Source of the DNA: Pseudomonadota bacterium | GTDB lineage: Bacteria; Desulfobacterota; Binatia; Binatales; Binataceae | Length of the DNA: 64,000 nt | Assembly (NCBI GenBank): GCA_021323945.1 | Contig: JAJPKA010000018.1 | Span: 62,001 to 126,000, forward strand | Direction: 5' to 3' | In this document: positions 1-64,000 of the stretch, piece by piece | How the letters are laid out: the number at the start of each line of letters is the position of its first letter | How positions within the stretch are numbered: the first letter of the stretch is position 1 | The notes under the pieces: model-generated | What the model saw: only the letters and a program-made list of their open reading frames with translations | What the model was told of the DNA's origin: nothing | The model's database searches: none | Program-made: the position numbers and the translations under genes

Positions 1-393
1 GAGCTGGTTCTAAGCGGTGTTCTGGAGCGGTTCCCGCGGCTCAAGTTCGTTTCCGCCGAAAACGACATCTCCTGGCTGCCCCACTTCTGTTACCGGCTGG
101 ATCATGCTTATGATCGCCTGCGGCATTTCGAGGGCGTCAACCTCAAGCTGCTGCCCAGCGAGTATATGAAACGTCAGGTATGGGCGACGTTTCAGTTCGA
201 GACCCGCAACGTGGGTTTTACCGCTGCCGAATATGGCCCTGACAGGTTGATGTGGTCGTCGGATTATCCGCATACCGACTCGCCCTGGCCGAACTCGCGT
301 GAGTTTATTCAGAGCTGGACCAGCAAAATTGATGCGGACACCCGCGACAAAATTACGGGAGGAAACGTGCTGAGTCTGTATCATGTAAACTGA
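1..393 (+). CDS. amidohydrolase family protein, C-terminal part (5' truncated)
   Basis: The reading frame is open from base 1 to the TGA at 391-393, so the start lies outside the window. About 130 residues remain. They contain the C-terminal signature of the COG2159 (Amidohydro_2) TIM-barrel family: a SAENDISWLPH segment, then WSSDYPHTDS, where the Asp is the usual metal or catalytic acid of this family. The end, with NVLSLYHVN, matches the usual helix that closes these barrels. Members hydrolyse or decarboxylate small aromatic or cyclic acids; the substrate cannot be told here. A strong hairpin 60 bases downstream probably ends the transcript. Confidence 0.85.
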   Translation, partial: ELVLSGVLERFPRLKFVSAENDISWLPHFCYRLDHAYDRLRHFEGVNLKLLPSEYMKRQVWATFQFETRNVGFTAAEYGPDRLMWSSDYPHTDSPWPNSREFIQSWTSKIDADTRDKITGGNVLSLYHVN

Positions 394-454
394 TAGGGCT
401 GGCCAGTTGGGGATAAAAGCGGCGCCCGTTGCACCGCCAGATGCCGAATCCACC

Positions 455-489
455 GATAAAGCCGGGGGCGGACGCTCCCCGGCTTTATC
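455..489 (+). terminator. perfect 13-bp hairpin, probable terminator
   Basis: Bases 455-467 (GATAAAGCCGGGG) pair perfectly with 477-489 around a nine-base loop. A short T-rich stretch follows only after ten bases, so it is not a textbook intrinsic terminator. It sits between the amidohydrolase and the next gene. It makes a start for the next gene upstream of 490 unlikely, because the hairpin would lie inside the coding sequence. Confidence 0.6.
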
Positions 490-569
490 AACGGCGGGTT
501 TTCAGGCAATCGAAATGGGAGAAGCGTGAACGCTTATATCTCCTGGTGCATGACCGAGGCAAGTATCTG

Positions 570-1007
570 ATGAGCATCAAGTTTCCCTCACTTGACTACT
601 TCACGGCCCTTAAGCGGGAGATGGCTCTCGAGCAGGAGCGCTTTAAACGCTTGGGCTTTATCGATACAACCTTTGGTATCGGTGTGAGCCAAAACGGCAG
701 CTGGCGAAATTTTGTGCTCGTCTTCGAGGTCTTCGAGCTTAAAGAGGTGCAGGAAGTCAGTGAGCTAAACCTTGGGCAACTGGATTTCGCGATTGTCGGC
801 GAAAACAACGTCTGGCGCGAGATGATCGAGAACATCAAACGCCATGGCCAGGCGGACACGGCGCACGACCTGAATACCCTGACCCATTTCGGCGAGGCCC
901 TTCAAGTGCGCTATGCCGAGCCGGAGGGTCATGACAAGTTATATAGGTTCATGGAATCAATTCAGGAATTTTTTGACTTGAGCAGCAAGCTCGAGGTGAG
1001 CTTCTGA
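570..1007 (+). CDS. uncharacterised 145-residue protein, possibly SCP2-like
   Basis: The frame is open from 429, but the ATG at 570 is preferred: it lies past the hairpin at 455-489 and has a CGAGG stretch just upstream. The protein begins MSIKFPSLDYFTALKREM, which resembles the opening helix of SCP2-type lipid carriers. Alternating polar and hydrophobic beta-strand-like segments (residues 30-70) and a C-terminal helix rich in Phe and Leu follow. No catalytic motif is visible and I do not recognise the family with confidence. It precedes the ferritin-like pair by 134 bases on the same strand and could belong to the same transcript. A lipid or hydrophobic-ligand carrier role would be inference only. 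Confidence 0.6.
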   Translation: MSIKFPSLDYFTALKREMALEQERFKRLGFIDTTFGIGVSQNGSWRNFVLVFEVFELKEVQEVSELNLGQLDFAIVGENNVWREMIENIKRHGQADTAHDLNTLTHFGEALQVRYAEPEGHDKLYRFMESIQEFFDLSSKLEVSF

Positions 1008-1141
1008 GGGGCCAGCGGTTTGGCTTACGGATGTCAAAACATTCAGCCGAAACCGATGAAGCGAGTGAAGGCAGATAGTGCGGACAGAACAACGGCTGCT
1101 CAGCCACTGCCGCGATCCGCGATTAGCGGCGAACACGAGGT

Positions 1142-2302
1142 TTGCAGACGGTAATGAGTTATCTATCGACTGTCAATTTTTTTGAGGATCGCGCGTTTGT
1201 CGATAAGTGGTTGTACAGGATTCGGACCGGCGAACTTGACCTCTCATGGATGAACGCTTCGACCGAGAAGGTCAAGCCACGCCCCGAGAACCCACGCCGG
1301 GGACTCATCTATCGGGATATTAACCTGGGAAGTTACGGGGTCGAAGCAATTCCGGAGAAGGTCCGCAGCAATCGGTCGTATGCTCCGCGAGGTGCCGAAC
1401 TGCCGCCGGGATTGCCGGATGCCCAAGCCTGGGTTTCGCGCAAGAGTGAACTTTGGGCCCATAATACCGATGGCTATTACGAGGAGGCAGTCACGCGTCA
1501 GTGGAACGCGTCGACCGACATCCCCTGGGACCATCTCCAAGGCGTGGAATTGCCCGAGGCGACGGGCAAGGCGTTAGCTCAGCTGATGACCTTCCTTACT
1601 GAAGTCGAGATGATCGCCACCGATACGCCGGCTATGTGGCTACCGCGTTTGAATTCTGACTTCGTTGAGGTCAAGGCTTTCATCGCTGCGCAGACGATGG
1701 ACGAGGCGCGGCATACCGAGGTTTTTCGCAAGCGTGCGCTTACCACCGGTTATGGCCTGATGCAGGCCAGTCCGATGAACGAGATGGCACTGAAGCATTT
1801 GCGTGATGCGGACTCGTTTAGCGAGATGTCGGTTGCCCTGCACCTGGTGGGTGAAGGCAACGTGCTCACCCTGTTCCGCTTCAGCGAATACCTATCGCCG
1901 ACCGATGTGGACAAGAAGATCTTTCGCCTGGTGATGCAGGACGAAGCTCGTCATGTCGGCTATGGCATGCAGCATTTCAAATGGGTATTGGAGCACTACC
2001 CGCAGAAGCGCGAGATTCTGCACAGCCATCTGGACGAGGCCGAGAACATTTCCTTCGCCGCCGGCGCGGCCACCGAACTGACCGAAGCTTTTATTATTCT
2101 GGCCGGGGGCGGCCTGAAGTCAGAAAATATTGCTCAAGGCGTGCGGATTACCACCGCGTTCCAGCTGAAACAAATGCAGGAACATTTCGAACGGCTCGAG
2201 AAATGTGGGATGCCGGAACGCAAGAGCGTGGATCGTTCGAAATTGTTCGCGATGTTCGAGATGGGCAAAGCGGCCGCAGCTGAGGCCGGGATTAAGTTCT
2301 AA
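1142..2302 (+). CDS. ferritin-like di-iron protein, probable oxygenase subunit (intact metal site)
   Basis: This 386-residue protein is mostly helical and carries the complete ligand pattern of the R2-like ferritin superfamily: Glu154, Glu188-x-x-His191 (DEARH), Glu238 (in VGEGN) and Glu268-x-x-His271 (a second DEARH). Spacings of about 33, 50 and 30 residues fit a four-helix bundle holding two irons. Such proteins activate O2 for hydroxylation, desaturation, N-oxygenation or radical formation. The third histidine typical of AurF-type N-oxygenases is not at the expected place, so the reaction is open. The start given is a TTG with GAGG close upstream; an in-frame ATG at 1154 is equally possible. 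The next gene, 20 bases downstream, is a diverged copy that lacks most ligands. Confidence 0.85.
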   Translation: MQTVMSYLSTVNFFEDRAFVDKWLYRIRTGELDLSWMNASTEKVKPRPENPRRGLIYRDINLGSYGVEAIPEKVRSNRSYAPRGAELPPGLPDAQAWVSRKSELWAHNTDGYYEEAVTRQWNASTDIPWDHLQGVELPEATGKALAQLMTFLTEVEMIATDTPAMWLPRLNSDFVEVKAFIAAQTMDEARHTEVFRKRALTTGYGLMQASPMNEMALKHLRDADSFSEMSVALHLVGEGNVLTLFRFSEYLSPTDVDKKIFRLVMQDEARHVGYGMQHFKWVLEHYPQKREILHSHLDEAENISFAAGAATELTEAFIILAGGGLKSENIAQGVRITTAFQLKQMQEHFERLEKCGMPERKSVDRSKLFAMFEMGKAAAAEAGIKF

Positions 2303-2322
2303 GAAGAGCGCCGGGCGGGTCT

Positions 2323-3432
2323 GTGGCCTTTTACGCTGACAAGGACTACACCCAGGATCAGTCGGTACTGGAAGCGATGGCCGCCGTGATGCAAGGTCAG
2401 CTCACCTTGCATTGGTTCAACGCACGCACTGAGAAAATCAAAGCTGCCCCGCAGGACCCACGTCGCGGGCTTACTTACCAGGATATCGACCTCGGCACTT
2501 ACGGCTACCGCTCGATTCCTGAGTTTGTGCGCAATCAACAGTCGATGGTGGCCCGCGGCAGTGAGAAAGTCGGCAAACTGCCTGACATGGGTTATCTGGT
2601 CAACCGCAGGTCGGATGTCTGGTCCGACAACGTCGTGGCTTTGTACGAGGAAAGCAAGGCCCGCCGATGGGCTCCGGCAGTCGATGTTCCCTGGGCTGAA
2701 CTCGACCGCTGCCCCCTCAGCAGCGAGCTCGAAAGAGCCTGCGCCCAGCTATACACCTTTGCTCAGGAGTGCGCCTTGGTCGAACTGGACTTCCCGGCGC
2801 GCTGGGTGGCACTGATAAATCAGGAATTCATCGAGCTCAAGAGCTTTATGTGTGCTCAGATGCTCGATGCCGCACGTCTGCTCGAGGCATTTCGCAAACG
2901 GGCGCTCTACGGCGGGGAGGGACTGGGTCGCGCCAGCGTGTCGGCCGAGCAGGGCCTCAAAGAATGGCTGTGGGCGGACACTTATCCGCGGGGCTCGCTT
3001 TGCATCAACGTGCTGCTTGGCGGATTCCTGCTGGCGCTGTACAGGCAGGTGGCTGCGTTCGCTCCGAGCAAGGTGGATCGCGTGATAATGGGTTATGCCA
3101 TGCAGGACATGGCGCGCCATGTCAGTTATGGCGTCGGGGCTCTGAAGTACCATCTGCAGCATCAGCCTGAACAGAAGATCGCGCTTAACGCTTTTCTGGA
3201 CGAAGCCGAGCATGTTCTGCTCGGACTGCTGGGCAGTCCAGAGCTGATCGAGCCGCTGATTATCATCAGCGGGGGTGGGCTGGCGCGTGAACAAGTGAGA
3301 TCGGGCTGTACCGCGGTGCGCAAGTTTGTCGAACTGGAGCACAGCGAATACGTTCGACGGCTGCGCTACGCCGGTTTGGAGCGCTCAGACACCCGCTTTC
3401 AACGGACGGTCGGACAGCTGCTGGCGGGCTAA
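2323..3432 (+). CDS. degenerate ferritin-like paralogue, probable non-catalytic partner subunit
   Basis: This 369-residue protein aligns along its whole length with the preceding gene: both share PRRGL-Y-DI-LG-YG near residue 50, FRKRAL in the middle and a GGGL segment late. The first Glu (in AQECALVE) and the last His (QDMARH) remain. The other four di-iron ligands are changed: DEARH became DAARL (Glu to Ala and His to Leu), GEG became LGG (Glu to Gly), and the second DEARH became DMARH (Glu to Met). It therefore should not bind two irons in the usual way. The reading frame is long and clean, with a GTG start and a 20-base gap from the upstream gene, so it is probably a maintained partner rather than a pseudogene. 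Confidence 0.8.
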   Translation: MAFYADKDYTQDQSVLEAMAAVMQGQLTLHWFNARTEKIKAAPQDPRRGLTYQDIDLGTYGYRSIPEFVRNQQSMVARGSEKVGKLPDMGYLVNRRSDVWSDNVVALYEESKARRWAPAVDVPWAELDRCPLSSELERACAQLYTFAQECALVELDFPARWVALINQEFIELKSFMCAQMLDAARLLEAFRKRALYGGEGLGRASVSAEQGLKEWLWADTYPRGSLCINVLLGGFLLALYRQVAAFAPSKVDRVIMGYAMQDMARHVSYGVGALKYHLQHQPEQKIALNAFLDEAEHVLLGLLGSPELIEPLIIISGGGLAREQVRSGCTAVRKFVELEHSEYVRRLRYAGLERSDTRFQRTVGQLLAG

Positions 3433-3438
3433 GTGCGG

Positions 3439-3735
3439 TTATTCGATGATCTTCGGTACCTTGAAATAATTGCCGGAACGGGCAGGAGCATTCGCCAGCA
3501 TCTCGTCGGCTGCCGGCCGATTGGTAACTTGATCCTCGCGCATTAGCGTTCCCGGTTCGCCGACCTGCGCAGTTGCCTCGACCTCATCCGTATTGAGCTG
3601 ATTGAGCTTATCAACGTAGCGTAATATCGCGCTCAGGTCTGACTGAAGGCTTTCCTCCTCAGCCGGGCTCAGTTCCAGCCGCGCCAACATTGCCACGTGA
3701 CGAACCTGCGCGAGGCTAATCTTCTTTTCATCCAT
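3439..3735 (-). CDS. gatC: Asp-tRNA(Asn)/Glu-tRNA(Gln) amidotransferase subunit C
   Basis: This 98-residue protein has the standard GatC opening (VRHVAMLARLELSPAEEE), the central ILRYVDKLNQL helix and the C-terminal FKVPKIIE, which wraps around GatA in the GatCAB complex. The complex amidates misacylated Glu-tRNA(Gln) or Asp-tRNA(Asn). The ATG at 3735 is chosen because homologues begin at MDEKK; the frame is open six codons further. The gene stands alone: it converges with the ferritin-like pair, and no gatA or gatB follows it in the window, unlike the common gatCAB operon. Confidence 0.93.
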   Translation of the reverse strand: MDEKKISLAQVRHVAMLARLELSPAEEESLQSDLSAILRYVDKLNQLNTDEVEATAQVGEPGTLMREDQVTNRPAADEMLANAPARSGNYFKVPKIIE

Positions 3736-3837
3736 CGCTACGAATAATAGCAACTTCCGTTAGATGCGGGGAGAAAGCGAGGGAGGCCTTGATGCGAGCT
3801 GGTGTGCTTCAGGGTAAGATGATGCGAGTTAATCCGT

Positions 3838-4281
3838 TTGCTTATGCCGCACAGGATAAAGCAGATTGTGCGCGCTCCCTATGTGCGCGTGGGCGCTCTC
3901 CTGGATCGTTTGTATGAAGAAATGCCTTGGCGGCGGCATGTACCTGCGGGGCGTCGCGGAGAGCAGATTGCGGCACGCCATCTGAAACGATGCGGGTATA
4001 TTATTCTAGCCAGAAATTACCGCGCGGCAGGTGCGGAGATCGACCTGGTGGCGCTGGACGAGAACATGCTGGTCTTCGTCGAAGTCAAATTTCGTACGCA
4101 TGATGGCTTCGGTACGCCGACCGAGGCGATCGACGGCGAGAAGCGCGAGCGGATTCGGCGAGCGGCGCGAGCCTTTGCTGAGCGACGCGGAGTGCCGGAC
4201 CTGCCGGCTCGCTTCGACGTCGTGGCACTAAGCGGATTCGGACGTTCCGGTCGCCTGGAGCTGATCAAAAACGCCTTCTGA
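3838..4281 (+). CDS. YraN/UPF0102 family endonuclease-like protein
   Basis: This 147-residue protein carries the UPF0102 core, GRRGEQIAARHLKRCGYIIL, followed by AGAEIDLVALDENMLVFVEVKFR. The E-x-D...E-V-K arrangement is the restriction-endonuclease-like (PD-(D/E)xK) metal site. Family members are predicted nucleases linked to DNA uptake or repair, with no firmly settled role. The start is a TTG at 3838 or the ATG two codons later at 3844. The first 35 residues precede the usual family start and contain a basic helix. It lies 109 bases upstream of serS on the same strand. Confidence 0.88.
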   Translation: MLMPHRIKQIVRAPYVRVGALLDRLYEEMPWRRHVPAGRRGEQIAARHLKRCGYIILARNYRAAGAEIDLVALDENMLVFVEVKFRTHDGFGTPTEAIDGEKRERIRRAARAFAERRGVPDLPARFDVVALSGFGRSGRLELIKNAF

Positions 4282-4390
4282 ACGCATTGGGTGAGCATCG
4301 GCTTTGAAACGTCCAAGGCTTCGTCGGAACGACGGTGACTACATACAGGCTGTCAGGCGTCCGGCAGTCGCAGTGCAAACAGTGGAATAA

Positions 4391-5674
4391 ATGCTTGATA
4401 TCAAACTAATTCGCGAACGGGCCGATTACGTTAAGGCGGAACTTTCCCGAGCCGGTGTCAATGGGACCGAGATTGACGCGATAATCGCATGTGATGCGGA
4501 GCGACGGCGATTGCAATTCGAGCTCGACGAGCTGCGCGCCCGGCGCACCCGCGAATCCAAGGAGTTGGGTCGCCTGGCGCCCGAAGCGCGCGAGGTTCGG
4601 CGGGCGGAAATGCGCGAACTTGGGGAGCGGATTACTGCCGGTGAGCGTCGGATGGCAGAAATCGAGCAACGGCTCACCGACCTGATGCTCTCGGTTCGCA
4701 ACCTGCCGCGTCCGTACGTCCCCACCGGCAGCAGTGAGGCCGACAACCGCGTCGTCCGCCAGGAGGGCGAGCCTGCGAAACTTGATTTCCAGCCTCTTCC
4801 GCATTGGGAACTGGGCGAACGGTTGGGAATTATCGACTTTGAGCGTGGGGTGAAGCTGTCAGGGACGCGCTTTTATCTGTTGACCGGGATGGGGGCCCAG
4901 CTCGAGCGGGCCCTTATCGCTTTCATGCTCGACCTGAAAACGCGCGAACAGTCCTATCTTGAGGTTGCTCCGCCCTTGATGGTCACTACCGAGACGGCGA
5001 CCAGCACCGGCCATTTGCCCAAGAATGCCGACACCATGTACCACGACGCGGAGGATGACTTTTGGTTCATTCCGACGGCTGAGGTGCCGCTGACCAGTAT
5101 CTATCGGGGCGAGATCCTGGATGCCGAGCGACTGCCAATCTATCTCACTGCCTACACCCCATGCTTCCGGCGTGAGCGGATGTCGGCTGGCCGAGACGTT
5201 CGTGGCATCAAGCGTGGCCATCAGTTCGACAAAGTCGAGATGGTCAAACTGGTGCGGCCGGAAACCTCGGACGAGGAATTGCAACTTCTGGTTGAAGACG
5301 CGTGTGAGGTTTGTCGCCGGCTCGAAATTCCGTTCAGGGTGGTGCAGCTGTGCACCGGCGACCTGAGCTTTGCGAGTGCCGCGACCTACGATATCGAAAT
5401 GTGGGCGCCCGGAATTGGCGAATGGCTGGAAGTCAGTTCATGTTCAAATTGTACGGACTTTCAAATGCGGCGTGCGAACATCCGTTATCGGCCGCATCGA
5501 GGTGGCAAGACGGAATTCGTGCATGCCCTAAATGGTTCCGGCCTCGGTTTGCCGCGCACCTTGATTGCGGTGCTCGAAAATTATCAACAGCCCGACGGTT
5601 CGGTGGTAATTCCGAAAGTCCTGCGGCCGTACATGAACGGGGCGGAGCTAATCCGGGCGGGCGCACGGCTGTGA
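4391..5674 (+). CDS. serS: seryl-tRNA synthetase
   Basis: The 427-residue product charges tRNA(Ser) with serine. Residues 1-110 form the long antiparallel coiled coil that contacts the tRNA variable arm, rich in Glu, Arg and Leu heptads. The class II catalytic domain follows, with motif 2 around CFRRERMSAGRDVRG and KRGHQFDKVEM, and motif 3 near GSGLGLPRTLIAVLENYQQ. The serine-binding TAEVPLTSIYR segment is present. Length is normal for the bacterial enzyme. The ATG at 4391 has AGTGGA shortly upstream. It converges with the downstream hydrolase gene, with only 16 bases between the two stops. Confidence 0.97.
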   Translation: MLDIKLIRERADYVKAELSRAGVNGTEIDAIIACDAERRRLQFELDELRARRTRESKELGRLAPEAREVRRAEMRELGERITAGERRMAEIEQRLTDLMLSVRNLPRPYVPTGSSEADNRVVRQEGEPAKLDFQPLPHWELGERLGIIDFERGVKLSGTRFYLLTGMGAQLERALIAFMLDLKTREQSYLEVAPPLMVTTETATSTGHLPKNADTMYHDAEDDFWFIPTAEVPLTSIYRGEILDAERLPIYLTAYTPCFRRERMSAGRDVRGIKRGHQFDKVEMVKLVRPETSDEELQLLVEDACEVCRRLEIPFRVVQLCTGDLSFASAATYDIEMWAPGIGEWLEVSSCSNCTDFQMRRANIRYRPHRGGKTEFVHALNGSGLGLPRTLIAVLENYQQPDGSVVIPKVLRPYMNGAELIRAGARL

Positions 5675-5690
5675 GGGTAGCCAGTAGCGG

Positions 5691-6620
5691 TTATGAGCCG
5701 TCGTTCGCGGATGTGGGCGAGAGATTAGCTCGCACAAAATCGCTTAGCGGTTGGTCGACCATGTCGCCGAGCTGATGGTTTCCGTCGGGGAAAAACCTGG
5801 TTTCGACGTGGGCGCCGCGCTGGCGCAAAGCGCGAGCGAGCTGTTGTGCCTGCGCCAGCGGGTTTTTGCGGTCCTGCTGCCCATGCAGAATGAGGACGCT
5901 GCAGTCAAGTTTGCTGGGCATATTTTCAATTACACTGCGCTCCTGAAGCACCCGTTTGCTCGGCCACACCTGCCGCAAAATGGACAGCTTGGTGCCAAGT
6001 GTGGTCCCCGGCCAGAGTTTGACCAGATCGTAGGCGCCTGATTGGAGGACAACTGCGCGAACCCGGTGGTCGGAATCCATCAGCAAACCGGCTGCGACGG
6101 CGCCGTCCGCTATACCCCATACGCCGACCCGGGTTGGGTCCACATCGGGCCGTTCAGCTACAAGGTCAAGGCCGCGTCGCGCCGCAGCTACTGACTGAGG
6201 GCCAACGAAGCGGCTTGGCCCGGAAGACTTGCCGTAACCGGGTAGGCTAATACAGGCGAGCCGGATTCTTAGGTCGGCAAACTTGGCGACACGCGCGATA
6301 CATTGACGTGCGTCACCACCGTTGCCGTTCAACACTAGTAGAGCCGGCATTCTGCCGGCTTCGTCGGTATGAGCGAAGTAACCTTCGATTTGATAGTGGT
6401 CTGACCCGGAAGCAACCTGGAAATTGAAAGGCTCGATCGTCAGTTTAGGCCGCGGGGGGACGGAGGCCTGGTGATGACAGGCCATCAGCATAGGAATCAG
6501 CAGCGCGCTGATCCTGAAAGCCAGCGGAGCCAGAGCTCGCCGACAGCCCTGAGCAGCGGACGAGTTTGTTTGAGGCTCATTCAGCGGAAGTGCTCGCGGC
6601 CGCACCTGACTCAAGTTCAT
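5691..6620 (-). CDS. alpha/beta-hydrolase-fold lipoprotein lacking the nucleophile serine
   Basis: The 309-residue protein has a basic N-terminus, a hydrophobic stretch and the lipobox LMAC with Cys48, so it is probably a membrane-anchored lipoprotein. The rest has the alpha/beta-hydrolase plan: LVLNGNGGD (oxyanion region), LPGYGKSSG, a nucleophile-elbow position, Asp250 in HGQQD, and His282 in PDGNHQLG. The elbow, normally G-x-S-x-G, reads G169-I-A-D-G173, so Ala171 replaces the catalytic Ser. The codon is GCG, one base from TCG. The acid and histidine remain. It may be a pseudoenzyme that binds a ligand, or it may use different chemistry. The ATG at 6620 has GAGG a few bases upstream. Confidence 0.8.
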   Translation of the reverse strand: MNLSQVRPRALPLNEPQTNSSAAQGCRRALAPLAFRISALLIPMLMACHHQASVPPRPKLTIEPFNFQVASGSDHYQIEGYFAHTDEAGRMPALLVLNGNGGDARQCIARVAKFADLRIRLACISLPGYGKSSGPSRFVGPQSVAAARRGLDLVAERPDVDPTRVGVWGIADGAVAAGLLMDSDHRVRAVVLQSGAYDLVKLWPGTTLGTKLSILRQVWPSKRVLQERSVIENMPSKLDCSVLILHGQQDRKNPLAQAQQLARALRQRGAHVETRFFPDGNHQLGDMVDQPLSDFVRANLSPTSANDGS

Positions 6621-6640
6621 ACAACCTCAATCTAAGCTTC

Positions 6641-6650
6641 ATTGCGCAAT
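6641..6650. promoter_or_regulatory. short palindrome upstream of hisI and the hydrolase gene
   Basis: ATTGCGCAAT is a perfect ten-base inverted repeat in the 194-base gap between the divergent hydrolase-like gene and hisI. Its place fits an operator for either gene, but so short a palindrome may arise by chance. Confidence 0.25.
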
Positions 6651-6814
6651 TTGGAAAACGCAAGACATTGTGAAATGTGACGAAAATTGGCCAGATTGAA
6701 TTCGGCCCAACTTTCTCGAATACTGAAGGTCCATCTTTCGCTCAGTTTCAAACTCCGTTGGCATCGTCGCGCTGGGCGCATAGGTCGAAGGTTGGTGACG
6801 CAAGGAAAACAAAA

Positions 6815-7255
6815 ATGAGCCAGGCAGCGCAGGAAGTCGATTTCGCCAAAGCTGATGGTGTGCTGCCGGTCGTGACGCAGGACTATCGAAGCGGACGGGT
6901 GTTGATGGTCGCTTATATGAACCGCGAGGCATTTGAGGAGACCGTCAGAACCGGCCGAGCATGCTATTTTTCAAGATCTCGCGCCAGGCTTTGGCGTAAG
7001 GGTGAGGAATCCGGCAATTTTCAGGCGGTTCGAGAAATTCGCCTCGACTGCGACGCTGACACAATTCTGTTACTGGTTGATCAGCTGGGTGACGGCGCTG
7101 CCTGCCATGAGGGCTATGAATCGTGCTTTTACCGAGTACTCGAAGGCGATCGCTGGGTCAACAAGGACGCCCGCAAGGTCGATCCTGCCAAATACGGCGC
7201 CACCTACGGACATCATCCGAAACCCACAGGCCGCACGGGTGATGGGGGGGATTGA
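6815..7255 (+). CDS. hisI: phosphoribosyl-AMP cyclohydrolase
   Basis: This 146-residue enzyme opens the adenine ring of PR-AMP in histidine biosynthesis. It has the Mg-binding D-x-D-x-D (DCDAD), and the zinc cysteines in [11 protein letters not shown] together with the earlier Cys of the DCD segment. GDGAACHEG matches the family pattern closely. There is no fused HisE (PR-ATP pyrophosphatase) domain. The ATG at 6815 follows CAAGGA with good spacing; the frame is open far upstream but without family similarity. hisG follows after 38 bases and is probably co-transcribed. Confidence 0.94.
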
Positions 7256-7293
7256 ACGCGCGCAACCAACTCACCGACGATTCATTTAGTTGA

Positions 7294-8196
7294 ATGACCG
7301 CAGATAGCAAGCTCTTGAAATTCGGCATCCCCAAGGGGAGCCTCGAAGCCCAGACCCTCGAGCTCATGCGCAAGTCCGGATGGCGCATCTCGGTGGGCGA
7401 TCGCTCCTACATCCCAAGGGTCGACGATTCTTCGCTCAGCTGTCGTCTGCTGCGCCCGCAAGAGATGCCGCGTTATATCGCTGACGGAACCCTCGACGCT
7501 GGCATCACAGGCAGCGATTGGATTGTCGAGAACGGGGTCGATTTGGTCGAGGTCGAAAGCTTCATCTACTCAAAGACCTCACTGCAGCCGACGCGATGGG
7601 TTCTGTGTGTGCCGGAACGTTCGCCGATCCAGCGACTCGAAGATCTCGAGGGCAAACGCGTGGCCACGGAGATGGTCTCTTTCACTCGGCGAATATTTGC
7701 AGAGCGACGAGTTCACGTCGACGTCGAATTTTCATGGGGGGTGACCGAGGCCAAAGCTGCGGACGGACTGGTCGACGCAGTGGTCGAAGTTACGGAAACC
7801 GGCTCGTCGCTGCGGGCCAACGGCTTGCGCATAATTGAGGAACTTCTTACCTCAACGCCCGTATTGGTGGCGAATCATCAAGCGTGGGCGGATGAGTGGA
7901 AACAGGCCAAGATCCGGCAAATCGCCGTGCTCTTGAAGGGAGCCTTGGACGCTGAGAATCGCGTCGGAATCAAGATGAACGTCCCTCGTGACAAGCTGGA
8001 CAGCGTTATCGCGCTGCTCCCGTCAATTACGGCTCCTACGGTCGCGCCACTTTATGCGGCGCCTGCGTTGGGCGGAAAGCAGTGGTTTGCGATTGATACC
8101 GTGATCGATGAGGCGACGGTGCGCGAGCTGTTTCCGAAGCTGCTCGAGGCGGGCGCCGTCGGTATCATCGAATACCCGCTCAATAAGATTATCTGA
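7294..8196 (+). CDS. hisG: ATP phosphoribosyltransferase, long form
   Basis: The 300-residue product catalyses the first, feedback-controlled step of histidine synthesis. The periplasmic-binding-like catalytic part has FGIPKGSLEAQT at the N-terminus, DAGITGSDW, and the PRPP loop DAVVEVTETGSSLRANGL. The last 85 residues, starting near VGIKMNVP, are the ACT-like HisG_C regulatory domain, so this is the long hexameric form that needs no HisZ. Histidine inhibition is expected by family knowledge. The ATG at 7294 closely follows hisI. Confidence 0.96.
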   Translation: MTADSKLLKFGIPKGSLEAQTLELMRKSGWRISVGDRSYIPRVDDSSLSCRLLRPQEMPRYIADGTLDAGITGSDWIVENGVDLVEVESFIYSKTSLQPTRWVLCVPERSPIQRLEDLEGKRVATEMVSFTRRIFAERRVHVDVEFSWGVTEAKAADGLVDAVVEVTETGSSLRANGLRIIEELLTSTPVLVANHQAWADEWKQAKIRQIAVLLKGALDAENRVGIKMNVPRDKLDSVIALLPSITAPTVAPLYAAPALGGKQWFAIDTVIDEATVRELFPKLLEAGAVGIIEYPLNKII

Positions 8197-8253
8197 GCCA
8201 TTCACCGCCGGCGCTGCCTTCGGTTCAACAGGCACGCTAAACCAGCGCTCGGC

Positions 8254-8583
8254 TTAGCCCGCTTTAGTACTTCGCCATTTTCGTGGCCTTCCAATACCTG
8301 ACGGAGCGATGACGCTATATTCGACGACGGCGACTCCCAATGCAGTCAGCCGGGCGCGTCCTCCATCGTGGCGATTGTGGCGGGCCTCGGCCAATCCAAT
8401 TAGCTGCATGTAGTTGATCGCTTCACGCACGTCCTCAAGCTCACAATTGAAATCGAGACTCCGCAACACGCGCAGGATGATTCGCTCGCTCGCCGCACCG
8501 GGACGGCAAGCGTACAGCATCCGCAGGATTATCCATCGAATGAATTCACGTGTACGCTGTTCCAACTGAACCGAGTGGCTCAA
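8254..8583 (-). CDS. small winged-helix-like protein inside the his cluster
   Basis: This 109-residue protein begins at a TTG that is preceded by an exceptionally good ribosome site (AAGGAGG with five G's between). Its helices (RWIILRMLYACRP, SERIILRVLRSL, VREAINYMQLIGL) and the following short strand region (RARLTALGVAVVEYS) fit a winged helix-turn-helix. It resembles small phage-type wHTH proteins of the VpaChn25_0724 sort, from memory and without a search. It lies opposite to hisG and hisA and separates them. It could be a regulator or a cargo gene that split the his cluster. Confidence 0.6.
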   Translation of the reverse strand: MSHSVQLEQRTREFIRWIILRMLYACRPGAASERIILRVLRSLDFNCELEDVREAINYMQLIGLAEARHNRHDGGRARLTALGVAVVEYSVIAPSGIGRPRKWRSTKAG

Positions 8584-8759
8584 CCCCCCCTCCTTTGCAG
8601 CAGGCCAGATATAGCAGGCGAGAACCCACAGGCTGCGTGAGTTCGTTACTTGTCACCTTAGGCGCGGTGTGTGAATTGGGGGAGGGATGCCAACGTCACC
8701 TGTGCTGCAGGTCCGGCATGCTAATCTCAACACTGGGGAGGCACCGCCAACGAAGCGTC

Positions 8760-9506
8760 ATGATTCCCGAACGATTTACCATCATCCCGGCGATCGACCT
8801 GAAAGATGGCCAGGTCGTGCGGCTGCGGCAAGGCTTAATTGACCGGCCGACCGTTTACCAAACAGATCCCGCTGAGGTCGCTCGAAGTTTTGCTCAAGAT
8901 GGCGCCGAGCTGATCCATGTGGTCGACCTTGATGGGGCGGTCGCGGGAGTCCCGCGCAATCTCCAGGCGATTCAGAGAATTCGTCAGGTGACAAGCTGTT
9001 ATATTGAGTTCAGTGGTGGCTTGCGCACGATCGAGTCCGTGCGTGAGGCGCTTTCCGCGGGTGCGGATTTCATTTCGATTGGCTCGGCCGCGATATTGGA
9101 CCCCGATTTTTTAAAAAGGACCTGCGCTGAGTTGCCAGGCCGCGTGTTTGGTTCGCTCGATATCCGTGACGGACAGATGGTGATCAAAGGGTGGCTCGAA
9201 GGCAGCTCACTTACCGCGACCGAAGGTGTTCGACGATTCGACGAAGCTGGCGTTACAGCTCTGATCGTCACTGATGTTTCCCGTGATGGCACCGAGGCTG
9301 GCTCAAATGCGGAGTTTTTCGCAGAAATTGCTCGTGCCAGTAATCGGCCGATCATCGCTTCGGGCGGGGTCGGAGATCTTGACGACGTGCGCGCACTGAA
9401 GCGCTGTTTCACCGATGGCGTGGTGGGAGTGATTATCGGGCGGGCCCTGTATGAACGGCGATTCACGCTGCATGAGGCGCGCGCCGTAGCTGATGGCGGA
9501 CAGTAA
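8760..9506 (+). CDS. hisA: phosphoribosylformimino-5-aminoimidazole carboxamide ribotide isomerase
   Basis: The 248-residue (beta-alpha)8 barrel isomerises ProFAR to PRFAR in histidine synthesis. It begins with FTIIPAIDLKDGQVVRLRQG, where the Asp of AIDLK is the catalytic base. The second half has LIVTDVSRDGTEAG with the matching catalytic Asp, and the phosphate loops IASGGVG and VIIGRALYE. The start is set at the ATG at 8760 by family length; the frame is open 70 codons earlier. hisF, its usual neighbour, is not in the window. It converges with the next minus-strand gene. Confidence 0.95.
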   Translation: MIPERFTIIPAIDLKDGQVVRLRQGLIDRPTVYQTDPAEVARSFAQDGAELIHVVDLDGAVAGVPRNLQAIQRIRQVTSCYIEFSGGLRTIESVREALSAGADFISIGSAAILDPDFLKRTCAELPGRVFGSLDIRDGQMVIKGWLEGSSLTATEGVRRFDEAGVTALIVTDVSRDGTEAGSNAEFFAEIARASNRPIIASGGVGDLDDVRALKRCFTDGVVGVIIGRALYERRFTLHEARAVADGGQ

Positions 9507-9582
9507 CTAGGCCAAGACCAATTCTCCACCAGTCAGCTTTGTTTCGGGTTTGGGAAGCGTTTTACAGTTGAAAGGCTTGTGT

Positions 9583-10440
9583 CTAGACCTTCGCCATAAT
9601 CTCATCGCGAAAACGCGACACTTCCTCGCCCTCAAGCGCCCTAAGCGGTAATCCTACCAGCGTTCGTTCCACACCGAGTGCGCCAAGCTGACGCACTTCA
9701 TCTACAGTCAGTGGATGGCCGGTGCGGAGACTCAAAGTGATTTCGACGGGGCGCTGGCGTGCGGCCTGACGCTCGAGTTCACGCAGCCGCCCAATAAGCT
9801 CTCGAGCCTCGTCCAAGCTTCGCGCGATGCCGTACCAACCATCGCCGTATCGAACGGCGCGCTTAAGCGCGAGATCGCTGGTGCCTCCCACCACAATCGG
9901 AGGATGCGGCTTCTGTACGGGTTTGGGATTGAAGCGGACTCCGCTTATCGAAAAAGTTTTGCCCTGAAAGGTGGGTTCCTCCTGGGTCCATAGAGCCTTC
10001 ATCGTTTCGAGGTATTCGCGAGTCCTCAAGGCTCGGTCCTTAAAATGGGCGCCTACGCCGGCGGCCGCAAACTCCTCGGCAAACCAGCCAATTCCGATGC
10101 CGAAGATCATCCGCCCGTTACTCAGGCAATCGAGCGTCGCCACTGATTTGGCCGTGGTTACAGGGTTGCGCAACGGTACCACAAAGACTCCGGTGGCCAA
10201 TCGAATTCTTTCGGTGACGGCAGCAGCGTAGGTCAACGTCATCATCGGGTCGTGGAAGGGGACGTCCGGAGGGGCCGGAAATCTGCCATCAGGGCTGTAT
10301 GGATACTTGGATTGGTAATTAACCGGCATTATCAGGTGTTCACCGATCCAGGCCGATTCGAAACCTGCATTCTCGGCCTGGCGAAGGTTGGCGGCAATTT
10401 TTTCAGGTCGGATGCTGGTGATGAAAGTGCCATATTTCAT
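9583..10440 (-). CDS. LLM-class F420-dependent oxidoreductase (TIGR03619-like)
   Basis: A 285-residue luciferase-like TIM barrel. It starts MKYGTFITSIRPEKIA and shows WIGEHLIMP, the GNRMIFGIGIGW-type cofactor loop (here SNGRMIFGIGIGWFAEEF) and PHPPIVVGGTSDLALKRAVRYGDGW, all typical of probable F420-dependent enzymes. These move hydride between F420 and varied organic substrates, which cannot be named here. The ATG at 10440 has GGGGG eight bases upstream; a GTG eight codons earlier is possible. It is 56 bases downstream of the PHP gene and probably shares its transcript. Three other luciferase-like genes occur in the window. Confidence 0.9.
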   Translation of the reverse strand: MKYGTFITSIRPEKIAANLRQAENAGFESAWIGEHLIMPVNYQSKYPYSPDGRFPAPPDVPFHDPMMTLTYAAAVTERIRLATGVFVVPLRNPVTTAKSVATLDCLSNGRMIFGIGIGWFAEEFAAAGVGAHFKDRALRTREYLETMKALWTQEEPTFQGKTFSISGVRFNPKPVQKPHPPIVVGGTSDLALKRAVRYGDGWYGIARSLDEARELIGRLRELERQAARQRPVEITLSLRTGHPLTVDEVRQLGALGVERTLVGLPLRALEGEEVSRFRDEIMAKV

Positions 10441-10496
10441 GGTCAAACCCCCGGCGTTTGACACGGCGAGTCCCGTGATTGCCAGCGCAAACAGCT

Positions 10497-11174
10497 TTAA
10501 CTCATATGTTCAGAGTGCGGGTTAGCGAATCGAAACGGTCGGGCCCGGCCGGCTCGCAGTTCGGCGCACAGTTCCTCAACACTGTTGACCTCTCGCTCCA
10601 ATTCTGTGGCACAAGTCATGAACCATTTCGGACTAACGAAGTGCGCGTCGCTACCGCCGACTGCTGTGAGTCCCAGTTTTTCGCATGCCGTGATCGCCGC
10701 AACGTTCTGCTCATGGGTATTCTGGCCATTTATCGCCTCGATCACGCTTAGTGCGGGGCCGACGCGGGCCAATAGATCATCCAGTCTCGGGCCATAGCCG
10801 GAATCACGAAAGGGATGGGCGGGAATGGCAATGCCGCCTTCGCTATGCACGGTTTCGATGATCAGGTGAGCGCGATGCATTCTGGCTTCAAGGTTAAACC
10901 TGCGTCGAAGCTCGCGGGTGACGCCGAAAATCAGCAAGTGACCGAGGTCGGTGTCGGCTTCGATCCCCTTGAAGATCCGAACGCCGAACCGTTCGGCGAG
11001 TTCAGCATATGTGCGGTCCAACTCCGCATCGGTTGGAAAAAGGCGGTGTTCAGTAAAGCAGATGGCGCCCAGTGGCACGGGCGCTCGCGAAGCTGCTTCA
11101 AGGTACTGGTCAGGTGCCACATTGGAATCCGACGACAGCCTGGTATGCACGTGCAGATCAATCAACATAGCCAC
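10497..11174 (-). CDS. PHP domain metal-dependent phosphoesterase
   Basis: The 225-residue protein carries the motifs of the PHP family: IDLHVHTRLSSDS (metal-binding H-x-H), CFTEHR, FKGIEADT, AIPAHPFR and GGSDAH. These form a trinuclear metal site that hydrolyses phosphate esters or nucleotides. Length and motif order fit stand-alone YciV/TrpH-like proteins rather than a polymerase domain. Start at 11174 or two codons later at 11168 (MLIDLHVHT). It follows the kinase gene by 122 bases on the same strand. Confidence 0.9.
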   Translation of the reverse strand: MAMLIDLHVHTRLSSDSNVAPDQYLEAASRAPVPLGAICFTEHRLFPTDAELDRTYAELAERFGVRIFKGIEADTDLGHLLIFGVTRELRRRFNLEARMHRAHLIIETVHSEGGIAIPAHPFRDSGYGPRLDDLLARVGPALSVIEAINGQNTHEQNVAAITACEKLGLTAVGGSDAHFVSPKWFMTCATELEREVNSVEELCAELRAGRARPFRFANPHSEHMS

Positions 11175-11296
11175 TTATTTATGCCTGGTTGGCTGTACCG
11201 CCTACCTTGTTTTGGTTGTCGTCCATCTCGAATTGATACCTGTGAGCGCGTCTCGCCTCGGACTTACGGCGGCGCCCACCGCCGAGAGCCGTGTGC

Positions 11297-12907
11297 TTAA
11301 TCCTCGGAGTCCTCGCCGGTCACCGTGAGCTGGTCGTTGAGAGGCGTGAGGCCGACCGTGGCGAGACAGATCGCTTGGACAGCTAACCGATCGTATTCCG
11401 ACGCTACCTTTCCATAAAGCACCAACGTATCGCCTTTGAGGCGAAATCTGACTGCAGAGTACCCCTGCGCGTCAAGCCTGTAGCGCAACTCAGCGAGCCG
11501 GGCACTGCGGGCAGCGTAATTATAGTCGCCTGAATCCGGATATTCGTCGGGCGGAATTGCTGCGTGCGCGCGTGGCATTTCGTCCGGGCCCTCATCGGAA
11601 CCTGTGCTATAGCCCGGCGGTACCGGATTATCGGTACGCGAAATCGATCTGATGACTTCAGCCGCCAAAAAGCCGGCAGCGAAGATCAGGGCGAGCACCA
11701 AGAATGGGCGTCTTAGGCCATTTCGCCGAATCCTCTTGGGAGAGGGGTTGAGCGGCGGATAAGTTCCCAGCACGGTTCGGCTTAGGTTCTCGGGCGACTG
11801 ACCGTGGGATAACACCACAGTTTGATCGCCGGGGTTGGCTGAGTCCGGAAACACCGTTAGCCGGCTCAGATTGGCAGCGCAGTACGAGCAAAACCGCGAG
11901 TCGGCGGGGATGCGACGCGAACACAGCGGGCAGCTTATTTCAGTTGTAGCGCTCAGCAGGGTTGGCCCAGGAGCGGTTGAACCGCGCTTTGCGCCCAAAC
12001 CTAGGTTGACGGTGGGATTAGAGGAAATGTCACCGAGCGGAAGCTTGAGCTGCGATCTGGGGCTTTGATTGGCAGGATTTGAAACCTCCCCAGCGGGATT
12101 GAGCGATTCGTTCTTGATGGCCAGCAGGCAACGCTTAAATTCAGCCGCACTGGGAAGCCGGCTGGCGACATCATAAGCCAGCGCCTGATCGACGAGTGCG
12201 GCCAACCGTGGCTCCAGATTTGGGCAGATCTTCAACAGGGGTGGAAAGCTAAACGGCGCCTCGGCGGCCGGGTCGCGCCCCGAAATTGCATGATGCATTG
12301 TCGCTCCCAAGGCATAAATGTCAGAGCGGGTCTCGACCTTACCTCGGTATTGCTCGGGCGGGGCATAACCTTGGGTGCCGATCATGGTCGCGTTAGAGAG
12401 CGGCTGGAAGTGGCGGGCGATACCGAAGTCGATCAACTTCGCCTGTCCGTCCGCGGTGACCATAATGTTGGATGGTTTCAAATCCCGGTAGATTACCGGT
12501 GGCTCGAGGTGGTGCAGATAATCGAGCGTATCGAGCACCTGCAAGGCGATGTCGACCACTTGCTCGGATGGCAGCCTGCCACCATTTTGCTTGATTTGGT
12601 CTTCCAGCGTGACACCGTCTATATATTCCATCACCAGGAAGTGATGGTTGCCCTCACTGAAGCGGTCGAATACGCGGGGGATATGTTCGTTACTCAGCTG
12701 TGCCAGCATATCGGCCTCGCGTTGGAAGGCGCTAATCGCTTGCTGCTGGGCTTCAGGGCTGGTAAACGCATCCACCATTTCGGCCAGTGCACATTTGCGG
12801 GCCGCGAGGCGCAGGTCCTCGGCCAGGTACACGAGCTTCATTCCGCCACCGCCGAGCAGCTTGACGATCCGATAGCGGCCGCCAATTATCGTGTGCGGAG
12901 CGATCAT
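11297..12907 (-). CDS. membrane Ser/Thr protein kinase with zinc ribbon; beta-3 lysine replaced
   Basis: 536 residues. The N-terminal 260 form a Hanks-type kinase with a glycine loop GGGGMKLVY (19-27), an alpha-C Glu in FQREAD, the catalytic loop YRDLKPSN (Asp142), DFG at 160-162 and APPE in the activation region. The VAIK-equivalent segment reads CALA (39-42), so the lysine is Ala42, while Lys24 sits in the glycine loop at the position used by eukaryotic WNK kinases. Then come a zinc ribbon (Cys326, 329, 340, 343), a transmembrane helix (about 401-419) and a C-terminal BON-like domain (about 466-530), probably outside the cytoplasm. It lies six bases after a zinc-ribbon membrane gene, itself overlapping a double-FHA gene. 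It probably phosphorylates Ser/Thr residues read by those FHA domains. Confidence 0.88.
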   Translation of the reverse strand: MIAPHTIIGGRYRIVKLLGGGGMKLVYLAEDLRLAARKCALAEMVDAFTSPEAQQQAISAFQREADMLAQLSNEHIPRVFDRFSEGNHHFLVMEYIDGVTLEDQIKQNGGRLPSEQVVDIALQVLDTLDYLHHLEPPVIYRDLKPSNIMVTADGQAKLIDFGIARHFQPLSNATMIGTQGYAPPEQYRGKVETRSDIYALGATMHHAISGRDPAAEAPFSFPPLLKICPNLEPRLAALVDQALAYDVASRLPSAAEFKRCLLAIKNESLNPAGEVSNPANQSPRSQLKLPLGDISSNPTVNLGLGAKRGSTAPGPTLLSATTEISCPLCSRRIPADSRFCSYCAANLSRLTVFPDSANPGDQTVVLSHGQSPENLSRTVLGTYPPLNPSPKRIRRNGLRRPFLVLALIFAAGFLAAEVIRSISRTDNPVPPGYSTGSDEGPDEMPRAHAAIPPDEYPDSGDYNYAARSARLAELRYRLDAQGYSAVRFRLKGDTLVLYGKVASEYDRLAVQAICLATVGLTPLNDQLTVTGEDSED

Positions 12908-12913
12908 ACGGTC

Positions 12914-13309
12914 TTAACCACCTGGCGTTGAGGCCTGGTCCGCCGCACTGCTGCTGGCATGCGATCGCTGCTGCGGTGACCTCGCGACAATTGTCTGAGG
13001 CACAGCGCCTGAAACCGCCGCATTACCCGCGCATATCATCCACAGTAGAACTCCAATAGGCGGTGCATACAGCAAAAAAACCGTCACGAAAATAAACCAA
13101 AGCAAGCCACGAGCCGCTTGTCCTTTGTACAATTGACCAAGGCCTGGGATGACGCTGAGGAAGATGGCGAGCATAGGTCGCCAGGAAATATTGTCGCGGA
13201 TCAACAGCAGCGGCGCGCCGCAATTTTTGCAAAACTTGGCGTCGGCCACGACCACTGGCGAACCGCATTGTGAACAAAAGCGAGGACGTTCCGTGTGACG
13301 CTCACGCAT
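12914..13309 (-). CDS. zinc-ribbon membrane protein, kinase/FHA cassette
   Basis: The ATG at 13309 overlaps the stop of the FHA gene by eight bases, which suggests translational coupling. The 131-residue product has a zinc ribbon (FCSQCG and FCKNCG) followed by two hydrophobic helices: MLAIFLSVIPGLGQLYKG, the latter part typical of TM2-type small membrane proteins, and LLWFIFVTVFLLYAPPIGV. A Ser/Ala-rich tail ends the protein. No enzymatic motif is visible. Placed between the FHA protein and the kinase, it is probably a membrane component of the same signalling unit. Confidence 0.75.
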   Translation of the reverse strand: MRERHTERPRFCSQCGSPVVVADAKFCKNCGAPLLLIRDNISWRPMLAIFLSVIPGLGQLYKGQAARGLLWFIFVTVFLLYAPPIGVLLWMICAGNAAVSGAVPQTIVARSPQQRSHASSSAADQASTPGG

Positions 13310-14648
13310 GGAAAGTGAAGAGCGCGTCGCCCAGCCGAAGTGTGTCACCACCTGCCAGCGAGGCTTCGGTCACGCGACGGTCGCCGAGCCAGGTGCCGTT
13401 CTGGCTACCGAGGTCGCGCAGTAGATAGCTTCCATTGCGGCACTCGATGCTAGCGTGATGACGCGATACCGAAGCATCGGATACGACAATATCGTTGTCC
13501 AATGCCCTGCCGATGCGTGTGGGCGCGTCAGCCCGCAAAGGAAATCGTTGTCCGCCAGCATTTACCAGATAGGCATTTGCGATCGCGGGCTGGGCGGCTC
13601 GGCGATCGGTCCCGGTCGAGTTGGCCGGCGCGAGTTCGGGTTGTGCCGAGACGTCACTTGACTTTGGCGATGCCATCTGAACGGGCCGTAGTTGTGCTTG
13701 CGCAGTTCGTCGATCGGTCCGAAGGTGAAAGGTCAACTCATAATTGCTGATTTTTAATCGGTCACCATCTTTTAATTGGACTGTTTCGACGCGGTTGCCA
13801 TTCACGAAGGTTCCCGCCTGTACTGCTAGATTTTTGAGCGAGTAGGTATCACCCTGACGCGTGATGATGGCGTGGCGCGGCTGAACGCCCGGATCACCGA
13901 ACAACCCGATTGGATTTTCTTCCGCCCGCCCAAGCGTCGTCGCGCTTCCCTCGAGGCGGAACTGGCGGCCTTTAAGCCGGCCGGCCTCGACCACGAGCCA
14001 CGCGGATTTGGTCAATTGATGAACGAGTCCGATAAAGAAGCCAATGGCCAGACCGATCACGCAAAAGCCGATAAGTCGCGAGGCTAATCCGCTTTGACTG
14101 ACCCTGCCAATCAGATCAAACCCCGCACCCCCGACCAGGCCACCCACCAATCCGCCAAGCCCGCCCTTGAGTGCATTGGGCAGCGAAAGGCTGGCTAGCC
14201 CGACCCCGATACCGAGCATCAGGCCCATAAATGCCCAACCAATCAGTCGCCCCGCCACCAGATAAAGCTCGGAACCCTGATGCCCGATGCGCCAACCGCC
14301 TGCGCTGAGGATTTTGCTGAAAATAAGATCCGAGTAGTAGGTCTCGGGCAAAGCGAGTACCAAGCAGACCGCAAAACCAATTAAAAACCGCCGTTTTGCG
14401 GCCGAAGTGAGCTGCAGCGAGTTATCCTGCGCGGCGAGAATCATGCCGCCGATCATCCCTGCGACTATGGCGACTGAAACGATCCCGGCGACGATGCTGG
14501 CGGTTGATTGTTGCTCAGTTATCGAATGACCGTGCGTAGCGATTTCGACCGGAATCCACCCGATGGCTCCGCCCAACAACCCGGCGAGCGCCTTGAAGCT
14601 CAGTTCCCGACGGTCAACTGCTTCGCTTATTGGCGATAACGCATTCAC
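13302..14648 (-). CDS. polytopic membrane protein with two FHA domains
   Basis: The 448-residue protein starts at a GTG. Residues 15-215 contain several glycine-rich hydrophobic segments, including GLLGGLVGGLVGGAGF, so probably five or six membrane helices. Two FHA domains follow. The first, about 225-310, has TTLGRAEENPI but QPRHA in place of the usual S-x-x-H. The second, about 370-447, has TRIGRALDNDIVV, SVSRHHASI and GSQNGTWLG, the full phosphothreonine-binding set. So the second domain should bind pThr and the first may be altered. It probably recognises proteins phosphorylated by the kinase two genes downstream. Confidence 0.88.
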   Translation of the reverse strand: MNALSPISEAVDRRELSFKALAGLLGGAIGWIPVEIATHGHSITEQQSTASIVAGIVSVAIVAGMIGGMILAAQDNSLQLTSAAKRRFLIGFAVCLVLALPETYYSDLIFSKILSAGGWRIGHQGSELYLVAGRLIGWAFMGLMLGIGVGLASLSLPNALKGGLGGLVGGLVGGAGFDLIGRVSQSGLASRLIGFCVIGLAIGFFIGLVHQLTKSAWLVVEAGRLKGRQFRLEGSATTLGRAEENPIGLFGDPGVQPRHAIITRQGDTYSLKNLAVQAGTFVNGNRVETVQLKDGDRLKISNYELTFHLRTDRRTAQAQLRPVQMASPKSSDVSAQPELAPANSTGTDRRAAQPAIANAYLVNAGGQRFPLRADAPTRIGRALDNDIVVSDASVSRHHASIECRNGSYLLRDLGSQNGTWLGDRRVTEASLAGGDTLRLGDALFTFHA

Positions 14649-14823
14649 GTCAATCGAGCCATCGTTATAATCGGCACCATCATAAACAATAATAACTCAC
14701 CTTGGTACGTGCGTCAGTCATCTATAGCAATGGGTGGAGGCGCAGGCTAAAGGGCAGCTCATTCGCGTCGGCAGTTGGCCCGAGCCGCGGCCGCTAGTCG
14801 ACCCCGGCGAGAATAAAGCGGAC

Positions 14824-16017
14824 CTAGCGCTCCTCCATGTTTGACGGATTCACCGGCTTCAGCTGGCTGCGGTCATGACCTTCGGCAACCCAGGCCTCGA
14901 CGTCGCGCCGCTCGCGCGACAGAAAGTTGGCAATAGCCTTACGGAGCCCAGGGTGAGCAATGAAATGCATGCTGCGGGTAAGCGCCGGGTCAAAGCCTCG
15001 CAGCCATTTATACTCGCCACCGGCTCCGGGTTCGAAGCGGATCAGTTTATGGCGGATGCAATGCTCGATCGCGGCGTAATAGCAGACGTTGAAGTGAAGA
15101 AAGGGTAGCTCGGCGAAACAACCCCAATAGCGCCCATAGAAGACGCCTGCTTTCTCGAAATTGATAGTGCCAGCGATTAACTCTCCTCGGCGGTAGGCCG
15201 CGACAAATCGGAGATGGCGGCGAAACCGAGCCCGCAGCAGCTCAAAGAAGTCTCGAGTTAGGTATTGTCGGCCCCAGTAGAGCTTCTGGATGGTGGATAA
15301 ATAGAGTTTGAACATCGGACCGAACATCGCGTCGCTGATTTCATCGCCTGCATGGACCTGGATCGAAACTCCTTGTTCGTGCAAGGCCGCCCTTTCATGC
15401 CGGACGGCGTAGCGCCGCTTACTCTTGAGCTGGCCCAGATAGTCGTCGAAACTTCCAAAACCGGTGTTCTGCCAGTGGTATTGGTAACCGAGCCGTTCGA
15501 GATAACCAAGGCCCTTGAGGATCTCGGCTTCCTCGGCTGTGCAGAAATTAATGTGCACCGAGGACAGGCCGTTATCCCTGCACAATTCAATCAAGGCGCG
15601 CCCCAGCACTGCGACCGTCGCCGCTCGGTCCAAGTCAGCCGCTACCAGAAACCGCCGGCCGGTGTGCGGAGTAAACGGAACTCCCACCAGCAGCTTCGGA
15701 AAATAGCGGATGCCCGCGCGTTCGGCTGCCTCGGCCCAGCCGTGATCGAAGACAAACTCGCCCATACTGTGCGACTTAAGATACATAGGGCAGGCGGCGA
15801 CAATTCTACCGGCGGCGCGAAGTATAAGGTGATAGGGAGCCCAGCCTGTTTTACGAGCCGCGCTCCTAGACTCCTCCATCGCCGATAGCCATTCCCATTC
15901 CAGGAAGGGCGAATCGTCCGGTGCCAATAGCCCGTTCCATTGCCCGGGCTCGATATCGCCCATTCTTTCGACGACCGACAGTTCCAGTCGCTGGCTAGTT
16001 GGATTGGTTGCAGTCAC
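14824..16017 (-). CDS. DUF482 / COG3146 GNAT-type acyltransferase
   Basis: The 397-residue protein has the COG3146 features: SPFLEWEWLSAMEES near the N-terminus, a central RYAVRHERAALHEQG segment, and the C-terminal FEPGAGGEYKWLRGF signature. The family has a double-GNAT fold like FemAB peptidyltransferases and is often labelled peptidoglycan biosynthesis, without proof of substrate. It is divergent from clpS with 142 bases between starts, and its stop lies 175 bases upstream of the FHA gene on the same strand. Confidence 0.87.
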   Translation of the reverse strand: MTATNPTSQRLELSVVERMGDIEPGQWNGLLAPDDSPFLEWEWLSAMEESRSAARKTGWAPYHLILRAAGRIVAACPMYLKSHSMGEFVFDHGWAEAAERAGIRYFPKLLVGVPFTPHTGRRFLVAADLDRAATVAVLGRALIELCRDNGLSSVHINFCTAEEAEILKGLGYLERLGYQYHWQNTGFGSFDDYLGQLKSKRRYAVRHERAALHEQGVSIQVHAGDEISDAMFGPMFKLYLSTIQKLYWGRQYLTRDFFELLRARFRRHLRFVAAYRRGELIAGTINFEKAGVFYGRYWGCFAELPFLHFNVCYYAAIEHCIRHKLIRFEPGAGGEYKWLRGFDPALTRSMHFIAHPGLRKAIANFLSRERRDVEAWVAEGHDRSQLKPVNPSNMEER

Positions 16018-16159
16018 GGACCACGCCTTGCGTCTCAGCTTAATCGCGGTCTGGCACGATTCAAAGTGGTGGCGGAGACTTGGTTGTTTGAACGATGCGA
16101 CTCGAGGGTAATTCTGGTAAACTTGGAACTCGACAAATTGTTCGACTGGCTGGGGAACA

Positions 16160-16537
16160 ATGCCGAAGCAAGCTCAGCTGGAAAATGAAGAGGCGCGCAG
16201 GCGCGACGAGACTAGCGGTAATGGTGACGAACGCTACGGTGAAATTGTTACCGAGCGCCGCACTAAAGAGCAAACGCGTACCAAAAAGCCGCCGTTGTAC
16301 AAATGTATCCTGCTGAATGACGACTACACCCCGATGGAATTCGTGGTGGAAATCCTTAAGCAGATTTTCCATAAACCCCATGCGGAAGCGACGCGGATCA
16401 TGCTCCACGTCCATCAGAACGGCATGGGTGTGGCCGGAATCTATCCGTACGAAATCGCCGAGACCAAGGTGCGCACTGTCGAAGAGCTCGCGCGTGAAAG
16501 TCAGTATCCGCTCAAGTGCGTGCTGGAAAAGGAGTAG
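16160..16537 (+). CDS. clpS: ATP-dependent Clp protease adaptor
   Basis: The 125-residue adaptor delivers N-degron substrates to ClpA. After a charged, probably unstructured tail of 45 residues it has the core KCILLNDDYTPMEFVVEIL and MLHVHQNGMGVAGIYPYEIAETK, with the Asn-Asp-Asp and His residues that bind the substrate N-terminus. The tail is longer than in E. coli ClpS. The ATG at 16160 has TGGGGA upstream. clpA follows after 73 bases, the usual pairing. Confidence 0.97.
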   Translation: MPKQAQLENEEARRRDETSGNGDERYGEIVTERRTKEQTRTKKPPLYKCILLNDDYTPMEFVVEILKQIFHKPHAEATRIMLHVHQNGMGVAGIYPYEIAETKVRTVEELARESQYPLKCVLEKE

Positions 16538-16575
16538 GTCCGACTTTGCCTTGGGCTATTTTACTGGTAGTTGGC

Positions 16576-16592
16576 ACAGGCGCTGAGCCTGT
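16576..16592 (+). other. small hairpin in the clpS-clpA spacer
   Basis: ACAGGC (16576-16581) pairs with GCCTGT (16587-16592) around a five-base loop. There is no T-tract, so it is more likely an mRNA-processing or attenuation hairpin than a terminator. It ends just upstream of the GGGGAGG ribosome site of clpA. Confidence 0.35.
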
Positions 16593-16610
16593 CGCCGGGG
16601 AGGCTGACCG

Positions 16611-18938
16611 ATGGCATCCTCAGGCGTGATGATAAGCCGTGAACTGCAGATTACCTTGCAGCTGGCGATGAACGAAGCGCTGGAACGGCGGCACGAGTAC
16701 GTTTGTCTCGAGCACCTGCTCTACGCAATGCTCCATGACGTTACGACCAGTAACATTTTGCATCATTGCGGCGCCGACCTCGAAGCGCTTAAAAAGAAGC
16801 TGCTGAAGTACCTCGATGAGGAGCTCGAGCGCATTCCGCGCGGCGAGCATCTGCAGCCCCATTACGCCAATGGCGTTCAGCGCGCACTGCAACGGGCCGC
16901 GCTTCATGCTCAGTCGGCGGGACGCTCCGAGATTAACGGCGCGCAGGTGCTCGTCGCCATGTTCCACGAGACCGAGTCGCAGGCGGTTTTCCTGCTTCAG
17001 GAACAGGGTGTCACCCGCTTCGATGTAATCAATTTTATCTCGCATGGCGTTTCCAAGATCTCAGCCGATGAGGATCGAGAGGCGCGCGGCGCAGACGACG
17101 GAGAACAAAGCGACAGCGATAATGAAGCGGATTCCGAAGAGGGTGCGCCGAAGCTCTCGCCGGGCAAAGCTCTAAAAACCTACGCGATTAACCTGACCGA
17201 GCGCGCAGCGAAAGGGCAGATTGATCCTTTGATCGGCCGCAAGAACGAGATCGAACGCGCGATCCATGTGCTGTTGCGGCGGCGTAAGAACAATCCGGTT
17301 TTTGTGGGAGAGGCAGGCGTCGGCAAAACGGCTTTGGCCGAAGGCTTGGCGCTCGCTGTCCATGAAGGTCGGGTGCCTCCAGCCCTGCGAGATGTGCAAA
17401 TCTTCGCGCTCGATATGGGAGCGCTGCTGGCAGGAACGCGGTTTCGCGGCGACTTCGAGCAGCGCCTGAAAGCGGTCATCAAAGCTGCAACCGGGAACCG
17501 GCGGATTATTTTGTTTATCGACGAGATCCATACAATCGTGGGGGCTGGCTCAGCTTCGGGTTCGACGATGGACGCGTCAAACCTGCTTAAGCCGGCGCTG
17601 GCCTCGGGCGAACTCCGCTGCATCGGCTCGACCACTTACCAGGAATACAAACGCTCTTTTGATCGGGACAAGGCTCTGGGCCGGCGATTCCAAAGGATCG
17701 ACGTCGCCGAACCGACGCAGGAAGAAGCCATTCAGATCCTCAACGGCCTCAAGGCTCACTACGAGAAGCATCACAACGTGCGCTATACCGCGGCCGCATT
17801 GCGTGCGGCGGTCGAGCTGTCCGCTCGTTACATTAACGATCGCTATCTTCCCGATAAGGCAATCGATGTGATGGACGAAGCCGGAGTGGCAGCCCACTTG
17901 CGCGCGCGCAACGGTGAAGTGGTTACGGTCGGCGCCCGTGATGCGGAACGGACTGTCGCCCGAATGGCGAAAATCCCCGAGCGTTCAGTTTCGTCCTCCG
18001 ACCGGGTGCGACTGCGAAACCTGGAGCCCGAGCTAAAGAAAGTTGTGTTCGGGCAGGATAGTGCGATCGAGGCCGTCTGCCGTGCAATCAAGCTTGCCCG
18101 CTCAGGCCTGGCTCATCCCGACCGACCGGTTGGTGCGTTTCTATTTGCAGGCCCCACCGGCGTGGGTAAAACCGAGGTGGCGCGGCAGCTCGCCAAGGTT
18201 ATGGGTGTCGAGTTCATCCGCTTCGACATGTCCGAATACATGGAACGCCATACAGTATCCCGGCTGATTGGCGCCCCTCCAGGTTATGTCGGCTTTGATC
18301 AAGGGGGTCTGCTGACCGACGCCATAAATAAAGCGCCGCACAGCGTATTGCTGCTGGACGAAATCGAGAAGGCACATCCCGACTTGTTTAACATCCTGCT
18401 GCAGGTGATGGACCATGCCACACTGACCGACAACAACGGGCGCAAGGCCGATTTCCGCAATGTCATCATCGTGATGACCACTAATGCGGGCGCGCAAGAA
18501 CTGGCCCGTGCGATGATTGGTTTCGGTGCCACCGTCAACACCGGTTCCCCGAAGGCTGTAATCGATCGAATGTTCTCGCCGGAATTCCGAAATCGCCTTT
18601 CGGCGATTATCGAATTCGCACCTCTGCCGCCACCGGTTATCGAGCAAGTGGTCGACAAATTCCTGGCTGAGTTGCAGCAGCGGCTCAACAACAGCAAAGT
18701 CAGCCTGGAAGTCTCCGCCGCCGCGCGCAAATGGCTGGCTGAACACGGTTATGACACGCGGTTCGGCGCGCGTCCTCTGGGTCGATTGATTGAAAACGAA
18801 ATCTCTCGAGTGCTGGCAGACGAATTACTCTTTGGGAAGTTATCCAAAGGTGGCAATGTCAAAGTAGACCTTGCGGATGGCAGACTGGTTTTCACCTATG
18901 GCGATGAGACTATCCGCGAGAGTCAAGCTGCCTTGTAG
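16611..18938 (+). CDS. clpA: ATP-dependent Clp protease ATP-binding subunit ClpA
   Basis: This 775-residue hexameric unfoldase feeds ClpP. The N-domain (1-145) with two Clp repeats docks ClpS. An acidic linker (155-180, rich in Asp/Glu) is followed by AAA-1 with Walker A GEAGVGKT (233-240) and Walker B LFIDEIHT. AAA-2 has GPTGVGKTE near 513 and LLLDEIEKAHP. The gene has a strong ribosome site (GGGGAGG) before the ATG at 16611. ClpP is not in the window. The length and the absence of a ClpB/ClpC middle domain support ClpA. Confidence 0.97.
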   Translation: MASSGVMISRELQITLQLAMNEALERRHEYVCLEHLLYAMLHDVTTSNILHHCGADLEALKKKLLKYLDEELERIPRGEHLQPHYANGVQRALQRAALHAQSAGRSEINGAQVLVAMFHETESQAVFLLQEQGVTRFDVINFISHGVSKISADEDREARGADDGEQSDSDNEADSEEGAPKLSPGKALKTYAINLTERAAKGQIDPLIGRKNEIERAIHVLLRRRKNNPVFVGEAGVGKTALAEGLALAVHEGRVPPALRDVQIFALDMGALLAGTRFRGDFEQRLKAVIKAATGNRRIILFIDEIHTIVGAGSASGSTMDASNLLKPALASGELRCIGSTTYQEYKRSFDRDKALGRRFQRIDVAEPTQEEAIQILNGLKAHYEKHHNVRYTAAALRAAVELSARYINDRYLPDKAIDVMDEAGVAAHLRARNGEVVTVGARDAERTVARMAKIPERSVSSSDRVRLRNLEPELKKVVFGQDSAIEAVCRAIKLARSGLAHPDRPVGAFLFAGPTGVGKTEVARQLAKVMGVEFIRFDMSEYMERHTVSRLIGAPPGYVGFDQGGLLTDAINKAPHSVLLLDEIEKAHPDLFNILLQVMDHATLTDNNGRKADFRNVIIVMTTNAGAQELARAMIGFGATVNTGSPKAVIDRMFSPEFRNRLSAIIEFAPLPPPVIEQVVDKFLAELQQRLNNSKVSLEVSAAARKWLAEHGYDTRFGARPLGRLIENEISRVLADELLFGKLSKGGNVKVDLADGRLVFTYGDETIRESQAAL

Positions 18939-19050
18939 AATCCGCGACGAAGGTTCACTCGAGGATTGACTCGTTTTACCGTTAGCCGAGGCCAGTTTGT
19001 CGACCCTGGGACTGGGCTTTACTTTGGCGGCCCAGGTGTTAATTAATGAG

Positions 19051-19086
19051 AGTGGGAAGGTGATCTTCCCACTGAGTTGCTCTTTT
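19051..19086 (+). terminator. hairpin terminator downstream of clpA
   Basis: AGTGGGAAG (19051-19059) pairs perfectly with CTTCCCACT (19065-19073) over a five-base loop. A T-rich run ending in CTCTTTT follows within a dozen bases. It is well placed to end the clpS-clpA transcript. Confidence 0.65.
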
Positions 19087-19311
19087 GGTAAGGGCCCGTT
19101 GGAGAAGCGTGCGCCATGAAAAACGCGCGCGGAGCTCCCAGGCACGGAAGGTCAGGACATGGTCAGCAAGAAGGTCCTGTTTCCGCCTCAGTGGTTGCTC
19201 CTACGAGTCACTGAGCGCGCACCTCCGGTCGCATAAGGTTGTTGACGGGAGCAAGCGGCCAATGTGCCGAATTGACGCGGTCATCTGAACCGCGCCGCAG
19301 CCCTGAGAATA

Positions 19312-19359
19312 GGCTCACCGACCCCTCCGTCACAGGGAGGCATTGGCGGTGGGCCTTTT
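19312..19359 (+). terminator. nested hairpin with T-run in the clpA - CoA-transferase gap
   Basis: GGCTCACCG (19312-19320) pairs with CGGTGGGCC (19347-19355), with one G-T pair, and an inner CCTCC/GGAGG helix lies in the loop. TTTT follows directly. It is a good intrinsic terminator on the plus strand, yet it lies about 370 bases past the clpA stop and 240 past another terminator. Confidence 0.6.
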
Positions 19360-19427
19360 ATATTGAAAGGTCTGGGCTTCGGCTCGATCGCGAGAACCCC
19401 TTCGCTTTCGCGAGCTGATTCAAACAA

Positions 19428-20657
19428 TCAAATAACCTTAATCGCGCGGAGCCGTTCGCGCCGAGCGGCGTCATAACCGATTTCAGCCAGGATTTCGTCG
19501 TTATGCTCGCCCAAGGCGGCTGCGCGTCGCCTGATCCTGAGAGGCGTGCGAGAGAATTTGGCCGCCGGGCCGGTAATAGGGGCTGTTTTTCCGTCTTCCT
19601 GTTCAACGTTTTGAAGCATATCGCGCTCAAGCACGTGCGGGTCTGTCGAAGCCTCATGGTAGGTGCGGACGCGAGCCGCGGGGATGCCGGCTCGATTGAA
19701 TCGGTCAACCACTTCGGCCACCGTCTGGGCCTTCAGCCACGGGCGAAGCAGACTATTACAGTCCTCACGATGAGCCAGGCGGGCAGTGGCGGTGGCAAAA
19801 CGAGGATCATCGGCCAGCTCCTCACGGCCAAGTATTCGCGATAGCACTCGCCAGTGGGAGTCCAGGAGCACAGCAAGATAGATCAACCCATCGCGACACT
19901 CGAACGCATCGACCGGTGCCGACAGCATCGAGCGATTCCCCAGGCGCGGTAACGGGTGTCCCAGCGCTGCAAGAGATAAAAGGCCGTTGGACTGGAACAA
20001 CACCGAGTCCAGCAGCGCGATGTCGATATGTTGTCCTTCGCCAGTGAGGTCCCGATGGCGCAGTGCGGCGACGGCGCTAAGTGCCCCATGCAGGCCTGCC
20101 AAATCATCGCACAGGTAGGTGGCACACCGGGTGGGAGAGCCCTCCGGTGCGCCGTTAAGAGACATGAACCCGGACTCCGCTTCGGCCAACGGATCGTAGC
20201 CAGGACGGTCGTGATCCGGACCGAACTGACCAAAGCCACTGATAGAGACGTATATGATATCGGATTTCACCTGGCGGCAATGCCGGTAACCGATCCCCCA
20301 TTTATCGACCGTGCCCGGACGGAAGTTTTCGATGACGATATCAGTTCGCGCAGCCAGTTTTAGGAAAATGTCGCGTCCTTCACTTTGCCGCAGATCGAGC
20401 GTAAGGCTGCGCTTGTTGCGGTTGACGGTGGCATGCAGGAAGCTTATTCGCCCAGTCTCTCCGGTCAGATAGGGTGGCAATTTACGGGCGACTTCGCCGT
20501 CCACCGCTTCCACCTTAATCACATCGGCGCCCAGATCGGCTAGCAGGCAGCCACACATCGGCCCCGCCCAACTCGTCGTCGCTTCCAGCACCCGAACTCC
20601 ACTTAAAGGGCCGCTTAGGTCGTAGCGAGCATCCTTGAAGAAGTCAGCCTTGTGCAT
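19428..20657 (-). CDS. CaiB/BaiF (family III) CoA transferase
   Basis: The 409-residue protein has the family III opening (LSGVRVLEATTSWAGPMCG), LLADLGADVIKVE, NRNKRSLTLDL, and the Asp in YLCDDLAGLHG at the place of the catalytic Asp that forms the aspartyl-CoA thioester. Such enzymes move CoA between carboxylic acids, for example carnitine, bile acids, oxalate or aromatics; the substrate is unknown. Its ATG at 20657 lies 230 bases downstream of the hisB stop, so it could be read with hisB or from its own promoter. A second member lies at 28524-29780. Confidence 0.93.
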   Translation of the reverse strand: MHKADFFKDARYDLSGPLSGVRVLEATTSWAGPMCGCLLADLGADVIKVEAVDGEVARKLPPYLTGETGRISFLHATVNRNKRSLTLDLRQSEGRDIFLKLAARTDIVIENFRPGTVDKWGIGYRHCRQVKSDIIYVSISGFGQFGPDHDRPGYDPLAEAESGFMSLNGAPEGSPTRCATYLCDDLAGLHGALSAVAALRHRDLTGEGQHIDIALLDSVLFQSNGLLSLAALGHPLPRLGNRSMLSAPVDAFECRDGLIYLAVLLDSHWRVLSRILGREELADDPRFATATARLAHREDCNSLLRPWLKAQTVAEVVDRFNRAGIPAARVRTYHEASTDPHVLERDMLQNVEQEDGKTAPITGPAAKFSRTPLRIRRRAAALGEHNDEILAEIGYDAARRERLRAIKVI

Positions 20658-20886
20658 CGAATATTCTCTTGTCCAAAGTAAATTTCAGGCGAGAATCTAC
20701 TTCGCTGGGCTTCGGAATGCCAATTGTTTGCCGGCATCAATGGGCAATGGCGTTCTATCATTGCTTTGCCGGGGGGCGCAGGGTGATTCATGGCCGCCGC
20801 CTGAAGCGCGGCTGAACGGTCTGTGTCGGGCCAAATGTACCGCTTAAGTCGAATACACGCTGGGCTTGTGACAGAAGCGCCGTTAA

Positions 20887-21573
20887 TTAACCGAGAATAC
20901 CCTTGGTCGACAGAATGCCAGTCAGGCGCGAATCGATGGCGGTCGCTTGGTCCATTGCTCGTGCGAGCGCTTTGAATGTGGCCTCGATGATATGGTGTGG
21001 GTTGCGGCCACTGTACAGGTTCAGATGCAAGTTCATTCCCGCCTCGTCGGCAAAGGCCTTCATGAAATCCTGCACCAGAACCGTTTGAAAATTGCCGACC
21101 CGCTCCTGCTTGATTTCGATATTGTAGGCTAGATAAGCCCGGCCGCTGATGTCTACGACTGCGCTGCACAGCGCCTCGTCTAATGGCACCGTTGCCTCGC
21201 CGAAACGACGGATACCGGAGCGATCACCCAGCGCCTGCCGAAACGCGCGTCCCAGGACAATTCCTACATCCTCGACTGTATGATGGTCGTCGATGTTAAG
21301 GTCGCCGTTGGCCTCGACGGTAAGGTCGAAAAAGCCATGACGCGCGAAGCTGTCCAGCATGTGATCGAGGAAAGGTACGCCAGTATTGATCCGGCTAAGT
21401 CCGTTGCCGTCGATCCGGAGCGCGACGCTGACTCGGGTCTCGCGCGTCGTCCGGTTGATTTCCGCCCTGCGTGGGGCTGAGTGGAGTTGATTTTTGTGCG
21501 ACATGTCACTGGCGGCTGTGACGGTCGCGTGCGATTGGTGGCGATCCTCTGTCTTTATACGTGTTCGGCTCAT
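20887..21573 (-). CDS. hisB: imidazoleglycerol-phosphate dehydratase
   Basis: The 228-residue single-domain enzyme dehydrates IGP in histidine synthesis. It has FLDHMLDSFARHG, DDHHTVEDVGI and NPHHIIEATFKALARA, the histidine-rich Mn-binding motifs. There is no fused phosphatase domain. The ATG at 21573 is taken because GAGGG lies about six bases upstream; an ATG 23 codons later would give a more usual length of about 205. The start lies 28 bases downstream of the hisD stop. Confidence 0.95.
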   Translation of the reverse strand: MSRTRIKTEDRHQSHATVTAASDMSHKNQLHSAPRRAEINRTTRETRVSVALRIDGNGLSRINTGVPFLDHMLDSFARHGFFDLTVEANGDLNIDDHHTVEDVGIVLGRAFRQALGDRSGIRRFGEATVPLDEALCSAVVDISGRAYLAYNIEIKQERVGNFQTVLVQDFMKAFADEAGMNLHLNLYSGRNPHHIIEATFKALARAMDQATAIDSRLTGILSTKGILG

Positions 21574-21601
21574 GCGAACCCTCGGCCGCCGTTTGTTTCG
21601 C

Positions 21602-22912
21602 TCAAGTGCCAGGACGTTTTCCGCGTAGCCGGACTTCTACAGCTCGAGCGTGCCCTTCGAAACCTTCCATTCGAGCCAGACGGGCAACCTCAGGTCCTAG
21701 CTTCCTTATTGCTGCAGCTGTCCCCACGATTATACTAGTGCGCTTCATGAAGTCGTAAGCGCCGAGAGGCGAGGCGAACCGGGCCGAGCCGCCGGTTGGC
21801 AGAACATGGTTCGGGCCTGCCAGATAATCGCCCAGCGGAGCAGGTGACATCGATCCGATGAAGACTGCGCCCGCCGCCCTGACCTTTGGAAGCCATCGAT
21901 CCAGATGGTTCACGTCGAGTTCGAGATGCTCGGGCGCAATACGATTAGCCAATTCAAAGGCCTCGTTCAAGCTGGGAACGATGATTATAGCGCCGCGTTG
22001 GTCGAGCGCCCGCCGTGCGTCCGCGGCTCGTGGCAGATCGTTGAGCGCTCCTTCGACGGCTATCTGCACCTTGTTCGCCAGTGCGGCCGATGGCGTAAGC
22101 AGAACGGCGCATTCATCGCCTGAACCGTGCTCAGCTTGGGCAATTAGATCGGCGGCGATCCATTGCGGATTCGCGCGATTGTCCGCGATGACCAGCACCT
22201 CGCTTGGGCCGGCGATTTTGTCGATGTCGACCCTCCCATAGACCATCCTTTTGGCTGCTTGCACGTATGCGTTGCCAGGACCAACAATCTTGTCGACCGG
22301 GCGAATCGACTCGGTGCCGTAAGCCAGTGCGGCGATGGCGTGTGGACCCCCAATGCGGTAGATTTCACGGACGCCAGCAATTGCTGCGGCGGCCAGGACC
22401 GCCGGCCGGTCGCCCTTTGATGTCGCGGGCGATACCATTACGATTTCCCGCACGCCAGCCACGCGTGCCGGGATCGCATTCATCAGGACTGACGATGGAT
22501 AGGCCGCGGTTCCACCGGGAACATAGATACCGACTCTTTCGAGGGGCCGCACCAGCTGACCAAGCCGCATTCCAGTGCTGTCGCGATAGCTGAAGGATCG
22601 CTCAAGTGTGCGCCGATGAAATTGGGAAATGCGTTTGACCGCCAGCGCCAGCGCTCGGCGCTCGGGTACGGGAACTGCTCTTAAAGCTGACTCGACTTCG
22701 TTCTGGGTAACGCGTAAGCGGTCCTTTCGTAGTCGTACTTTGTCGAAGCGCCGGGCGAAAGTCACCAGCGCACGGTCGCCGTGGCGTCGGACCTGCGCAA
22801 CTATGTTGGCGACCGCGGCCTCGACCGCGTCAGCGCGCTCCGCACCGACTCGAAGCGATTCAACAAAACGCTCCAACTCCCGTGAGCCGAACTCGATCAG
22901 ACGAAGCGCCAT
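21602..22912 (-). CDS. hisD: histidinol dehydrogenase
   Basis: The zinc enzyme makes histidine from histidinol with two NAD-linked oxidations. Visible family features are GIYVPGGTAAYPSSVLMNAIPA, IGGPHAIAALAYGTE, KIVGPGNAYVQAAK, IAGPSEVLVIAD, AEHGSGDE (zinc ligands) and SPAPLGDYLAGPNHVLPTGG. With the ATG at 22912 the protein has 436 residues, the usual size. A GTG at 22996, three bases from the murA stop, would add 28 residues and would couple it tightly to murA; the ribosome site does not decide. Confidence 0.95.
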   Translation of the reverse strand: MALRLIEFGSRELERFVESLRVGAERADAVEAAVANIVAQVRRHGDRALVTFARRFDKVRLRKDRLRVTQNEVESALRAVPVPERRALALAVKRISQFHRRTLERSFSYRDSTGMRLGQLVRPLERVGIYVPGGTAAYPSSVLMNAIPARVAGVREIVMVSPATSKGDRPAVLAAAAIAGVREIYRIGGPHAIAALAYGTESIRPVDKIVGPGNAYVQAAKRMVYGRVDIDKIAGPSEVLVIADNRANPQWIAADLIAQAEHGSGDECAVLLTPSAALANKVQIAVEGALNDLPRAADARRALDQRGAIIIVPSLNEAFELANRIAPEHLELDVNHLDRWLPKVRAAGAVFIGSMSPAPLGDYLAGPNHVLPTGGSARFASPLGAYDFMKRTSIIVGTAAAIRKLGPEVARLARMEGFEGHARAVEVRLRGKRPGT

Positions 22913-22999
22913 TGGTTGTAATTGGTGCCTGCCAGCCCTCTCAGTGCAGACCGATTTGGTGCCTCCGAGCAATCGGCGCGGAATTCGTGCCGGCACGCC

Positions 23000-24265
23000 C
23001 TAACCTTTCCGGTCGGGTACCCGTTCGATGTCGGCGCCAAGAGAACGAAGCTTCGCGTCGACTTCCTCGTAGCCTCTGTCCAGATGATAGACTCGGCTCA
23101 CTTCAGTCGTATTTTCGGCGACAAGACCGGCCAAGAGCAAACTCATCGAGGCTCGCAAATCAGTGGCCATTACGGGCGCGCCGCTCAGGCGGGAGCTGCC
23201 ACGAACTATAGCCGTCGCGCCCTTCATGACAATGTCAGCTCCCATCCTGAGAAGCTCGAGTGCATGCATGAATCTGTTTTCGAAGATTGTTTCAGTGATT
23301 ACCGAAGTGCCATGCGCTTGCGTGAGCAGCGCCATCATCTGGGCCTGAAGGTCAGTAGGGAAGCCTGGGTAGGGCAGGGTGCGCAGTTCGATGGGTCGCA
23401 GGGGAGCTGAACGCCATACCCGCAGCGCCTTGTCTTGCGTGATCACGGTCGTGCCGGTCTCACGCAGTTTGGCGATCACCGCGTCAAGTTGGTCCACCGG
23501 TGCATTTTCAATCGTCAAGTCGCCGCCAGTGATCGCCGCTGCGATCATAAGTGACCCAGCCTCGATGCGGTCGGGAATAATCTGATGCTCGGCCCCATGA
23601 AGCCGCTCGACGCCCTCGATTTCGATCACGTGGGTGCCGGCGCCGGCGATGTGAGCCCCCATCGAGGTGAGCATCCGCGCCAGGTCCTGAACCTCCGGCT
23701 CGCGAGCTGCGTTCTCGATCACGGTCCGCCCGTCCGCCCGAACTGCAGCCATCATGATATTCTCTGTTGCGCCGACTGAAGGATTGTCCAACCATACGCG
23801 CGCCCCGCGCAGCCGGTCAGCGTGTGCCTCTACGTAGCCGTTGCGCAGTTGGATTTTTGCTCCGAGGGCACGAATTCCAGAGATATGAAGGTTTACCGGG
23901 CGGGCACCGATCGCGCATCCGCCTGGGGTTGACACACGCGCTCGACCACAACGGGCCAGCAACGGACCCAAAACCACGAACGAGGCGCGCATGGTTTTGA
24001 CCAGTTCGTACGGCGCCTCGCACGACTTAATGTTGGCTGCACAAATCTCGAGCTCATGCGGTCCAAGCCAACGAACTGTAACGCCCAACCGCTGGAGCAA
24101 CTCAAGAGCGGTCTTAACATCGCGAAGCCTCGGGACATTGCTGAGAAGGACGGGTTCCGAAGTAAGAACACTCGCCATCAGCACAGGGAGTGTTGCGTTC
24201 TTGCTGCCGCTTAAGGCGATTGAACCGTGCAACCGCCTCCCACCGTGGATCACTATCCGGTCCAT
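23000..24265 (-). CDS. murA: UDP-N-acetylglucosamine 1-carboxyvinyltransferase
   Basis: The 421-residue enzyme adds enolpyruvate to UDP-GlcNAc, the first committed step of peptidoglycan synthesis. It begins with [20 protein letters not shown] and has the active-site loop [12 protein letters not shown] with Cys117, the fosfomycin target, so it should be sensitive to that drug. [14 protein letters not shown] and [14 protein letters not shown] are further family marks. The ATG at 24265 has GGGGGG upstream. It stands between prmC and hisD on one strand, an arrangement seen in several bacterial groups. Confidence 0.96.
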
Positions 24266-24362
24266 CACTTGCCCCCCCTGCAGCCATCGTCCGAATTTCA
24301 GAGCAACGAACAAATCCGCGCTTATTCTATTCAGTTCCAAGCTGTTGACGGCAATTGCTTCA

Positions 24363-25262
24363 TCAGAATGCAGCGACAACCACCCGCGGCAAACCTGCCA
24401 GATCCGATTTCAGGTTCACGCCAACCGCACCGGCAGCGATCATTATTTCGCTAACAGCCGTTGCCTGTGCAGCACCAATTTCAAGCACTACAAAGCCTCC
24501 CTTGTGAATATATTGCCTTAATTGCGTCGCAATCCGCCGGTAAAACTTGAGGCCATCGAAGCCACCTGAAAGTGCAAGGCGCGGTTCATAGCAGCGGATT
24601 TCCGGAGCTAATAGTTCTATTTCATTGTCTTGGACGTAGGGTGGATTTGATACAATGAGGTCGAAAGTTCCGATTGGCTCGACGTTGTCGAGCGGTTCCC
24701 AGCAATCCGCCAGGCGGAAGTCAACCCGTGACAGAACCCTGAGCCGGGCGGCGTTGTCGCGTGCAATCAATAAAGCTTCAGATGATATGTCCGTGGCGGT
24801 TATCTTGGCGGTTGGAAGGTTCGCGGCAATTGCCAAGGCTATGGCACCCGACCCCGTTCCGATATCGCACAGACGCAATCCGGGGCGATTGCCAATCAGC
24901 TCAAGCGCGGCCGAAACCACGCTCTCGGTTTCGGGTCGGGGAATGAGCACCGAAGGTGCCACCCGAATTTCAAGCGAATAAAACTCCTTGTAGCCGAGAA
25001 TGTAAGCGACCGGCTCGCGGCGCCGGCGACGCCCAATCATCGCCTCGAAACGTTCGCGAGCTTCTTCATCAATGTCGTGGGCACCGCACAGTAGTTCAGC
25101 GCGAGAGCATTGGCATGCGTGGGCGAGCAATATCTCCGCGTCCAAGCGTGCATCCTCGACCCCGGCGGCCGCAAGTTCAGTGGTGGCCTTGGCCAGCAAT
25201 CTTGCGGCAGGCCCGCGATGGTAATTCTCCTTGCCGCGATTATCGAAAGACTTCTCAAGCAC
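24363..25262 (-). CDS. prmC: peptide chain release factor N5-glutamine methyltransferase
   Basis: The 299-residue SAM enzyme methylates the GGQ glutamine of release factors. It has an N-terminal helical domain with [15 protein letters not shown], the PRPETE motif, SAM motif [16 protein letters not shown], and the NPPY active-site tetrapeptide in [10 protein letters not shown]. Its GTG start overlaps the end of prfA by eight bases, so its translation is probably coupled to that of its substrate protein. Confidence 0.96.
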
Positions 25263-26334
25263 TCAACGCTTGCGCCTGCTCTTTGGTTGCTAGTGCGTCG
25301 ATGATCGGATCCAATCCCCCATCCAGCACCTGGTCAAGTTGATGAAGGGTTAGATTCACTCGATGGTCTGTGACACGCGATTGGGGAAAGTTGTAGGTGC
25401 GAATCCGCTCTGAACGATCCCCGGTTCCAACCATCGATCGTCTGGCGTCGGCGATCTTTGCATCCTGTTCCGCCCGCGCCATCTCGAGCAGGCGAGCTCG
25501 CAGAATCTTGAGAGCCCGCGCCTTATTTTTGTGCTGTGATTTTTCGTCGCGGCAGACGATTACGATCCCGGTAGGGAGATGCGTAATGCGCACGGCTGAG
25601 TCCGTTGTGTTGACACTCTGGCCACCAGGACCGGAGGCACGCATTACGTCAATTCGCAGGTCCTTCTCCTCGTTGATATTGACCTCAACTTCATCAGCTT
25701 CAGGCAGCACTGCGACCGTAACCGCGGAAGTGTGGATTCGGCCAGAGGCTTCGGTGGTGGGCACCCGCTGGACGCGATGGACGCCTCCCTCGAACTTAAG
25801 TCTGCTGTAAGCGCCGCGGCCCGTAATTGCGGCAATCACTTCCTTGATACCGCCGAGGCCAGTGCTACTCAGGCTTAGCGTCTCGACTTTCCATCCATGG
25901 CGCTCAGCGTAACGCGTGTACATTCGAAACAGCTCGCTGGCGAACAGCGAAGCCTCCTCGCCTCCTGTACCCGCTCGAATTTCCAGTAGGACATTCTTGT
26001 CGTCGTTCGGATCGCGCGGCGTCAGGAGTTCTCGTAGACGTTCCTCAAGCCTGGCCTGGTTCCGTTGAAGCAAAGGCAGTTCGGCCTTCGCCAGCTCACG
26101 CAATTCAGCATCATTGCCCTCGATCAGAGTCCGGTGCTCTTCCAGCTCAGCGACCTGACGCCGATAGTCGCGGGCCACGGTGGCGATTTCTTGAAGTTGC
26201 GAATGTTCACGAGCAAGCCGCGCATATTCGCGCGGATTCGCCACGACGGTTGGATCGTTAAGTCGTTGTTCAAGTTCGTGAAAGCGTTGCTCGATACCTT
26301 TGAGGCGCTCGAGCATGCCGTTAGTGTCAACCAT
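25255..26334 (-). CDS. prfA: peptide chain release factor 1
   Basis: The 359-residue factor ends translation at UAA and UAG. It has the GGQ motif in [16 protein letters not shown] and the downstream region with [14 protein letters not shown]. An anticodon-like recognition loop with [12 protein letters not shown] precedes it; PxT is the RF1 stop-codon tripeptide (here PTT), against SPF in RF2. Start ATG at 26334; an ATG six codons later ([12 protein letters not shown]) also fits homologues. prmC overlaps its 3' end. Confidence 0.96.
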
Positions 26335-26445
26335 TTAGGATAGCGAGATTACGTCCAGCGCTATTATCGAATGCCGCCACCAGTAATAGGCCACCTCGTT
26401 CAAATGCTTGCTCAGAAGCCGCTGACCAGATTCACGGTCTGTCGG

Positions 26446-26646
26446 CTATTTCATGCCGTATTTGCGCTTGAATCGTTCGACTCGTCCAGCGGTGTCGACC
26501 AGGCGTTGCTGCCCGGTATAGAACGGATGGCAATTGGAGCACACCTCGATATGTATCTCTGGCAGGGTAGAACGAGTCTCGAAAGTGTTGCCGCACGCGC
26601 AGGTGACTACACAACGGCGATATCTGGGGTGGATATTAGCTTTCAT
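26446..26646 (-). CDS. rpmE: 50S ribosomal protein L31 (zinc-binding type)
   Basis: A 66-residue L31 beginning [19 protein letters not shown] and continuing with [22 protein letters not shown]. The four cysteines mark the zinc-containing (C+) form. The ATG at 26646 gives the standard length; the frame is open 20 codons earlier. It precedes prfA by 111 bases on the same strand, a common order. Confidence 0.96.
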
Positions 26647-26896
26647 TCGCTTGTCGAGCCTATCTGCTATCGATCTAAAAATAACATCGGGCGAGAGCAG
26701 GCACAATTAAAGAATTCTAGCCTCGGCCCGTGACATCTATCTAATTAACCATAACCACGGTTTGAACTCCGTGCCGAAGTGGTTGAGGCGCTCGGCCAAG
26801 AGCCGAGGGTTTCCGAACCAAGCGGATTGTTCCAAAGATTGGCCAACGACTACAATGGCCGGGCGCAGTCTTCTTGAGTCAACGTTTGGCCGAACA

Positions 26897-27619
26897 ATGG
26901 ATTCCCTGAAGACTTCGACAATTGTCCTGGTGTTAGTCCTCGCCATTGGCGCTTGTACCAGCCAACCATCCGTCCCAGAATCCAATTCGCAGGATCTCGC
27001 CCCGGTAACCAGTATCAATCCCGAAGAACCGCGCACGATCACCGATCTCTCCCAGATTTCACCTGCCAAAGCCCTGCCGACACCGCTGCAAGGCGTGAGC
27101 TCCAGCTCCGCTTCGCCGAGCGCCCGGGTTTCTGATGCGATCGTACAGCAGAACGTAGAGCGGTTGTTCGTCTCTAACCTCGATCAGCTGCGCTATCACG
27201 AGGGAGCGCGGGATGCTCCGGGCGAGACCGCACTACTTAACGATAAGGCGCGAGAATTTTCCGAATTCTCTTATCAGCTGCTAAACCAGACACTCAAAGA
27301 GGCGCGTAGCATCGAGCCCGAGCGACTCGCCGGACGCAAATTGCCACTCGACCTGGCTCCGATGATATTGACGGCGGTAATGGATGCTCAGGGGCGGCTG
27401 ACCGAGATCGCAATCAATTCGCACTCTGGCGATCGGGAGGTCGACCAGATTATCATCGATGCCTGCAAACGAGGCCTATGGTCCCGCAATCCACCCGCCC
27501 AGGCGGCAGATTCGGATGGAATGTACCGGATCAGGGTTAAGGGATATATCCGAGCATACGTTATAGATTTGAAGGGCCGTTATAAGTACGAAACGCAATT
27601 GAGCCTTGGACTTCTTTAG
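26897..27619 (+). CDS. lipoprotein with TonB-like C-terminal domain
   Basis: The 240-residue protein has a signal peptide (TSTIVLVLVLAIGAC) whose Cys18 should carry lipid. A Ser/Pro-rich spacer of about 60 residues follows. The last 100 residues (from LDLAPMILTAVMDAQGRLTEIAINSHSGDREVD to the RVKGYIRAYV region) have the strand pattern of a TonB/TolA-like C-terminal energy-transfer domain, although there is no N-terminal membrane anchor helix of TonB type. It is divergent from rpmE. The exact role is unknown; it may be a periplasmic partner of an envelope machine. Confidence 0.7.
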   Translation: MDSLKTSTIVLVLVLAIGACTSQPSVPESNSQDLAPVTSINPEEPRTITDLSQISPAKALPTPLQGVSSSSASPSARVSDAIVQQNVERLFVSNLDQLRYHEGARDAPGETALLNDKAREFSEFSYQLLNQTLKEARSIEPERLAGRKLPLDLAPMILTAVMDAQGRLTEIAINSHSGDREVDQIIIDACKRGLWSRNPPAQAADSDGMYRIRVKGYIRAYVIDLKGRYKYETQLSLGLL

Positions 27620-27667
27620 CGGTCGCGAGCTTGATAGCGCCTGTCGTCTGATAGTGAGGTCGCTGCA

Positions 27668-28492
27668 ATGAAATATGGAGTTGCGGTCCGTAACATGGGC
27701 CCGCAATCTACTGCGGCCACGATCCGTGCATGCGCGGCTGCTGCCGAGTCGCTCGGATATGACGCGTTGTTCGTCTCTGACCACCTTTGCATCCCCCCCG
27801 ACCAGACAGAGGGTTCAGGCGGACGCTATCTCGATGTGCTGACGACCCTCGCATACCTGGCTGGAATAACCAAGCGAATCCGGCTCGGCATTTCGGTGCT
27901 GGTAGCGCCCTACCGACCGCCTGTCTTAACTGCGAAGCAGGTGGCGACAATCCAGGAGCTCTCAGGCGGCCGTTTGATCCTGGGCATTGGCGTGGGATGG
28001 ATGAAGCCTGAATTCGAGGCGCTCGGAGTGGATGTACGGCAGCGCGGACGAGCGACTGATGAGACATTACGAGTGATTCATCATCTGTTCCGGAATCAGG
28101 CGTCGGCCTACCAAGGCGACCTGGTGAAGTTTCCCGCGTTTGTATTTTTGCCCTGTCCCGCCAGACCGGAAATCTGGATCGGAGGAAATAGCGAGAAAGC
28201 GCTCACCCGAGTGCTCGAGTTCGGTGACGGTTGGCATCCGATGATGTCGGCTGACCGGCTGAAGCCTGCCGTTTTTCAGCTGAAGCAACAACTTGCCTCT
28301 CGGCACAGGTCAAATGTTGAAATCGTCGTGCGAAGAGGGATGAAATTCGACGATATCAGTGCCGCAAAGGCCAAGCTGACGGCAGAACTAGACGCCGGCG
28401 CAACCTATTTCATTCTCGATCTCGGCCGCTATCGCAGCGAAAAAGAGTTCGCCGCAGGGGCCGAGACGTTTATTCAGAAAGTCGCCCTATAA
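27668..28492 (+). CDS. LLM-class F420-dependent oxidoreductase
   Basis: A 274-residue luciferase-like barrel with YDALFVSDHLCIPP, RIRLGISVLVAPYRPP, the cofactor loop SGGRLILGIGVGWMKPEFEALG, and PEIWIGGNSEKALTRVLEFGDGWHP. This pattern is that of F420-dependent (TIGR03619-type) enzymes. The ATG at 27668 lies 48 bases after the preceding lipoprotein. The convergent neighbour is a CoA transferase, so a role in breakdown of a CoA-linked or aromatic compound is possible but unproven. Confidence 0.9.
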   Translation: MKYGVAVRNMGPQSTAATIRACAAAAESLGYDALFVSDHLCIPPDQTEGSGGRYLDVLTTLAYLAGITKRIRLGISVLVAPYRPPVLTAKQVATIQELSGGRLILGIGVGWMKPEFEALGVDVRQRGRATDETLRVIHHLFRNQASAYQGDLVKFPAFVFLPCPARPEIWIGGNSEKALTRVLEFGDGWHPMMSADRLKPAVFQLKQQLASRHRSNVEIVVRRGMKFDDISAAKAKLTAELDAGATYFILDLGRYRSEKEFAAGAETFIQKVAL

Positions 28493-28523
28493 GGGACTGG
28501 AGGTCTGTCGGGAAAACCATCTG

Positions 28524-29780
28524 TCAAATGACGTTATCCTGCTTCAGCTGCTCCAGCTCCTCGCCAGTGATGCCCAATAATTCACCGTAAACTCGCTGAT
28601 TATCGTGACCTATTCCAGGAGAGCCGCGCCAGATTCTACCCGGAGTTAGCGAGAACTTGGGCACTACACCGATCCCCTTTACAGGTCCGGCCAGCAGATC
28701 CTCCCATTGTACGTGCATGGCGCGTGCCTGGTAGTGAGGATTTTCTGCCATATCTTTGGCGGTCATGATTGGTGAGCACGGCACCTGAGCTTCATTTAGA
28801 ATTCGGACGACCTCGGCCGTGGTTCGCTCAGCGATCCATCCTCGCAGGATCGCGTCGAATTCAATTCCCTCAATCGACTCCAGATTGACACGCGCGCTTT
28901 CCCACTTAGGGTCATTAGGGTCAAGCCCGATCGCCTGCAGGAGCCTCTTATAGACTTCACTCAGGGCGCCCACGACCACCCATCCATCGCTCGTTTCAAA
29001 ACTGTCAAGTGGCTGGAAACCCTGAGCCTTGTTGCCTGAGCGCTCCCGCACCAGTCCCTTTTGAAAATATTCGACCATTGTTCCACCGATAGTCCGATGG
29101 ATGGCCTCGTACTGGGCGAGATCGATAACCTGCCCCTTGCCGAATTGGCGCGCGTAGATCAGACCTGCCAGGGATGACCATAATGTGAATAGAGCAGTAA
29201 TGTAATCACCGGTCCACGGAGCCGCGCGCGAAGGCGGCTTGTCTGGAAAACCAGTCTGGTACATCGTGCCGCCGAATGCCTGACCAACGATGTCGTAAGA
29301 CGTTCGTGACGGATACCCAGGAGCTCCGTCCTGCCCGTAGCCCGAGACGTGAGTAACGACCAAAGTCGGATTGACATTCAAAACCGTGGCATCATCGAGG
29401 CCCCAGCGCGGATAAGTGCCGGGCTTGGAACTCTCCATCCAAATATCGCAGAGCGGAAGCAACTGGAGAAAAAGTTCACGGCCTCGCGGCTTTGAAAAGT
29501 CGAGCGACACGCAAAAGACATTGCGCCGCTCCTGGACCCAGTTTGTCGCAATCGGCCCCGAGCCGTCATTAGTATCCAGACAGATTCCCAATTTGCGCCA
29601 GCCGACGTCACCCACTCCGGGCCGCTCGACCTGAATCACCTCGGCTCCCATTTCGGCCGCGAGCTCCGCGGCAAATGGCTGGGCAATCAAGGTACCGGTC
29701 GAAATGATCCTAACCCCCTGCAATGGGCCAAATGGCTCGGGAATCAACGATTTTGCTTTCATTTTTTCAACCAAGCCCAC
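28524..29780 (-). CDS. CaiB/BaiF (family III) CoA transferase
   Basis: 418 residues with LQGVRIISTGTLIAQPFAAEL, MGAEVIQVERPG, VFCVSLDFSKPRGRELFL, and a WTGDYITALF segment with the Asp at the catalytic position. The C-terminal SLTPGRIWRGSPGIGHDNQRVYGE is the usual end of the family. It is clearly different from the copy at 19428-20657, so the two probably serve different acids. The GTG at 29780 is preferred because GGGAG lies five bases upstream; the ATG at 29762 is an alternative. Confidence 0.92.
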   Translation of the reverse strand: MGLVEKMKAKSLIPEPFGPLQGVRIISTGTLIAQPFAAELAAEMGAEVIQVERPGVGDVGWRKLGICLDTNDGSGPIATNWVQERRNVFCVSLDFSKPRGRELFLQLLPLCDIWMESSKPGTYPRWGLDDATVLNVNPTLVVTHVSGYGQDGAPGYPSRTSYDIVGQAFGGTMYQTGFPDKPPSRAAPWTGDYITALFTLWSSLAGLIYARQFGKGQVIDLAQYEAIHRTIGGTMVEYFQKGLVRERSGNKAQGFQPLDSFETSDGWVVVGALSEVYKRLLQAIGLDPNDPKWESARVNLESIEGIEFDAILRGWIAERTTAEVVRILNEAQVPCSPIMTAKDMAENPHYQARAMHVQWEDLLAGPVKGIGVVPKFSLTPGRIWRGSPGIGHDNQRVYGELLGITGEELEQLKQDNVI

Positions 29781-29917
29781 ACACTCCCATTTTTAGCCAT
29801 AATGCTCGGGTCAAATAATGAGATTGTGCGGCGACCAATTCCTCTCATCGCGTTCGGCTCCCCACGATTCTGCCTGACGCCAAGCAAATATTTCCAGGTT
29901 CGACCCCGTCGTTGAAT

Positions 29918-29946
29918 TTGACAATTTTGTAGCGGTACCGGATAAC
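29918..29946 (+). promoter_or_regulatory. sigma-70-type promoter before the amidohydrolase gene
   Basis: A perfect TTGACA (29918-29923) is followed, after 17 bases, by GATAAC (29941-29946), which matches four of six bases of the -10 consensus. The gene start is 57 bases downstream, with AAGGAGG as its ribosome site. Confidence 0.55.
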
Positions 29947-30002
29947 TCGTAATGCAAATTGAAGGGTCGGCCTAGCATTCAAAAGCAAGGAGGTCCGGGT
30001 CG

Positions 30003-31274
30003 ATGAGCCGCACATTCTTTCGCCATGTCAACTTAATCGACGGCATCAATCCGCCCAAGAAAAATTCCGTTGTGGTCGTTGAGGGCGAGCGCATTACAAA
30101 CGTTTGCAGCGTCGCCGATGCTCCTGTGCCCGCGGTTAACGACCTGGTCTATGATGTGGATGGACGTGCCCTCATGCCGGGCATGATCCAGTGTCATTAC
30201 CATGTAGCCTACGACAATATTAGCAGCCTGTTCGACCTCGACCTCAAGCATCCCCCTACGATGCTCACATTAATAGCAGCAAAGAACGCAGAATTATTGT
30301 TGCGCTGCGGTTTCACCGGTGCGGTAGGTGCTGGGTCACTGCATAATATCGACGTGACGTTGAAACAGGCGATCAGCCGAGGGTTGATCGAGGGTCCGCG
30401 CTTTTTGGCGTGCGGTCGCGACATTGTTACCACCGGCGATTCGGTCGACTTCCATCCCAGTTGGTGGAAGCTTCAGATGGAAGGTCTGGGGCGTATCTGC
30501 GATGGACCAGACGAATTTCGCAAAGCGGTCCGTGATGAGATTAAACAAGGAGTCGATATCATCAAGCTCTATCCGACCGGAGGCCATGGACTTGCGTGGC
30601 CGGCGGACGTCATGACGATGACCCTGGATGAGATGAAGGCAGCCGCCGACGCGGCACACGAACGGGGCAAGAAAATCCGCGGCCACATCGTCTCGAAGCG
30701 GGGTATCCTCGCTGGCTTGGAGGCAAACCTCGATGTCATCGACCATGCCGATATGATGGATGAGGAATGCATCGAGCGGCTGGTTGAGCGAGGTGCATTT
30801 GTGGTTCCGAGCCTCTACTTCCCCTATATGGTCGTCGAAGAGAAAAGACGCACCGGTCGAAGCAGTTGGAGTGGGGTCGAGGAAATGGAGCACGGCCTGG
30901 AAAATTCGCGCCGGATTTTGCCCAAGGCCAATGCTGCCGGAGTTAAGTTTGTCATCGGTGATGACTTCGGAACCGCGGCAATGCCCCACGGAGATTATGC
31001 GAAGGAACTCGAAGCGTACACCAATGGGGTCGGCATTTCGCCGCTTGACGTGATTCGCTGGGCGACCATTAACGGCGCCGAGCTACTCGGAATGAAAAAC
31101 GATTTGGGCACCATCGAGCCGGGCAAGTTAGCCGATCTATTGGTCGTCAACGGCGATCCCTCGAGCGATATTACCGTTTTGCAAGACCGCGCTAATCTGC
31201 ATGTGATCATGAAGGGCGGCAAGTTCGTCGAGTGCCAGCTTACCCCTTCCAAGGTTACTGCGAAGGCCGCCTAA
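30003..31274 (+). CDS. metal-dependent amidohydrolase (imidazolonepropionase/prolidase-like)
   Basis: The 423-residue enzyme has the COG1228-type amidohydrolase plan: an N-terminal beta sandwich, then GMIQCHYH with the metal-binding H-x-H, IIKLYPTGGH with the likely bridging (carboxylated) Lys, RGHIVS, VIDHAD, and the late Asp in VIGDDFG. The end, GTIEPGKLADLLVVNGDP, closes the sandwich. It hydrolyses an unknown cyclic amide, dipeptide or carbamate. It has an unusually good ribosome site (AAGGAGG, nine bases before the ATG) and a clear promoter, so it is likely well expressed and separately regulated. Confidence 0.9.
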   Translation: MSRTFFRHVNLIDGINPPKKNSVVVVEGERITNVCSVADAPVPAVNDLVYDVDGRALMPGMIQCHYHVAYDNISSLFDLDLKHPPTMLTLIAAKNAELLLRCGFTGAVGAGSLHNIDVTLKQAISRGLIEGPRFLACGRDIVTTGDSVDFHPSWWKLQMEGLGRICDGPDEFRKAVRDEIKQGVDIIKLYPTGGHGLAWPADVMTMTLDEMKAAADAAHERGKKIRGHIVSKRGILAGLEANLDVIDHADMMDEECIERLVERGAFVVPSLYFPYMVVEEKRRTGRSSWSGVEEMEHGLENSRRILPKANAAGVKFVIGDDFGTAAMPHGDYAKELEAYTNGVGISPLDVIRWATINGAELLGMKNDLGTIEPGKLADLLVVNGDPSSDITVLQDRANLHVIMKGGKFVECQLTPSKVTAKAA

Positions 31275-31326
31275 GGTTGGCCTTGAGCACTGAACCGCCC
31301 ATTTGGGGCTGCGGAATGACATAGGA

Positions 31327-32715
31327 TCACTCGGCGCCAACCACCGGAGACCTCTGTGGCAAAGGTGAGGCCAACTCGCGCGGAATTGTATTGAGCGGCT
31401 CGAGCAAGGCAATTTCCTCTTTGCCGCTGACTCCCAATTCCTTGAAGCGCCGGGCCGCAGGCAGTACGCGCGATTCCAACGAGCCTACGACCCGGTTGTA
31501 TTTGTCGACGCAACCTTTCATTCCCCTTCCCAAGTCGGCAAGCAGGCCTGCCACAGCGGCAAGGCGCTGATACAGCTCTTTGCTGAGTTCGCTTATTTGC
31601 TGAGCATTTTCGGCAAGTTGTTGATGACGCCAGCCATATGCTACGGCACGAAGCAGCGCGATGAGGGTCGTCGGTGTGGCCAGGATGACGCGCTGGCCTG
31701 CTCCATATTCGATGAGCGAGGGATCGGCTTCGAGCGCAGCGCTAAAGAAGCTCTCACCCGGCAAAAACAGCACGACAAATTCCGGAGTGGGCTTGAGGTA
31801 ATCCCAATAGGATTTTGCCGCGAGCTTAGTCATGTGCTCGCGGACCTGGCGCGCATGGTCTTTAAGTCGTGCCAGCTTGCCCTCATCATTAGCGGCTTGC
31901 AGCGCATCGAGGTAAGCCTGCAATGGTACTTTGGCGTCGATGATCAGATTCCTGCCACCCGGCAGCAGCACCCGTAAGTCAGGGCGCAGCTTGCCGTCGG
32001 GCCCGTCAAGGTTTGGCTGCTCGATAAAGTCGCAGTACTTTACCATGCCCGCGATTTCGACCACGCGCTTGAGCTGGATTTCTCCCCAACGACCTCGTAC
32101 GGCCGGTGTGCGGAGTGCGTTGACCAAATTAGCGGTCTCGGCACGTAAATCGTCCTGGGTATCGACTAATGATTTGAGCTGAGTCGAAAGCGCAGCATAT
32201 GCTTGGCCGCGGCTGGACTCCAGCGCGCGAAGCTGATCGTCCATCTTCTGTAGGGACTCCTTTAGCGGAACCACGACCCCCTCAATCGCTTTGTGGCGGG
32301 CGTCAAGGTCCGCCAAGGCACGCTGTTCAATCGCCCCCAGGTTCTCTCGTGCCAAAGCGAGGAAGCGCTCACTATTGCGGCTCAATGCTTCGGCGGCAAT
32401 TGATTGGAAGGCGTCGGTGAGGGCGTCTCTGGCCTGCTGTAGCAGAGTTCGTTGTTCTTCGATTGCACGCCGGAGCTCATCACTTCGAGCGTTCGCTTCC
32501 GCGCTTTTGCTTTCACTCTCACGCAGCGTACGCTGAAGCTCGGCAACTTCCGCTTTGCGTTCTTCCAGTTCCGCGCGTAATGCACCGATTTGGCCGGAGA
32601 GTCCAGCTGCTCGTGACTCGGCTGACCGAACGGCGCGGGCAGAGGTAACTTCGTGAAAAAACCAGCCGACGACGAAGCCGAAGATTACGAGGCCGAGCAA
32701 GCCCACAGTTGCCAT
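31327..32715 (-). CDS. rmuC: DNA recombination protein RmuC homologue
   Basis: 462 residues: an N-terminal membrane helix (LLGLVIFGFVVGWFF), a coiled coil over about residues 30-125 rich in Ala, Glu and Arg, then the RmuC core with GRWGEIQLKRVVEIAGM, RPDLRVLLPGGRNLIIDAKVPLQ and FLPGESFFSAALEADPSLIEYG. The core has a nuclease-like fold and limits inversions at short repeats in E. coli. GGAGGTGGAG precedes the ATG. It converges with the amidohydrolase. Confidence 0.94.
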   Translation of the reverse strand: MATVGLLGLVIFGFVVGWFFHEVTSARAVRSAESRAAGLSGQIGALRAELEERKAEVAELQRTLRESESKSAEANARSDELRRAIEEQRTLLQQARDALTDAFQSIAAEALSRNSERFLALARENLGAIEQRALADLDARHKAIEGVVVPLKESLQKMDDQLRALESSRGQAYAALSTQLKSLVDTQDDLRAETANLVNALRTPAVRGRWGEIQLKRVVEIAGMVKYCDFIEQPNLDGPDGKLRPDLRVLLPGGRNLIIDAKVPLQAYLDALQAANDEGKLARLKDHARQVREHMTKLAAKSYWDYLKPTPEFVVLFLPGESFFSAALEADPSLIEYGAGQRVILATPTTLIALLRAVAYGWRHQQLAENAQQISELSKELYQRLAAVAGLLADLGRGMKGCVDKYNRVVGSLESRVLPAARRFKELGVSGKEEIALLEPLNTIPRELASPLPQRSPVVGAE

Positions 32716-32897
32716 CTACTCCACCTCCACGAGCCCATTTCACCTGTGGCTGAGAATTTATTTGATCGGCACCGTCGGGGCCTAGTCCGCCCGCATAATA
32801 AAGCCACAAGCTTCCATCATCACGATGAACAATGACCAGCGGCAACAGGGATGATAATTTGCAGAAATGAGACTCGGAGTTTAAAGGAGAGCTCCGA

Positions 32898-32921
32898 ATG
32901 AACGGTGAGAGAATTACTTAA
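32898..32921 (+). other. seven-codon minicistron overlapping the ArsA-like start
   Basis: ATG at 32898 follows AAAGGAG at ideal distance and reads MNGERIT before a TAA at 32919. It overlaps the GTG start of the ATPase in another frame. It might couple or damp translation of the ATPase, or the gene may contain a frame error near its start. Confidence 0.3.
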
Positions 32922-34089
32922 AGAAAGCTCTATACTGATAGTGTTAGGAAACGGCGGGGTTGGTAAGACAACCGCCGCCGCTGCCCTAGGCCTGGCCGCA
33001 GCCTGTGAAGGACTAAACACGGCGCTCATAACGGTGGATCCAGCGTTTCGCCTGCGGGAAGCCCTGGGCCTGCAGCACTTGTCAGCCGAGCCCGCCAGGA
33101 TAGACCGTCGTCGCCTGAGAAGCGCCGGTCTTGATTGCTCCATTCGGCTGTCTGCGATGAGGCTGGATGTGAAGCGTACGTGGGATGCCCTGGTTGGCAA
33201 GTTCATCAAAGATCCACAGTTACGCCGCCGGATACGAGATAACGCTTTTTATCGAAGCCTGTCTGAGCAATTTGCTGGAGCCGAAGCATACGCGGCACTT
33301 GAGCAAATCGAGGAACTGCACAACTCCGGTAGGTTCGACCTCGCCGTGGTCGACACTCCGCCGGCCGCGCATGCCTTGGCGTTTTTCGAAACACCGGCTT
33401 CGCTGGTGGACTTACTGAACTTGCCCGCCGCGCGATGGTTTGCGAGGCAGGCTTCGACCAGTCGCCCGGCGTTGTCGCTGGCCAACCGTGCCGCCGGTTT
33501 TGTCATTGCGCAGCTCGAAGCCTTCACTGGGACAGCGACATTCTCTGCGATATCCGACTTCTTCTCTGCCGCGGCGGAGGCAATCGGCGAGCTAGGCGAA
33601 CAGTTTCGCCGAGCTGATGCCATGGTAAGCTCCAGACGCACGAATTTCGTGCTCGTGACTACTCCGGAGGAGAGCCGCCTTAAGGACGCAGAGAAATTGT
33701 TAAGGTTCGCCGACCAGCGCCACCTGAACGTGGGCGGCGTTATTCTCAATCGCATCGGAGACCAACTTACCTTTGACGCCCTTCGCAGTCCGCGCCGCAA
33801 GCGTGTGGCGCATCTGGCAGAAATTGCGAGTTTACAAGAACTGCTGACACGCGATGGTTTCAACAGCACCCGGCTGATTACTTATCTCGAGCACTACAGG
33901 GAGCATCAAATAGGTGAGCTCGGGCGAGCAGCCAGGTTTGTCCGTCTTTTGCCAGAGCAGCTCCAAGTTGCAGCAATCCCGACAGTGGAGATGCGGATCC
34001 CCTATTTACGCTCATTGGCCAGCCTGGCAGACCTGCTAGCTCGCTCGCCCGCTCGTAGGATTCTGCGGCAGGCAGAACATCTCTTTTGA
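32905..34089 (+). CDS. ArsA-type ATPase
   Basis: The 394-residue P-loop protein has a deviant Walker A, LIVLGNGGVGKTTAAAAL, LITVDPAFRLREAL, a DLAVVDTPPAAHALAFF segment (Walker B and switch) and VILNRIG near the nucleotide site. It matches ArsA/Get3-like ATPases, which chaperone membrane proteins or drive anion efflux. There is no ArsB or duplicated half, so arsenite export is not implied. The GTG at 32905 is chosen because it gives the family N-terminus; the best-placed ribosome site (AAAGGAG) instead serves an overlapping seven-codon ATG frame at 32898-32921. Confidence 0.85.
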   Translation: MRELLKESSILIVLGNGGVGKTTAAAALGLAAACEGLNTALITVDPAFRLREALGLQHLSAEPARIDRRRLRSAGLDCSIRLSAMRLDVKRTWDALVGKFIKDPQLRRRIRDNAFYRSLSEQFAGAEAYAALEQIEELHNSGRFDLAVVDTPPAAHALAFFETPASLVDLLNLPAARWFARQASTSRPALSLANRAAGFVIAQLEAFTGTATFSAISDFFSAAAEAIGELGEQFRRADAMVSSRRTNFVLVTTPEESRLKDAEKLLRFADQRHLNVGGVILNRIGDQLTFDALRSPRRKRVAHLAEIASLQELLTRDGFNSTRLITYLEHYREHQIGELGRAARFVRLLPEQLQVAAIPTVEMRIPYLRSLASLADLLARSPARRILRQAEHLF

Positions 34090-34359
34090 GGCCGGCAACT
34101 GACTCACAGCGAAAACGGTATGAAATGGGGGAAATATCAGCATTGGGGACACGCCGGCGCTGGTCCGACGGTGAGATGAAATGGATTCGTTTCTCTTTAA
34201 AGGAATTCATCTGTGGGCCTGTAGCAGAATGAGCTAGATTGCGTCTATTCTCCCGATCAACAATGCGACGCCGTAGGGGACCGTAAGCGACCAGGACCGA
34301 CGTAATCTCGGACCAGACCCGGCCAGCGGCCCAAGCCACGGCAAGACGGAGGCGGCCTG

Positions 34360-35607
34360 ATGAAGCAGATCCATACCGAACGCGAGCAGCGGTTTATTGA
34401 CCTCGCGGCCAAGCTCGCCGATGACTTTGCCCAGCGCGCCGCGCAGCACGATGAGGACGAATCCTTTCCTTTTGAGAACTATGAGCAGATGAGGGAATGC
34501 AATTACACCAATCTGATCATTCCGGAAGAATTCGGCGGTCTCGGCGCGACGCTGCTTGAGCGGATCAAAGCCCAGGAGCGGCTGGCGCAGGGCGATGGCG
34601 CAACCGCGCTGGCGATTAATATGCATTTTAATGTTCTCGGCTTGCTGGTCGACCTCTACAAGCGGGATGGTCGTCGGCGCGCCAGCGAATCGTCGCGGCG
34701 GGACGGCCCGCCCCGCATTGTGGTGGAGACCGAGAACATTACCGAAAAATTGAGCAGAATCGGCCGTGAGCGCCTGATCTGCGGTGGCTCCGGTTCAGAG
34801 CCCGACAATGCCGTCATCAACCTCAGGCCTCGTACCGAGGCGCGGCGTGTCGAGGGCGGTTTCCTGGTGAATGGCCGGAAGATCTTCGGCACCCAAAGTG
34901 TTCGTCTTGATTATTTTTTCGCCGAAGCCACCTGGCCGGATGCGCCAAATGGGCCTACAATCATAACCTTTTTCATTGAGCCAAAGCACACGCCAGGTCT
35001 AATTTTCAAAGACGACTGGCATACGATGGGGATGAGGTCGACGGCTTCACGCGGTTCAGAACTAAAAGATGCCTACGTCCCTGACTCGGCAGTGATTCTA
35101 CGGCGTGCCGTGTCAAACAGCGCCATTATCACACGGGTGTTCGCCAAAGCGCCGTTCTCAATCGGTGCGCCATACGTGGGCATTGCAGTGGCCGCGCGCG
35201 ATTTTGTGGTCGAGTTTATGCGCGACCGACCCCGCTACCCTTTGAAAAAACCCATGAGCCATTTGCCGGCCGTGTTCAACAAGGTGGGTGAAATGGACTT
35301 GCTCATCGAGGGTGCACGAGCGGCTATGTGGAAGGCGGCGGCCGAAGTCGAGTATGATGATCCAGCTAGCTGGGCGCGCAAAGCAATCGCCGCGTGCATG
35401 ATTGCGCGTGAGAACTCGGTTCGGGTGGTCGACCTAGCGCTTCGTGCGGTGGGTGGCGCGTCGTATTTTAAACGCCTACCCCTGGAACGCCTGTTCCGCG
35501 ATGTTCGTGCAGGCCTGTATCATCCGTTTGATCCCGACGAAAGTATCGAGTTCCTGGGACGAAGCGCGTTTGGCCTGCCCATGGGCGATGCCGAAGACTA
35601 CCTGTGA
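34360..35607 (+). CDS. acyl-CoA dehydrogenase family flavoprotein, divergent
   Basis: The 415-residue protein has the acyl-CoA dehydrogenase fold: helical N-domain with IPEEFGGLGATLLE, a middle beta domain with GGFLVNGRKIFGTQS, WHTMGMRSTASRGSELKDAYVP, and a helical C-domain with ALRAVGGASYFKRLPLERLFRDVRAGLYHPFDPDE. The usual TGSEPG region reads GGSGSEPDN, and residues 105-125 are rich in Arg and Ser. The catalytic Glu of medium-chain enzymes (YEGT region) is not obvious, so it might be a flavin monooxygenase-like relative such as DszC. The ATG has GGAGG upstream. Confidence 0.85.
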   Translation: MKQIHTEREQRFIDLAAKLADDFAQRAAQHDEDESFPFENYEQMRECNYTNLIIPEEFGGLGATLLERIKAQERLAQGDGATALAINMHFNVLGLLVDLYKRDGRRRASESSRRDGPPRIVVETENITEKLSRIGRERLICGGSGSEPDNAVINLRPRTEARRVEGGFLVNGRKIFGTQSVRLDYFFAEATWPDAPNGPTIITFFIEPKHTPGLIFKDDWHTMGMRSTASRGSELKDAYVPDSAVILRRAVSNSAIITRVFAKAPFSIGAPYVGIAVAARDFVVEFMRDRPRYPLKKPMSHLPAVFNKVGEMDLLIEGARAAMWKAAAEVEYDDPASWARKAIAACMIARENSVRVVDLALRAVGGASYFKRLPLERLFRDVRAGLYHPFDPDESIEFLGRSAFGLPMGDAEDYL

Positions 35608-36002
35608 CTGAGCAACACGTTCTGGCGTTCGCTTTGTGCTGAGGACTCGATGCGGCAATGGCCATGATGAGGTCAGCTTCGCCTGAACCGAACCGCCCTG
35701 CTTACCGGTCCCACGCGCCGGATCGTGCAGCTGAAGGATATCGGTGACACCCTGGGCTCAACGGCTTGCAGTTCCGCTAAGACCAAGAAACCCGGACTGA
35801 TTGTCAGGTTGAAGTAACCCGGTGGCAAAGAGGAGCCGCTCGTTCTCGGTCGAGCAAGCCATCAACGGAACGGCATATCATTGCAAAGATTTTAGCGTTC
35901 GCGACTGGCTACGACGCGAGCCGAGAGCGCGCGTGGACGGTCCTATAACATCCATTCTCGTGTGCGCTTCACCGGCTCGGTCCTGATAAAATAGGGGAAT
36001 CT
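35608..36002. other. 395-base spacer before uvrB
   Basis: I see no coding region. No LexA-type CTGT-N8-ACAG box is seen near uvrB. A TAAAAT hexamer at 35987-35992 lies too close to the uvrB start, with no good -35, to call it a promoter. Confidence 0.4.
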
Positions 36003-38261
36003 ATGTTGTCGCTGGCCCGCGGTAAGGAGGGTGCTTTCAAACTGGTGGCAGGCTATCAGCCGCAAGGCGATCAGCCGGCCGCAATCCAATCACTGGTGCA
36101 GAATCTGCGCGACGGCGTCAAGCATCAGGTCCTGTTGGGGGTTACTGGTTCGGGCAAGACGTTTACCATGGCAAACGTGATTGCGAGCCTCAATTTGCCG
36201 ACCCTGGTAATTGCACCCAACAAGACTCTAGCGGCACAGCTTTATAATGAATTCAAGAGCTTGTTTCCAGAAAACGCGGTTCGCTATTTCGTTTCCTACT
36301 ACGACTACTATCAGCCCGAGGCCTATGTTCCATCGACCGATCTCTACATTGAGAAAGATGCCAGCATCAACGACGAGATCGACAAGCTGCGCCACTCCGC
36401 GACCAAAGCTCTGCTCGAGCGAAATGATGTCCTGATCGTCGCCTCCGTATCGTGCATCTATGGTCTGGGTGAACCAGAAGTCTACTTCGAGATGCTGGTG
36501 TTTCTCGAAGAGGGCCAGACAATTGAACGCGATCGCGTGCTGCGCAAACTGGTCGATATTCAGTATCAGCGCAATGACTACGACTTTCATCGGGGCACCT
36601 TTCGCGTGCGGGGCGATACGGTCGAGGTATTTCCAGCCTATGAAGAGAGCCGAGCCGTGCGCATTGAGTTCTTTGGTGATCAGGTTGAGGGGTTGTTTGA
36701 AATCGATCCCTTGCGAGGCAGGATTATCCGCAAACTTCAGGCCGTCGCGATCTACCCAGCCTCGCACTACGTCACCACCTCGGACCGAATGGAAGCCGCC
36801 GTGCGCAACATCCGCGCGGAGCTGAAAGAGCGGCTCGAATTTTTTCGTCGCGAGAATCGATTGCTGGAAGCACAACGACTCGAACAGCGCACGCTTTACG
36901 ATCTGGAATTGCTGGCCGAGATGGGCTTTTGTCCAGGGATCGAAAACTACTCACGCCATCTGACCGGTCGCGCCCCAGGACAGCCGCCCCCCACCTTACT
37001 TGACTATTTTCCCAGGGATTATCTGTGCCTGATCGACGAGAGCCATGTGACAATCCCACAGATCGGCGGAATGTACCGGGGCGATCGCTCGCGCAAAGAG
37101 ACCCTGGTCGAGTATGGTTTCCGTCTGCCGTCGGCGTTGGATAACCGTCCACTCAACTTCGAGGAATGGGAATCTCTGACCGATCGGGTGATTTATGTCT
37201 CTGCGACGCCCGGCGACTACGAGTTGCGCAAGTCGGGGGGCTTGGTAGTTGAGCAACTGATCCGGCCCACCGGTCTGGTCGATCCTGTCATCGAAGTGCG
37301 CAAGGCCGGCACGCAGGTCGACGATCTGCTTGAGGAGATCCGCAAACGGGTTGCCGCTAATGAGCGGATCCTGGTTACCTGCCTGACCAAAAAAATGGCC
37401 GAGGACCTGACCGATTACTATCACGACCTCGGCGTCCGCGTGCGCTATCTTCATTCCGATATCGAGACGATCGAACGGGTGGAAATAATTCGCAGCCTGC
37501 GCAAAGGCGACTTCGACGTGCTGGTTGGAATCAACCTATTGCGCGAAGGTCTGGATTTGCCCGAGGTATCCTTGGTCGCGATTCTGGACGCGGACAAGGA
37601 GGGATATCTGCGTTCGGCGCGCTCCCTGATTCAAACCATTGGGCGGGCGGCCAGGAATGTCCATGGCAAAGTCATCATGTACGCGGATGTCATTACTGAA
37701 TCGATGCGGATGGCGATCGACGAAACTAATCGCCGCCGAGCCAAGCAGCTGGCCTACAATGAAGCCCATGGCATAACTCCGAAAACTATAGTCAAAAATA
37801 TCGATGCTTCGCTGGTCGAAATGTATTCACCAGAATGGGCAATAGTGCCGGAAGTAGACGCCCCAGCCAAGCCGATTGATGACGATGACTTGCTGCCTCC
37901 ACTCGAACTGGCCGATCACATCACAGATTTGCGCCGCCAGATGATGGAAGCGGCAGAGAAGCTCGAATATGAACGTGCTGCAGAACTGCGCGATCGCATC
38001 AAACGGCTCGAACGGCGAATTTTTGGCTTCGACACGGCCGCGGCGCCATCGTCGATCTCATCTTCCGACGGCTCCAGGACGACCCGTCCGCGAGAAACTT
38101 CCGGCGTGGTGAGCAGCAATGTCAAGCACAATCCTACAGGTCGAGCGCGAAAGCCGAGAAGATCCGGCTCGAACGTGCCTAAAATGCCGCGCCAACGAAA
38201 GTCTGGCGCAGTTTCACCGGAGCAGGGCCGCCTGAAACTGGTTCCAGATCCTGACGACTGA
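36003..38261 (+). CDS. uvrB: UvrABC excision nuclease subunit B
   Basis: The 752-residue helicase-like subunit loads damaged DNA for UvrC incision. It has Walker [15 protein letters not shown], the beta-hairpin region [15 protein letters not shown], the [13 protein letters not shown] Walker [30 protein letters not shown] and [13 protein letters not shown] domain (residues about 640-675, [19 protein letters not shown]) interacts with UvrC. About 75 further residues rich in Ser, Arg, Pro and Lys form a basic tail longer than is usual. Start ATG at 36003. Confidence 0.96.
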
Positions 38262-38385
38262 CCACTAGACCCATTTTTGGTCCCGATTAGCTCACACACA
38301 CAGTCTATACCGCGGGCTCGTGAAGTCGGTCTGCGACTGCCAGGCCGAGGCCGGGTGACCTGCAACTATGCGGAGGAGAGAGCCG

Positions 38386-38787
38386 ATGGAAGGGTTCAAA
38401 CAGTTTTTATTACGGGGCAATGTGGTGGATATGGCGGTCGGAATCGTGGTCGGTGCGGCCTTCGGCACCGTGGTAACTTCTTTTGTCAAAGATCTCCTAA
38501 CTCCATTAATAGCTGCCATCGTGCGCGCCCCAGATTTCTCAGGAATAGCGTTTGCGCTGAATGGCAGTAAATTCCTAATCGGCGATTTCATCAATGCGCT
38601 GCTCTCGTTTTTTATCATCGCTGCGGCGGTCTATTTTGGCGTGGTTTTGCCCATCAATGCGATTGTTGCTCGCGTGCGTGGCCAAGCCACAACCGACCCG
38701 ACGACTAAGCGATGCCCGGAGTGCTTTAGTGAGATTCCAGTTCAGGCGAGGCGCTGCGCATTTTGCACCTCCGTTGTGCAAAGTTGA
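38386..38787 (+). CDS. mscL: large-conductance mechanosensitive channel with C-terminal zinc ribbon
   Basis: The 133-residue protein begins MEGFKQFLLRGNVVDMAVG, the MscL N-helix, has two membrane helices (VGIVVGAAFGTVVTSFV and ALLSFFIIAAAVYFGVVLP), and opens under osmotic downshock. Instead of the usual charged C-terminal helix bundle it ends with CPECFSEIPVQARRCAFC, a CxxC...CxxC zinc ribbon. The ATG at 38386 follows GGAGGAG; the frame is open six codons earlier. A terminator follows. Confidence 0.93.
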   Translation: MEGFKQFLLRGNVVDMAVGIVVGAAFGTVVTSFVKDLLTPLIAAIVRAPDFSGIAFALNGSKFLIGDFINALLSFFIIAAAVYFGVVLPINAIVARVRGQATTDPTTKRCPECFSEIPVQARRCAFCTSVVQS

Positions 38788-38803
38788 AGCGTTAAAATTG
38801 ATT

Positions 38804-38828
38804 GGTACCATGGGGAATGGTGCCTTTT
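38804..38828 (+). terminator. terminator downstream of mscL
   Basis: GGTACCAT (38804-38811) pairs with ATGGTGCC (38817-38824), including one G-T pair, across a five-base loop, and TTTT follows at once. It lies 17 bases past the mscL stop. Confidence 0.7.
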
Positions 38829-39343
38829 ATCCTCAGCAAGCTCAATTCGGAGAGATTCATCACCGTATCCTGCCCCTTTGAACCATCTTATCTCGCTCGC
38901 CAGAGCGGCGCGGAGTTCGATTCGGTCCTGAGAAGTCGCTCGCAGATTGGACAACGCTTGTCCACATCGTTACAACTTGACTTACTGCCACTAGCTGCTA
39001 TTTTTTCATCTTGCCTTGACTTGATGCATAGTAGTGCGAGTTCTGTTTGTTTTACGCGATATTTGCTCGGCCTCATGAGCCACGCATGATTCACGTATTA
39101 CTAACAGACGCGCGTATCCGCTACTGAGACAGCGCCTCGGATTGTTGCGAGTAAGTCGCGCGCAACGATAGAGGCAGCGCGGCCGGACCGATTTGACTGG
39201 CGGACCCCCAATTAACGCCCTGATGCGCCACTGATCTGCCCCGGTTTTATCGGCTCGCGTAAACAGGGAGGGTCTTTTCCAACGATCGAGCTCTCGATTG
39301 GAGAGAACCTGGGAACAACCAAATCATCAACAGCTCTACCGAC
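38829..39343. other. 515-base gene-free stretch at the edge of a possible island
   Basis: No open frame here looks like a gene. The DNA is more AT-rich than its neighbours. A possible promoter is TTGACT near 38979 with TATTTT 16 bases on, ahead of the O-antigen-ligase-like gene. I see no repeat, tRNA or integrase remnant. Confidence 0.35.
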
Positions 39344-40537
39344 ATGGTGCCTTTGATTTCGTGGCTTATGTTGGCGGATATGATTCCTTATTCCACCTTG
39401 TTACCCGGCGATCTGGAGACGCGCTGGTACTTGCATATGCCCTTGCTGGCAGCAATCTGCCTGGCCTCCCTGCCGAGCTTGTGGCAAAGCAAACTTCTGC
39501 CTACCGGTTATTGGTTTTTCCTGGGATGGGTACTGGTAACGGTAACCTATGCGCCCGACCCGGTGAGATCTCTCGGACGTTTCATAACGCTGGTGCTGGT
39601 GCTCGCCGGTGTCTGCAACATAGCCAGTCGTATTCGCAACGAAGACGATCTCCACAACTTGCTCGATATATACCTCAGGACAGCGGCAGCACTGGTGTGG
39701 GTTAATCTTCTGGCTGAGCCCTTTAAGATTGGCTGGGTATTCGACGATGAGGGCGGGCTTTATCGATTTGTGGGCTTCACAGCGCAACCTAATCTCATCG
39801 GCCAGCTGATGGCGGTTACTATCGAGGCGGGGCTATTGCATTGGAGCAGATGTAAGTGGAAGGCATGGCTTGGCCTAACGATGATAGTCGCCTTGATAAT
39901 GGGAATAATGGCCGACAGCAGAACCCCGTTTGTGTGCTTGTCTGTCGCTATCGCGGCGTGGCTGGCTTACAAGCATGGGCTGAAGGGACGTCTCGCTGGG
40001 CTCGCGCTTTTAACGGTCCTGTTACTACTCAAGTCCTCATCAAATCCATACATCAGTCGAGGAATGGATACGTACAATGGACGTTCGTTGTACTGGGCCT
40101 ATGAAGAGCACAAAATTGCTCAGAATCCGTTATTCGGTTACGGCTATGCTATTGAAGGACTATTGTTTGACAACCGAGACTTTCCGATTTGGAATGCTGA
40201 TTTTGACTTGCACTCAACTCTGCAGAATTCTTATTTAAGCCTGTGCGTGGGCATAGGGATCATCGCCACGGGGGCATTTTTATTTCTTTTTCTGCGCCCC
40301 TGGGTGGCTCTCTTTATGCATCGCAATAGCAATAAGACATTAAAATCATTGTTTTTTCTCATCGTGCTCCCCGCGCTCGTTTACGGTATCAGCGAATCGG
40401 GAATCGAGTCTCCCAAGTCATTGGACGGACTTTTGCTGTTCATCAGCTGGCTGCTGGCGGAGCGATATCGAAAGAGTAGAGCTCTACAGCGCCGGAGACG
40501 ACTCGAGCAACTTAATGCTTTGCCATCGGTACGTTGA
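39344..40537 (+). CDS. O-antigen ligase / Wzy-like polytopic membrane protein
   Basis: The 397-residue protein has about ten hydrophobic helices across its length and one large polar loop (residues about 235-300) containing GRSLYWAYEEHKIAQNPLFGYGY and HSTLQNSYLSL. This loop pattern, with conserved Arg and His, is that of the WaaL/Wzy family, which joins or polymerises surface polysaccharides at the periplasmic face. No glycosyltransferase or sugar-nucleotide genes surround it, which is unusual. It converges with the beta-helix gene. The start is uncertain, since no strong ribosome site precedes the ATG at 39344. Confidence 0.8.
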   Translation: MVPLISWLMLADMIPYSTLLPGDLETRWYLHMPLLAAICLASLPSLWQSKLLPTGYWFFLGWVLVTVTYAPDPVRSLGRFITLVLVLAGVCNIASRIRNEDDLHNLLDIYLRTAAALVWVNLLAEPFKIGWVFDDEGGLYRFVGFTAQPNLIGQLMAVTIEAGLLHWSRCKWKAWLGLTMIVALIMGIMADSRTPFVCLSVAIAAWLAYKHGLKGRLAGLALLTVLLLLKSSSNPYISRGMDTYNGRSLYWAYEEHKIAQNPLFGYGYAIEGLLFDNRDFPIWNADFDLHSTLQNSYLSLCVGIGIIATGAFLFLFLRPWVALFMHRNSNKTLKSLFFLIVLPALVYGISESGIESPKSLDGLLLFISWLLAERYRKSRALQRRRRLEQLNALPSVR

Positions 40538-40627
40538 GATTCGGGCTTAACTAATGAGCGGCAGTGGCAGAAGAAGCATTCCATCGGCTCCGCACAAACT
40601 GTCCCTGTGTGCGCTCATCAGGAGGAA

Positions 40628-42760
40628 CTACTGTAACGCACCTATATTGTTGTTGCCGGGTACAAGTCCTGGCTGTCCATGGCCGATTAACAGGCTGTTG
40701 CGGATGGCAAAGTTGGGCGGAGACGAGCTGTCGGGCGGGTTAAAGTTAGGGGAGACATACTGCGGATCGACGTCGGAGAGATCATGCGGTCCGCTGCAGA
40801 TCCATTTTCCCCCGCTTGGGGCCGTGTCTGTGGGCTTGCCCTGAGCTCCGCCACAATCGTTGTAGTCTTCGGCGAGAATCACTGATGGTTCGTTGCTTCC
40901 GAGATAGTTGAAGTTTGACCCATCGTAGATGTTGTTGCGCACGTCGATGTATCCGGTACCAAACGCGCCGCCTTTTACCGTCGCGCCGCGAACGTGCGAA
41001 GCGGCTTTGGTACCGAGGTAACCGCGAGTGAGCAGAGCCCATGAGGTTGAGCTGGATGCCCCGCCGACCAGAATATATTCGTTATCGACTTTGACAATGA
41101 AAGGTACCTGGAAGCCTGCGCTCGGGACAAAATTGGTCCCGCTGCTAACGGTCATGCTCGTCTGCGTCGCAGTCATTCCAGCGCTGAGCTGAGTGACGGC
41201 CGCCGAAGTGCTGCACCAGGGCCCCATTACGCCTGCGGAGCCGGCCCCGTTGGCATACACGGTATTGTTATAGATAAACGCCCTGGTGTTGCAATTAGGG
41301 CTGGCAGGACAGGCCTGCCCCCCAGCGCCATTTGCGCTCCATTGGTCAAAGGCGCATATCTGGAAACCGATCGCGGTGTCGTAGGCAATGTTGTTGTAAT
41401 ATTCAACCGACGTGTTTTGATTCCATTCGCCAAGCAGAATGAAAGCGGCCTGGCCTGGCTGACCATAACCGACGGAGACTCCTACATCGACTATATTATC
41501 GTGGACGAGCTCAGTTCGCGGGCCCGGTGCATTGGTCGGATTCCAACCTGAACTCTTCGTGTCAACCACTTCATGTCCGCAGCCGGGACCGACTATGTTG
41601 CCGGCCACGACAGGTTGCCCGTAGTCACCCTGGATTTCCATGCAGTTGTGGCCACCGACATAGCGCACGATGTTATTGATAAACTTGACGCTATCGCCGG
41701 CACACCCGCTCTTGGTGAGATTACAACTGGCTACGTTCACAAAGCTTATCTGGTTGTCATAGTCGTAGTTGCAACTATCGCCACTGCAACCAGTCTTGTC
41801 ATCGCCCTGGCAGGGACCGTTGCTGTTTGAGCAACCGTTCCCAGAGTTGTGAACGTACATATTTTCAACAGTCCAGCCAGGCATACCTGGTGTTGTGCTG
41901 GTCTCCCCCGAATAACCAATCAGCAAGTTCACCCCTGAGTATTTGGCATGCTTACACTCAAAGCCGACTCCATAACCTAGCGTAATATATTTTGCTGTCG
42001 TCACGTTGGCGGCAAAGCAGTGATTTTTGATATTGTTCTCGTCAAAAACCGGTCTCGGGCCGTTGCCGTAGGTACCTACAATTGTAGGTTGGCTCGGTGA
42101 ATATCCGATTGCATTAATGAAGTCGAACTCTTGACCCGTCCAAGTATCGCCCTGTTTGAACAAAACAGCCGTTGGCGTGGTGACGGCTTTGTTCACGAAG
42201 CTCATGGCCTTTGAGACCGTTTTATATGGGCTTTGGACGGTTCCGGCGCCGGAATCGCTCCCATTGGCAGCGAAGTAGTAACACGTGTATCCCCCAGGGC
42301 ACGACGGCGAGAAATCAGCGTTCAGCTCGAGACCATGCGCTATATACAGGTGCTGAGATGGTACCCACAGTACCTCGATAGTGTCAGTGCAACCATTCGT
42401 CCTACAGACGGCAGCTCCGTGTGGCTCGGCGCCGCCGGTCCAAATCAGGCGGGTTTTCTTCGCAGACTCTAAATGCCAGTGAAAGGTCGGGCCAGTAGCG
42501 GGTTGTGTCAGGGTCAAATCAAGCAAGCGATCTCCTGTCTCGCTACCGCAAGCCAGCGTTAAAGTGGAGTTGGCCGCAAGTTGCCAGTGGTGCCATTGCT
42601 GCACGCAGTGCTTGCCGGTCAACGTTGTGCTGCGATTAAGCGCGGTTGGGATCAAGGCGGCTCCGAGCGGCCGCCCGAATAGGAAAAACATTATAGCAAT
42701 GACGGCTCCCAGCGTGCGCTTGCGGAAATGTAAACTGCCCATCGATCTAAATACCTCCAT
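40628..42760 (-). CDS. large secreted right-handed beta-helix protein
   Basis: The 710-residue protein has a signal peptide (basic start, then LGAVIAIMFFLFG and an AxA-like site near 35). An N-terminal Cys-containing domain of about 120 residues is followed by YYFAANGSDSGAGTVQSPYKTVSKAM, the usual entry to a parallel beta-helix. Repeated short strands with Asn and Gly turns (NNIVRYVGGHN, NIAYDTAIGF, NNTVYANGAG) fill 200-700. About 20 cysteines suggest disulfides. Residues 522-596 look like an inserted phage-structural-type domain (listed separately). Such folds bind or cut polysaccharide; no catalytic residues can be named. ATG at 42760, or at 42742. Confidence 0.78.
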   Translation of the reverse strand: MEVFRSMGSLHFRKRTLGAVIAIMFFLFGRPLGAALIPTALNRSTTLTGKHCVQQWHHWQLAANSTLTLACGSETGDRLLDLTLTQPATGPTFHWHLESAKKTRLIWTGGAEPHGAAVCRTNGCTDTIEVLWVPSQHLYIAHGLELNADFSPSCPGGYTCYYFAANGSDSGAGTVQSPYKTVSKAMSFVNKAVTTPTAVLFKQGDTWTGQEFDFINAIGYSPSQPTIVGTYGNGPRPVFDENNIKNHCFAANVTTAKYITLGYGVGFECKHAKYSGVNLLIGYSGETSTTPGMPGWTVENMYVHNSGNGCSNSNGPCQGDDKTGCSGDSCNYDYDNQISFVNVASCNLTKSGCAGDSVKFINNIVRYVGGHNCMEIQGDYGQPVVAGNIVGPGCGHEVVDTKSSGWNPTNAPGPRTELVHDNIVDVGVSVGYGQPGQAAFILLGEWNQNTSVEYYNNIAYDTAIGFQICAFDQWSANGAGGQACPASPNCNTRAFIYNNTVYANGAGSAGVMGPWCSTSAAVTQLSAGMTATQTSMTVSSGTNFVPSAGFQVPFIVKVDNEYILVGGASSSTSWALLTRGYLGTKAASHVRGATVKGGAFGTGYIDVRNNIYDGSNFNYLGSNEPSVILAEDYNDCGGAQGKPTDTAPSGGKWICSGPHDLSDVDPQYVSPNFNPPDSSSPPNFAIRNSLLIGHGQPGLVPGNNNIGALQ
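40973..41197 (-). other. phage-tail-type insert domain within the beta-helix protein
   Basis: Residues 522-596 of the beta-helix protein contain the pattern ATQTSMTVSS, then VDNEYILVGG, LLTRGYLGTKAASH and RGATV. This T-x-T-V ... E-x-I-L-V ... T-R-G-x-x-G-T-x-A-A-x-H ... G-A-T-V plan is known from phage virion and other structural proteins. It interrupts the beta-helix repeats. Confidence 0.55.
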
Positions 42761-43879
42761 ACGCCTAAGCCGCCGTGCGGTCAGGGGCTCGAATCGAGTT
42801 GATATTCTGCCGTTCCTGGGTTGGCATGGTCCGCCCTCCCGCGCCGAGCAGAAAGGCTGGGCGAGGAGTTGACAAAGGCGAATCGGGGCCGGGTGAGAGG
42901 ATTCATTTTTGGTGTGACATATTTACTGCTGTTCTGACCGTGCTGGTCTGGGGCCACAGGGCTTTTATGAGACTCGAGGGCCGCCTCGAAAACAAGCTTG
43001 AGCTGCTGATGCTTGAAGTGAATTTGCCGTTTGTTCAGCGCCACGCCCATACATTAGTTAGATCCAGTCAGTCGACGTGCTGAACGGGTGATGTGGGCAT
43101 CCCTTGCGCTCAGCAACGCACCGCGCCGTGGCGACGAGTGAAATTTCGTCGGCACGCTGAGCTCGGAAACAGTTCAAAACCTCGTGACTCGAGACCTGCT
43201 AAGTTTTCGCGGTGTATCCAATGTGGCTTATGCCCAAGGGAGAGCAGATGAGTCATGAATTGAATTTCTGGATAAGCCTGACTGCAAACGCCCAGGAGCT
43301 GGTTGATTGAACGGCTCTGAGGTTTTCTGCTCGATGTGCTCTCAACAATATATTGAGCAAACTGAGTCACCGCATTTGAGTTGAGTCACTCCTCTGGCGA
43401 CGGATCGAGTGAGACACCAATGAACCAGGAGCGAGTCGCCTGCAAATAACGAGAACGTCGATCTCCGAATTTGAAGTAACGCGTTTCTATCTTTGTCAGT
43501 GCATTGCGCAGGAAACCGGAGTCTACGTGGATCGGGACGATCCTCCGTGCGCTTTTGTCATAGCGTGGCTTGCGCAGACTACGCCCTGAGCAGTAGGGCC
43601 CCGGATTCGCCGCTATCTTCAATCGTTCATCGGCGGTGAACCCGATGGCTTTCGGATGGAGCGCACGAACGGATTGATCCAACGCAATGGATCCCGGCGA
43701 TGAATCTGAGGCTTAAGCGGCGCGGAGAAAGATTGGGGGCATGACTGGGACAATTGATACTAGCTTGTTTGGTGCCTCGTTTTTGAATAGGCGGCTTTAA
43801 CACATCCTTTGAGAGGGAGGAACAGGGTGTGGTCTGCTTCGAGCTTAGCTCTGGCGACAGCCAGCCGTTAGGGATGAGC
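42761..43879. other. 1.1-kb stretch without a recognisable gene
   Basis: Open frames of 98-102 codons exist on both strands (for example 43386-43682 minus), but none has a ribosome site, a known motif or a natural composition. It may hold degraded genes or the border of an acquired segment. No repeats, tRNA or transposase remnants are seen. Confidence 0.4.
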
Positions 43880-45331
43880 TCACTTCCTTGGTGATGCCGC
43901 CGGTGTCGGTTGAGGCCTTGTGGTGTCGGAGTAGAGTCGGTTCACCGTGTTTTCCAGATCGGTCGCGGTTTGGAGCGGGATTTGGTAGACGGCCGGGTCA
44001 GCTCCCGCCGTGGCGTAGGCGAAGTTCTGTTTCTCCGGTTTCTCTGTCTCTTCGAGATCCGAGTTCAGGTTTTTGGGTTTGATGGTGATCTCCATCTTTG
44101 ACACCCGTAACAGCCCCAATTCCTTTCCGTCTTTCGAGTAGGCGGTCAGCGTCAGCGTTGGCTTTACCATGCCATAGCGGTCGGGATGCGTCATAGGATT
44201 CTCGACGATTCGGTCAGCTTTGAAACTATGGAGCTGATCGAGCAGACTTTCCGCGACCAAAGTTTCCGCCGGTGCGGACTTGTCATTGCTCGTAATGCTC
44301 CACTTGTTACTGCCGCTTCGAGCAAGCGTCTCGCTGAATTTGGGAGAATTAATGACTATGTGGTCAACTTTTGAACGGTCCAAGCCCAGGACAGTTTTAT
44401 CGCGCAAATCGTCGAAATTCTTGTTGAGCGCGTTGAAGACATAGTTGTCGACAGTGATCACAGGTTGGTCGCTCCCTTCACCGCGACGGGCGTATAACGT
44501 GCCTTTCTCGGGTTGGGGTAGCTTGAAGCCGAAGAGCAGCGACTCCTGAGAACGCGATTTACCTCCATAAAGGACTAGCTTGAAGGAGGGATTGCTCAGA
44601 CCGTACTTGGACAGATCGGACGGGTTGTCATCGATGAACTCGGCAATCCGTGCATTGCTGACCGTATCGAGCAACTGCTGTACCGCGTTGTTATCAGCGG
44701 CATACGGTTTTGGCTTCGTAATGGTCCATTGGTCGCCTTTCTTCTTCAATTGCAACGGGTTGCCATTGCCGCTGTCGAGTACAACTTCTTGGACTTCGTC
44801 GGGCTTGAAGCTGATGAGCGTGCGTGGACGCAGATCATCGACTGATTTTTCAACCTCCGAAGGGAAAGTATTGGCGACCAGCAGGATTCCGGGACGCTGC
44901 GGACTCTTGATATATGAAGAATTCCCCACCGGCGTGTCCTTGCCGACCATTATGGTCGGAAGTACGTGATGATCTTTGGTGGTGACGATAACATTAACCG
45001 CAGGATTCTTTAGGCCGAACGGAGCCAGATCGCCAGGAGTCTCATTAATCGTGCCGGCGATCTGCAGATTTGCAATCGCGTCGGCCATATTATCAGCGGT
45101 GGTTTGATCAACTTCCCCGCGGATGGGTTGCACGAATCGCCAGCCGGTACCACTGCGCTCGATGATTATGTCGCGGTTGGTCGACCGTAGTTCAATCCGT
45201 TGAATATCGCTCGCCGCGATCTGATTTAGCTTAGGATTCGGTTCGGAAGGTTGGCGCGACAGGTAATATGCGTAGCCGCCAATAATGACCAGCAAAGCAA
45301 CCGTGACAATCGTCTTCCACGCTTGCAACAC
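43880..45331 (-). CDS. DUF4340 protein of the GldG-type ABC operon
   Basis: The 483-residue protein has one N-terminal membrane helix (VTVALLVIIGGYAYYL) and a long outer part made of repeated beta modules. Two to three DUF4340-like units are visible, each with an xW-x-I/F-x-x-P segment (GWRFVQPIRGEV, QWTITKPKPYAADNN, KWSITSNDKSAPAE). Members occur beside GldG/ABC-2 transporters in many Gram-negative groups; their role is unknown. It is the last gene of a four-gene minus-strand set, 200 bases downstream of the GldG-like gene. Confidence 0.85.
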   Translation of the reverse strand: MLQAWKTIVTVALLVIIGGYAYYLSRQPSEPNPKLNQIAASDIQRIELRSTNRDIIIERSGTGWRFVQPIRGEVDQTTADNMADAIANLQIAGTINETPGDLAPFGLKNPAVNVIVTTKDHHVLPTIMVGKDTPVGNSSYIKSPQRPGILLVANTFPSEVEKSVDDLRPRTLISFKPDEVQEVVLDSGNGNPLQLKKKGDQWTITKPKPYAADNNAVQQLLDTVSNARIAEFIDDNPSDLSKYGLSNPSFKLVLYGGKSRSQESLLFGFKLPQPEKGTLYARRGEGSDQPVITVDNYVFNALNKNFDDLRDKTVLGLDRSKVDHIVINSPKFSETLARSGSNKWSITSNDKSAPAETLVAESLLDQLHSFKADRIVENPMTHPDRYGMVKPTLTLTAYSKDGKELGLLRVSKMEITIKPKNLNSDLEETEKPEKQNFAYATAGADPAVYQIPLQTATDLENTVNRLYSDTTRPQPTPAASPRK

Positions 45332-45531
45332 CTACTTGCTCACCCCTTAAGTGTTACGGCAATGCCTTTAACATACCTTTGCTGGGTTGTTTCACCTTTC
45401 CCACTTATTCGGGGCCAATTGCGGCGCTGCTCGCAAATGACCAAAAAGGATCACCTTGAGGCAACCGTGCCGTTTCCTACCTTGGTTGCTGCGGGACATA
45501 GACGGTTCACGGTCAATCGAACAGGCGTGGG

Positions 45532-47100
45532 TCACGCGCGACGCTCCCACCAGACGGCGATCCCAACGATAAGCAGTAGCTCCGGAATTAGAAGCACCGA
45601 TAGAACGAACACCGCATCGAACTGGGCTATTGTCAGACTGAATCGAGATGCGCGCAAAGTGCGCGGTCGAATCGAAATCGCATTGACCTGACCGGCAAGC
45701 CAATCGATGCTGTTCATTATGAAATCACGGTTGAAGAAATTTTCGATATATTGATTGCCGGCAAAGTCGGTGTCGCCGAACACCACCAGACGCGCTGTCC
45801 CCTTTCCTCGCTTTAGCTGGTCAAGGTTGGCTTCGACCGCTGCTGCAACGGTCACCGGTCCTTTAATGTCCCCGTGGCCAAACTTCGCGGTCTGTTTCTG
45901 AAAGATCCCGACGAGATCGGTTTCCGCCCACGACGTATCGGAGGTCCTCGCCAGAGGTGTGACAATCAGACCGGGCTTCGGCGATGTGGTGGTATCCAGG
46001 GAGCGGGTCATGGGAAATACCGTCTGTTTGTCGAAGGAAGCCGTAATTGGATGCGGTAGGTAAGAGGTCACCATCGGGTTAAGGCCAAGTGCGGGGCCGG
46101 CAAAAAGCCGCACGACTTGGTCGACTACGATGTCGTTTCCAGCTGTAACCCCCCAATCGCTCACCAGCTTTTGCAGAGCCGTCTGATTGACAGAACCGTC
46201 AGGCCGCGGCGGCTGGAACATCACCAGCGCGCGTCCACCATGGTTCAAATAGCTATTGATTGAATCGACCACATGGGGCACCAACGGCCGGGTTGGTCCT
46301 GCAATAACCAACACAGCGCAGGAAGTGGGGACCCTGGCCTCGGTTACCAGATTGACTTTTTTGAGCTCGTAATTCTCGCCCTCGAGAGCCTTTCGGAATT
46401 CAGCAAAGCCGTTGGGATTTTCGGCGTCGTCCGGGTCGGCTTCACCTTCACCCGTAGTGAAGCAAACCTGTTTAGAGCCGGTGCTTATGAGTTTCAAAAT
46501 ACCGTTGGTGATCGCCTCCTCGGTCAGCTCGGTGACGTTAGTGCCCTCACCCTTATCGCCTCCATATTGTAAATGCGTCGTGTTCATTGTGGTAACTTTG
46601 AACCGTTCGGCGATCTCCGGATGACGATTAGGATCGATCAGCTCATAACTGATTTTCGGTGAGGCGTAAGCGTACTCCTGATACAACGCTTCCGCAGTCG
46701 GGCTGTGGCCTTCCTGGACGAAGCCATACATTTTTAGTGGCTTTTTTAAATTTCTTACGACATTTACCGACTGCGGCGAGAGGCTGAAAACTTTTTCAAC
46801 AGTCAGATCAAACTGGTATGGGTAGCGTTTGGCCAAATAGTTAATTGCGATTAGTACGCCAACGAAGGCCGCCGAATAGAGCGCGGCATTCGCCCCATAA
46901 CGCGTGCTGCGGCTGCCGGCCAGCTCGCTAAGCCGGCCCCAACTGCTGGTGAGCCAAGCGACAAGGGCGAACGTACCGCCGATCAGGTTGACAGAAATGA
47001 AGAGTCGTGCGACCCCACCGCTGGTTAGAGCGTAGCCAATGATGCCGAAAGCCAGCAGAACCAGACCGAGCAAGCCGGTCAGCGCTGATGTCCGTTTCAT
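45532..47100 (-). CDS. GldG-like ABC transporter auxiliary membrane protein
   Basis: The 522-residue protein has three N-terminal membrane helices (residues 5-80 and near 95), a long periplasmic part, and a final membrane helix near the C-terminus (FVLSVLLIPELLLIVGIAVWW). The periplasmic part contains SLSPQSVNVVRNLKKPLKMYGF, then QVCFTTGEGEADPDD and GGRALVMFQPPRP, the ABC_transp_aux (GldG) pattern. In gliding Bacteroidetes GldG works with GldA and GldF; here motility is not implied. It follows the permease gene by 143 bases. Confidence 0.88.
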   Translation of the reverse strand: MKRTSALTGLLGLVLLAFGIIGYALTSGGVARLFISVNLIGGTFALVAWLTSSWGRLSELAGSRSTRYGANAALYSAAFVGVLIAINYLAKRYPYQFDLTVEKVFSLSPQSVNVVRNLKKPLKMYGFVQEGHSPTAEALYQEYAYASPKISYELIDPNRHPEIAERFKVTTMNTTHLQYGGDKGEGTNVTELTEEAITNGILKLISTGSKQVCFTTGEGEADPDDAENPNGFAEFRKALEGENYELKKVNLVTEARVPTSCAVLVIAGPTRPLVPHVVDSINSYLNHGGRALVMFQPPRPDGSVNQTALQKLVSDWGVTAGNDIVVDQVVRLFAGPALGLNPMVTSYLPHPITASFDKQTVFPMTRSLDTTTSPKPGLIVTPLARTSDTSWAETDLVGIFQKQTAKFGHGDIKGPVTVAAAVEANLDQLKRGKGTARLVVFGDTDFAGNQYIENFFNRDFIMNSIDWLAGQVNAISIRPRTLRASRFSLTIAQFDAVFVLSVLLIPELLLIVGIAVWWERRA

Positions 47101-47243
47101 CGTTACTTACCGGCGCACTCTGTCGTTCCGCCAGCTGATGAGAGGCCGCGAGGGTGCGCTGTTTCCCAAGCTTATGGTGTTCGGATTTAACACTTTCTAG
47201 GGGAGTGAACCTCGACTAGTTTGCTCTGCACGGTGTTGTCTCT

Positions 47244-48017
47244 TCAACGCCAGCGGGCCGATTCAACCGACCGTTGTGTTAGAAAAAGCGCGACAACGGT
47301 CACACTCAAAAAGAAGATAATGTCGCTTGTGTCAATCACACCGCGAACCATTGTTGAGAAATGATCCGGCAGGGAGAGGTATTTCATCAGCGCCCAGACC
47401 GCGCCGCCGCCGGATTCCGCCGGCCACGAAATCACATAGAGCAATATCAGAAGGCCGAAGGAGCTGACCGCAGCGATGATTTGATTTTGCGTCAACGAGC
47501 TGGTGAATAATCCCACGGCGACAAACGTAATTGCCAGCAAGGCGAGGCCCAGGTAGCCGGCAAACATGACCCCTACCTCTGGATTGCCGAAGATCATCAG
47601 GATCAATGGGAAGATCCACGCCAATGCGATCATGATTAACGTGAAGCAAGCGGCAGCGATAAACTTGCCGGCAACAATCTCACCGGTGCGGACGGGTGCC
47701 GTCAGCAGCAATTCATAGGTGCCGGTACGCTTTTCTTCCGCGAAGACCCGCATCGTCAACGCAGGCATTACGATCACCAGGACGATCGACAGATCGTGCA
47801 ACAGTGGGTCAATGACGCGGGTGTTGAGGTTCATGTTTTGTAACTGCTGCTGCTGGCCCATCATCTGAATGAGCTGCACCATCTCGTCGAATTGACGCAG
47901 CAGCGCGAAAAAGAACCAGCCGGCGAGCAACAAAAAAACGGTGAGCACAACGTAAGCGACCGGCTGGACGAAATATCCTTGCAATTCCTTGCCGGCTATG
48001 ACGAGCGTGTTCCTCAT
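47244..48017 (-). CDS. ABC-2 type transporter permease (GldF-like)
   Basis: The 257-residue protein has six hydrophobic helices and begins MRNTLVIAGKELQGYFVQPVA, a usual start in this family. The cytoplasmic loop FAEEKRTGTYELLLTAPVRTGEIVAGKF is the coupling signature of ABC-2 permeases. It is encoded three bases after the ATPase gene, so the two form one transporter. The substrate is unknown. Confidence 0.92.
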   Translation of the reverse strand: MRNTLVIAGKELQGYFVQPVAYVVLTVFLLLAGWFFFALLRQFDEMVQLIQMMGQQQQLQNMNLNTRVIDPLLHDLSIVLVIVMPALTMRVFAEEKRTGTYELLLTAPVRTGEIVAGKFIAAACFTLIMIALAWIFPLILMIFGNPEVGVMFAGYLGLALLAITFVAVGLFTSSLTQNQIIAAVSSFGLLILLYVISWPAESGGGAVWALMKYLSLPDHFSTMVRGVIDTSDIIFFLSVTVVALFLTQRSVESARWR

Positions 48018-48020
48018 CGT

Positions 48021-48797
48021 TTAAAACCTGGCGGAATGACCAGCACCGACTTCTTCGAGAGTCTCCTCCGCGCTGCCCTCGCCGCCACCGCTCTCCTTGG
48101 CAATCGCCTGAAGGAAAACTTCTTCAAGTGAGGTGCCCGCCGGGATGTCCGAGAGTTGCTCCTCGAGCACCAGACGGCCATCATTTATGATTACGACGCG
48201 GTCGCAGATCTGCGAGACCTCGGGCAGGATGTGGGTCGACAGTACTATCGTACGTTTCCCCGCGAGACTCCTGATCAATTCGCGAATCTCATGAATTTGT
48301 CGCGGATCGAGCCCGATAGTCGGCTCGTCGAGCACGAGTACCGGCGGATCGTGGATTAGAGCCTGGGCGAGCCCCACACGTTGACGATAACCCTTCGACA
48401 GTTGACCGCAGATCCGGCCCGCCATCGAAGTAAGCCCGCAGACATGCATCACGTGTTCAACGGCATTGTCGAGCGCCGCGCGTCTAACGTTGCGGAGTTT
48501 TGCTACAAAGCGCAGATAAGCCTCGATGCGCATGTCGCTATACAGTGGCGGAATCTCGGGCAGATAGCCTATGCGGCGCCGTGCTTCGAGTGAATTGGCG
48601 AAGATGTCCAGTCCGTCGATTAGGACCGTACCCGAAGTCGCCGGCATGTAGCCGGTGATGATGCGCATCGTGGTCGTCTTGCCGGCACCATTAGGACCGA
48701 GAAAACCGAGGATCTGGCCGCTTTCAGCTTTGAATGAGATTCCAGAGACCGCGACGAAATTGCCGTAAGTTTTCGAGAGATCCTTAACCTCGATCAT
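48021..48797 (-). CDS. ABC transporter ATP-binding protein (GldA-like)
   Basis: 258 residues with Walker A GFLGPNGAGKTTTMR, Q-loop in YLPEIPPLY, signature LSKGYRQRVGLAQALIHDP, Walker B VLVLDEPTIGLDP, and the switch His in VLSTHILPEV. It powers the permease encoded three bases downstream. The C-terminal 25 residues, rich in Glu and Gly, go beyond the domain. The ATG at 48797 is the first gene of the four-gene operon. Confidence 0.95.
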   Translation of the reverse strand: MIEVKDLSKTYGNFVAVSGISFKAESGQILGFLGPNGAGKTTTMRIITGYMPATSGTVLIDGLDIFANSLEARRRIGYLPEIPPLYSDMRIEAYLRFVAKLRNVRRAALDNAVEHVMHVCGLTSMAGRICGQLSKGYRQRVGLAQALIHDPPVLVLDEPTIGLDPRQIHEIRELIRSLAGKRTIVLSTHILPEVSQICDRVVIINDGRLVLEEQLSDIPAGTSLEEVFLQAIAKESGGGEGSAEETLEEVGAGHSARF

Positions 48798-49451
48798 TAC
48801 TCGATGCCTGCCGTGACCGGCGACGCGAACCTACTATTGTGGACGATCCCCGCAGCCCAATATTCAATGACGGAGACTAGTTAAACGACGCCCAATCAGC
48901 GTGTCAATATAATGGCTCTCGGGTTCTCTTCCGCTAAACCATCAGCGCCGCCTTGCATCGGAAGAGTCGCGGACCCATCAGCCGGATTTGGGCGCTAAGC
49001 GGAATGACCCAATGCCCCTGGTTTGTGTCCCTGGGCATGGCCTCGCGCGAGGCAATACCATTGCGTCTCATTGCCATCCTTGGGTGAAAGCTCCCTTCGA
49101 CAATACAACTCGGCTATGGTTTCCACTCAACTGCTGCTTTGGTCACGCCACTGTGCCTCGGTTCGAGTTTAATCTGCCAATGTCTGACTCGGAGCAGCCT
49201 ATGCCGATTAATCTCGGCTCCTGCCACTGCCAGAAATGGTGTGCGCTGGAGCGGTGTAAAGCGCGATTGAGCGATTCATGGAACCCAAAGAAACGGATTG
49301 TTAACAATGCGCCGGGAGGGCGGTGTATAAGGTTGGGCGAGCCGGGTGTTTCGCCTCTCAACGGCTTTCGCAAATAGCCGCCGTTGGCTACTGTGGTTTC
49401 GGTGTCCTGGGTCGACGCTGCGCGGCAGCATCATGTCAGAGACGAGCGCTT
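48798..49451. other. 654-base divergent spacer between the ABC operon and polA
   Basis: No gene can be supported. It holds two perfect palindromes: GCCTCGCGCGAGGC (49040-49053) and ATTGTTAACAAT (49297-49308), and a TATAAT hexamer at 48908-48913 without a clear -35. Promoters for both flanking genes must lie here. Confidence 0.45.
49297..49308. promoter_or_regulatory. 12-base palindrome upstream of polA
   Basis: ATTGTTAACAAT is perfectly self-complementary and lies 144 bases before the polA start. It could be an operator; nothing ties it to a known regulator. Confidence 0.3.
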
Positions 49452-52112
49452 ATGGTTGAGGAACGGCCGACACTTTACTTGATCGATGGGTCCGGTTACA
49501 TCTTTCGGGCTTTCTATGCGCTGCCTCGCCTGAGCAACTCTCGCGGCTTGCCTACCAACGCGACTTACGGGTTTATTCGAATGCTTCTCAAGCTCCTGAA
49601 GGAGGCGCGGCCCACGCATCTGGCGGTGATCTTTGATTCGGCTCAAAAGACGTTTCGCGACGAGTTGTTTGACTCCTACAAGGCCAACCGGGTGGAGACC
49701 CCCAGTGATTTGGTGCAACAGATTCCCTACATCTACCGAGCAGTGGATCAGTTCCGCATTCCACGCCTGGTGATCGATGGGTATGAAGCGGATGACGTCA
49801 TCGGGACGCTGGCTGTTCGCGCTGCTCGTGATGGCTTCAACGTCGTTATTGTCACGGGCGATAAGGATTTTATGCAACTCGTCTCACCCCACATTACTTT
49901 ATGGGACACGATGCTTGGGAAGCGAACCGGGCTGCGCGAAGTGCGAGATCGTTTTGGAGTCGAGCCGCGCGCCCTGGTCGACGTGATGGCGCTGATGGGG
50001 GACTCAATCGATAACATCAAGGGTGTTCCGGGGGTAGGTGAGAAAACCGCCAGTGCTCTGATTCGGAATTACGGCTCGCTTGAACAGCTGTTCGCTGGGC
50101 TGGGCCAGCTCGAGCAGACCAAAATCCGGGGAGCCAAAAAACTCGCTGCCACCCTCGCCGAACATCAAGCCGATGTCGAACTCGCGCGCAAGCTGGTACG
50201 AGTCGACACGGATGTTGCACTCGACGTCGAGCCCAAGGATCTCGCTTGGCCGGGAATTGACGAAAGAGGCGTGGCTGACCTCTTGCGCGAGCTCGAATTC
50301 GACTCACTTTTGAATGAGTTAACCCCTTCGGCGCAGGAGTTGCCCCGGGCGGCTCTCACTGAAGAGGTCGTGGCGGACCGCGAGACGTTACCCACCATAG
50401 TTGACCGATGTGCGCGAGCGACCCGTATCGCGCTGCATATAGATGCCGATGATTCCGACCGGCATAAATTAAAGGTCAAACCCGCGGATGAACCGCGTAT
50501 CTATCTTTTCGGTAAACAATCAATCCCCGCTGCCGCAGCCCTCCTTACAGGTACTTCGCCACCTAAGGTCTGCCATGACCTGAAACGGCACATCAGGCTA
50601 TGCCGCGGCTACGGTATCGAGTTGGCCGGGGTCGACTTCGACACGATGCTGGCGGGCTTTTTGATAAATCCCGGCAAACCTGAGCCCTCGATTGTCGATC
50701 TGTATCATGAACATTTGGCGCCGTTGGGAGGAAGTGCTGCGGTAGGTTCTGACGCAGCGGTAGTCGAGGCTTTGCGTCAAACACTCGAACGGAAACTTCG
50801 TGACGACCAGCTTAACACTCTGTTCCATGAAATTGAGTTGCCGTTGGCGCGGGTGCTGGCGGATATGGAGACTGCCGGTATCGGGATTGACGGCGAAGCC
50901 CTGAAGGCGATGTCGGCCGAGTTTGCCCATCAGTTAGCGCGACTTGAGCAGGAATGCTACGAGCTTGCGGGCCGCGAGTTCAATCTCAATTCACCGATCC
51001 AGTTGCGTGAAATCCTTTTCGGTCACCTGCGGTTGTCGGTTAAAGGTTTAAAAAAGACCAAGAGCGGCTATTCCACTGACGCTGACAGTCTTGAGAAGCT
51101 TGCTGCCGTCCATCCAATGCCGCGCAAGTTGCTCGAATATCGGGCTCTGGCCAAGCTCAAATCCACGTACAGTGATGCATTACCCCAGCTCATCAACTCA
51201 TCCACCGGCCGAATTCATACGCAGTTTCACCAGGCTCTGACTGCAACCGGCCGGCTCAGCTCAAGCGACCCGAATTTGCAGAATATTCCGACGCGTAGCG
51301 AGGAAGGCCGACGGATTCGACGCACCTTTGTGCCGGAGCCCGGCTACGTTCTGCTGTCAGCCGACTATTCACAAATCGAACTGAGAGTACTGGCACATTT
51401 GTCTGGCGAGTCCACTCTGATAGAGGCGTTTGATCGGGGCGAAGATATTCACACGCGCACTGCTCGGGAGATCCTTGGCGACGACGGCGTGCTTGACAGC
51501 GAAGCGCGACGACTGGCAAAGGTCATCAATTTCGGAATTATTTACGGCATGGGTCCTCAGCGCCTTGCCAACGAGTTGGCCATTCCTCTAGGTGAGGCCA
51601 CAGACTACATAAGGCGATACTTCGAGCGATTACCAGCGGTGCGCACTTACGTGGAGCAGACGGTCAAGAATGCACGCGAACTTGGGTACGTCTCGACGAT
51701 GTACGGCCGCAGGCGCTACCTGCCAGAGCTTAATGGACCCGATGGTGGCGCCCGGGCTCAGGCAGAGCGGATCGCGATCAATACCCCTATTCAGGGCAGT
51801 GCAGCTGACCTCATCAAGCTCGCCATGGTGCGGCTGCACGCAACGCTGGCCCGCGAGCACTTACCGGCGAGGATGGTGCTGCAAGTTCACGATGAGTTAC
51901 TGCTCGAGGTGGAACGCTCGCATTTGGAGGTGGTCAGTCGAATTCTGGCACATGAGATGGAGAGGGTCGCCGAATTGCGGGTGCCATTGAGGGTCGAGCT
52001 CAAATATGGCCCCAACTGGGGTGATCTGCGCCCCCTCGGCTCCAGTGAGCCGCCGCTAGTTCAGTCGAGCGACACAAAAGCGCCTGAATCAACGTTTAAG
52101 AATCAGACTTGA
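49452..52112 (+). CDS. polA: DNA polymerase I
   Basis: 886 residues. The 5'-3' exonuclease domain (1-290) has LYLIDGSGYIFRAFYAL, DGYEADDVIGTLA, VTGDKDFMQLV and GVPGVGEKTA. The 3'-5' domain (about 310-490) is degenerate: the DxE motif of proofreading enzymes reads LHID, so one or both catalytic acids are changed, though FDTMLAGFL keeps one Asp. The polymerase domain has motif A DYSQIELRVLAH (near 638), motif B RRLAKVINFGIIYG and motif C QVHDELLLE. It fills gaps and removes primers, probably without efficient proofreading. The ATG at 49452 fits homologues; the frame is open 43 codons earlier. Confidence 0.96.
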   Translation: MVEERPTLYLIDGSGYIFRAFYALPRLSNSRGLPTNATYGFIRMLLKLLKEARPTHLAVIFDSAQKTFRDELFDSYKANRVETPSDLVQQIPYIYRAVDQFRIPRLVIDGYEADDVIGTLAVRAARDGFNVVIVTGDKDFMQLVSPHITLWDTMLGKRTGLREVRDRFGVEPRALVDVMALMGDSIDNIKGVPGVGEKTASALIRNYGSLEQLFAGLGQLEQTKIRGAKKLAATLAEHQADVELARKLVRVDTDVALDVEPKDLAWPGIDERGVADLLRELEFDSLLNELTPSAQELPRAALTEEVVADRETLPTIVDRCARATRIALHIDADDSDRHKLKVKPADEPRIYLFGKQSIPAAAALLTGTSPPKVCHDLKRHIRLCRGYGIELAGVDFDTMLAGFLINPGKPEPSIVDLYHEHLAPLGGSAAVGSDAAVVEALRQTLERKLRDDQLNTLFHEIELPLARVLADMETAGIGIDGEALKAMSAEFAHQLARLEQECYELAGREFNLNSPIQLREILFGHLRLSVKGLKKTKSGYSTDADSLEKLAAVHPMPRKLLEYRALAKLKSTYSDALPQLINSSTGRIHTQFHQALTATGRLSSSDPNLQNIPTRSEEGRRIRRTFVPEPGYVLLSADYSQIELRVLAHLSGESTLIEAFDRGEDIHTRTAREILGDDGVLDSEARRLAKVINFGIIYGMGPQRLANELAIPLGEATDYIRRYFERLPAVRTYVEQTVKNARELGYVSTMYGRRRYLPELNGPDGGARAQAERIAINTPIQGSAADLIKLAMVRLHATLAREHLPARMVLQVHDELLLEVERSHLEVVSRILAHEMERVAELRVPLRVELKYGPNWGDLRPLGSSEPPLVQSSDTKAPESTFKNQT

Positions 52113-52142
52113 ATTTCTCCCTTTCACGACCGTCCAATCCTT

Positions 52143-52721
52143 TTGAGTAAAGAATCCGGGCCGGCAGGCGACGAAACTGAACTCATTCGGAGGGCAACAC
52201 GAGGTGATCGCGAAGCCTTTGGTGTCTTGGTGGAGCGCTACCAACGGCGCGTAATCGGGGTAGCACTTGCGGTGGTACACAACCAGGAAGACGCCTTGGA
52301 ACTGGCGCAGGAGACGTTTGTCAGAGCGTTTGAGAACCTCCGCAGCTTCGAGTCGCGTTCGAGCTTCTCGACCTGGCTTTATCGTATCGCGGCAAACTTG
52401 GCGATTGACTTCCGCCGCCGCGAGCGGCGGCATACGTTTGTCCGGGGCGAGGAGGCTGCCATAGAAATCGAGCGCCTGCCAAATACGGACAGCGATACTT
52501 TCGCCGAATTTTCCCGCGCTGAGCTGAATCGTCGCTTGCGTGCTGCCCTCGACGAATTGACGCCTGAGCATCGAGCAGTGATACTGCTGCGAGAGGTGGA
52601 GGGCCTATCGTACGATCAAATCAGCGATATGTTACAGTGTCCTCGCGGTACCGTAATGAGCCGATTGCATTATGCGCGCAATCGCCTGCGAGCGATTCTC
52701 AAGAGCGCTGAGCGGAATTGA
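52143..52721 (+). CDS. ECF (RpoE-type) RNA polymerase sigma factor
   Basis: The 192-residue protein has region 2 (ERYQRRVIGVALAV, DALELAQETFVRAFENLRSF, FSTWLYRIAANLAIDFRRR) and region 4 (LDELTPEHRAVILLREVEGLSYDQISDML, GTVMSRLHYARNRLR). It should direct a stress regulon. Start is a TTG at 52143. The next gene, a zinc-finger anti-sigma factor, starts within its last codons, so the pair is translated together and probably autoregulated. Confidence 0.95.
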   Translation: MSKESGPAGDETELIRRATRGDREAFGVLVERYQRRVIGVALAVVHNQEDALELAQETFVRAFENLRSFESRSSFSTWLYRIAANLAIDFRRRERRHTFVRGEEAAIEIERLPNTDSDTFAEFSRAELNRRLRAALDELTPEHRAVILLREVEGLSYDQISDMLQCPRGTVMSRLHYARNRLRAILKSAERN

Positions 52722-53272
52722 AAGTGATGGCTGCGTGCGCCCAGGTACAACTCTTACTCGGGCCCTTTGATGACGGTGAGCTGGAACCTCACGAAATGGA
52801 GGAAGTCGCCCTTCATATCGTGAGTTGCAATGAATGCAAAGCGGCTCTTGACGACTATCGCTCGTTAGGAGTCGCACTGCGCGATTGCCTGGAGTTGCCC
52901 AACACTGACGGTTTCACGGCGGCGGTATTGAGCCGCATTGAACGGATTCCGCAGCCCTGGTGGGCGCGCTGGCGGGCTTTTCTCGATGCATCTGGAGAGC
53001 ATGTTGCCGCTGCTGTATCCTTGGTAGCAACGGGCGCCTTGGCTGCATTGTTAACGGTATGGCTGGTAGCTCCGTACGCGCATCATCTTTTTCATCGCGC
53101 CCAAAACGTCAGCGCAGCGGCGCCGCGCGATGGCCATGATGACCTGGCCTCAGCCATGCCCGAGACTGCAGATGCGGGAATAGCTTTGTCGTCGGATCAA
53201 CCTAAGCCTGCGATGCTCGCGCTCTCGAACGATCCCACGACCACCGTGATCTGGGTGCCCAACCAACCATAA
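52718..53272 (+). CDS. zinc-finger (ZAS) anti-sigma factor, single membrane helix
   Basis: The 184-residue protein has an N-terminal ZAS motif in which HIVSCNEC gives the H-x3-C-x2-C pattern, which sequesters the sigma factor in the cytoplasm. A membrane helix lies at about 93-118 (AAAVSLVATGALAALLTVWLVA), followed by a short outer tail. The TTG at 52718 overlaps the sigma stop; the ATG at 52727 may be the real start. Two bases after its stop comes a secreted protein, likely part of the signal chain. Confidence 0.88.
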   Translation: MKVMAACAQVQLLLGPFDDGELEPHEMEEVALHIVSCNECKAALDDYRSLGVALRDCLELPNTDGFTAAVLSRIERIPQPWWARWRAFLDASGEHVAAAVSLVATGALAALLTVWLVAPYAHHLFHRAQNVSAAAPRDGHDDLASAMPETADAGIALSSDQPKPAMLALSNDPTTTVIWVPNQP

Positions 53273-53274
53273 GT

Positions 53275-53820
53275 ATGAGCCAACCGGGTCCTAGCTCGCT
53301 GCTTCTGTGTGCCTTGGTTTTGTTGCCGTTAACGATGCAAAACAGGGCGGAAGCTCAGTGCGACAGTCCCGTGCTCAGCATTCACGTCGACTCGATTTTT
53401 GCACGTGTGACCGGCTCTGACATCGACCAGCGTTTGGGTCGGGAGACAGGACGGCTGCAAGCCCTATTCGACTACGGATCCTATCGCTTATTGCGCACCG
53501 AGGAGGCTGACACGTCCTGTGGCCAGGAAGTGGCCTTCATTTTGCCGGTTCAGCGGGTTTTGCATGTCAGACCATTAGCGACTCACGGTAATTCGGTGGC
53601 TCTTGATTTGGCCTTGTTCGCGGGTGCTCGAGCCCTACTGCGTCAGCAACTCAAGATCTGGAAGGGAGGGCTGCTGGTCTTCGTCGTATCGCAAAATCCT
53701 CAGGATGCCTACATTACGAGCCTTACTGTTGATACACCTCAAGGATTTTCGGCGAGAGAGCCCGCAGGCACCGCCACTGGGGTTGCGAGCCCTTGGCGCG
53801 GGACCAAGGGTCACGATTAG
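53275..53820 (+). CDS. secreted protein of the sigma/anti-sigma operon, unknown function
   Basis: The 181-residue protein has a signal peptide (LLLCALVLLPLTMQ, cut near AEAQ). The mature part is beta-rich with two Cys (CDSPVLSIHV, TSCGQEV) and has strands such as VAFILPVQRVLHVRP and GGLLVFVVSQN. No known domain is recognised. It is two bases after the anti-sigma gene, so it could tune or sense the envelope signal. It resembles small outer-envelope beta proteins only in a general way. Confidence 0.65.
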   Translation: MSQPGPSSLLLCALVLLPLTMQNRAEAQCDSPVLSIHVDSIFARVTGSDIDQRLGRETGRLQALFDYGSYRLLRTEEADTSCGQEVAFILPVQRVLHVRPLATHGNSVALDLALFAGARALLRQQLKIWKGGLLVFVVSQNPQDAYITSLTVDTPQGFSAREPAGTATGVASPWRGTKGHD

Positions 53821-53839
53821 ATTGCCGCCTGTCGATCAT

Positions 53840-54229
53840 TCAGCTCTCTGCAATCACGTAGGCGATGGCAAATGTGGCGGTATGGCTGAGACTCAGATGG
53901 AAACGGGCAACATTGGCGCTGCGAGCGAATGCGGCTGCTTTGCCGTGCAAGACCACTGTCGGCGCCTGGCCGCGAGCTCGGAGGATTTCGATTTCTCCCC
54001 ATCCGACATATCGGTTCCACCCTGTCCCTAACGCTTTCATCACGGCCTCCTTGGCGGCAAACCGTGCAGCATAGCTCTGATATCGAGGGCCCTCACGCGC
54101 TTCACAGTAGGCGATTTCCTGTTCAGTGAAAACGCGCCGGCGAAAGCGACTGCCAGTGGCTTGACGAGTAAGAGCGCGTTGCACTCGTTCGACCTCTATT
54201 ATATCGATCCCAGTGCCGACGATAGCCAT
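53840..54229 (-). CDS. acpS: holo-[acyl-carrier-protein] synthase
   Basis: The 129-residue enzyme moves phosphopantetheine from CoA to acyl carrier protein. It has GTGIDIIEVERV (metal-binding Asp) and RFAAKEAVMKAL (metal-binding Glu), and SLSHTATFAIAYV near the end. Length is normal. It converges with the secreted-protein gene, with 19 bases between the stops. Confidence 0.96.
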   Translation of the reverse strand: MAIVGTGIDIIEVERVQRALTRQATGSRFRRRVFTEQEIAYCEAREGPRYQSYAARFAAKEAVMKALGTGWNRYVGWGEIEILRARGQAPTVVLHGKAAAFARSANVARFHLSLSHTATFAIAYVIAES

Positions 54230-54389
54230 GTTGTCGATAGAGTGTGCCTCTAGGTGATGGTTGCTGCCGGAGTTCGTTGACTTGGAGTTGTTGTGGACGG
54301 TTTATCCCGTGTTTTGGCCACGACAATTCTGGTTTTCGGTCGCCGATCAGGCAAGCCTTTGCCACAAAGCTCATGTCGGAGGGTAGTCA

Positions 54390-54623
54390 ATGGCCCAACT
54401 CAAGACTACAGTTAACAAGGCAAAATGTATTGCCAGCCAGGATTGTGTTCAAACTGCTCCTGGGGTGTTCCAGCTCGACGACGAGGGCAAATCGGAGGTG
54501 TACGACCAAAGAGGGGCACCGGATAGCGTCATCCTGGCTGCGGCGCGGGCCTGTCCGGCGAAAGCCATTATCGTCGTCGATGAACTGACGGGTACCCAAT
54601 TGTTTCCACCGCCCAAGAAATAG
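54390..54623 (+). CDS. 3Fe-4S-type ferredoxin
   Basis: The 77-residue protein has KCIASQDCVQTAPGVF and a later ACPAKAI, giving C-x5-C...CP. The fourth cysteine of the 4Fe-4S pattern is not in the usual place (A-P instead), as in the ferredoxins that serve cytochrome P450s and related oxygenases. It probably carries electrons to an oxygenase; none is adjacent in the window. The ATG at 54390 lies just after a GGAGG, spacing about nine. Confidence 0.9.
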   Translation: MAQLKTTVNKAKCIASQDCVQTAPGVFQLDDEGKSEVYDQRGAPDSVILAAARACPAKAIIVVDELTGTQLFPPPKK

Positions 54624-54677
54624 CCATCAGCGCGGCCGGCACTTTAACCGGTCCCAGCGAATGGCCGTCGCAGATTA

Positions 54678-55163
54678 ATGAGCGCGATACCGCGGAAAGT
54701 CCGCCGCCGACGCTATCCGGGGGAGCTGGTGGTGGAGCAAACCCGCAACGCAAAATTAGTCGACGCGATGATCGCCGCGGCGGGTGTTACGATCGCCGAG
54801 ATCGGTTCTGCGGATGACTGTTTTCTGGCCGCCTTTGAGGGCGACGATCCGGTTGGAATCGCTGGCCTGGCCACGGAGGTCGACGCCGCGCTCCTGTTTA
54901 TTCTATTTGTTGTTCCGGGTAGGCGCCGTCGCGGAGTCGGGGCTCGTTTACTTGCCGGTGTGCGGGAGGCAGCACAAGCGCGCGGTGTGCGAAGGCTCTA
55001 TGCAGTTGCTCTGGAATCATCGGTTGATTTCTTTTGGCGGTCTGGCTTTGCGTCGGTTAACCAGTCGGAAATGGTTGAGACCTTCAGCTGGACGTCAACG
55101 TGGCCGCAGACGGGGTGCGGATCTCAGGGATACAGCGTCCTGCGGACCGACCTCTCGGCGTAA
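54678..55163 (+). CDS. GNAT family N-acetyltransferase
   Basis: The 161-residue protein has the GNAT core: GIAGLATEVDAALLFILFVVPGRRRRGVGARLL, where the R/G-rich loop (Q/RxxGxG/A-like) binds acetyl-CoA, and LYAVALESSVDFFWRSGF, the usual C-terminal strand and turn. The substrate is unknown. The first 20 residues are basic. It follows the ferredoxin by 54 bases. Confidence 0.85.
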   Translation: MSAIPRKVRRRRYPGELVVEQTRNAKLVDAMIAAAGVTIAEIGSADDCFLAAFEGDDPVGIAGLATEVDAALLFILFVVPGRRRRGVGARLLAGVREAAQARGVRRLYAVALESSVDFFWRSGFASVNQSEMVETFSWTSTWPQTGCGSQGYSVLRTDLSA

Positions 55164-55208
55164 GCTTTTGGCACAGCGCGAGGCAAGCCACGGTGCAAAC
55201 AAATGTGC

Positions 55209-55487
55209 TTAGCCTGAGCGAAGGATTACGAATAGGTTCAGCAGCAATTGCCACGATGCGATAACAAAGCCGATTACTCCAATCGCACCAGTGACCCAGA
55301 GTGCCAGCCCGTACTGAGGGGAATGCACCAGACGTGCGAGGCGATGAGTACCGGCTTCTCCCGCCTCGCTGTATTCCGCAATCCGCCGCCTCATCCGGCG
55401 ATAGAATACAAGACAACTGATCGCGGCGTAGCCAAAAAGTAAGCACGCGAGCAAGGATGTAAGCAGTGCTTTTTCGGCCTCAAGCAA
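55209..55487 (-). CDS. small two-helix membrane protein, unknown
   Basis: The 92-residue protein has two membrane helices (LLTSLLACLLFGYAAISCLVF and ALWVTGAIGVIGFVIASWQLLLNL) with a basic loop between them. No motif is recognised. It converges with the acetyltransferase and lies on the strand opposite to both neighbours. Its start may be anywhere from 55487 on. Confidence 0.55.
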   Translation of the reverse strand: MLEAEKALLTSLLACLLFGYAAISCLVFYRRMRRRIAEYSEAGEAGTHRLARLVHSPQYGLALWVTGAIGVIGFVIASWQLLLNLFVILRSG

Positions 55488-55608
55488 GTAACACCTCGCG
55501 GGCGATGGAATCGCAAGTGGTCATCGTATGCTGCGATCTGTAATGATAGCGGAAGCTGGAGCCTAAGGCTGGCGGAACCGAGATTTGTTACCAAAGGGGC
55601 CTAACGTT

Positions 55609-56463
55609 ATGAAGATTGGCGTATTCCTGTTACCTTCGGCACAATCAGCGGATCCGGCGATAGTTGCCAAACGAGCCGAAGAACTCGGCTTCGCCTCGTT
55701 TTGGGTGCCTGAGCATCCGATTTTGCCAGTACATTGTTCCTCAGGTTACCCAGGCACTCCGGACGGCAGCATTCCACGGCAAGTTGGCATTATTGCGGAT
55801 CCCTTCGTTGCACTTAGTCGCGCCGCAGCGGTGACCGCAACCATTCAGCTCGGAACCGGCGTCTGCCTGGTGCCGGAGCGCAATCCGTTGTTGTTGGCAA
55901 AAGAGGTTGCGAGCTTGGACTATTATTCTGGTGGCCGCTTCATTTTCGGTATCGGTGCTGGGTGGTTAAAGGAAGAAACGGAGATTATGGGGGGCGACTT
56001 CGCACATCGCTGGGGTCAAACGCGTGACGCGATCCTGGCAATGAAAGAACTCTGGACGAAGGAGGAATCAGAGTACCACGGCCGGTTTTATAACTTTCCA
56101 GCAGTCCGCTCGTTCCCTAAACCTGCCACAAAGCCGCATCCCCCGGTACTGCTGGGTGGGTCTTCAAAGCACGTTTTCCGACGGATCGTAGAATGGGGGG
56201 ATGGCTGGCTACCGACCGGAGTTCCGCTCGAAGCTATTAAGCGCGGGCGCGCGATGCTCGACGAGTTGGCCACCAAGGCGAGACGAGATCCAGCCTCGTT
56301 AACCATCATCGCCTTCGGACAGCCCGGCCAATTCACCAAAGCCGAGGAAATTCAAGCGTTGGAGAACGCCGGTATCTCACATGCGACAATCTGGCTTAGG
56401 CGCACAAAGCCTGAGGAGGTACTCGGGGAGCTGGAGGAATTGGCCAAGCGAGTCGTCGGCTGA
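55609..56463 (+). CDS. LLM-class F420-dependent oxidoreductase
   Basis: 284 residues with FWVPEHPILPV, IQLGTGVCLVPERNPLLLAKEVASLDYYSGGRFIFGIGAGWLKEETEIMG, and HPPVLLGGSSKHVFRRIVEWGDGWLP, the usual marks of F420-type luciferase-like enzymes. The ATG at 55609 follows AAGGGG with good spacing. Its stop overlaps the ATG of the DUF192 gene by one base, so the two are translated together. Confidence 0.9.
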   Translation: MKIGVFLLPSAQSADPAIVAKRAEELGFASFWVPEHPILPVHCSSGYPGTPDGSIPRQVGIIADPFVALSRAAAVTATIQLGTGVCLVPERNPLLLAKEVASLDYYSGGRFIFGIGAGWLKEETEIMGGDFAHRWGQTRDAILAMKELWTKEESEYHGRFYNFPAVRSFPKPATKPHPPVLLGGSSKHVFRRIVEWGDGWLPTGVPLEAIKRGRAMLDELATKARRDPASLTIIAFGQPGQFTKAEEIQALENAGISHATIWLRRTKPEEVLGELEELAKRVVG

Positions 56464-56864
56464 TGCAAGGGTTTGCGAGGCCACGAGCCACACCTGCCAT
56501 TGCAGTGGTGCGTAACGAGACACGAGGCACGGTTTTGTGCTCTCGAGTCCAAGTCGCGCGTACCGTCCGAGACCGAGCTTGTGGGTTAATCGGCCAACAT
56601 TTCCTGAGTGATGATGAAGGGATGTTGTTCGAGGCTGAGCCGTTGCTGCCTCTGATGTGGATGCATACGTTCTTCATGCGTTTTCCCATCGACATTGTTT
56701 TTCTCGGTCGACGCGACATAGTGATTGGAATTGAGCCTTCGCTACAGCCGTGGCGGTGCTCAGCACTGACTTTTGGTGCCCGCAAAGCATTGGAGCTAAG
56801 TGCGGGGGCGGTGAGCAGAACGGGCACCCAAGTGGGCGATACACTGAGATTTGTCTATCGCTAG
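56463..56864 (+). CDS. DUF192 domain protein
   Basis: The 133-residue protein matches DUF192: VARTVRDRACGLIGQHFLSDDEGMLF, MWMHTFFMRFPIDIVFL, and ARKALELSAGAVSRTGTQVGD. The His in WMHTFFM and the Met and Phe residues around it are the family core. No signal peptide is seen, although many members have one. Function is unknown. The ATG overlaps the preceding stop by one base. Confidence 0.88.
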   Translation: MQGFARPRATPAIAVVRNETRGTVLCSRVQVARTVRDRACGLIGQHFLSDDEGMLFEAEPLLPLMWMHTFFMRFPIDIVFLGRRDIVIGIEPSLQPWRCSALTFGARKALELSAGAVSRTGTQVGDTLRFVYR

Positions 56865-56886
56865 TTGCGGGTCTCTGGAGCGGACC

Positions 56887-57360
56887 ATGCCAGAATTGAG
56901 TTTTTACGAAAAGCGCCGGGAATCGCTAAGGAGTACTTATTTGCAGTCGGCCGACGCTGGCTCACCGGGGGTGCAGACCGCAGGCCTCGATCATCTCGCC
57001 CTCATTTGTTCCGATCTGGAACGAACAATCCGATTCTATACCCAAATCCTGGGATTGCGCTTGACCCGGGTGGTGCAGAACCGCGATGAACCAACCTCGA
57101 CCCACATATTCTTTGATATGGGTGGGGGCAATCAGTTGGCGTTCTTCGATTTTCCCGAACGCGGCAACGAACCGACGGTCCGCGGCATTGGAAGCATGCA
57201 CCACGTCGCGCTAAAGACGCCACCTGATCAGATGCATGCCATTCAAGCGCGGCTCGACAAGCATCGCATTCCGTACTCGATACACGGCACCGCGGATAAG
57301 GGCTCTATCTATGTGCGTGATCCCGATCAAATTCTTATTGAGCTAACCACTGGCTACTAG
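56887..57360 (+). CDS. VOC family (glyoxalase / extradiol-dioxygenase-like) protein
   Basis: The 157-residue protein has two beta-alpha-beta-beta-beta modules: GLDHLALICSDLERTIRFYTQILGLRL with a metal-binding His, then MHHVALKTP and the late Glu in ILIELTTGY. The His-His-Glu set fits a metal enzyme of the VOC superfamily, such as a glyoxalase or ring-cleaving dioxygenase. The ATG at 56887 has GGAG eight bases upstream. It follows DUF192 by 22 bases, probably in one transcript with the oxidoreductase. Confidence 0.88.
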   Translation: MPELSFYEKRRESLRSTYLQSADAGSPGVQTAGLDHLALICSDLERTIRFYTQILGLRLTRVVQNRDEPTSTHIFFDMGGGNQLAFFDFPERGNEPTVRGIGSMHHVALKTPPDQMHAIQARLDKHRIPYSIHGTADKGSIYVRDPDQILIELTTGY

Positions 57361-57401
57361 GTCTTGTCTCTCGCGGTCAGCTCCGGCGCTGGGCGGTCGG
57401 G

Positions 57402-58022
57402 TCAGTCGTTCGAGGGCCACGCGCAGATGATTGCTGACGGGGGCTCATGCCACGGACACTCGGTCCGAGCAAACCCAGCCTCGCACAACCATTCTTGGTG
57501 CGTCGTTATACCGCCTGCGACCAAGTCGAAAAGGTCGTAGTCAAGGAAGATGCCGTTTGGAGATAGCACTTTGCGGATAGACCGGTAGCACGCGCGTATC
57601 AGGGTAGGCTCTTGGAGGTTGTGAATTGCCAGCCCAGAAACAACCAAGTCGAAAGGCGCGGAAAGCCGGGCGGTCCATTGCGGATCACGCAGGTCAGACA
57701 TTACGTAGGTTATCTGGCTCTCATGCTGGTGAAGCCGCCGCCGGGCATGTTCAAACATTGGTGCAGAGTAATCCTGCAGGGTCAACTGCGCGCGCGGGAA
57801 AATCATCAGGACTTGTTCGCTGACCAGGCCGTAACCTGCACCGACATCAAGCACGCGAATTGGCGCCTCCCGCGCAAACGGCGCCATCCCGATCATCTTT
57901 TGCAGCAGTGGACGGCGCTGGTCGTCGCGCGTTACATCCCGCTCGATCCAGTCATTTACGTATTCAGGAGATTGCCAGTCGTGTTCGCCAATCGGCCGGT
58001 CGTACCAATCATGGACCGTCAT
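57402..58022 (-). CDS. class I SAM-dependent methyltransferase
   Basis: 206 residues with motif I VLDVGAGYGLVSEQVL, a later LTLQDYSAPMFEHA acidic strand (motif II-like), LVVSGLAIHNL, and VLSPNGIFLDYDL (motif IV region). The N-terminus contains a Tyr-rich WYDRPIGEHDWQSPEY. The substrate is unknown. It converges with the VOC gene (41 bases between stops). Confidence 0.88.
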   Translation of the reverse strand: MTVHDWYDRPIGEHDWQSPEYVNDWIERDVTRDDQRRPLLQKMIGMAPFAREAPIRVLDVGAGYGLVSEQVLMIFPRAQLTLQDYSAPMFEHARRRLHQHESQITYVMSDLRDPQWTARLSAPFDLVVSGLAIHNLQEPTLIRACYRSIRKVLSPNGIFLDYDLFDLVAGGITTHQEWLCEAGFARTECPWHEPPSAIICAWPSND

Positions 58023-58133
58023 TGTTTAAGCGCCTGCCCGGAAGCTTTGAGCAAATCGGTCACCGCTAATAGAAACTAAACCGGATCGCACCCGCTGAAA
58101 ATTAGCTGTGACGATGCGGTCTTACTCAGTTCA

Positions 58134-58748
58134 TCACAGCCCTGGGAGCTTGGGGATATCCTTCCAGGCCGAGCGCGCACGACAGAGGTCAAGATATGTC
58201 CGCAGCCTGGGGAAATCTTGGTAGCTGAATCCCGCTTTCTCGATGATGTTTAAGACCGGAGTATAAGCGCAATCAACCAGCGAGAAGTCATTGCCCAGCA
58301 TCCACTTGTGGTCGGTAAGATGGCCGTCAATTATGCCAATCACGCCAGGCAGGGCCTTTTCGCCGCGCGCAATCGCATCCTCATCGGCCGGAATGCCTAA
58401 TATCCGAGCCGCAATCCTGTTGAAAGCCAAGTCGCCAGCAGGCGGCGAGATATGCTGTGCGAGAAAGAACAGCCAGCGCAACGCGTCTGCGTGCCCGGCT
58501 GCGGTACTCGGCCACAGCCGGCCGGTTTTCTCGCCCAAATAGGCAAGAATCGCATGTGAATCCCACAGCTTGAATTCGCCGTCCACGAGTACAGGCACGC
58601 GGCCGAACGGATTTATCGCGAGGAACTCGGGGTTGCGCTGCTCACCCTTACCGAGATCGACAGGCACGATTTCGCATTCCAGGCCGAGCTCTCGCAGCGC
58701 GAAGGTGACCTTCTGCGGATTTGGTGAGGGAAAGTGATAAAGCTTCAT
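58134..58748 (-). CDS. glutathione S-transferase family protein
   Basis: The 204-residue protein has the thioredoxin-like N-domain KLYHFPSPNPQKVTFALRELGL, the cis-Pro segment GRVPVLVDG, and DSHAILAYLGEK, where the Ser-x-Ala-Ile binds glutathione. The C-domain is all helical. It may detoxify electrophiles. The ATG at 58748 has GGAGG at eight bases; a longer start gives no family similarity. A 12-base palindrome lies 83 bases upstream. Confidence 0.92.
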   Translation of the reverse strand: MKLYHFPSPNPQKVTFALRELGLECEIVPVDLGKGEQRNPEFLAINPFGRVPVLVDGEFKLWDSHAILAYLGEKTGRLWPSTAAGHADALRWLFFLAQHISPPAGDLAFNRIAARILGIPADEDAIARGEKALPGVIGIIDGHLTDHKWMLGNDFSLVDCAYTPVLNIIEKAGFSYQDFPRLRTYLDLCRARSAWKDIPKLPGL

Positions 58749-59141
58749 GGCTTTGCCTCCGATGCCCCTTCCCGGTCGCTGACCACCGCATCTAGGCAAC
58801 TAGTACGGTCGCACTCTGCGATCAAGGATCGTTCGTACGAACTTTACCGACCTTGCCGAGCCAGGCAAAGCGAACCTGCTCACTTTACCTTAGGTGAGGC
58901 TGGCCGTTTTGGATACGCAAGCGCGCTTGGAGATTGGCGGATAGTCAATCTCTTAATCCATTCCCTAGCAGGATCCGGTGGCGTTACCGTACTCGTGTCC
59001 GGTTGGTAAATCCTGATGGGGGAGTGGTACTGTCAAGTGCGTAAGCTTTAAGTCGCATTACAAAGAGCCTTGAGTTTGGTTCCTCCCACCGCCGCATCCT
59101 CATCCTACGGTCCAGAAATGTGCCAAATTGAGGAGATGGCC
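58749..59141. other. 393-base divergent spacer
   Basis: Between the divergent GST and lipoprotein genes. It contains the perfect palindrome GTTCGTACGAAC (listed) and no supported gene. Confidence 0.45.
58831..58842. promoter_or_regulatory. 12-base palindrome, possible operator for the GST gene
   Basis: GTTCGTACGAAC is perfectly self-complementary and lies 83 bases upstream of the GST start and 300 bases before the lipoprotein. Such sites often bind TetR- or GntR-type dimers; no regulator gene is adjacent. Confidence 0.35.
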
Positions 59142-59615
59142 ATGACAGCATATGTCCTCCAGCTTGTGATGGCGGTTGTTTTGGACCTTGTAGTGATGAG
59201 TGGATGTGTCGACCTGAAACCTGATCCAGACACCGTCAGTCCAGCAGAGGAGAATCTGTTTGGGGTGTGGATCGGGATCACGATGAACGATTGCAGTCCG
59301 GTGCAATCGGACCCTGGACGCTGCCGAGCTGTGGAGCGCATCAGTCTGACAATGCTCCGCCGAGAACGAACGTCCTGGGGATTTTATCGGTGCGCGCCGG
59401 GGAATGCCCCGTGCTACAACCATGCCGATCGCGGGCAGATCAAATATCTAGCGCTAAAAGGCAGGATTCTGTGGTTCCGCGTGATGCGAAACGATCACTC
59501 CAGCTGTTTGTTTGATACCGTACCGACGGCCGATCGAATGCGAGGAAAGTTCTGGTGCTTTCAGGGCTCCGAACTTGTCGAGCGAGGTTTCTGGCAAGCG
59601 GAGCGAGCTTATTGA
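59142..59615 (+). CDS. cysteine-rich lipoprotein, unknown
   Basis: The 157-residue protein has a hydrophobic start (AYVLQLVMAVVLDLVVMSGC) that ends in a lipobox with the Cys next to VDLKPD. The mature part is compact and has six cysteines (in DCSPVQ, GRCRAVE, YRCAPG, PCYN, SCLF, WCFQG), probably three disulfides. Repeated aromatic strands (WGFYRC, ILWFRV, KFWCFQG) suggest a small beta barrel or sandwich. The ATG at 59142 has GAGGAG at the right distance; an ATG two codons earlier is possible. No family is recognised. Confidence 0.65.
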   Translation: MTAYVLQLVMAVVLDLVVMSGCVDLKPDPDTVSPAEENLFGVWIGITMNDCSPVQSDPGRCRAVERISLTMLRRERTSWGFYRCAPGNAPCYNHADRGQIKYLALKGRILWFRVMRNDHSSCLFDTVPTADRMRGKFWCFQGSELVERGFWQAERAY

Positions 59616-59655
59616 CACTCCGCTTTGTAGCCGGCCGGTTAACTTACCCGGAGAA

Positions 59656-59715
59656 AGGAGAACAGTAGAGGACGGGCCAACTCTCGTCCCCTGAAATCTC
59701 CTCCTTGTTTTCTCT
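59656..59715 (+). terminator. imperfect hairpin with T-rich tail after the lipoprotein
   Basis: AGGAGA (59656-59661) pairs with TCTCCT (59697-59702), with an inner GACG/CGTC helix. The tail is CCTTGTTTTCTCT. It lies 41 bases past the lipoprotein stop. Confidence 0.5.
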
Positions 59716-59827
59716 GCTCTGTAGAGGTTCGTTAAATTCGGTGAAGTGCAGCCGCGTGTATGTACGGCGCCCGCGGCGCGGTAGAAAGCTTTAGGCGCCG
59801 CTTACCGTTCCGGTTTGTTCCGAGTTT

Positions 59828-60157
59828 TCAGAAATTATCATGATGCTCTCGCCATTTATGTTCGGCGTGTTCCCGGCGCTCAAATTTTTGCCGAAATTGC
59901 CAAGCCGGATGCGGGTTGGCCGCATAAATACGCCTATTATAGACCGGACTCGGCACTGGTACGTTGTACGGATGGTAATGCGGCACAGGCACGTTATAGG
60001 CATAATATTGAGGGACTGGTACGTATTCGGGGTAGGGCGCGGCGTAAGCGTGCCGACCATACGCCGGATAATAAGCTTCTTCAAAACAGGCTGACAACGA
60101 ACTCAGCGCTACAAGTAGACCGAACAGCTTGATCAGGCGGAAAATCTTTGAGTTCAT
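59828..60157 (-). CDS. Tyr/Pro-rich repeat lipoprotein
   Basis: The 109-residue protein has a signal peptide with lipobox LSAC (Cys24). It is followed by an extended Tyr-, Pro- and Val-rich segment with three tandem ten-residue units of type YNVPVPHYHP. The C-terminus is rich in His, Arg, Glu and Lys. The VPVP repeats fit an extended or PPII-like surface structure, perhaps metal-binding through the His residues. The ATG at 60157 is preferred over one five codons earlier. It is divergent from the luciferase-like gene. Confidence 0.6.
   Translation of the reverse strand: MNSKIFRLIKLFGLLVALSSLSACFEEAYYPAYGRHAYAAPYPEYVPVPQYYAYNVPVPHYHPYNVPVPSPVYNRRIYAANPHPAWQFRQKFERREHAEHKWREHHDNF
59936..60025 (-). 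repeat. three tandem 30-base repeats encoding VPVP units
   Basis: The coding strand has three successive units of 30 bases, each encoding a ten-residue unit with VPVP (the third unit is the most changed). They lie inside the lipoprotein at 59828-60157. Confidence 0.6.
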
Positions 60158-60358
60158 CGCTCTGTACCTCACTCTGAGGTCGGAGCATCTCGTGTGCCGT
60201 CGCCGCGATAGCGAAAGATTGAGATGATTGCGACGCTTAAGCGCTGGATGGCAGCAGGCAAAACCTAAATCTCTATACGAAAAAGTTCAACCGCCCTGGA
60301 AACCACACGAAAATGGCAACTCGCGGCTCGTTTTTAACGCGATTTGAATGAGGACGCA

Positions 60359-61435
60359 GTGAAGCTCTCGGTTATCGATCAGGCACCTGTGCCAGCGGGC
60401 TTTAAGCCGGCAGATGCGCTCCGTAACACAATTGAACTGGCCCAGCTGGCTGAGCGACTCGGGTATGAGCGCTACTGGATCGCCGAGCATCACGCGATCG
60501 AGGCATTAGCAAGCCCTGCTCCCGAAATTATGATCGCCCGGCTCGGCGCCGAAACCTCCTGTATCCGTATTGGCTCAGGCGGCGTTATGTTGCCTCATTA
60601 CAGCCCCATGAAGGTGGCTGAGGTCTTTCGAGTACTGCATGCCTTGTATCCGGAGCGAGTTGACCTTGGTGTGGGGCGCGCACCAGGTGGCACTCCCTTG
60701 GAATCTTATGCCTTGTGGCGCAGCCGGGGTGAGCCGCCGCAATCCGATGATTTCGGTCAACAATTGTTGGAACTGTTGGCGTTTCTCAATCGCAGCTTCC
60801 CGGCCAGCCATCCCTTCAGCCGAATAAAACTTTCACCCGAAATGCCGGGTGGTCCTGAGGTCTGGTTACTCGGTTCCAGCACCTGGAGTGCCAGTGCTGC
60901 GGCCCAGCTCGGGTTGCCATACGCATTCGCCCATTTCATTGACCCGACGCCAACCCGCCGCGCCATCGAGCATTATCGTTCGCATTTCAAGCCGCGAAAC
61001 GGCGGCCCGTCCCAGCCACGAACCATACTGGCCGTTGGTGCCTTGTGTGCGGACACTCAGGAAGAGGCGGAACGGTTGATTTCGAGTGCTCGGTTGTTTC
61101 GACGTCGGATAAGACGTGGGGAATTAGGTCCTATACCAACGCCGGAAGAGGCTATACGGGAGCTTGGTCGCTCGATTCCATCACAGGGTCAGTCGCTTAA
61201 GCTCGCCGAAGCCCACGAGTCCGACCATCGAAACCACGAGTCAAGCCAGGCGGAGGCTCCTGAATTTCCGCGTTATACCGTTGGAACGCCCGACCATGTT
61301 AGAGACCGACTTCTTGATATGGCTTCCGCCCTACAGGTGGACGAATTGATGGTCGTGACCATCGTGCATGGTCACGAAGAACGAAAACGTTCTTATCAAC
61401 TTTTGGCAAATGCCTTCGGTCTGAAGCCCCGATAG
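60359..61435 (+). CDS. luciferase-like flavin oxidoreductase (group 1)
   Basis: The 358-residue protein has KLSVIDQAPVPAGFKPADAL, YWIAEHHAIEALASPAPEIMIARLGAETSCIRIGSGGVMLPHYSPMKVAEVF and RVDLGVGRAPGG, the marks of the luciferase family group 1 (MsnO8-like), usually FMN-dependent rather than F420. The GTG at 60359 is chosen since homologues begin with MKLSVIDQ; GAGG lies just upstream. A short ATG frame ends across this start. The substrate is unknown. Confidence 0.9.
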   Translation: MKLSVIDQAPVPAGFKPADALRNTIELAQLAERLGYERYWIAEHHAIEALASPAPEIMIARLGAETSCIRIGSGGVMLPHYSPMKVAEVFRVLHALYPERVDLGVGRAPGGTPLESYALWRSRGEPPQSDDFGQQLLELLAFLNRSFPASHPFSRIKLSPEMPGGPEVWLLGSSTWSASAAAQLGLPYAFAHFIDPTPTRRAIEHYRSHFKPRNGGPSQPRTILAVGALCADTQEEAERLISSARLFRRRIRRGELGPIPTPEEAIRELGRSIPSQGQSLKLAEAHESDHRNHESSQAEAPEFPRYTVGTPDHVRDRLLDMASALQVDELMVVTIVHGHEERKRSYQLLANAFGLKPR

Positions 61436-61473
61436 AAGATTTGGGAAGCCCGTAAAAAATGTCCATTTAATGG

Positions 61474-61493
61474 GCTCGCGGCTTGCCGCGGGC
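61474..61493 (+). other. CUUG-tetraloop hairpin upstream of valS
   Basis: GCTCGCGG (61474-61481) pairs with CCGCGGGC (61486-61493), one G-T pair, capped by CTTG. No T-run follows. It may end the luciferase-like transcript or shape the valS leader; no T-box sequence is seen. Confidence 0.4.
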
Positions 61494-61607
61494 AGCTCAA
61501 GCGCGCCCAATGCGCCGGACAGTTGCTTCAGCTTTTCGCGGTTGGTTCGAGGATCGAACTTTCATAGAATCTCTACGCCGAAGGTTATAACTGGTCAGGG
61601 TGCCACC

Positions 61608-64000
61608 TTGGAGCTGAGTAAAACATTTGATGCGAAGTCGGCAGAAGAACGATGGTTTCAGCTTTGGATTGATCGCGGTTATTTCAAGGCCGACCCGAGC
61701 CGTTCCGGTCCGGTGTTTTCGATTGTTATTCCACCGCCTAACGTTACCGGAGCTCTGCACCTGGGTCACGCACTCAACGGTACGCTGCACGATATAATCG
61801 TACGAGCGCGGCGCATGCAGGGTTACAACACCTTGTGGCTGCCCGGCACCGATCACGCCGGGATCGCGACCCAGAACGTAGTCGAGCGCGAAATTGCCAA
61901 GGAAGGTAAGACTCGTCATGACTTGGGGCGAGAGGAATTCGTCAAACGAGTATGGCAGTGGCGTACAACGTACGGTAGCAAAATTCTTGACCAATTGCGT
62001 CGATTAGGATGCTCGTGCGACTGGAGCCGCGAGCGCTTCACACTGGACGACGGACTCTCACGGGCAGTTACCAAGGTCTTCGTTCAGCTCTACAACGAGG
62101 GCCTTATCGAGCGCGACTATCGCTTGATCAATTGGTGCCCACGGTGCGAGACAGCGCTTTCAGACTTGGAGGTTGATCACAAAGAAACTTTAGGGAGTCT
62201 CTGGTACATCCGCTATCCGCTCGCTGATGGGTCGGGGAGCATCACCGTTGCTACGACCCGTCCCGAAACGATGCTTGGCGATACAGGAGTTGCCGTCAAT
62301 CCGGACGATCAGCGTTTTAGCCATTTAGTCGGACGGGTTGTCAGGCTGCCGCTGGTCGGCCGCGCGATCCCAATCATCGCCGATAGTTGCGTCGATCCGG
62401 AGTTCGGTACCGGTGCAGTAAAGATCACCCCAGGCCACGACTTTAACGATTTCGAGATCGGTCGGCGTCATAATCTTGCACAGATTTCGGTGATGGACAC
62501 GCGCGGGTTGATGAATGCCCAGGCAGGTTCATACGCCGGCATGGCGCGTGACGCCTGCCGTCAAAAGATTGTGGCAGATCTTACCCGTGAAGAGCTTTTG
62601 GAGCGCGTTGAGCCGCATCGGCACACACTCGGGGTTTGTTCGCGGTGCGACACCGTGGTCGAGCCGATGCTTTCCCATCAGTGGTTCATGCGCATGACCA
62701 AGCCCGATGCGAGCGGCCAGTCAATTGTGGGCCGGGCTATCGCGGCGGTGGAACAGGGCGATACAAAGTTCTTTCCCAAACAGTGGGAAAACACCTATTT
62801 CGCCTGGATGCGCAACATTCAGGACTGGTGTATATCGCGCCAACTCTGGTGGGGCCATCGGATTCCGGCCTGGTGGTGCGAGCGTTGTCCTGACGCTCAA
62901 CCCATCGTTGCCGAAGGCCGCCCGTCCGCTTGTCCGCATTGCGGGAGCGGCGACTTGCGCCAGGATGACGACGTGCTCGATACCTGGTTTTCTTCGGGTC
63001 TATGGCCCTTCAGCACTTTGGGGTGGCCCGAGCGGACCGCCGACCTTGAAACGTATTATCCAACCACACTGCTCATCACGGCGTTCGATATCATTTTCTT
63101 TTGGGTCGCGCGCATGATGATGTTCGGGCTGAAAGTGAACCCCTTGAATGCCTCCAAACCTGGCGGCGCGGTTCCCTTCAAGCACGTCTATATCACGCCG
63201 CTCGTGCGCGATGCACAGGGCAAGAAAATGACGAAGTCGCGCGGCAACGTGGTCGATCCCCTTGAGATCATGAACCGATACGGCACCGACGCGGTGAGGT
63301 TCACCCTGGCTCAGCTGACCGTGCAAGGGCGTGATCTGGTGCTCTCCGATGAGCGACTGGCGGCCTCACGAGCGTTCGCGAATAAAATCTGGAATGCAGC
63401 ACGATTCGTGCTGATGAATCTCGACGGTGCGCCCCAGCCGCTCGAGCAGGTTGAGCAGTCTGACCTCACCTTAGTTGAGCGGTGGATTCTTAGCCGGCTC
63501 AACGCGACAATCGATTCCGTAACGTCGTCAATAGACGCATATGAATTCAATCTAGCTGCGTTAGCGCTCTATCAGTTCATTTGGCACGAGTTCTGTGACT
63601 GGTATATCGAGCTGTCGAAGGAGGCGTTGAAATCGGGCGGTCACCGCCAAGCCGCGGCGCGTTTCGTGCTGGTCCGGTGTTTCGATCAACTGCTGCGTCT
63701 TCTTCATCCGTTTATGCCGTTTATTTCAGAAGAAATTTGGCAGTCGCTGCGGGCCTATTTGCCACCACAGAACCTTAGTGCGCATCTGGCGGTTGCGTCG
63801 TGGCCCAAGCCCGGCGATGGGCAACTGCTTAGCTGGCACGAGGCCGAGGCTATGCAGCGCTGCATTACTACCGTCCAGACAATCAATTCGTTGCGTTCGC
63901 TTGTCGGTCACCATCCCGGGCAGCGGGTCAGAGCCGTTCTCAGGCCGGCCGAGAATGGAGCAGCGGATGTTGAGCTCTGGAACTCTTATGTGATGACGCT
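61608..64000 (+). CDS. valS: valyl-tRNA synthetase (3' truncated by window end)
   Basis: The frame runs from a TTG at 61608 to the end of the window without a stop; 797 residues are present. It charges tRNA(Val) with valine and edits threonine. HLGH (51-54) and KMTKS (about 540-544) are the class I signatures. The CP1 editing domain has VATTRPETMLGD. Zinc-finger-like cysteine pairs occur in NWCPRCE, GVCSRCD and later ACPHCGSG. The anticodon-binding domain is at the end. The upstream sequence offers no ATG, so the TTG with AGGG nearby is taken. Confidence 0.95.
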   Translation, partial: MELSKTFDAKSAEERWFQLWIDRGYFKADPSRSGPVFSIVIPPPNVTGALHLGHALNGTLHDIIVRARRMQGYNTLWLPGTDHAGIATQNVVEREIAKEGKTRHDLGREEFVKRVWQWRTTYGSKILDQLRRLGCSCDWSRERFTLDDGLSRAVTKVFVQLYNEGLIERDYRLINWCPRCETALSDLEVDHKETLGSLWYIRYPLADGSGSITVATTRPETMLGDTGVAVNPDDQRFSHLVGRVVRLPLVGRAIPIIADSCVDPEFGTGAVKITPGHDFNDFEIGRRHNLAQISVMDTRGLMNAQAGSYAGMARDACRQKIVADLTREELLERVEPHRHTLGVCSRCDTVVEPMLSHQWFMRMTKPDASGQSIVGRAIAAVEQGDTKFFPKQWENTYFAWMRNIQDWCISRQLWWGHRIPAWWCERCPDAQPIVAEGRPSACPHCGSGDLRQDDDVLDTWFSSGLWPFSTLGWPERTADLETYYPTTLLITAFDIIFFWVARMMMFGLKVNPLNASKPGGAVPFKHVYITPLVRDAQGKKMTKSRGNVVDPLEIMNRYGTDAVRFTLAQLTVQGRDLVLSDERLAASRAFANKIWNAARFVLMNLDGAPQPLEQVEQSDLTLVERWILSRLNATIDSVTSSIDAYEFNLAALALYQFIWHEFCDWYIELSKEALKSGGHRQAAARFVLVRCFDQLLRLLHPFMPFISEEIWQSLRAYLPPQNLSAHLAVASWPKPGDGQLLSWHEAEAMQRCITTVQTINSLRSLVGHHPGQRVRAVLRPAENGAADVELWNSYVMT

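Follow-up and report, generated by a model that had tools for sequence, protein, structure and literature searches.

A membrane-anchored bacterial Ser/Thr kinase family with a glycine-loop lysine in place of the beta-3 lysine, probably WNK-like in mechanism

WNK kinases – termed in 2007 the one family of eukaryotic-type kinases that functions with no beta-3 lysine – carry a lysine at the position of PKA residue 55, and this K55 is needed for catalysis (PMC1821047). The lysine is described as sitting in beta-2, and WNK is active with a lysine supplied from that strand (PMC4718504). Chloride binds WNK1 at Leu369/Leu371 and the L369F substitution lowers chloride inhibition of WNK1 (PMC7606576); both the site and the substitution are also treated in PMC13397483. 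The charge has moved to R55 in CAK-chloro (R55/M72; PMC1821047), POMK has a G-loop lysine and the bacterial DLHK pseudokinases have two conserved arginines in beta-2 (PMC12599244), and PRPK/Bud32 is active without a typical beta-3 lysine (PMC4718504). Bacterial kinases have been sorted into 42 families, seven of them rich in pseudokinases (PMC12599244), and the portion of that account used here mentions no loop lysine in any bacterial family. Nor did searches of open-access papers turn up a description of a bacterial WNK-like kinase; the primary atlas of the 42 families may hold such a group.

Here, we analyse a kinase gene in a stretch of 64,000 nucleotides of Binataceae DNA (hereafter the window). 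The kinase, its parts and its neighbours are listed in Table 1. Its beta-3 segment reads CALAEM, and the beta-3 lysine of the VAIK motif is absent. An initial annotation had placed a lysine in the glycine loop and an alanine at the position of the beta-3 lysine, and had reported the alpha-C glutamate, the catalytic Asp142 and DFG as present; translation of the ORF bears out both residues and their codons, and Glu64, Arg141-Asp142, Asn147 and Asp160-Phe-Gly are all intact. Paired with PKA along GxGxFG, G19 corresponds to G50, G21 to G52, M23 to F54 and K24 to G55, and further along A42 corresponds to K72, E64 to E91, D142 to D166, N147 to N171 and D160 to D184; PMC1821047 names the PKA residues G52, F54, G55, K72, E91, D166, N171 and D184, and their pairing with the window kinase is ours. 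The WNK-like placement that the annotation had proposed is exact, Lys24 falling at PKA position 55, where the third glycine of the loop would stand, as PMC1821047 gives for WNK. On the evidence of sequence, we consider it likely that this is an active, membrane-anchored PknB-like Ser/Thr kinase in which the lysine that holds the ATP phosphates has moved from beta-3 to the glycine loop, in the manner of Lys233 of WNK1.

Table 1. Coordinates in the window of the kinase, its functional positions and the adjoining genes
Feature	Position	Strand	Conservation or evidence
Membrane Ser/Thr kinase ORF, 536 aa: kinase domain, linker with Zn ribbon, one TM segment, C-terminal BON-like domain (weak evidence)	11297..12907	-	
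Kinase domain (residues 1-265)	12113..12907	-	Pfam PF00069, 3.7e-36
Glycine loop GGGGMKLVY (residues 19-27)	12827..12853	-	
Lys24, codon AAG; PKA position 55, the WNK lysine position	12836..12838	-	49/49 rows, 48 genes
Ala42, codon GCC; beta-3 lysine position (PKA 72)	12782..12784	-	49/49 rows, 48 genes
Glu64, alpha-C glutamate	12716..12718	-	49/49 rows
Asp142, catalytic aspartate of YRD	12482..12484	-	49/49 rows
Asp160, metal-binding aspartate of DFG	12428..12430	-	49/49 rows
Activation-loop Thr174 to Thr178	12374..12388	-	both Thr in 49/49 rows
Thr316, linker; putative phosphorylation / FHA docking site	11960..11962	-	28/28
Zn ribbon CPLC...CSYC, linker	11879..11932	-	four Cys in 28/28
Thr363, with Leu366 a putative FHA docking motif of pT-x-x-L type	11819..11821	-	Thr 27/28, Leu366 25/28
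Transmembrane segment, approximately residues 402-419	11651..11704	-	hydrophobic stretch judged by eye
C-terminal BON-like domain (weak evidence)	11321..11521	-	weak fold matches and AF2 model
Upstream gene, Zn-ribbon and TM protein	12914..13351	-	25/27 loci at E 1e-5
Upstream FHA gene, multi-TM (by eye), two FHA domains	13302..14648	-	27/27 loci; Pfam FHA 2.4e-36, two stretches
Second FHA domain	13329..13520	-	R381, S395, R396, H398, N417 and G418 in 27/27

An orthologue (E < 1e-120) is present in 40 of 41 Binataceae genomes, the sole genome without one being 53% complete. All 40 orthologues, as read from their sequences, have K24/A42 (K/A below, for the residues at positions 24 and 42), so the pair cannot be put down to chance or to a sequencing error, and the K/A pair recurs in eight paralogues (52-63% identical) drawn from seven genomes. 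Six exact peptide patterns run against the genome contigs returned 27 loci with a relative, which form part of the 40 orthologue genomes and are not an independent set; K24, A42, E64, D142 and D160 are present in 27/27. Across the whole K/A set (49 rows representing 48 genes, one of them repeated), E64, D142, K144, N147, D160, F161, G162, T174 and T178 are kept in 49/49 rows. The only lysines retained in at least 80% of these rows are K24 and K144 (49/49) and K157 (47/49), and a re-alignment that would place a different lysine in beta-3 is therefore ruled out, there being no other conserved lysine in the N-lobe.

A MAFFT alignment of 118 kinase genes, which also takes in distant canonical kinases from the phylum and a second K/A family described below, contains 53 K/A genes (48 plus 5), 57 G/K, 5 S/K and 3 A/K; sampling started from K/A queries with near matches retained, and the set is not a random census. 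None of the 118 has both lysines or neither. The annotation had suggested asking of homologues whether the loop lysine and the beta-3 alanine always occur together, and they do (49/49 K/A rows, and throughout the 118 genes); a homologue lacking both lysines and another lysine serving for beta-3 were both looked for, and neither was found. An earlier set of 86 rows (84 genes) comprised 48 K/A, 34 G/K, one S/K (L116) and L033. The last had appeared to be an exception (A24/G42), which proved to be an artefact of an alignment gap, as the sequence carries VAIK; L033 and L117, a Microcystis plasmid sequence whose tblastn alignment reads GGFG and VIK, were excluded before the 118-gene count. Between the 49 K/A rows and 35 G/K rows (34 genes, again with one repeated), only columns 24, 42 and 127 out of 265 share no residue, column 127 being Thr/Ala in the K/A set versus Val/Ile in the G/K set.

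The genes of the operon follow the order FHA – Zn-ribbon – kinase, with the stop of the Zn-ribbon/TM gene 6 bases before the kinase start. We take the six invariant residues of the second FHA domain (Table 1) to be those that bind phosphothreonine, and their conservation in the same operon argues for an active kinase. Thr316 and Thr363 of the linker are plausible sites of autophosphorylation and FHA docking, judging by their conservation; the other best-kept linker positions are Ser337 and Ser341 (28/28) and Pro315 (26/28), together with a Q..LPL stretch at 286-291 (24-25/28). The C-terminal domain is alpha-beta-beta-alpha-beta in the AF2 model (mean pLDDT 68, and 73-86 across ten-residue blocks of the domain). 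The evidence that it is BON-like is weak: the best fold matches are OsmY and DolP, all weak and none at E <= 0.001, and the Pfam BON match falls below cut-off. A gene for a PHP-domain protein lies downstream of the kinase (window 10497-11174, minus strand) in 19/27 related loci; it is approximately 3 kb away in L012, and a contig end cuts it in L018. Elsewhere in the window's genome the K/A paralogue G000:C22:254131 (L030:868-3567) adjoins an FHA-type gene by inspection, forming a second FHA/K/A pair, and there are two PP2C matches.

Loss of the beta-3 lysine, of the HRD aspartate or of the DFG aspartate is the basis of a three-motif rule that counts kinases without the beta-3 lysine as pseudokinases unless activity has been shown (PMC12599244). 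The window kinase falls under this rule, having lost the beta-3 lysine and having a lysine at 24 instead. Such a pseudokinase would bind nucleotide at best and serve as a scaffold for the FHA protein, with Lys24 supporting structure or nucleotide binding only, and conservation taken alone would fit a nucleotide-binding scaffold equally well. However, the other catalytic residues and the activation-loop threonines are invariant (49/49), without the decay seen in most pseudokinases; the loop lysine and loss of the beta-3 lysine go strictly together; and an invariant phosphothreonine-reading FHA domain is encoded in the same operon. Together, the lysine coupling, the intact catalytic set and the phosphothreonine reader make a dead kinase unlikely, though not impossible. 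The patterns of the seven families in PMC12599244 (decayed HRD/DFG, beta-3 Arg, DYD, DLHK, GLW), compared by description, are absent from the window kinase, the K/A rows having intact YRD and DFG and a beta-3 Ala in 49/49.

Among other kinase-fold proteins that do without the usual beta-3 lysine, DLHK proteins have arginine and are classed as pseudokinases, the POMK lysine pairs with the glutamate of DLD, and CAK-chloro has an arginine at 55, has lost the alpha-C glutamate and is not a protein-kinase family of such type. A kinase-fold enzyme with another chemistry, such as AMPylation as in SelO, has in its favour the atypical lysine placement and the precedents of SelO and SidJ (PMC12599244), but those two have altered motifs in the HRD region (PMC12599244) where the window kinase has canonical YRDLKPSN and DFG, and the neighbouring genes fit phosphothreonine signalling; we regard it as very improbable. 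From the conservation and the operon context we infer that the kinase is alive.

An AF2 model of residues 1-270 (mean pLDDT 83.6, pTM 0.83; activation-loop residues 163-173 below pLDDT 50) places K24 as the first residue of beta-2 (24-31), A42 within beta-3 (37-45) and E64 within alpha-C (51-70). The best structural match is PknB 5u94 (Z 27.4, rmsd 2.7, 244 aligned, 32%), and the nearest solved structures are those of the bacterial PknB (approximately 32%), PknA and StkP. With kinases of the PknB / StkP / Stk1 type the window kinase shares not only the best sequence and structure matches but also the plan of kinase, TM segment and outer domain and the FHA partner gene; the Pkinase fold, alpha-C Glu, HRD-Asp, catalytic Asn and DFG are all in place. 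Unlike them it lacks the VAIK lysine and any PASTA match, the NCBIfam PASTA-kinase model NF033483 giving 202.3 bits against a cut-off of 450.

The likeness to WNK kinases (Lys233 of WNK1) consists of the lysine at PKA 55, a residue other than lysine at PKA 72, the alpha-C glutamate and the catalytic aspartates. The beta-3 residue is Cys in WNK and Ala here, and where WNK1 has Leu369/Leu371 around DLG the window kinase has DFG-I (Phe161, Ile163); with Phe161 in 49/49 rows, the WNK chloride site is absent. Moreover, unlike WNK it is a bacterial membrane kinase with a Zn ribbon and a BON-like domain, 25-26% identical to the WNK3 and WNK1 structures. Both of these are among the best 50 structural matches (WNK3 5o21: Z 24.0, rmsd 3.3, 244 aligned, 25%; WNK1 5w7t: Z 24.0, rmsd 2.8, 243 aligned, 26%), although many other eukaryotic kinases score similarly among the matches listed, and WNK3 is also among the best 60 matches of a profile search. 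These matches and the identical lysine position would be expected of a true WNK homologue acquired horizontally from a eukaryote. We find that origin scarcely credible, as it is to canonical paralogues in these same bacteria that the kinase is closest (49-53% identity), the solved structures nearest to it come from bacteria, and Phe161 stands where WNK1 has its chloride-site Leu369. Shared ancestry with eukaryotic WNKs is likewise disfavoured by the closeness of the canonical paralogues, the tree described below having been built without WNK sequences. The window kinase is likely WNK-like in mechanism and not a member of the WNK family, and convergence is the most likely account of the resemblance.

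Canonical kinases of the same genomes, approximately 45-55% identical, read GGMG together with CAIKEM or VAVKEM in the part of the listed Binataceae matches that was read. Two from the window's own genome are 49-53% identical to the window kinase, depending on alignment. Because the closest relatives outside the K/A group are canonical and reside in the same genome, the relocation is placed inside a bacterial PknB-like clade. Seven Pkinase matches stand above the cut-off in that genome, three being K/A, three having the beta-3 lysine and one being degenerate. The degenerate one (L034:787-2850) sits between two canonical kinases of contig C14 and encodes a 687-aa protein that combines a Zn ribbon, a kinase domain with NDICP in the HRD region, and a domain of PP2C type. 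A family profile run against 395 genomes of the phylum gave K/A rows at >=156 bits, from the family itself only, canonical rows of the family at 89-128 bits, and rows outside the family at <=84 bits, of which those read have the beta-3 lysine; scoring was limited to 13 candidates per genome, and this search could therefore have passed over a remote K/A kinase.

A second K/A family was reached with a query consensus, which gave nine matches (63-66% identity) from two of the phylum's genomes; five of the matches (L148, L149, L173, L174 and L176) were read. Seven of the nine lie in one genome (G009), five of these on one contig. The sequences read have GEGGKKKVY followed by VAFALIK or VALALIK, with Lys at position 24 and Ala at beta-3, and they retain the alpha-C Glu, HRD and DFG (5/5 throughout). 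Open frames of 1280-1295 aa are present for 6/9 matches, and by inspection Zn ribbons precede the kinase and an ATPase-like region follows it. Two members compared with the window kinase are 32-34% identical to it, and the second family is one residue shorter between beta-2 and beta-3. The two families differ in architecture and occupy separate tree branches; what they have in common is the loop lysine, the beta-3 alanine and the intact catalytic motifs. The second family makes a slightly weaker case, because, only if a gap is allowed, a lysine three positions downstream could be brought to beta-3. Of seven further sequences, five being relatives of the second family from viral contigs and two being plasmid loci, none has the loop lysine; the beta-3 lysine is present in 6/7, L182 having a gap there in the alignment. 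For the window family, neither a DNA pattern nor the family profiles found any match or relative in viral contigs, and phage records gave no matches; 781 plasmid records contain a match (best 46%), and the two that were read both have the beta-3 lysine.

In a tree of 75 chosen rows, from which the two diagnostic columns (24 and 42) were omitted, the K/A label needs two changes, and two are forced by starred branches. A single K/A origin occurs in 0/200 bootstrap trees, and shuffled labels need 21 changes on average, with 0/500 as low as two. The 20 rows of window-family K/A kinases cluster as a single group (92/90, on a branch that is not starred), which joins the canonical kinases of the same family weakly (83/46), and the 5 rows of the second K/A family cluster together (100/100), set apart by a starred branch. 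Long branches meet in this tree, and its two-group result rests on the starred branches. By this measure the phylum appears to have acquired the K/A change on at least two separate occasions.

As to mechanism, we infer that Lys24 would contact ATP: it would extend into the space vacated by the beta-3 lysine, contact the ATP phosphates and pair with Glu64, taking the role of Lys233 in WNK1, and Ala42 would leave room for it. In Binataceae the change probably happened once, in an ancestor of their K/A kinases, by a linked double exchange in a canonical paralogue. The kinase would then phosphorylate threonines, perhaps including Thr316 and Thr363 in its own linker, for the FHA protein encoded beside it to read, in response to a signal that possibly comes from the BON-like domain beyond the membrane.

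In wider terms, the sequences make it likely that the WNK solution evolved independently among Hanks-type kinases of bacteria, at least twice within a single phylum, in a form that is active, family-wide and coupled to FHA recognition of phosphothreonine. Counting WNKs, lysine relocation would have three origins; if this is true, it is a path that evolution can take repeatedly, not an invention made once in eukaryotes. Since canonical sister kinases about 50% identical are present in the same genomes, the movement of a catalytic lysine can be tested directly in a simple system, including the order of the changes and the helper residues. A protein classed as a pseudokinase because it lacks the VAIK lysine may be an active kinase.
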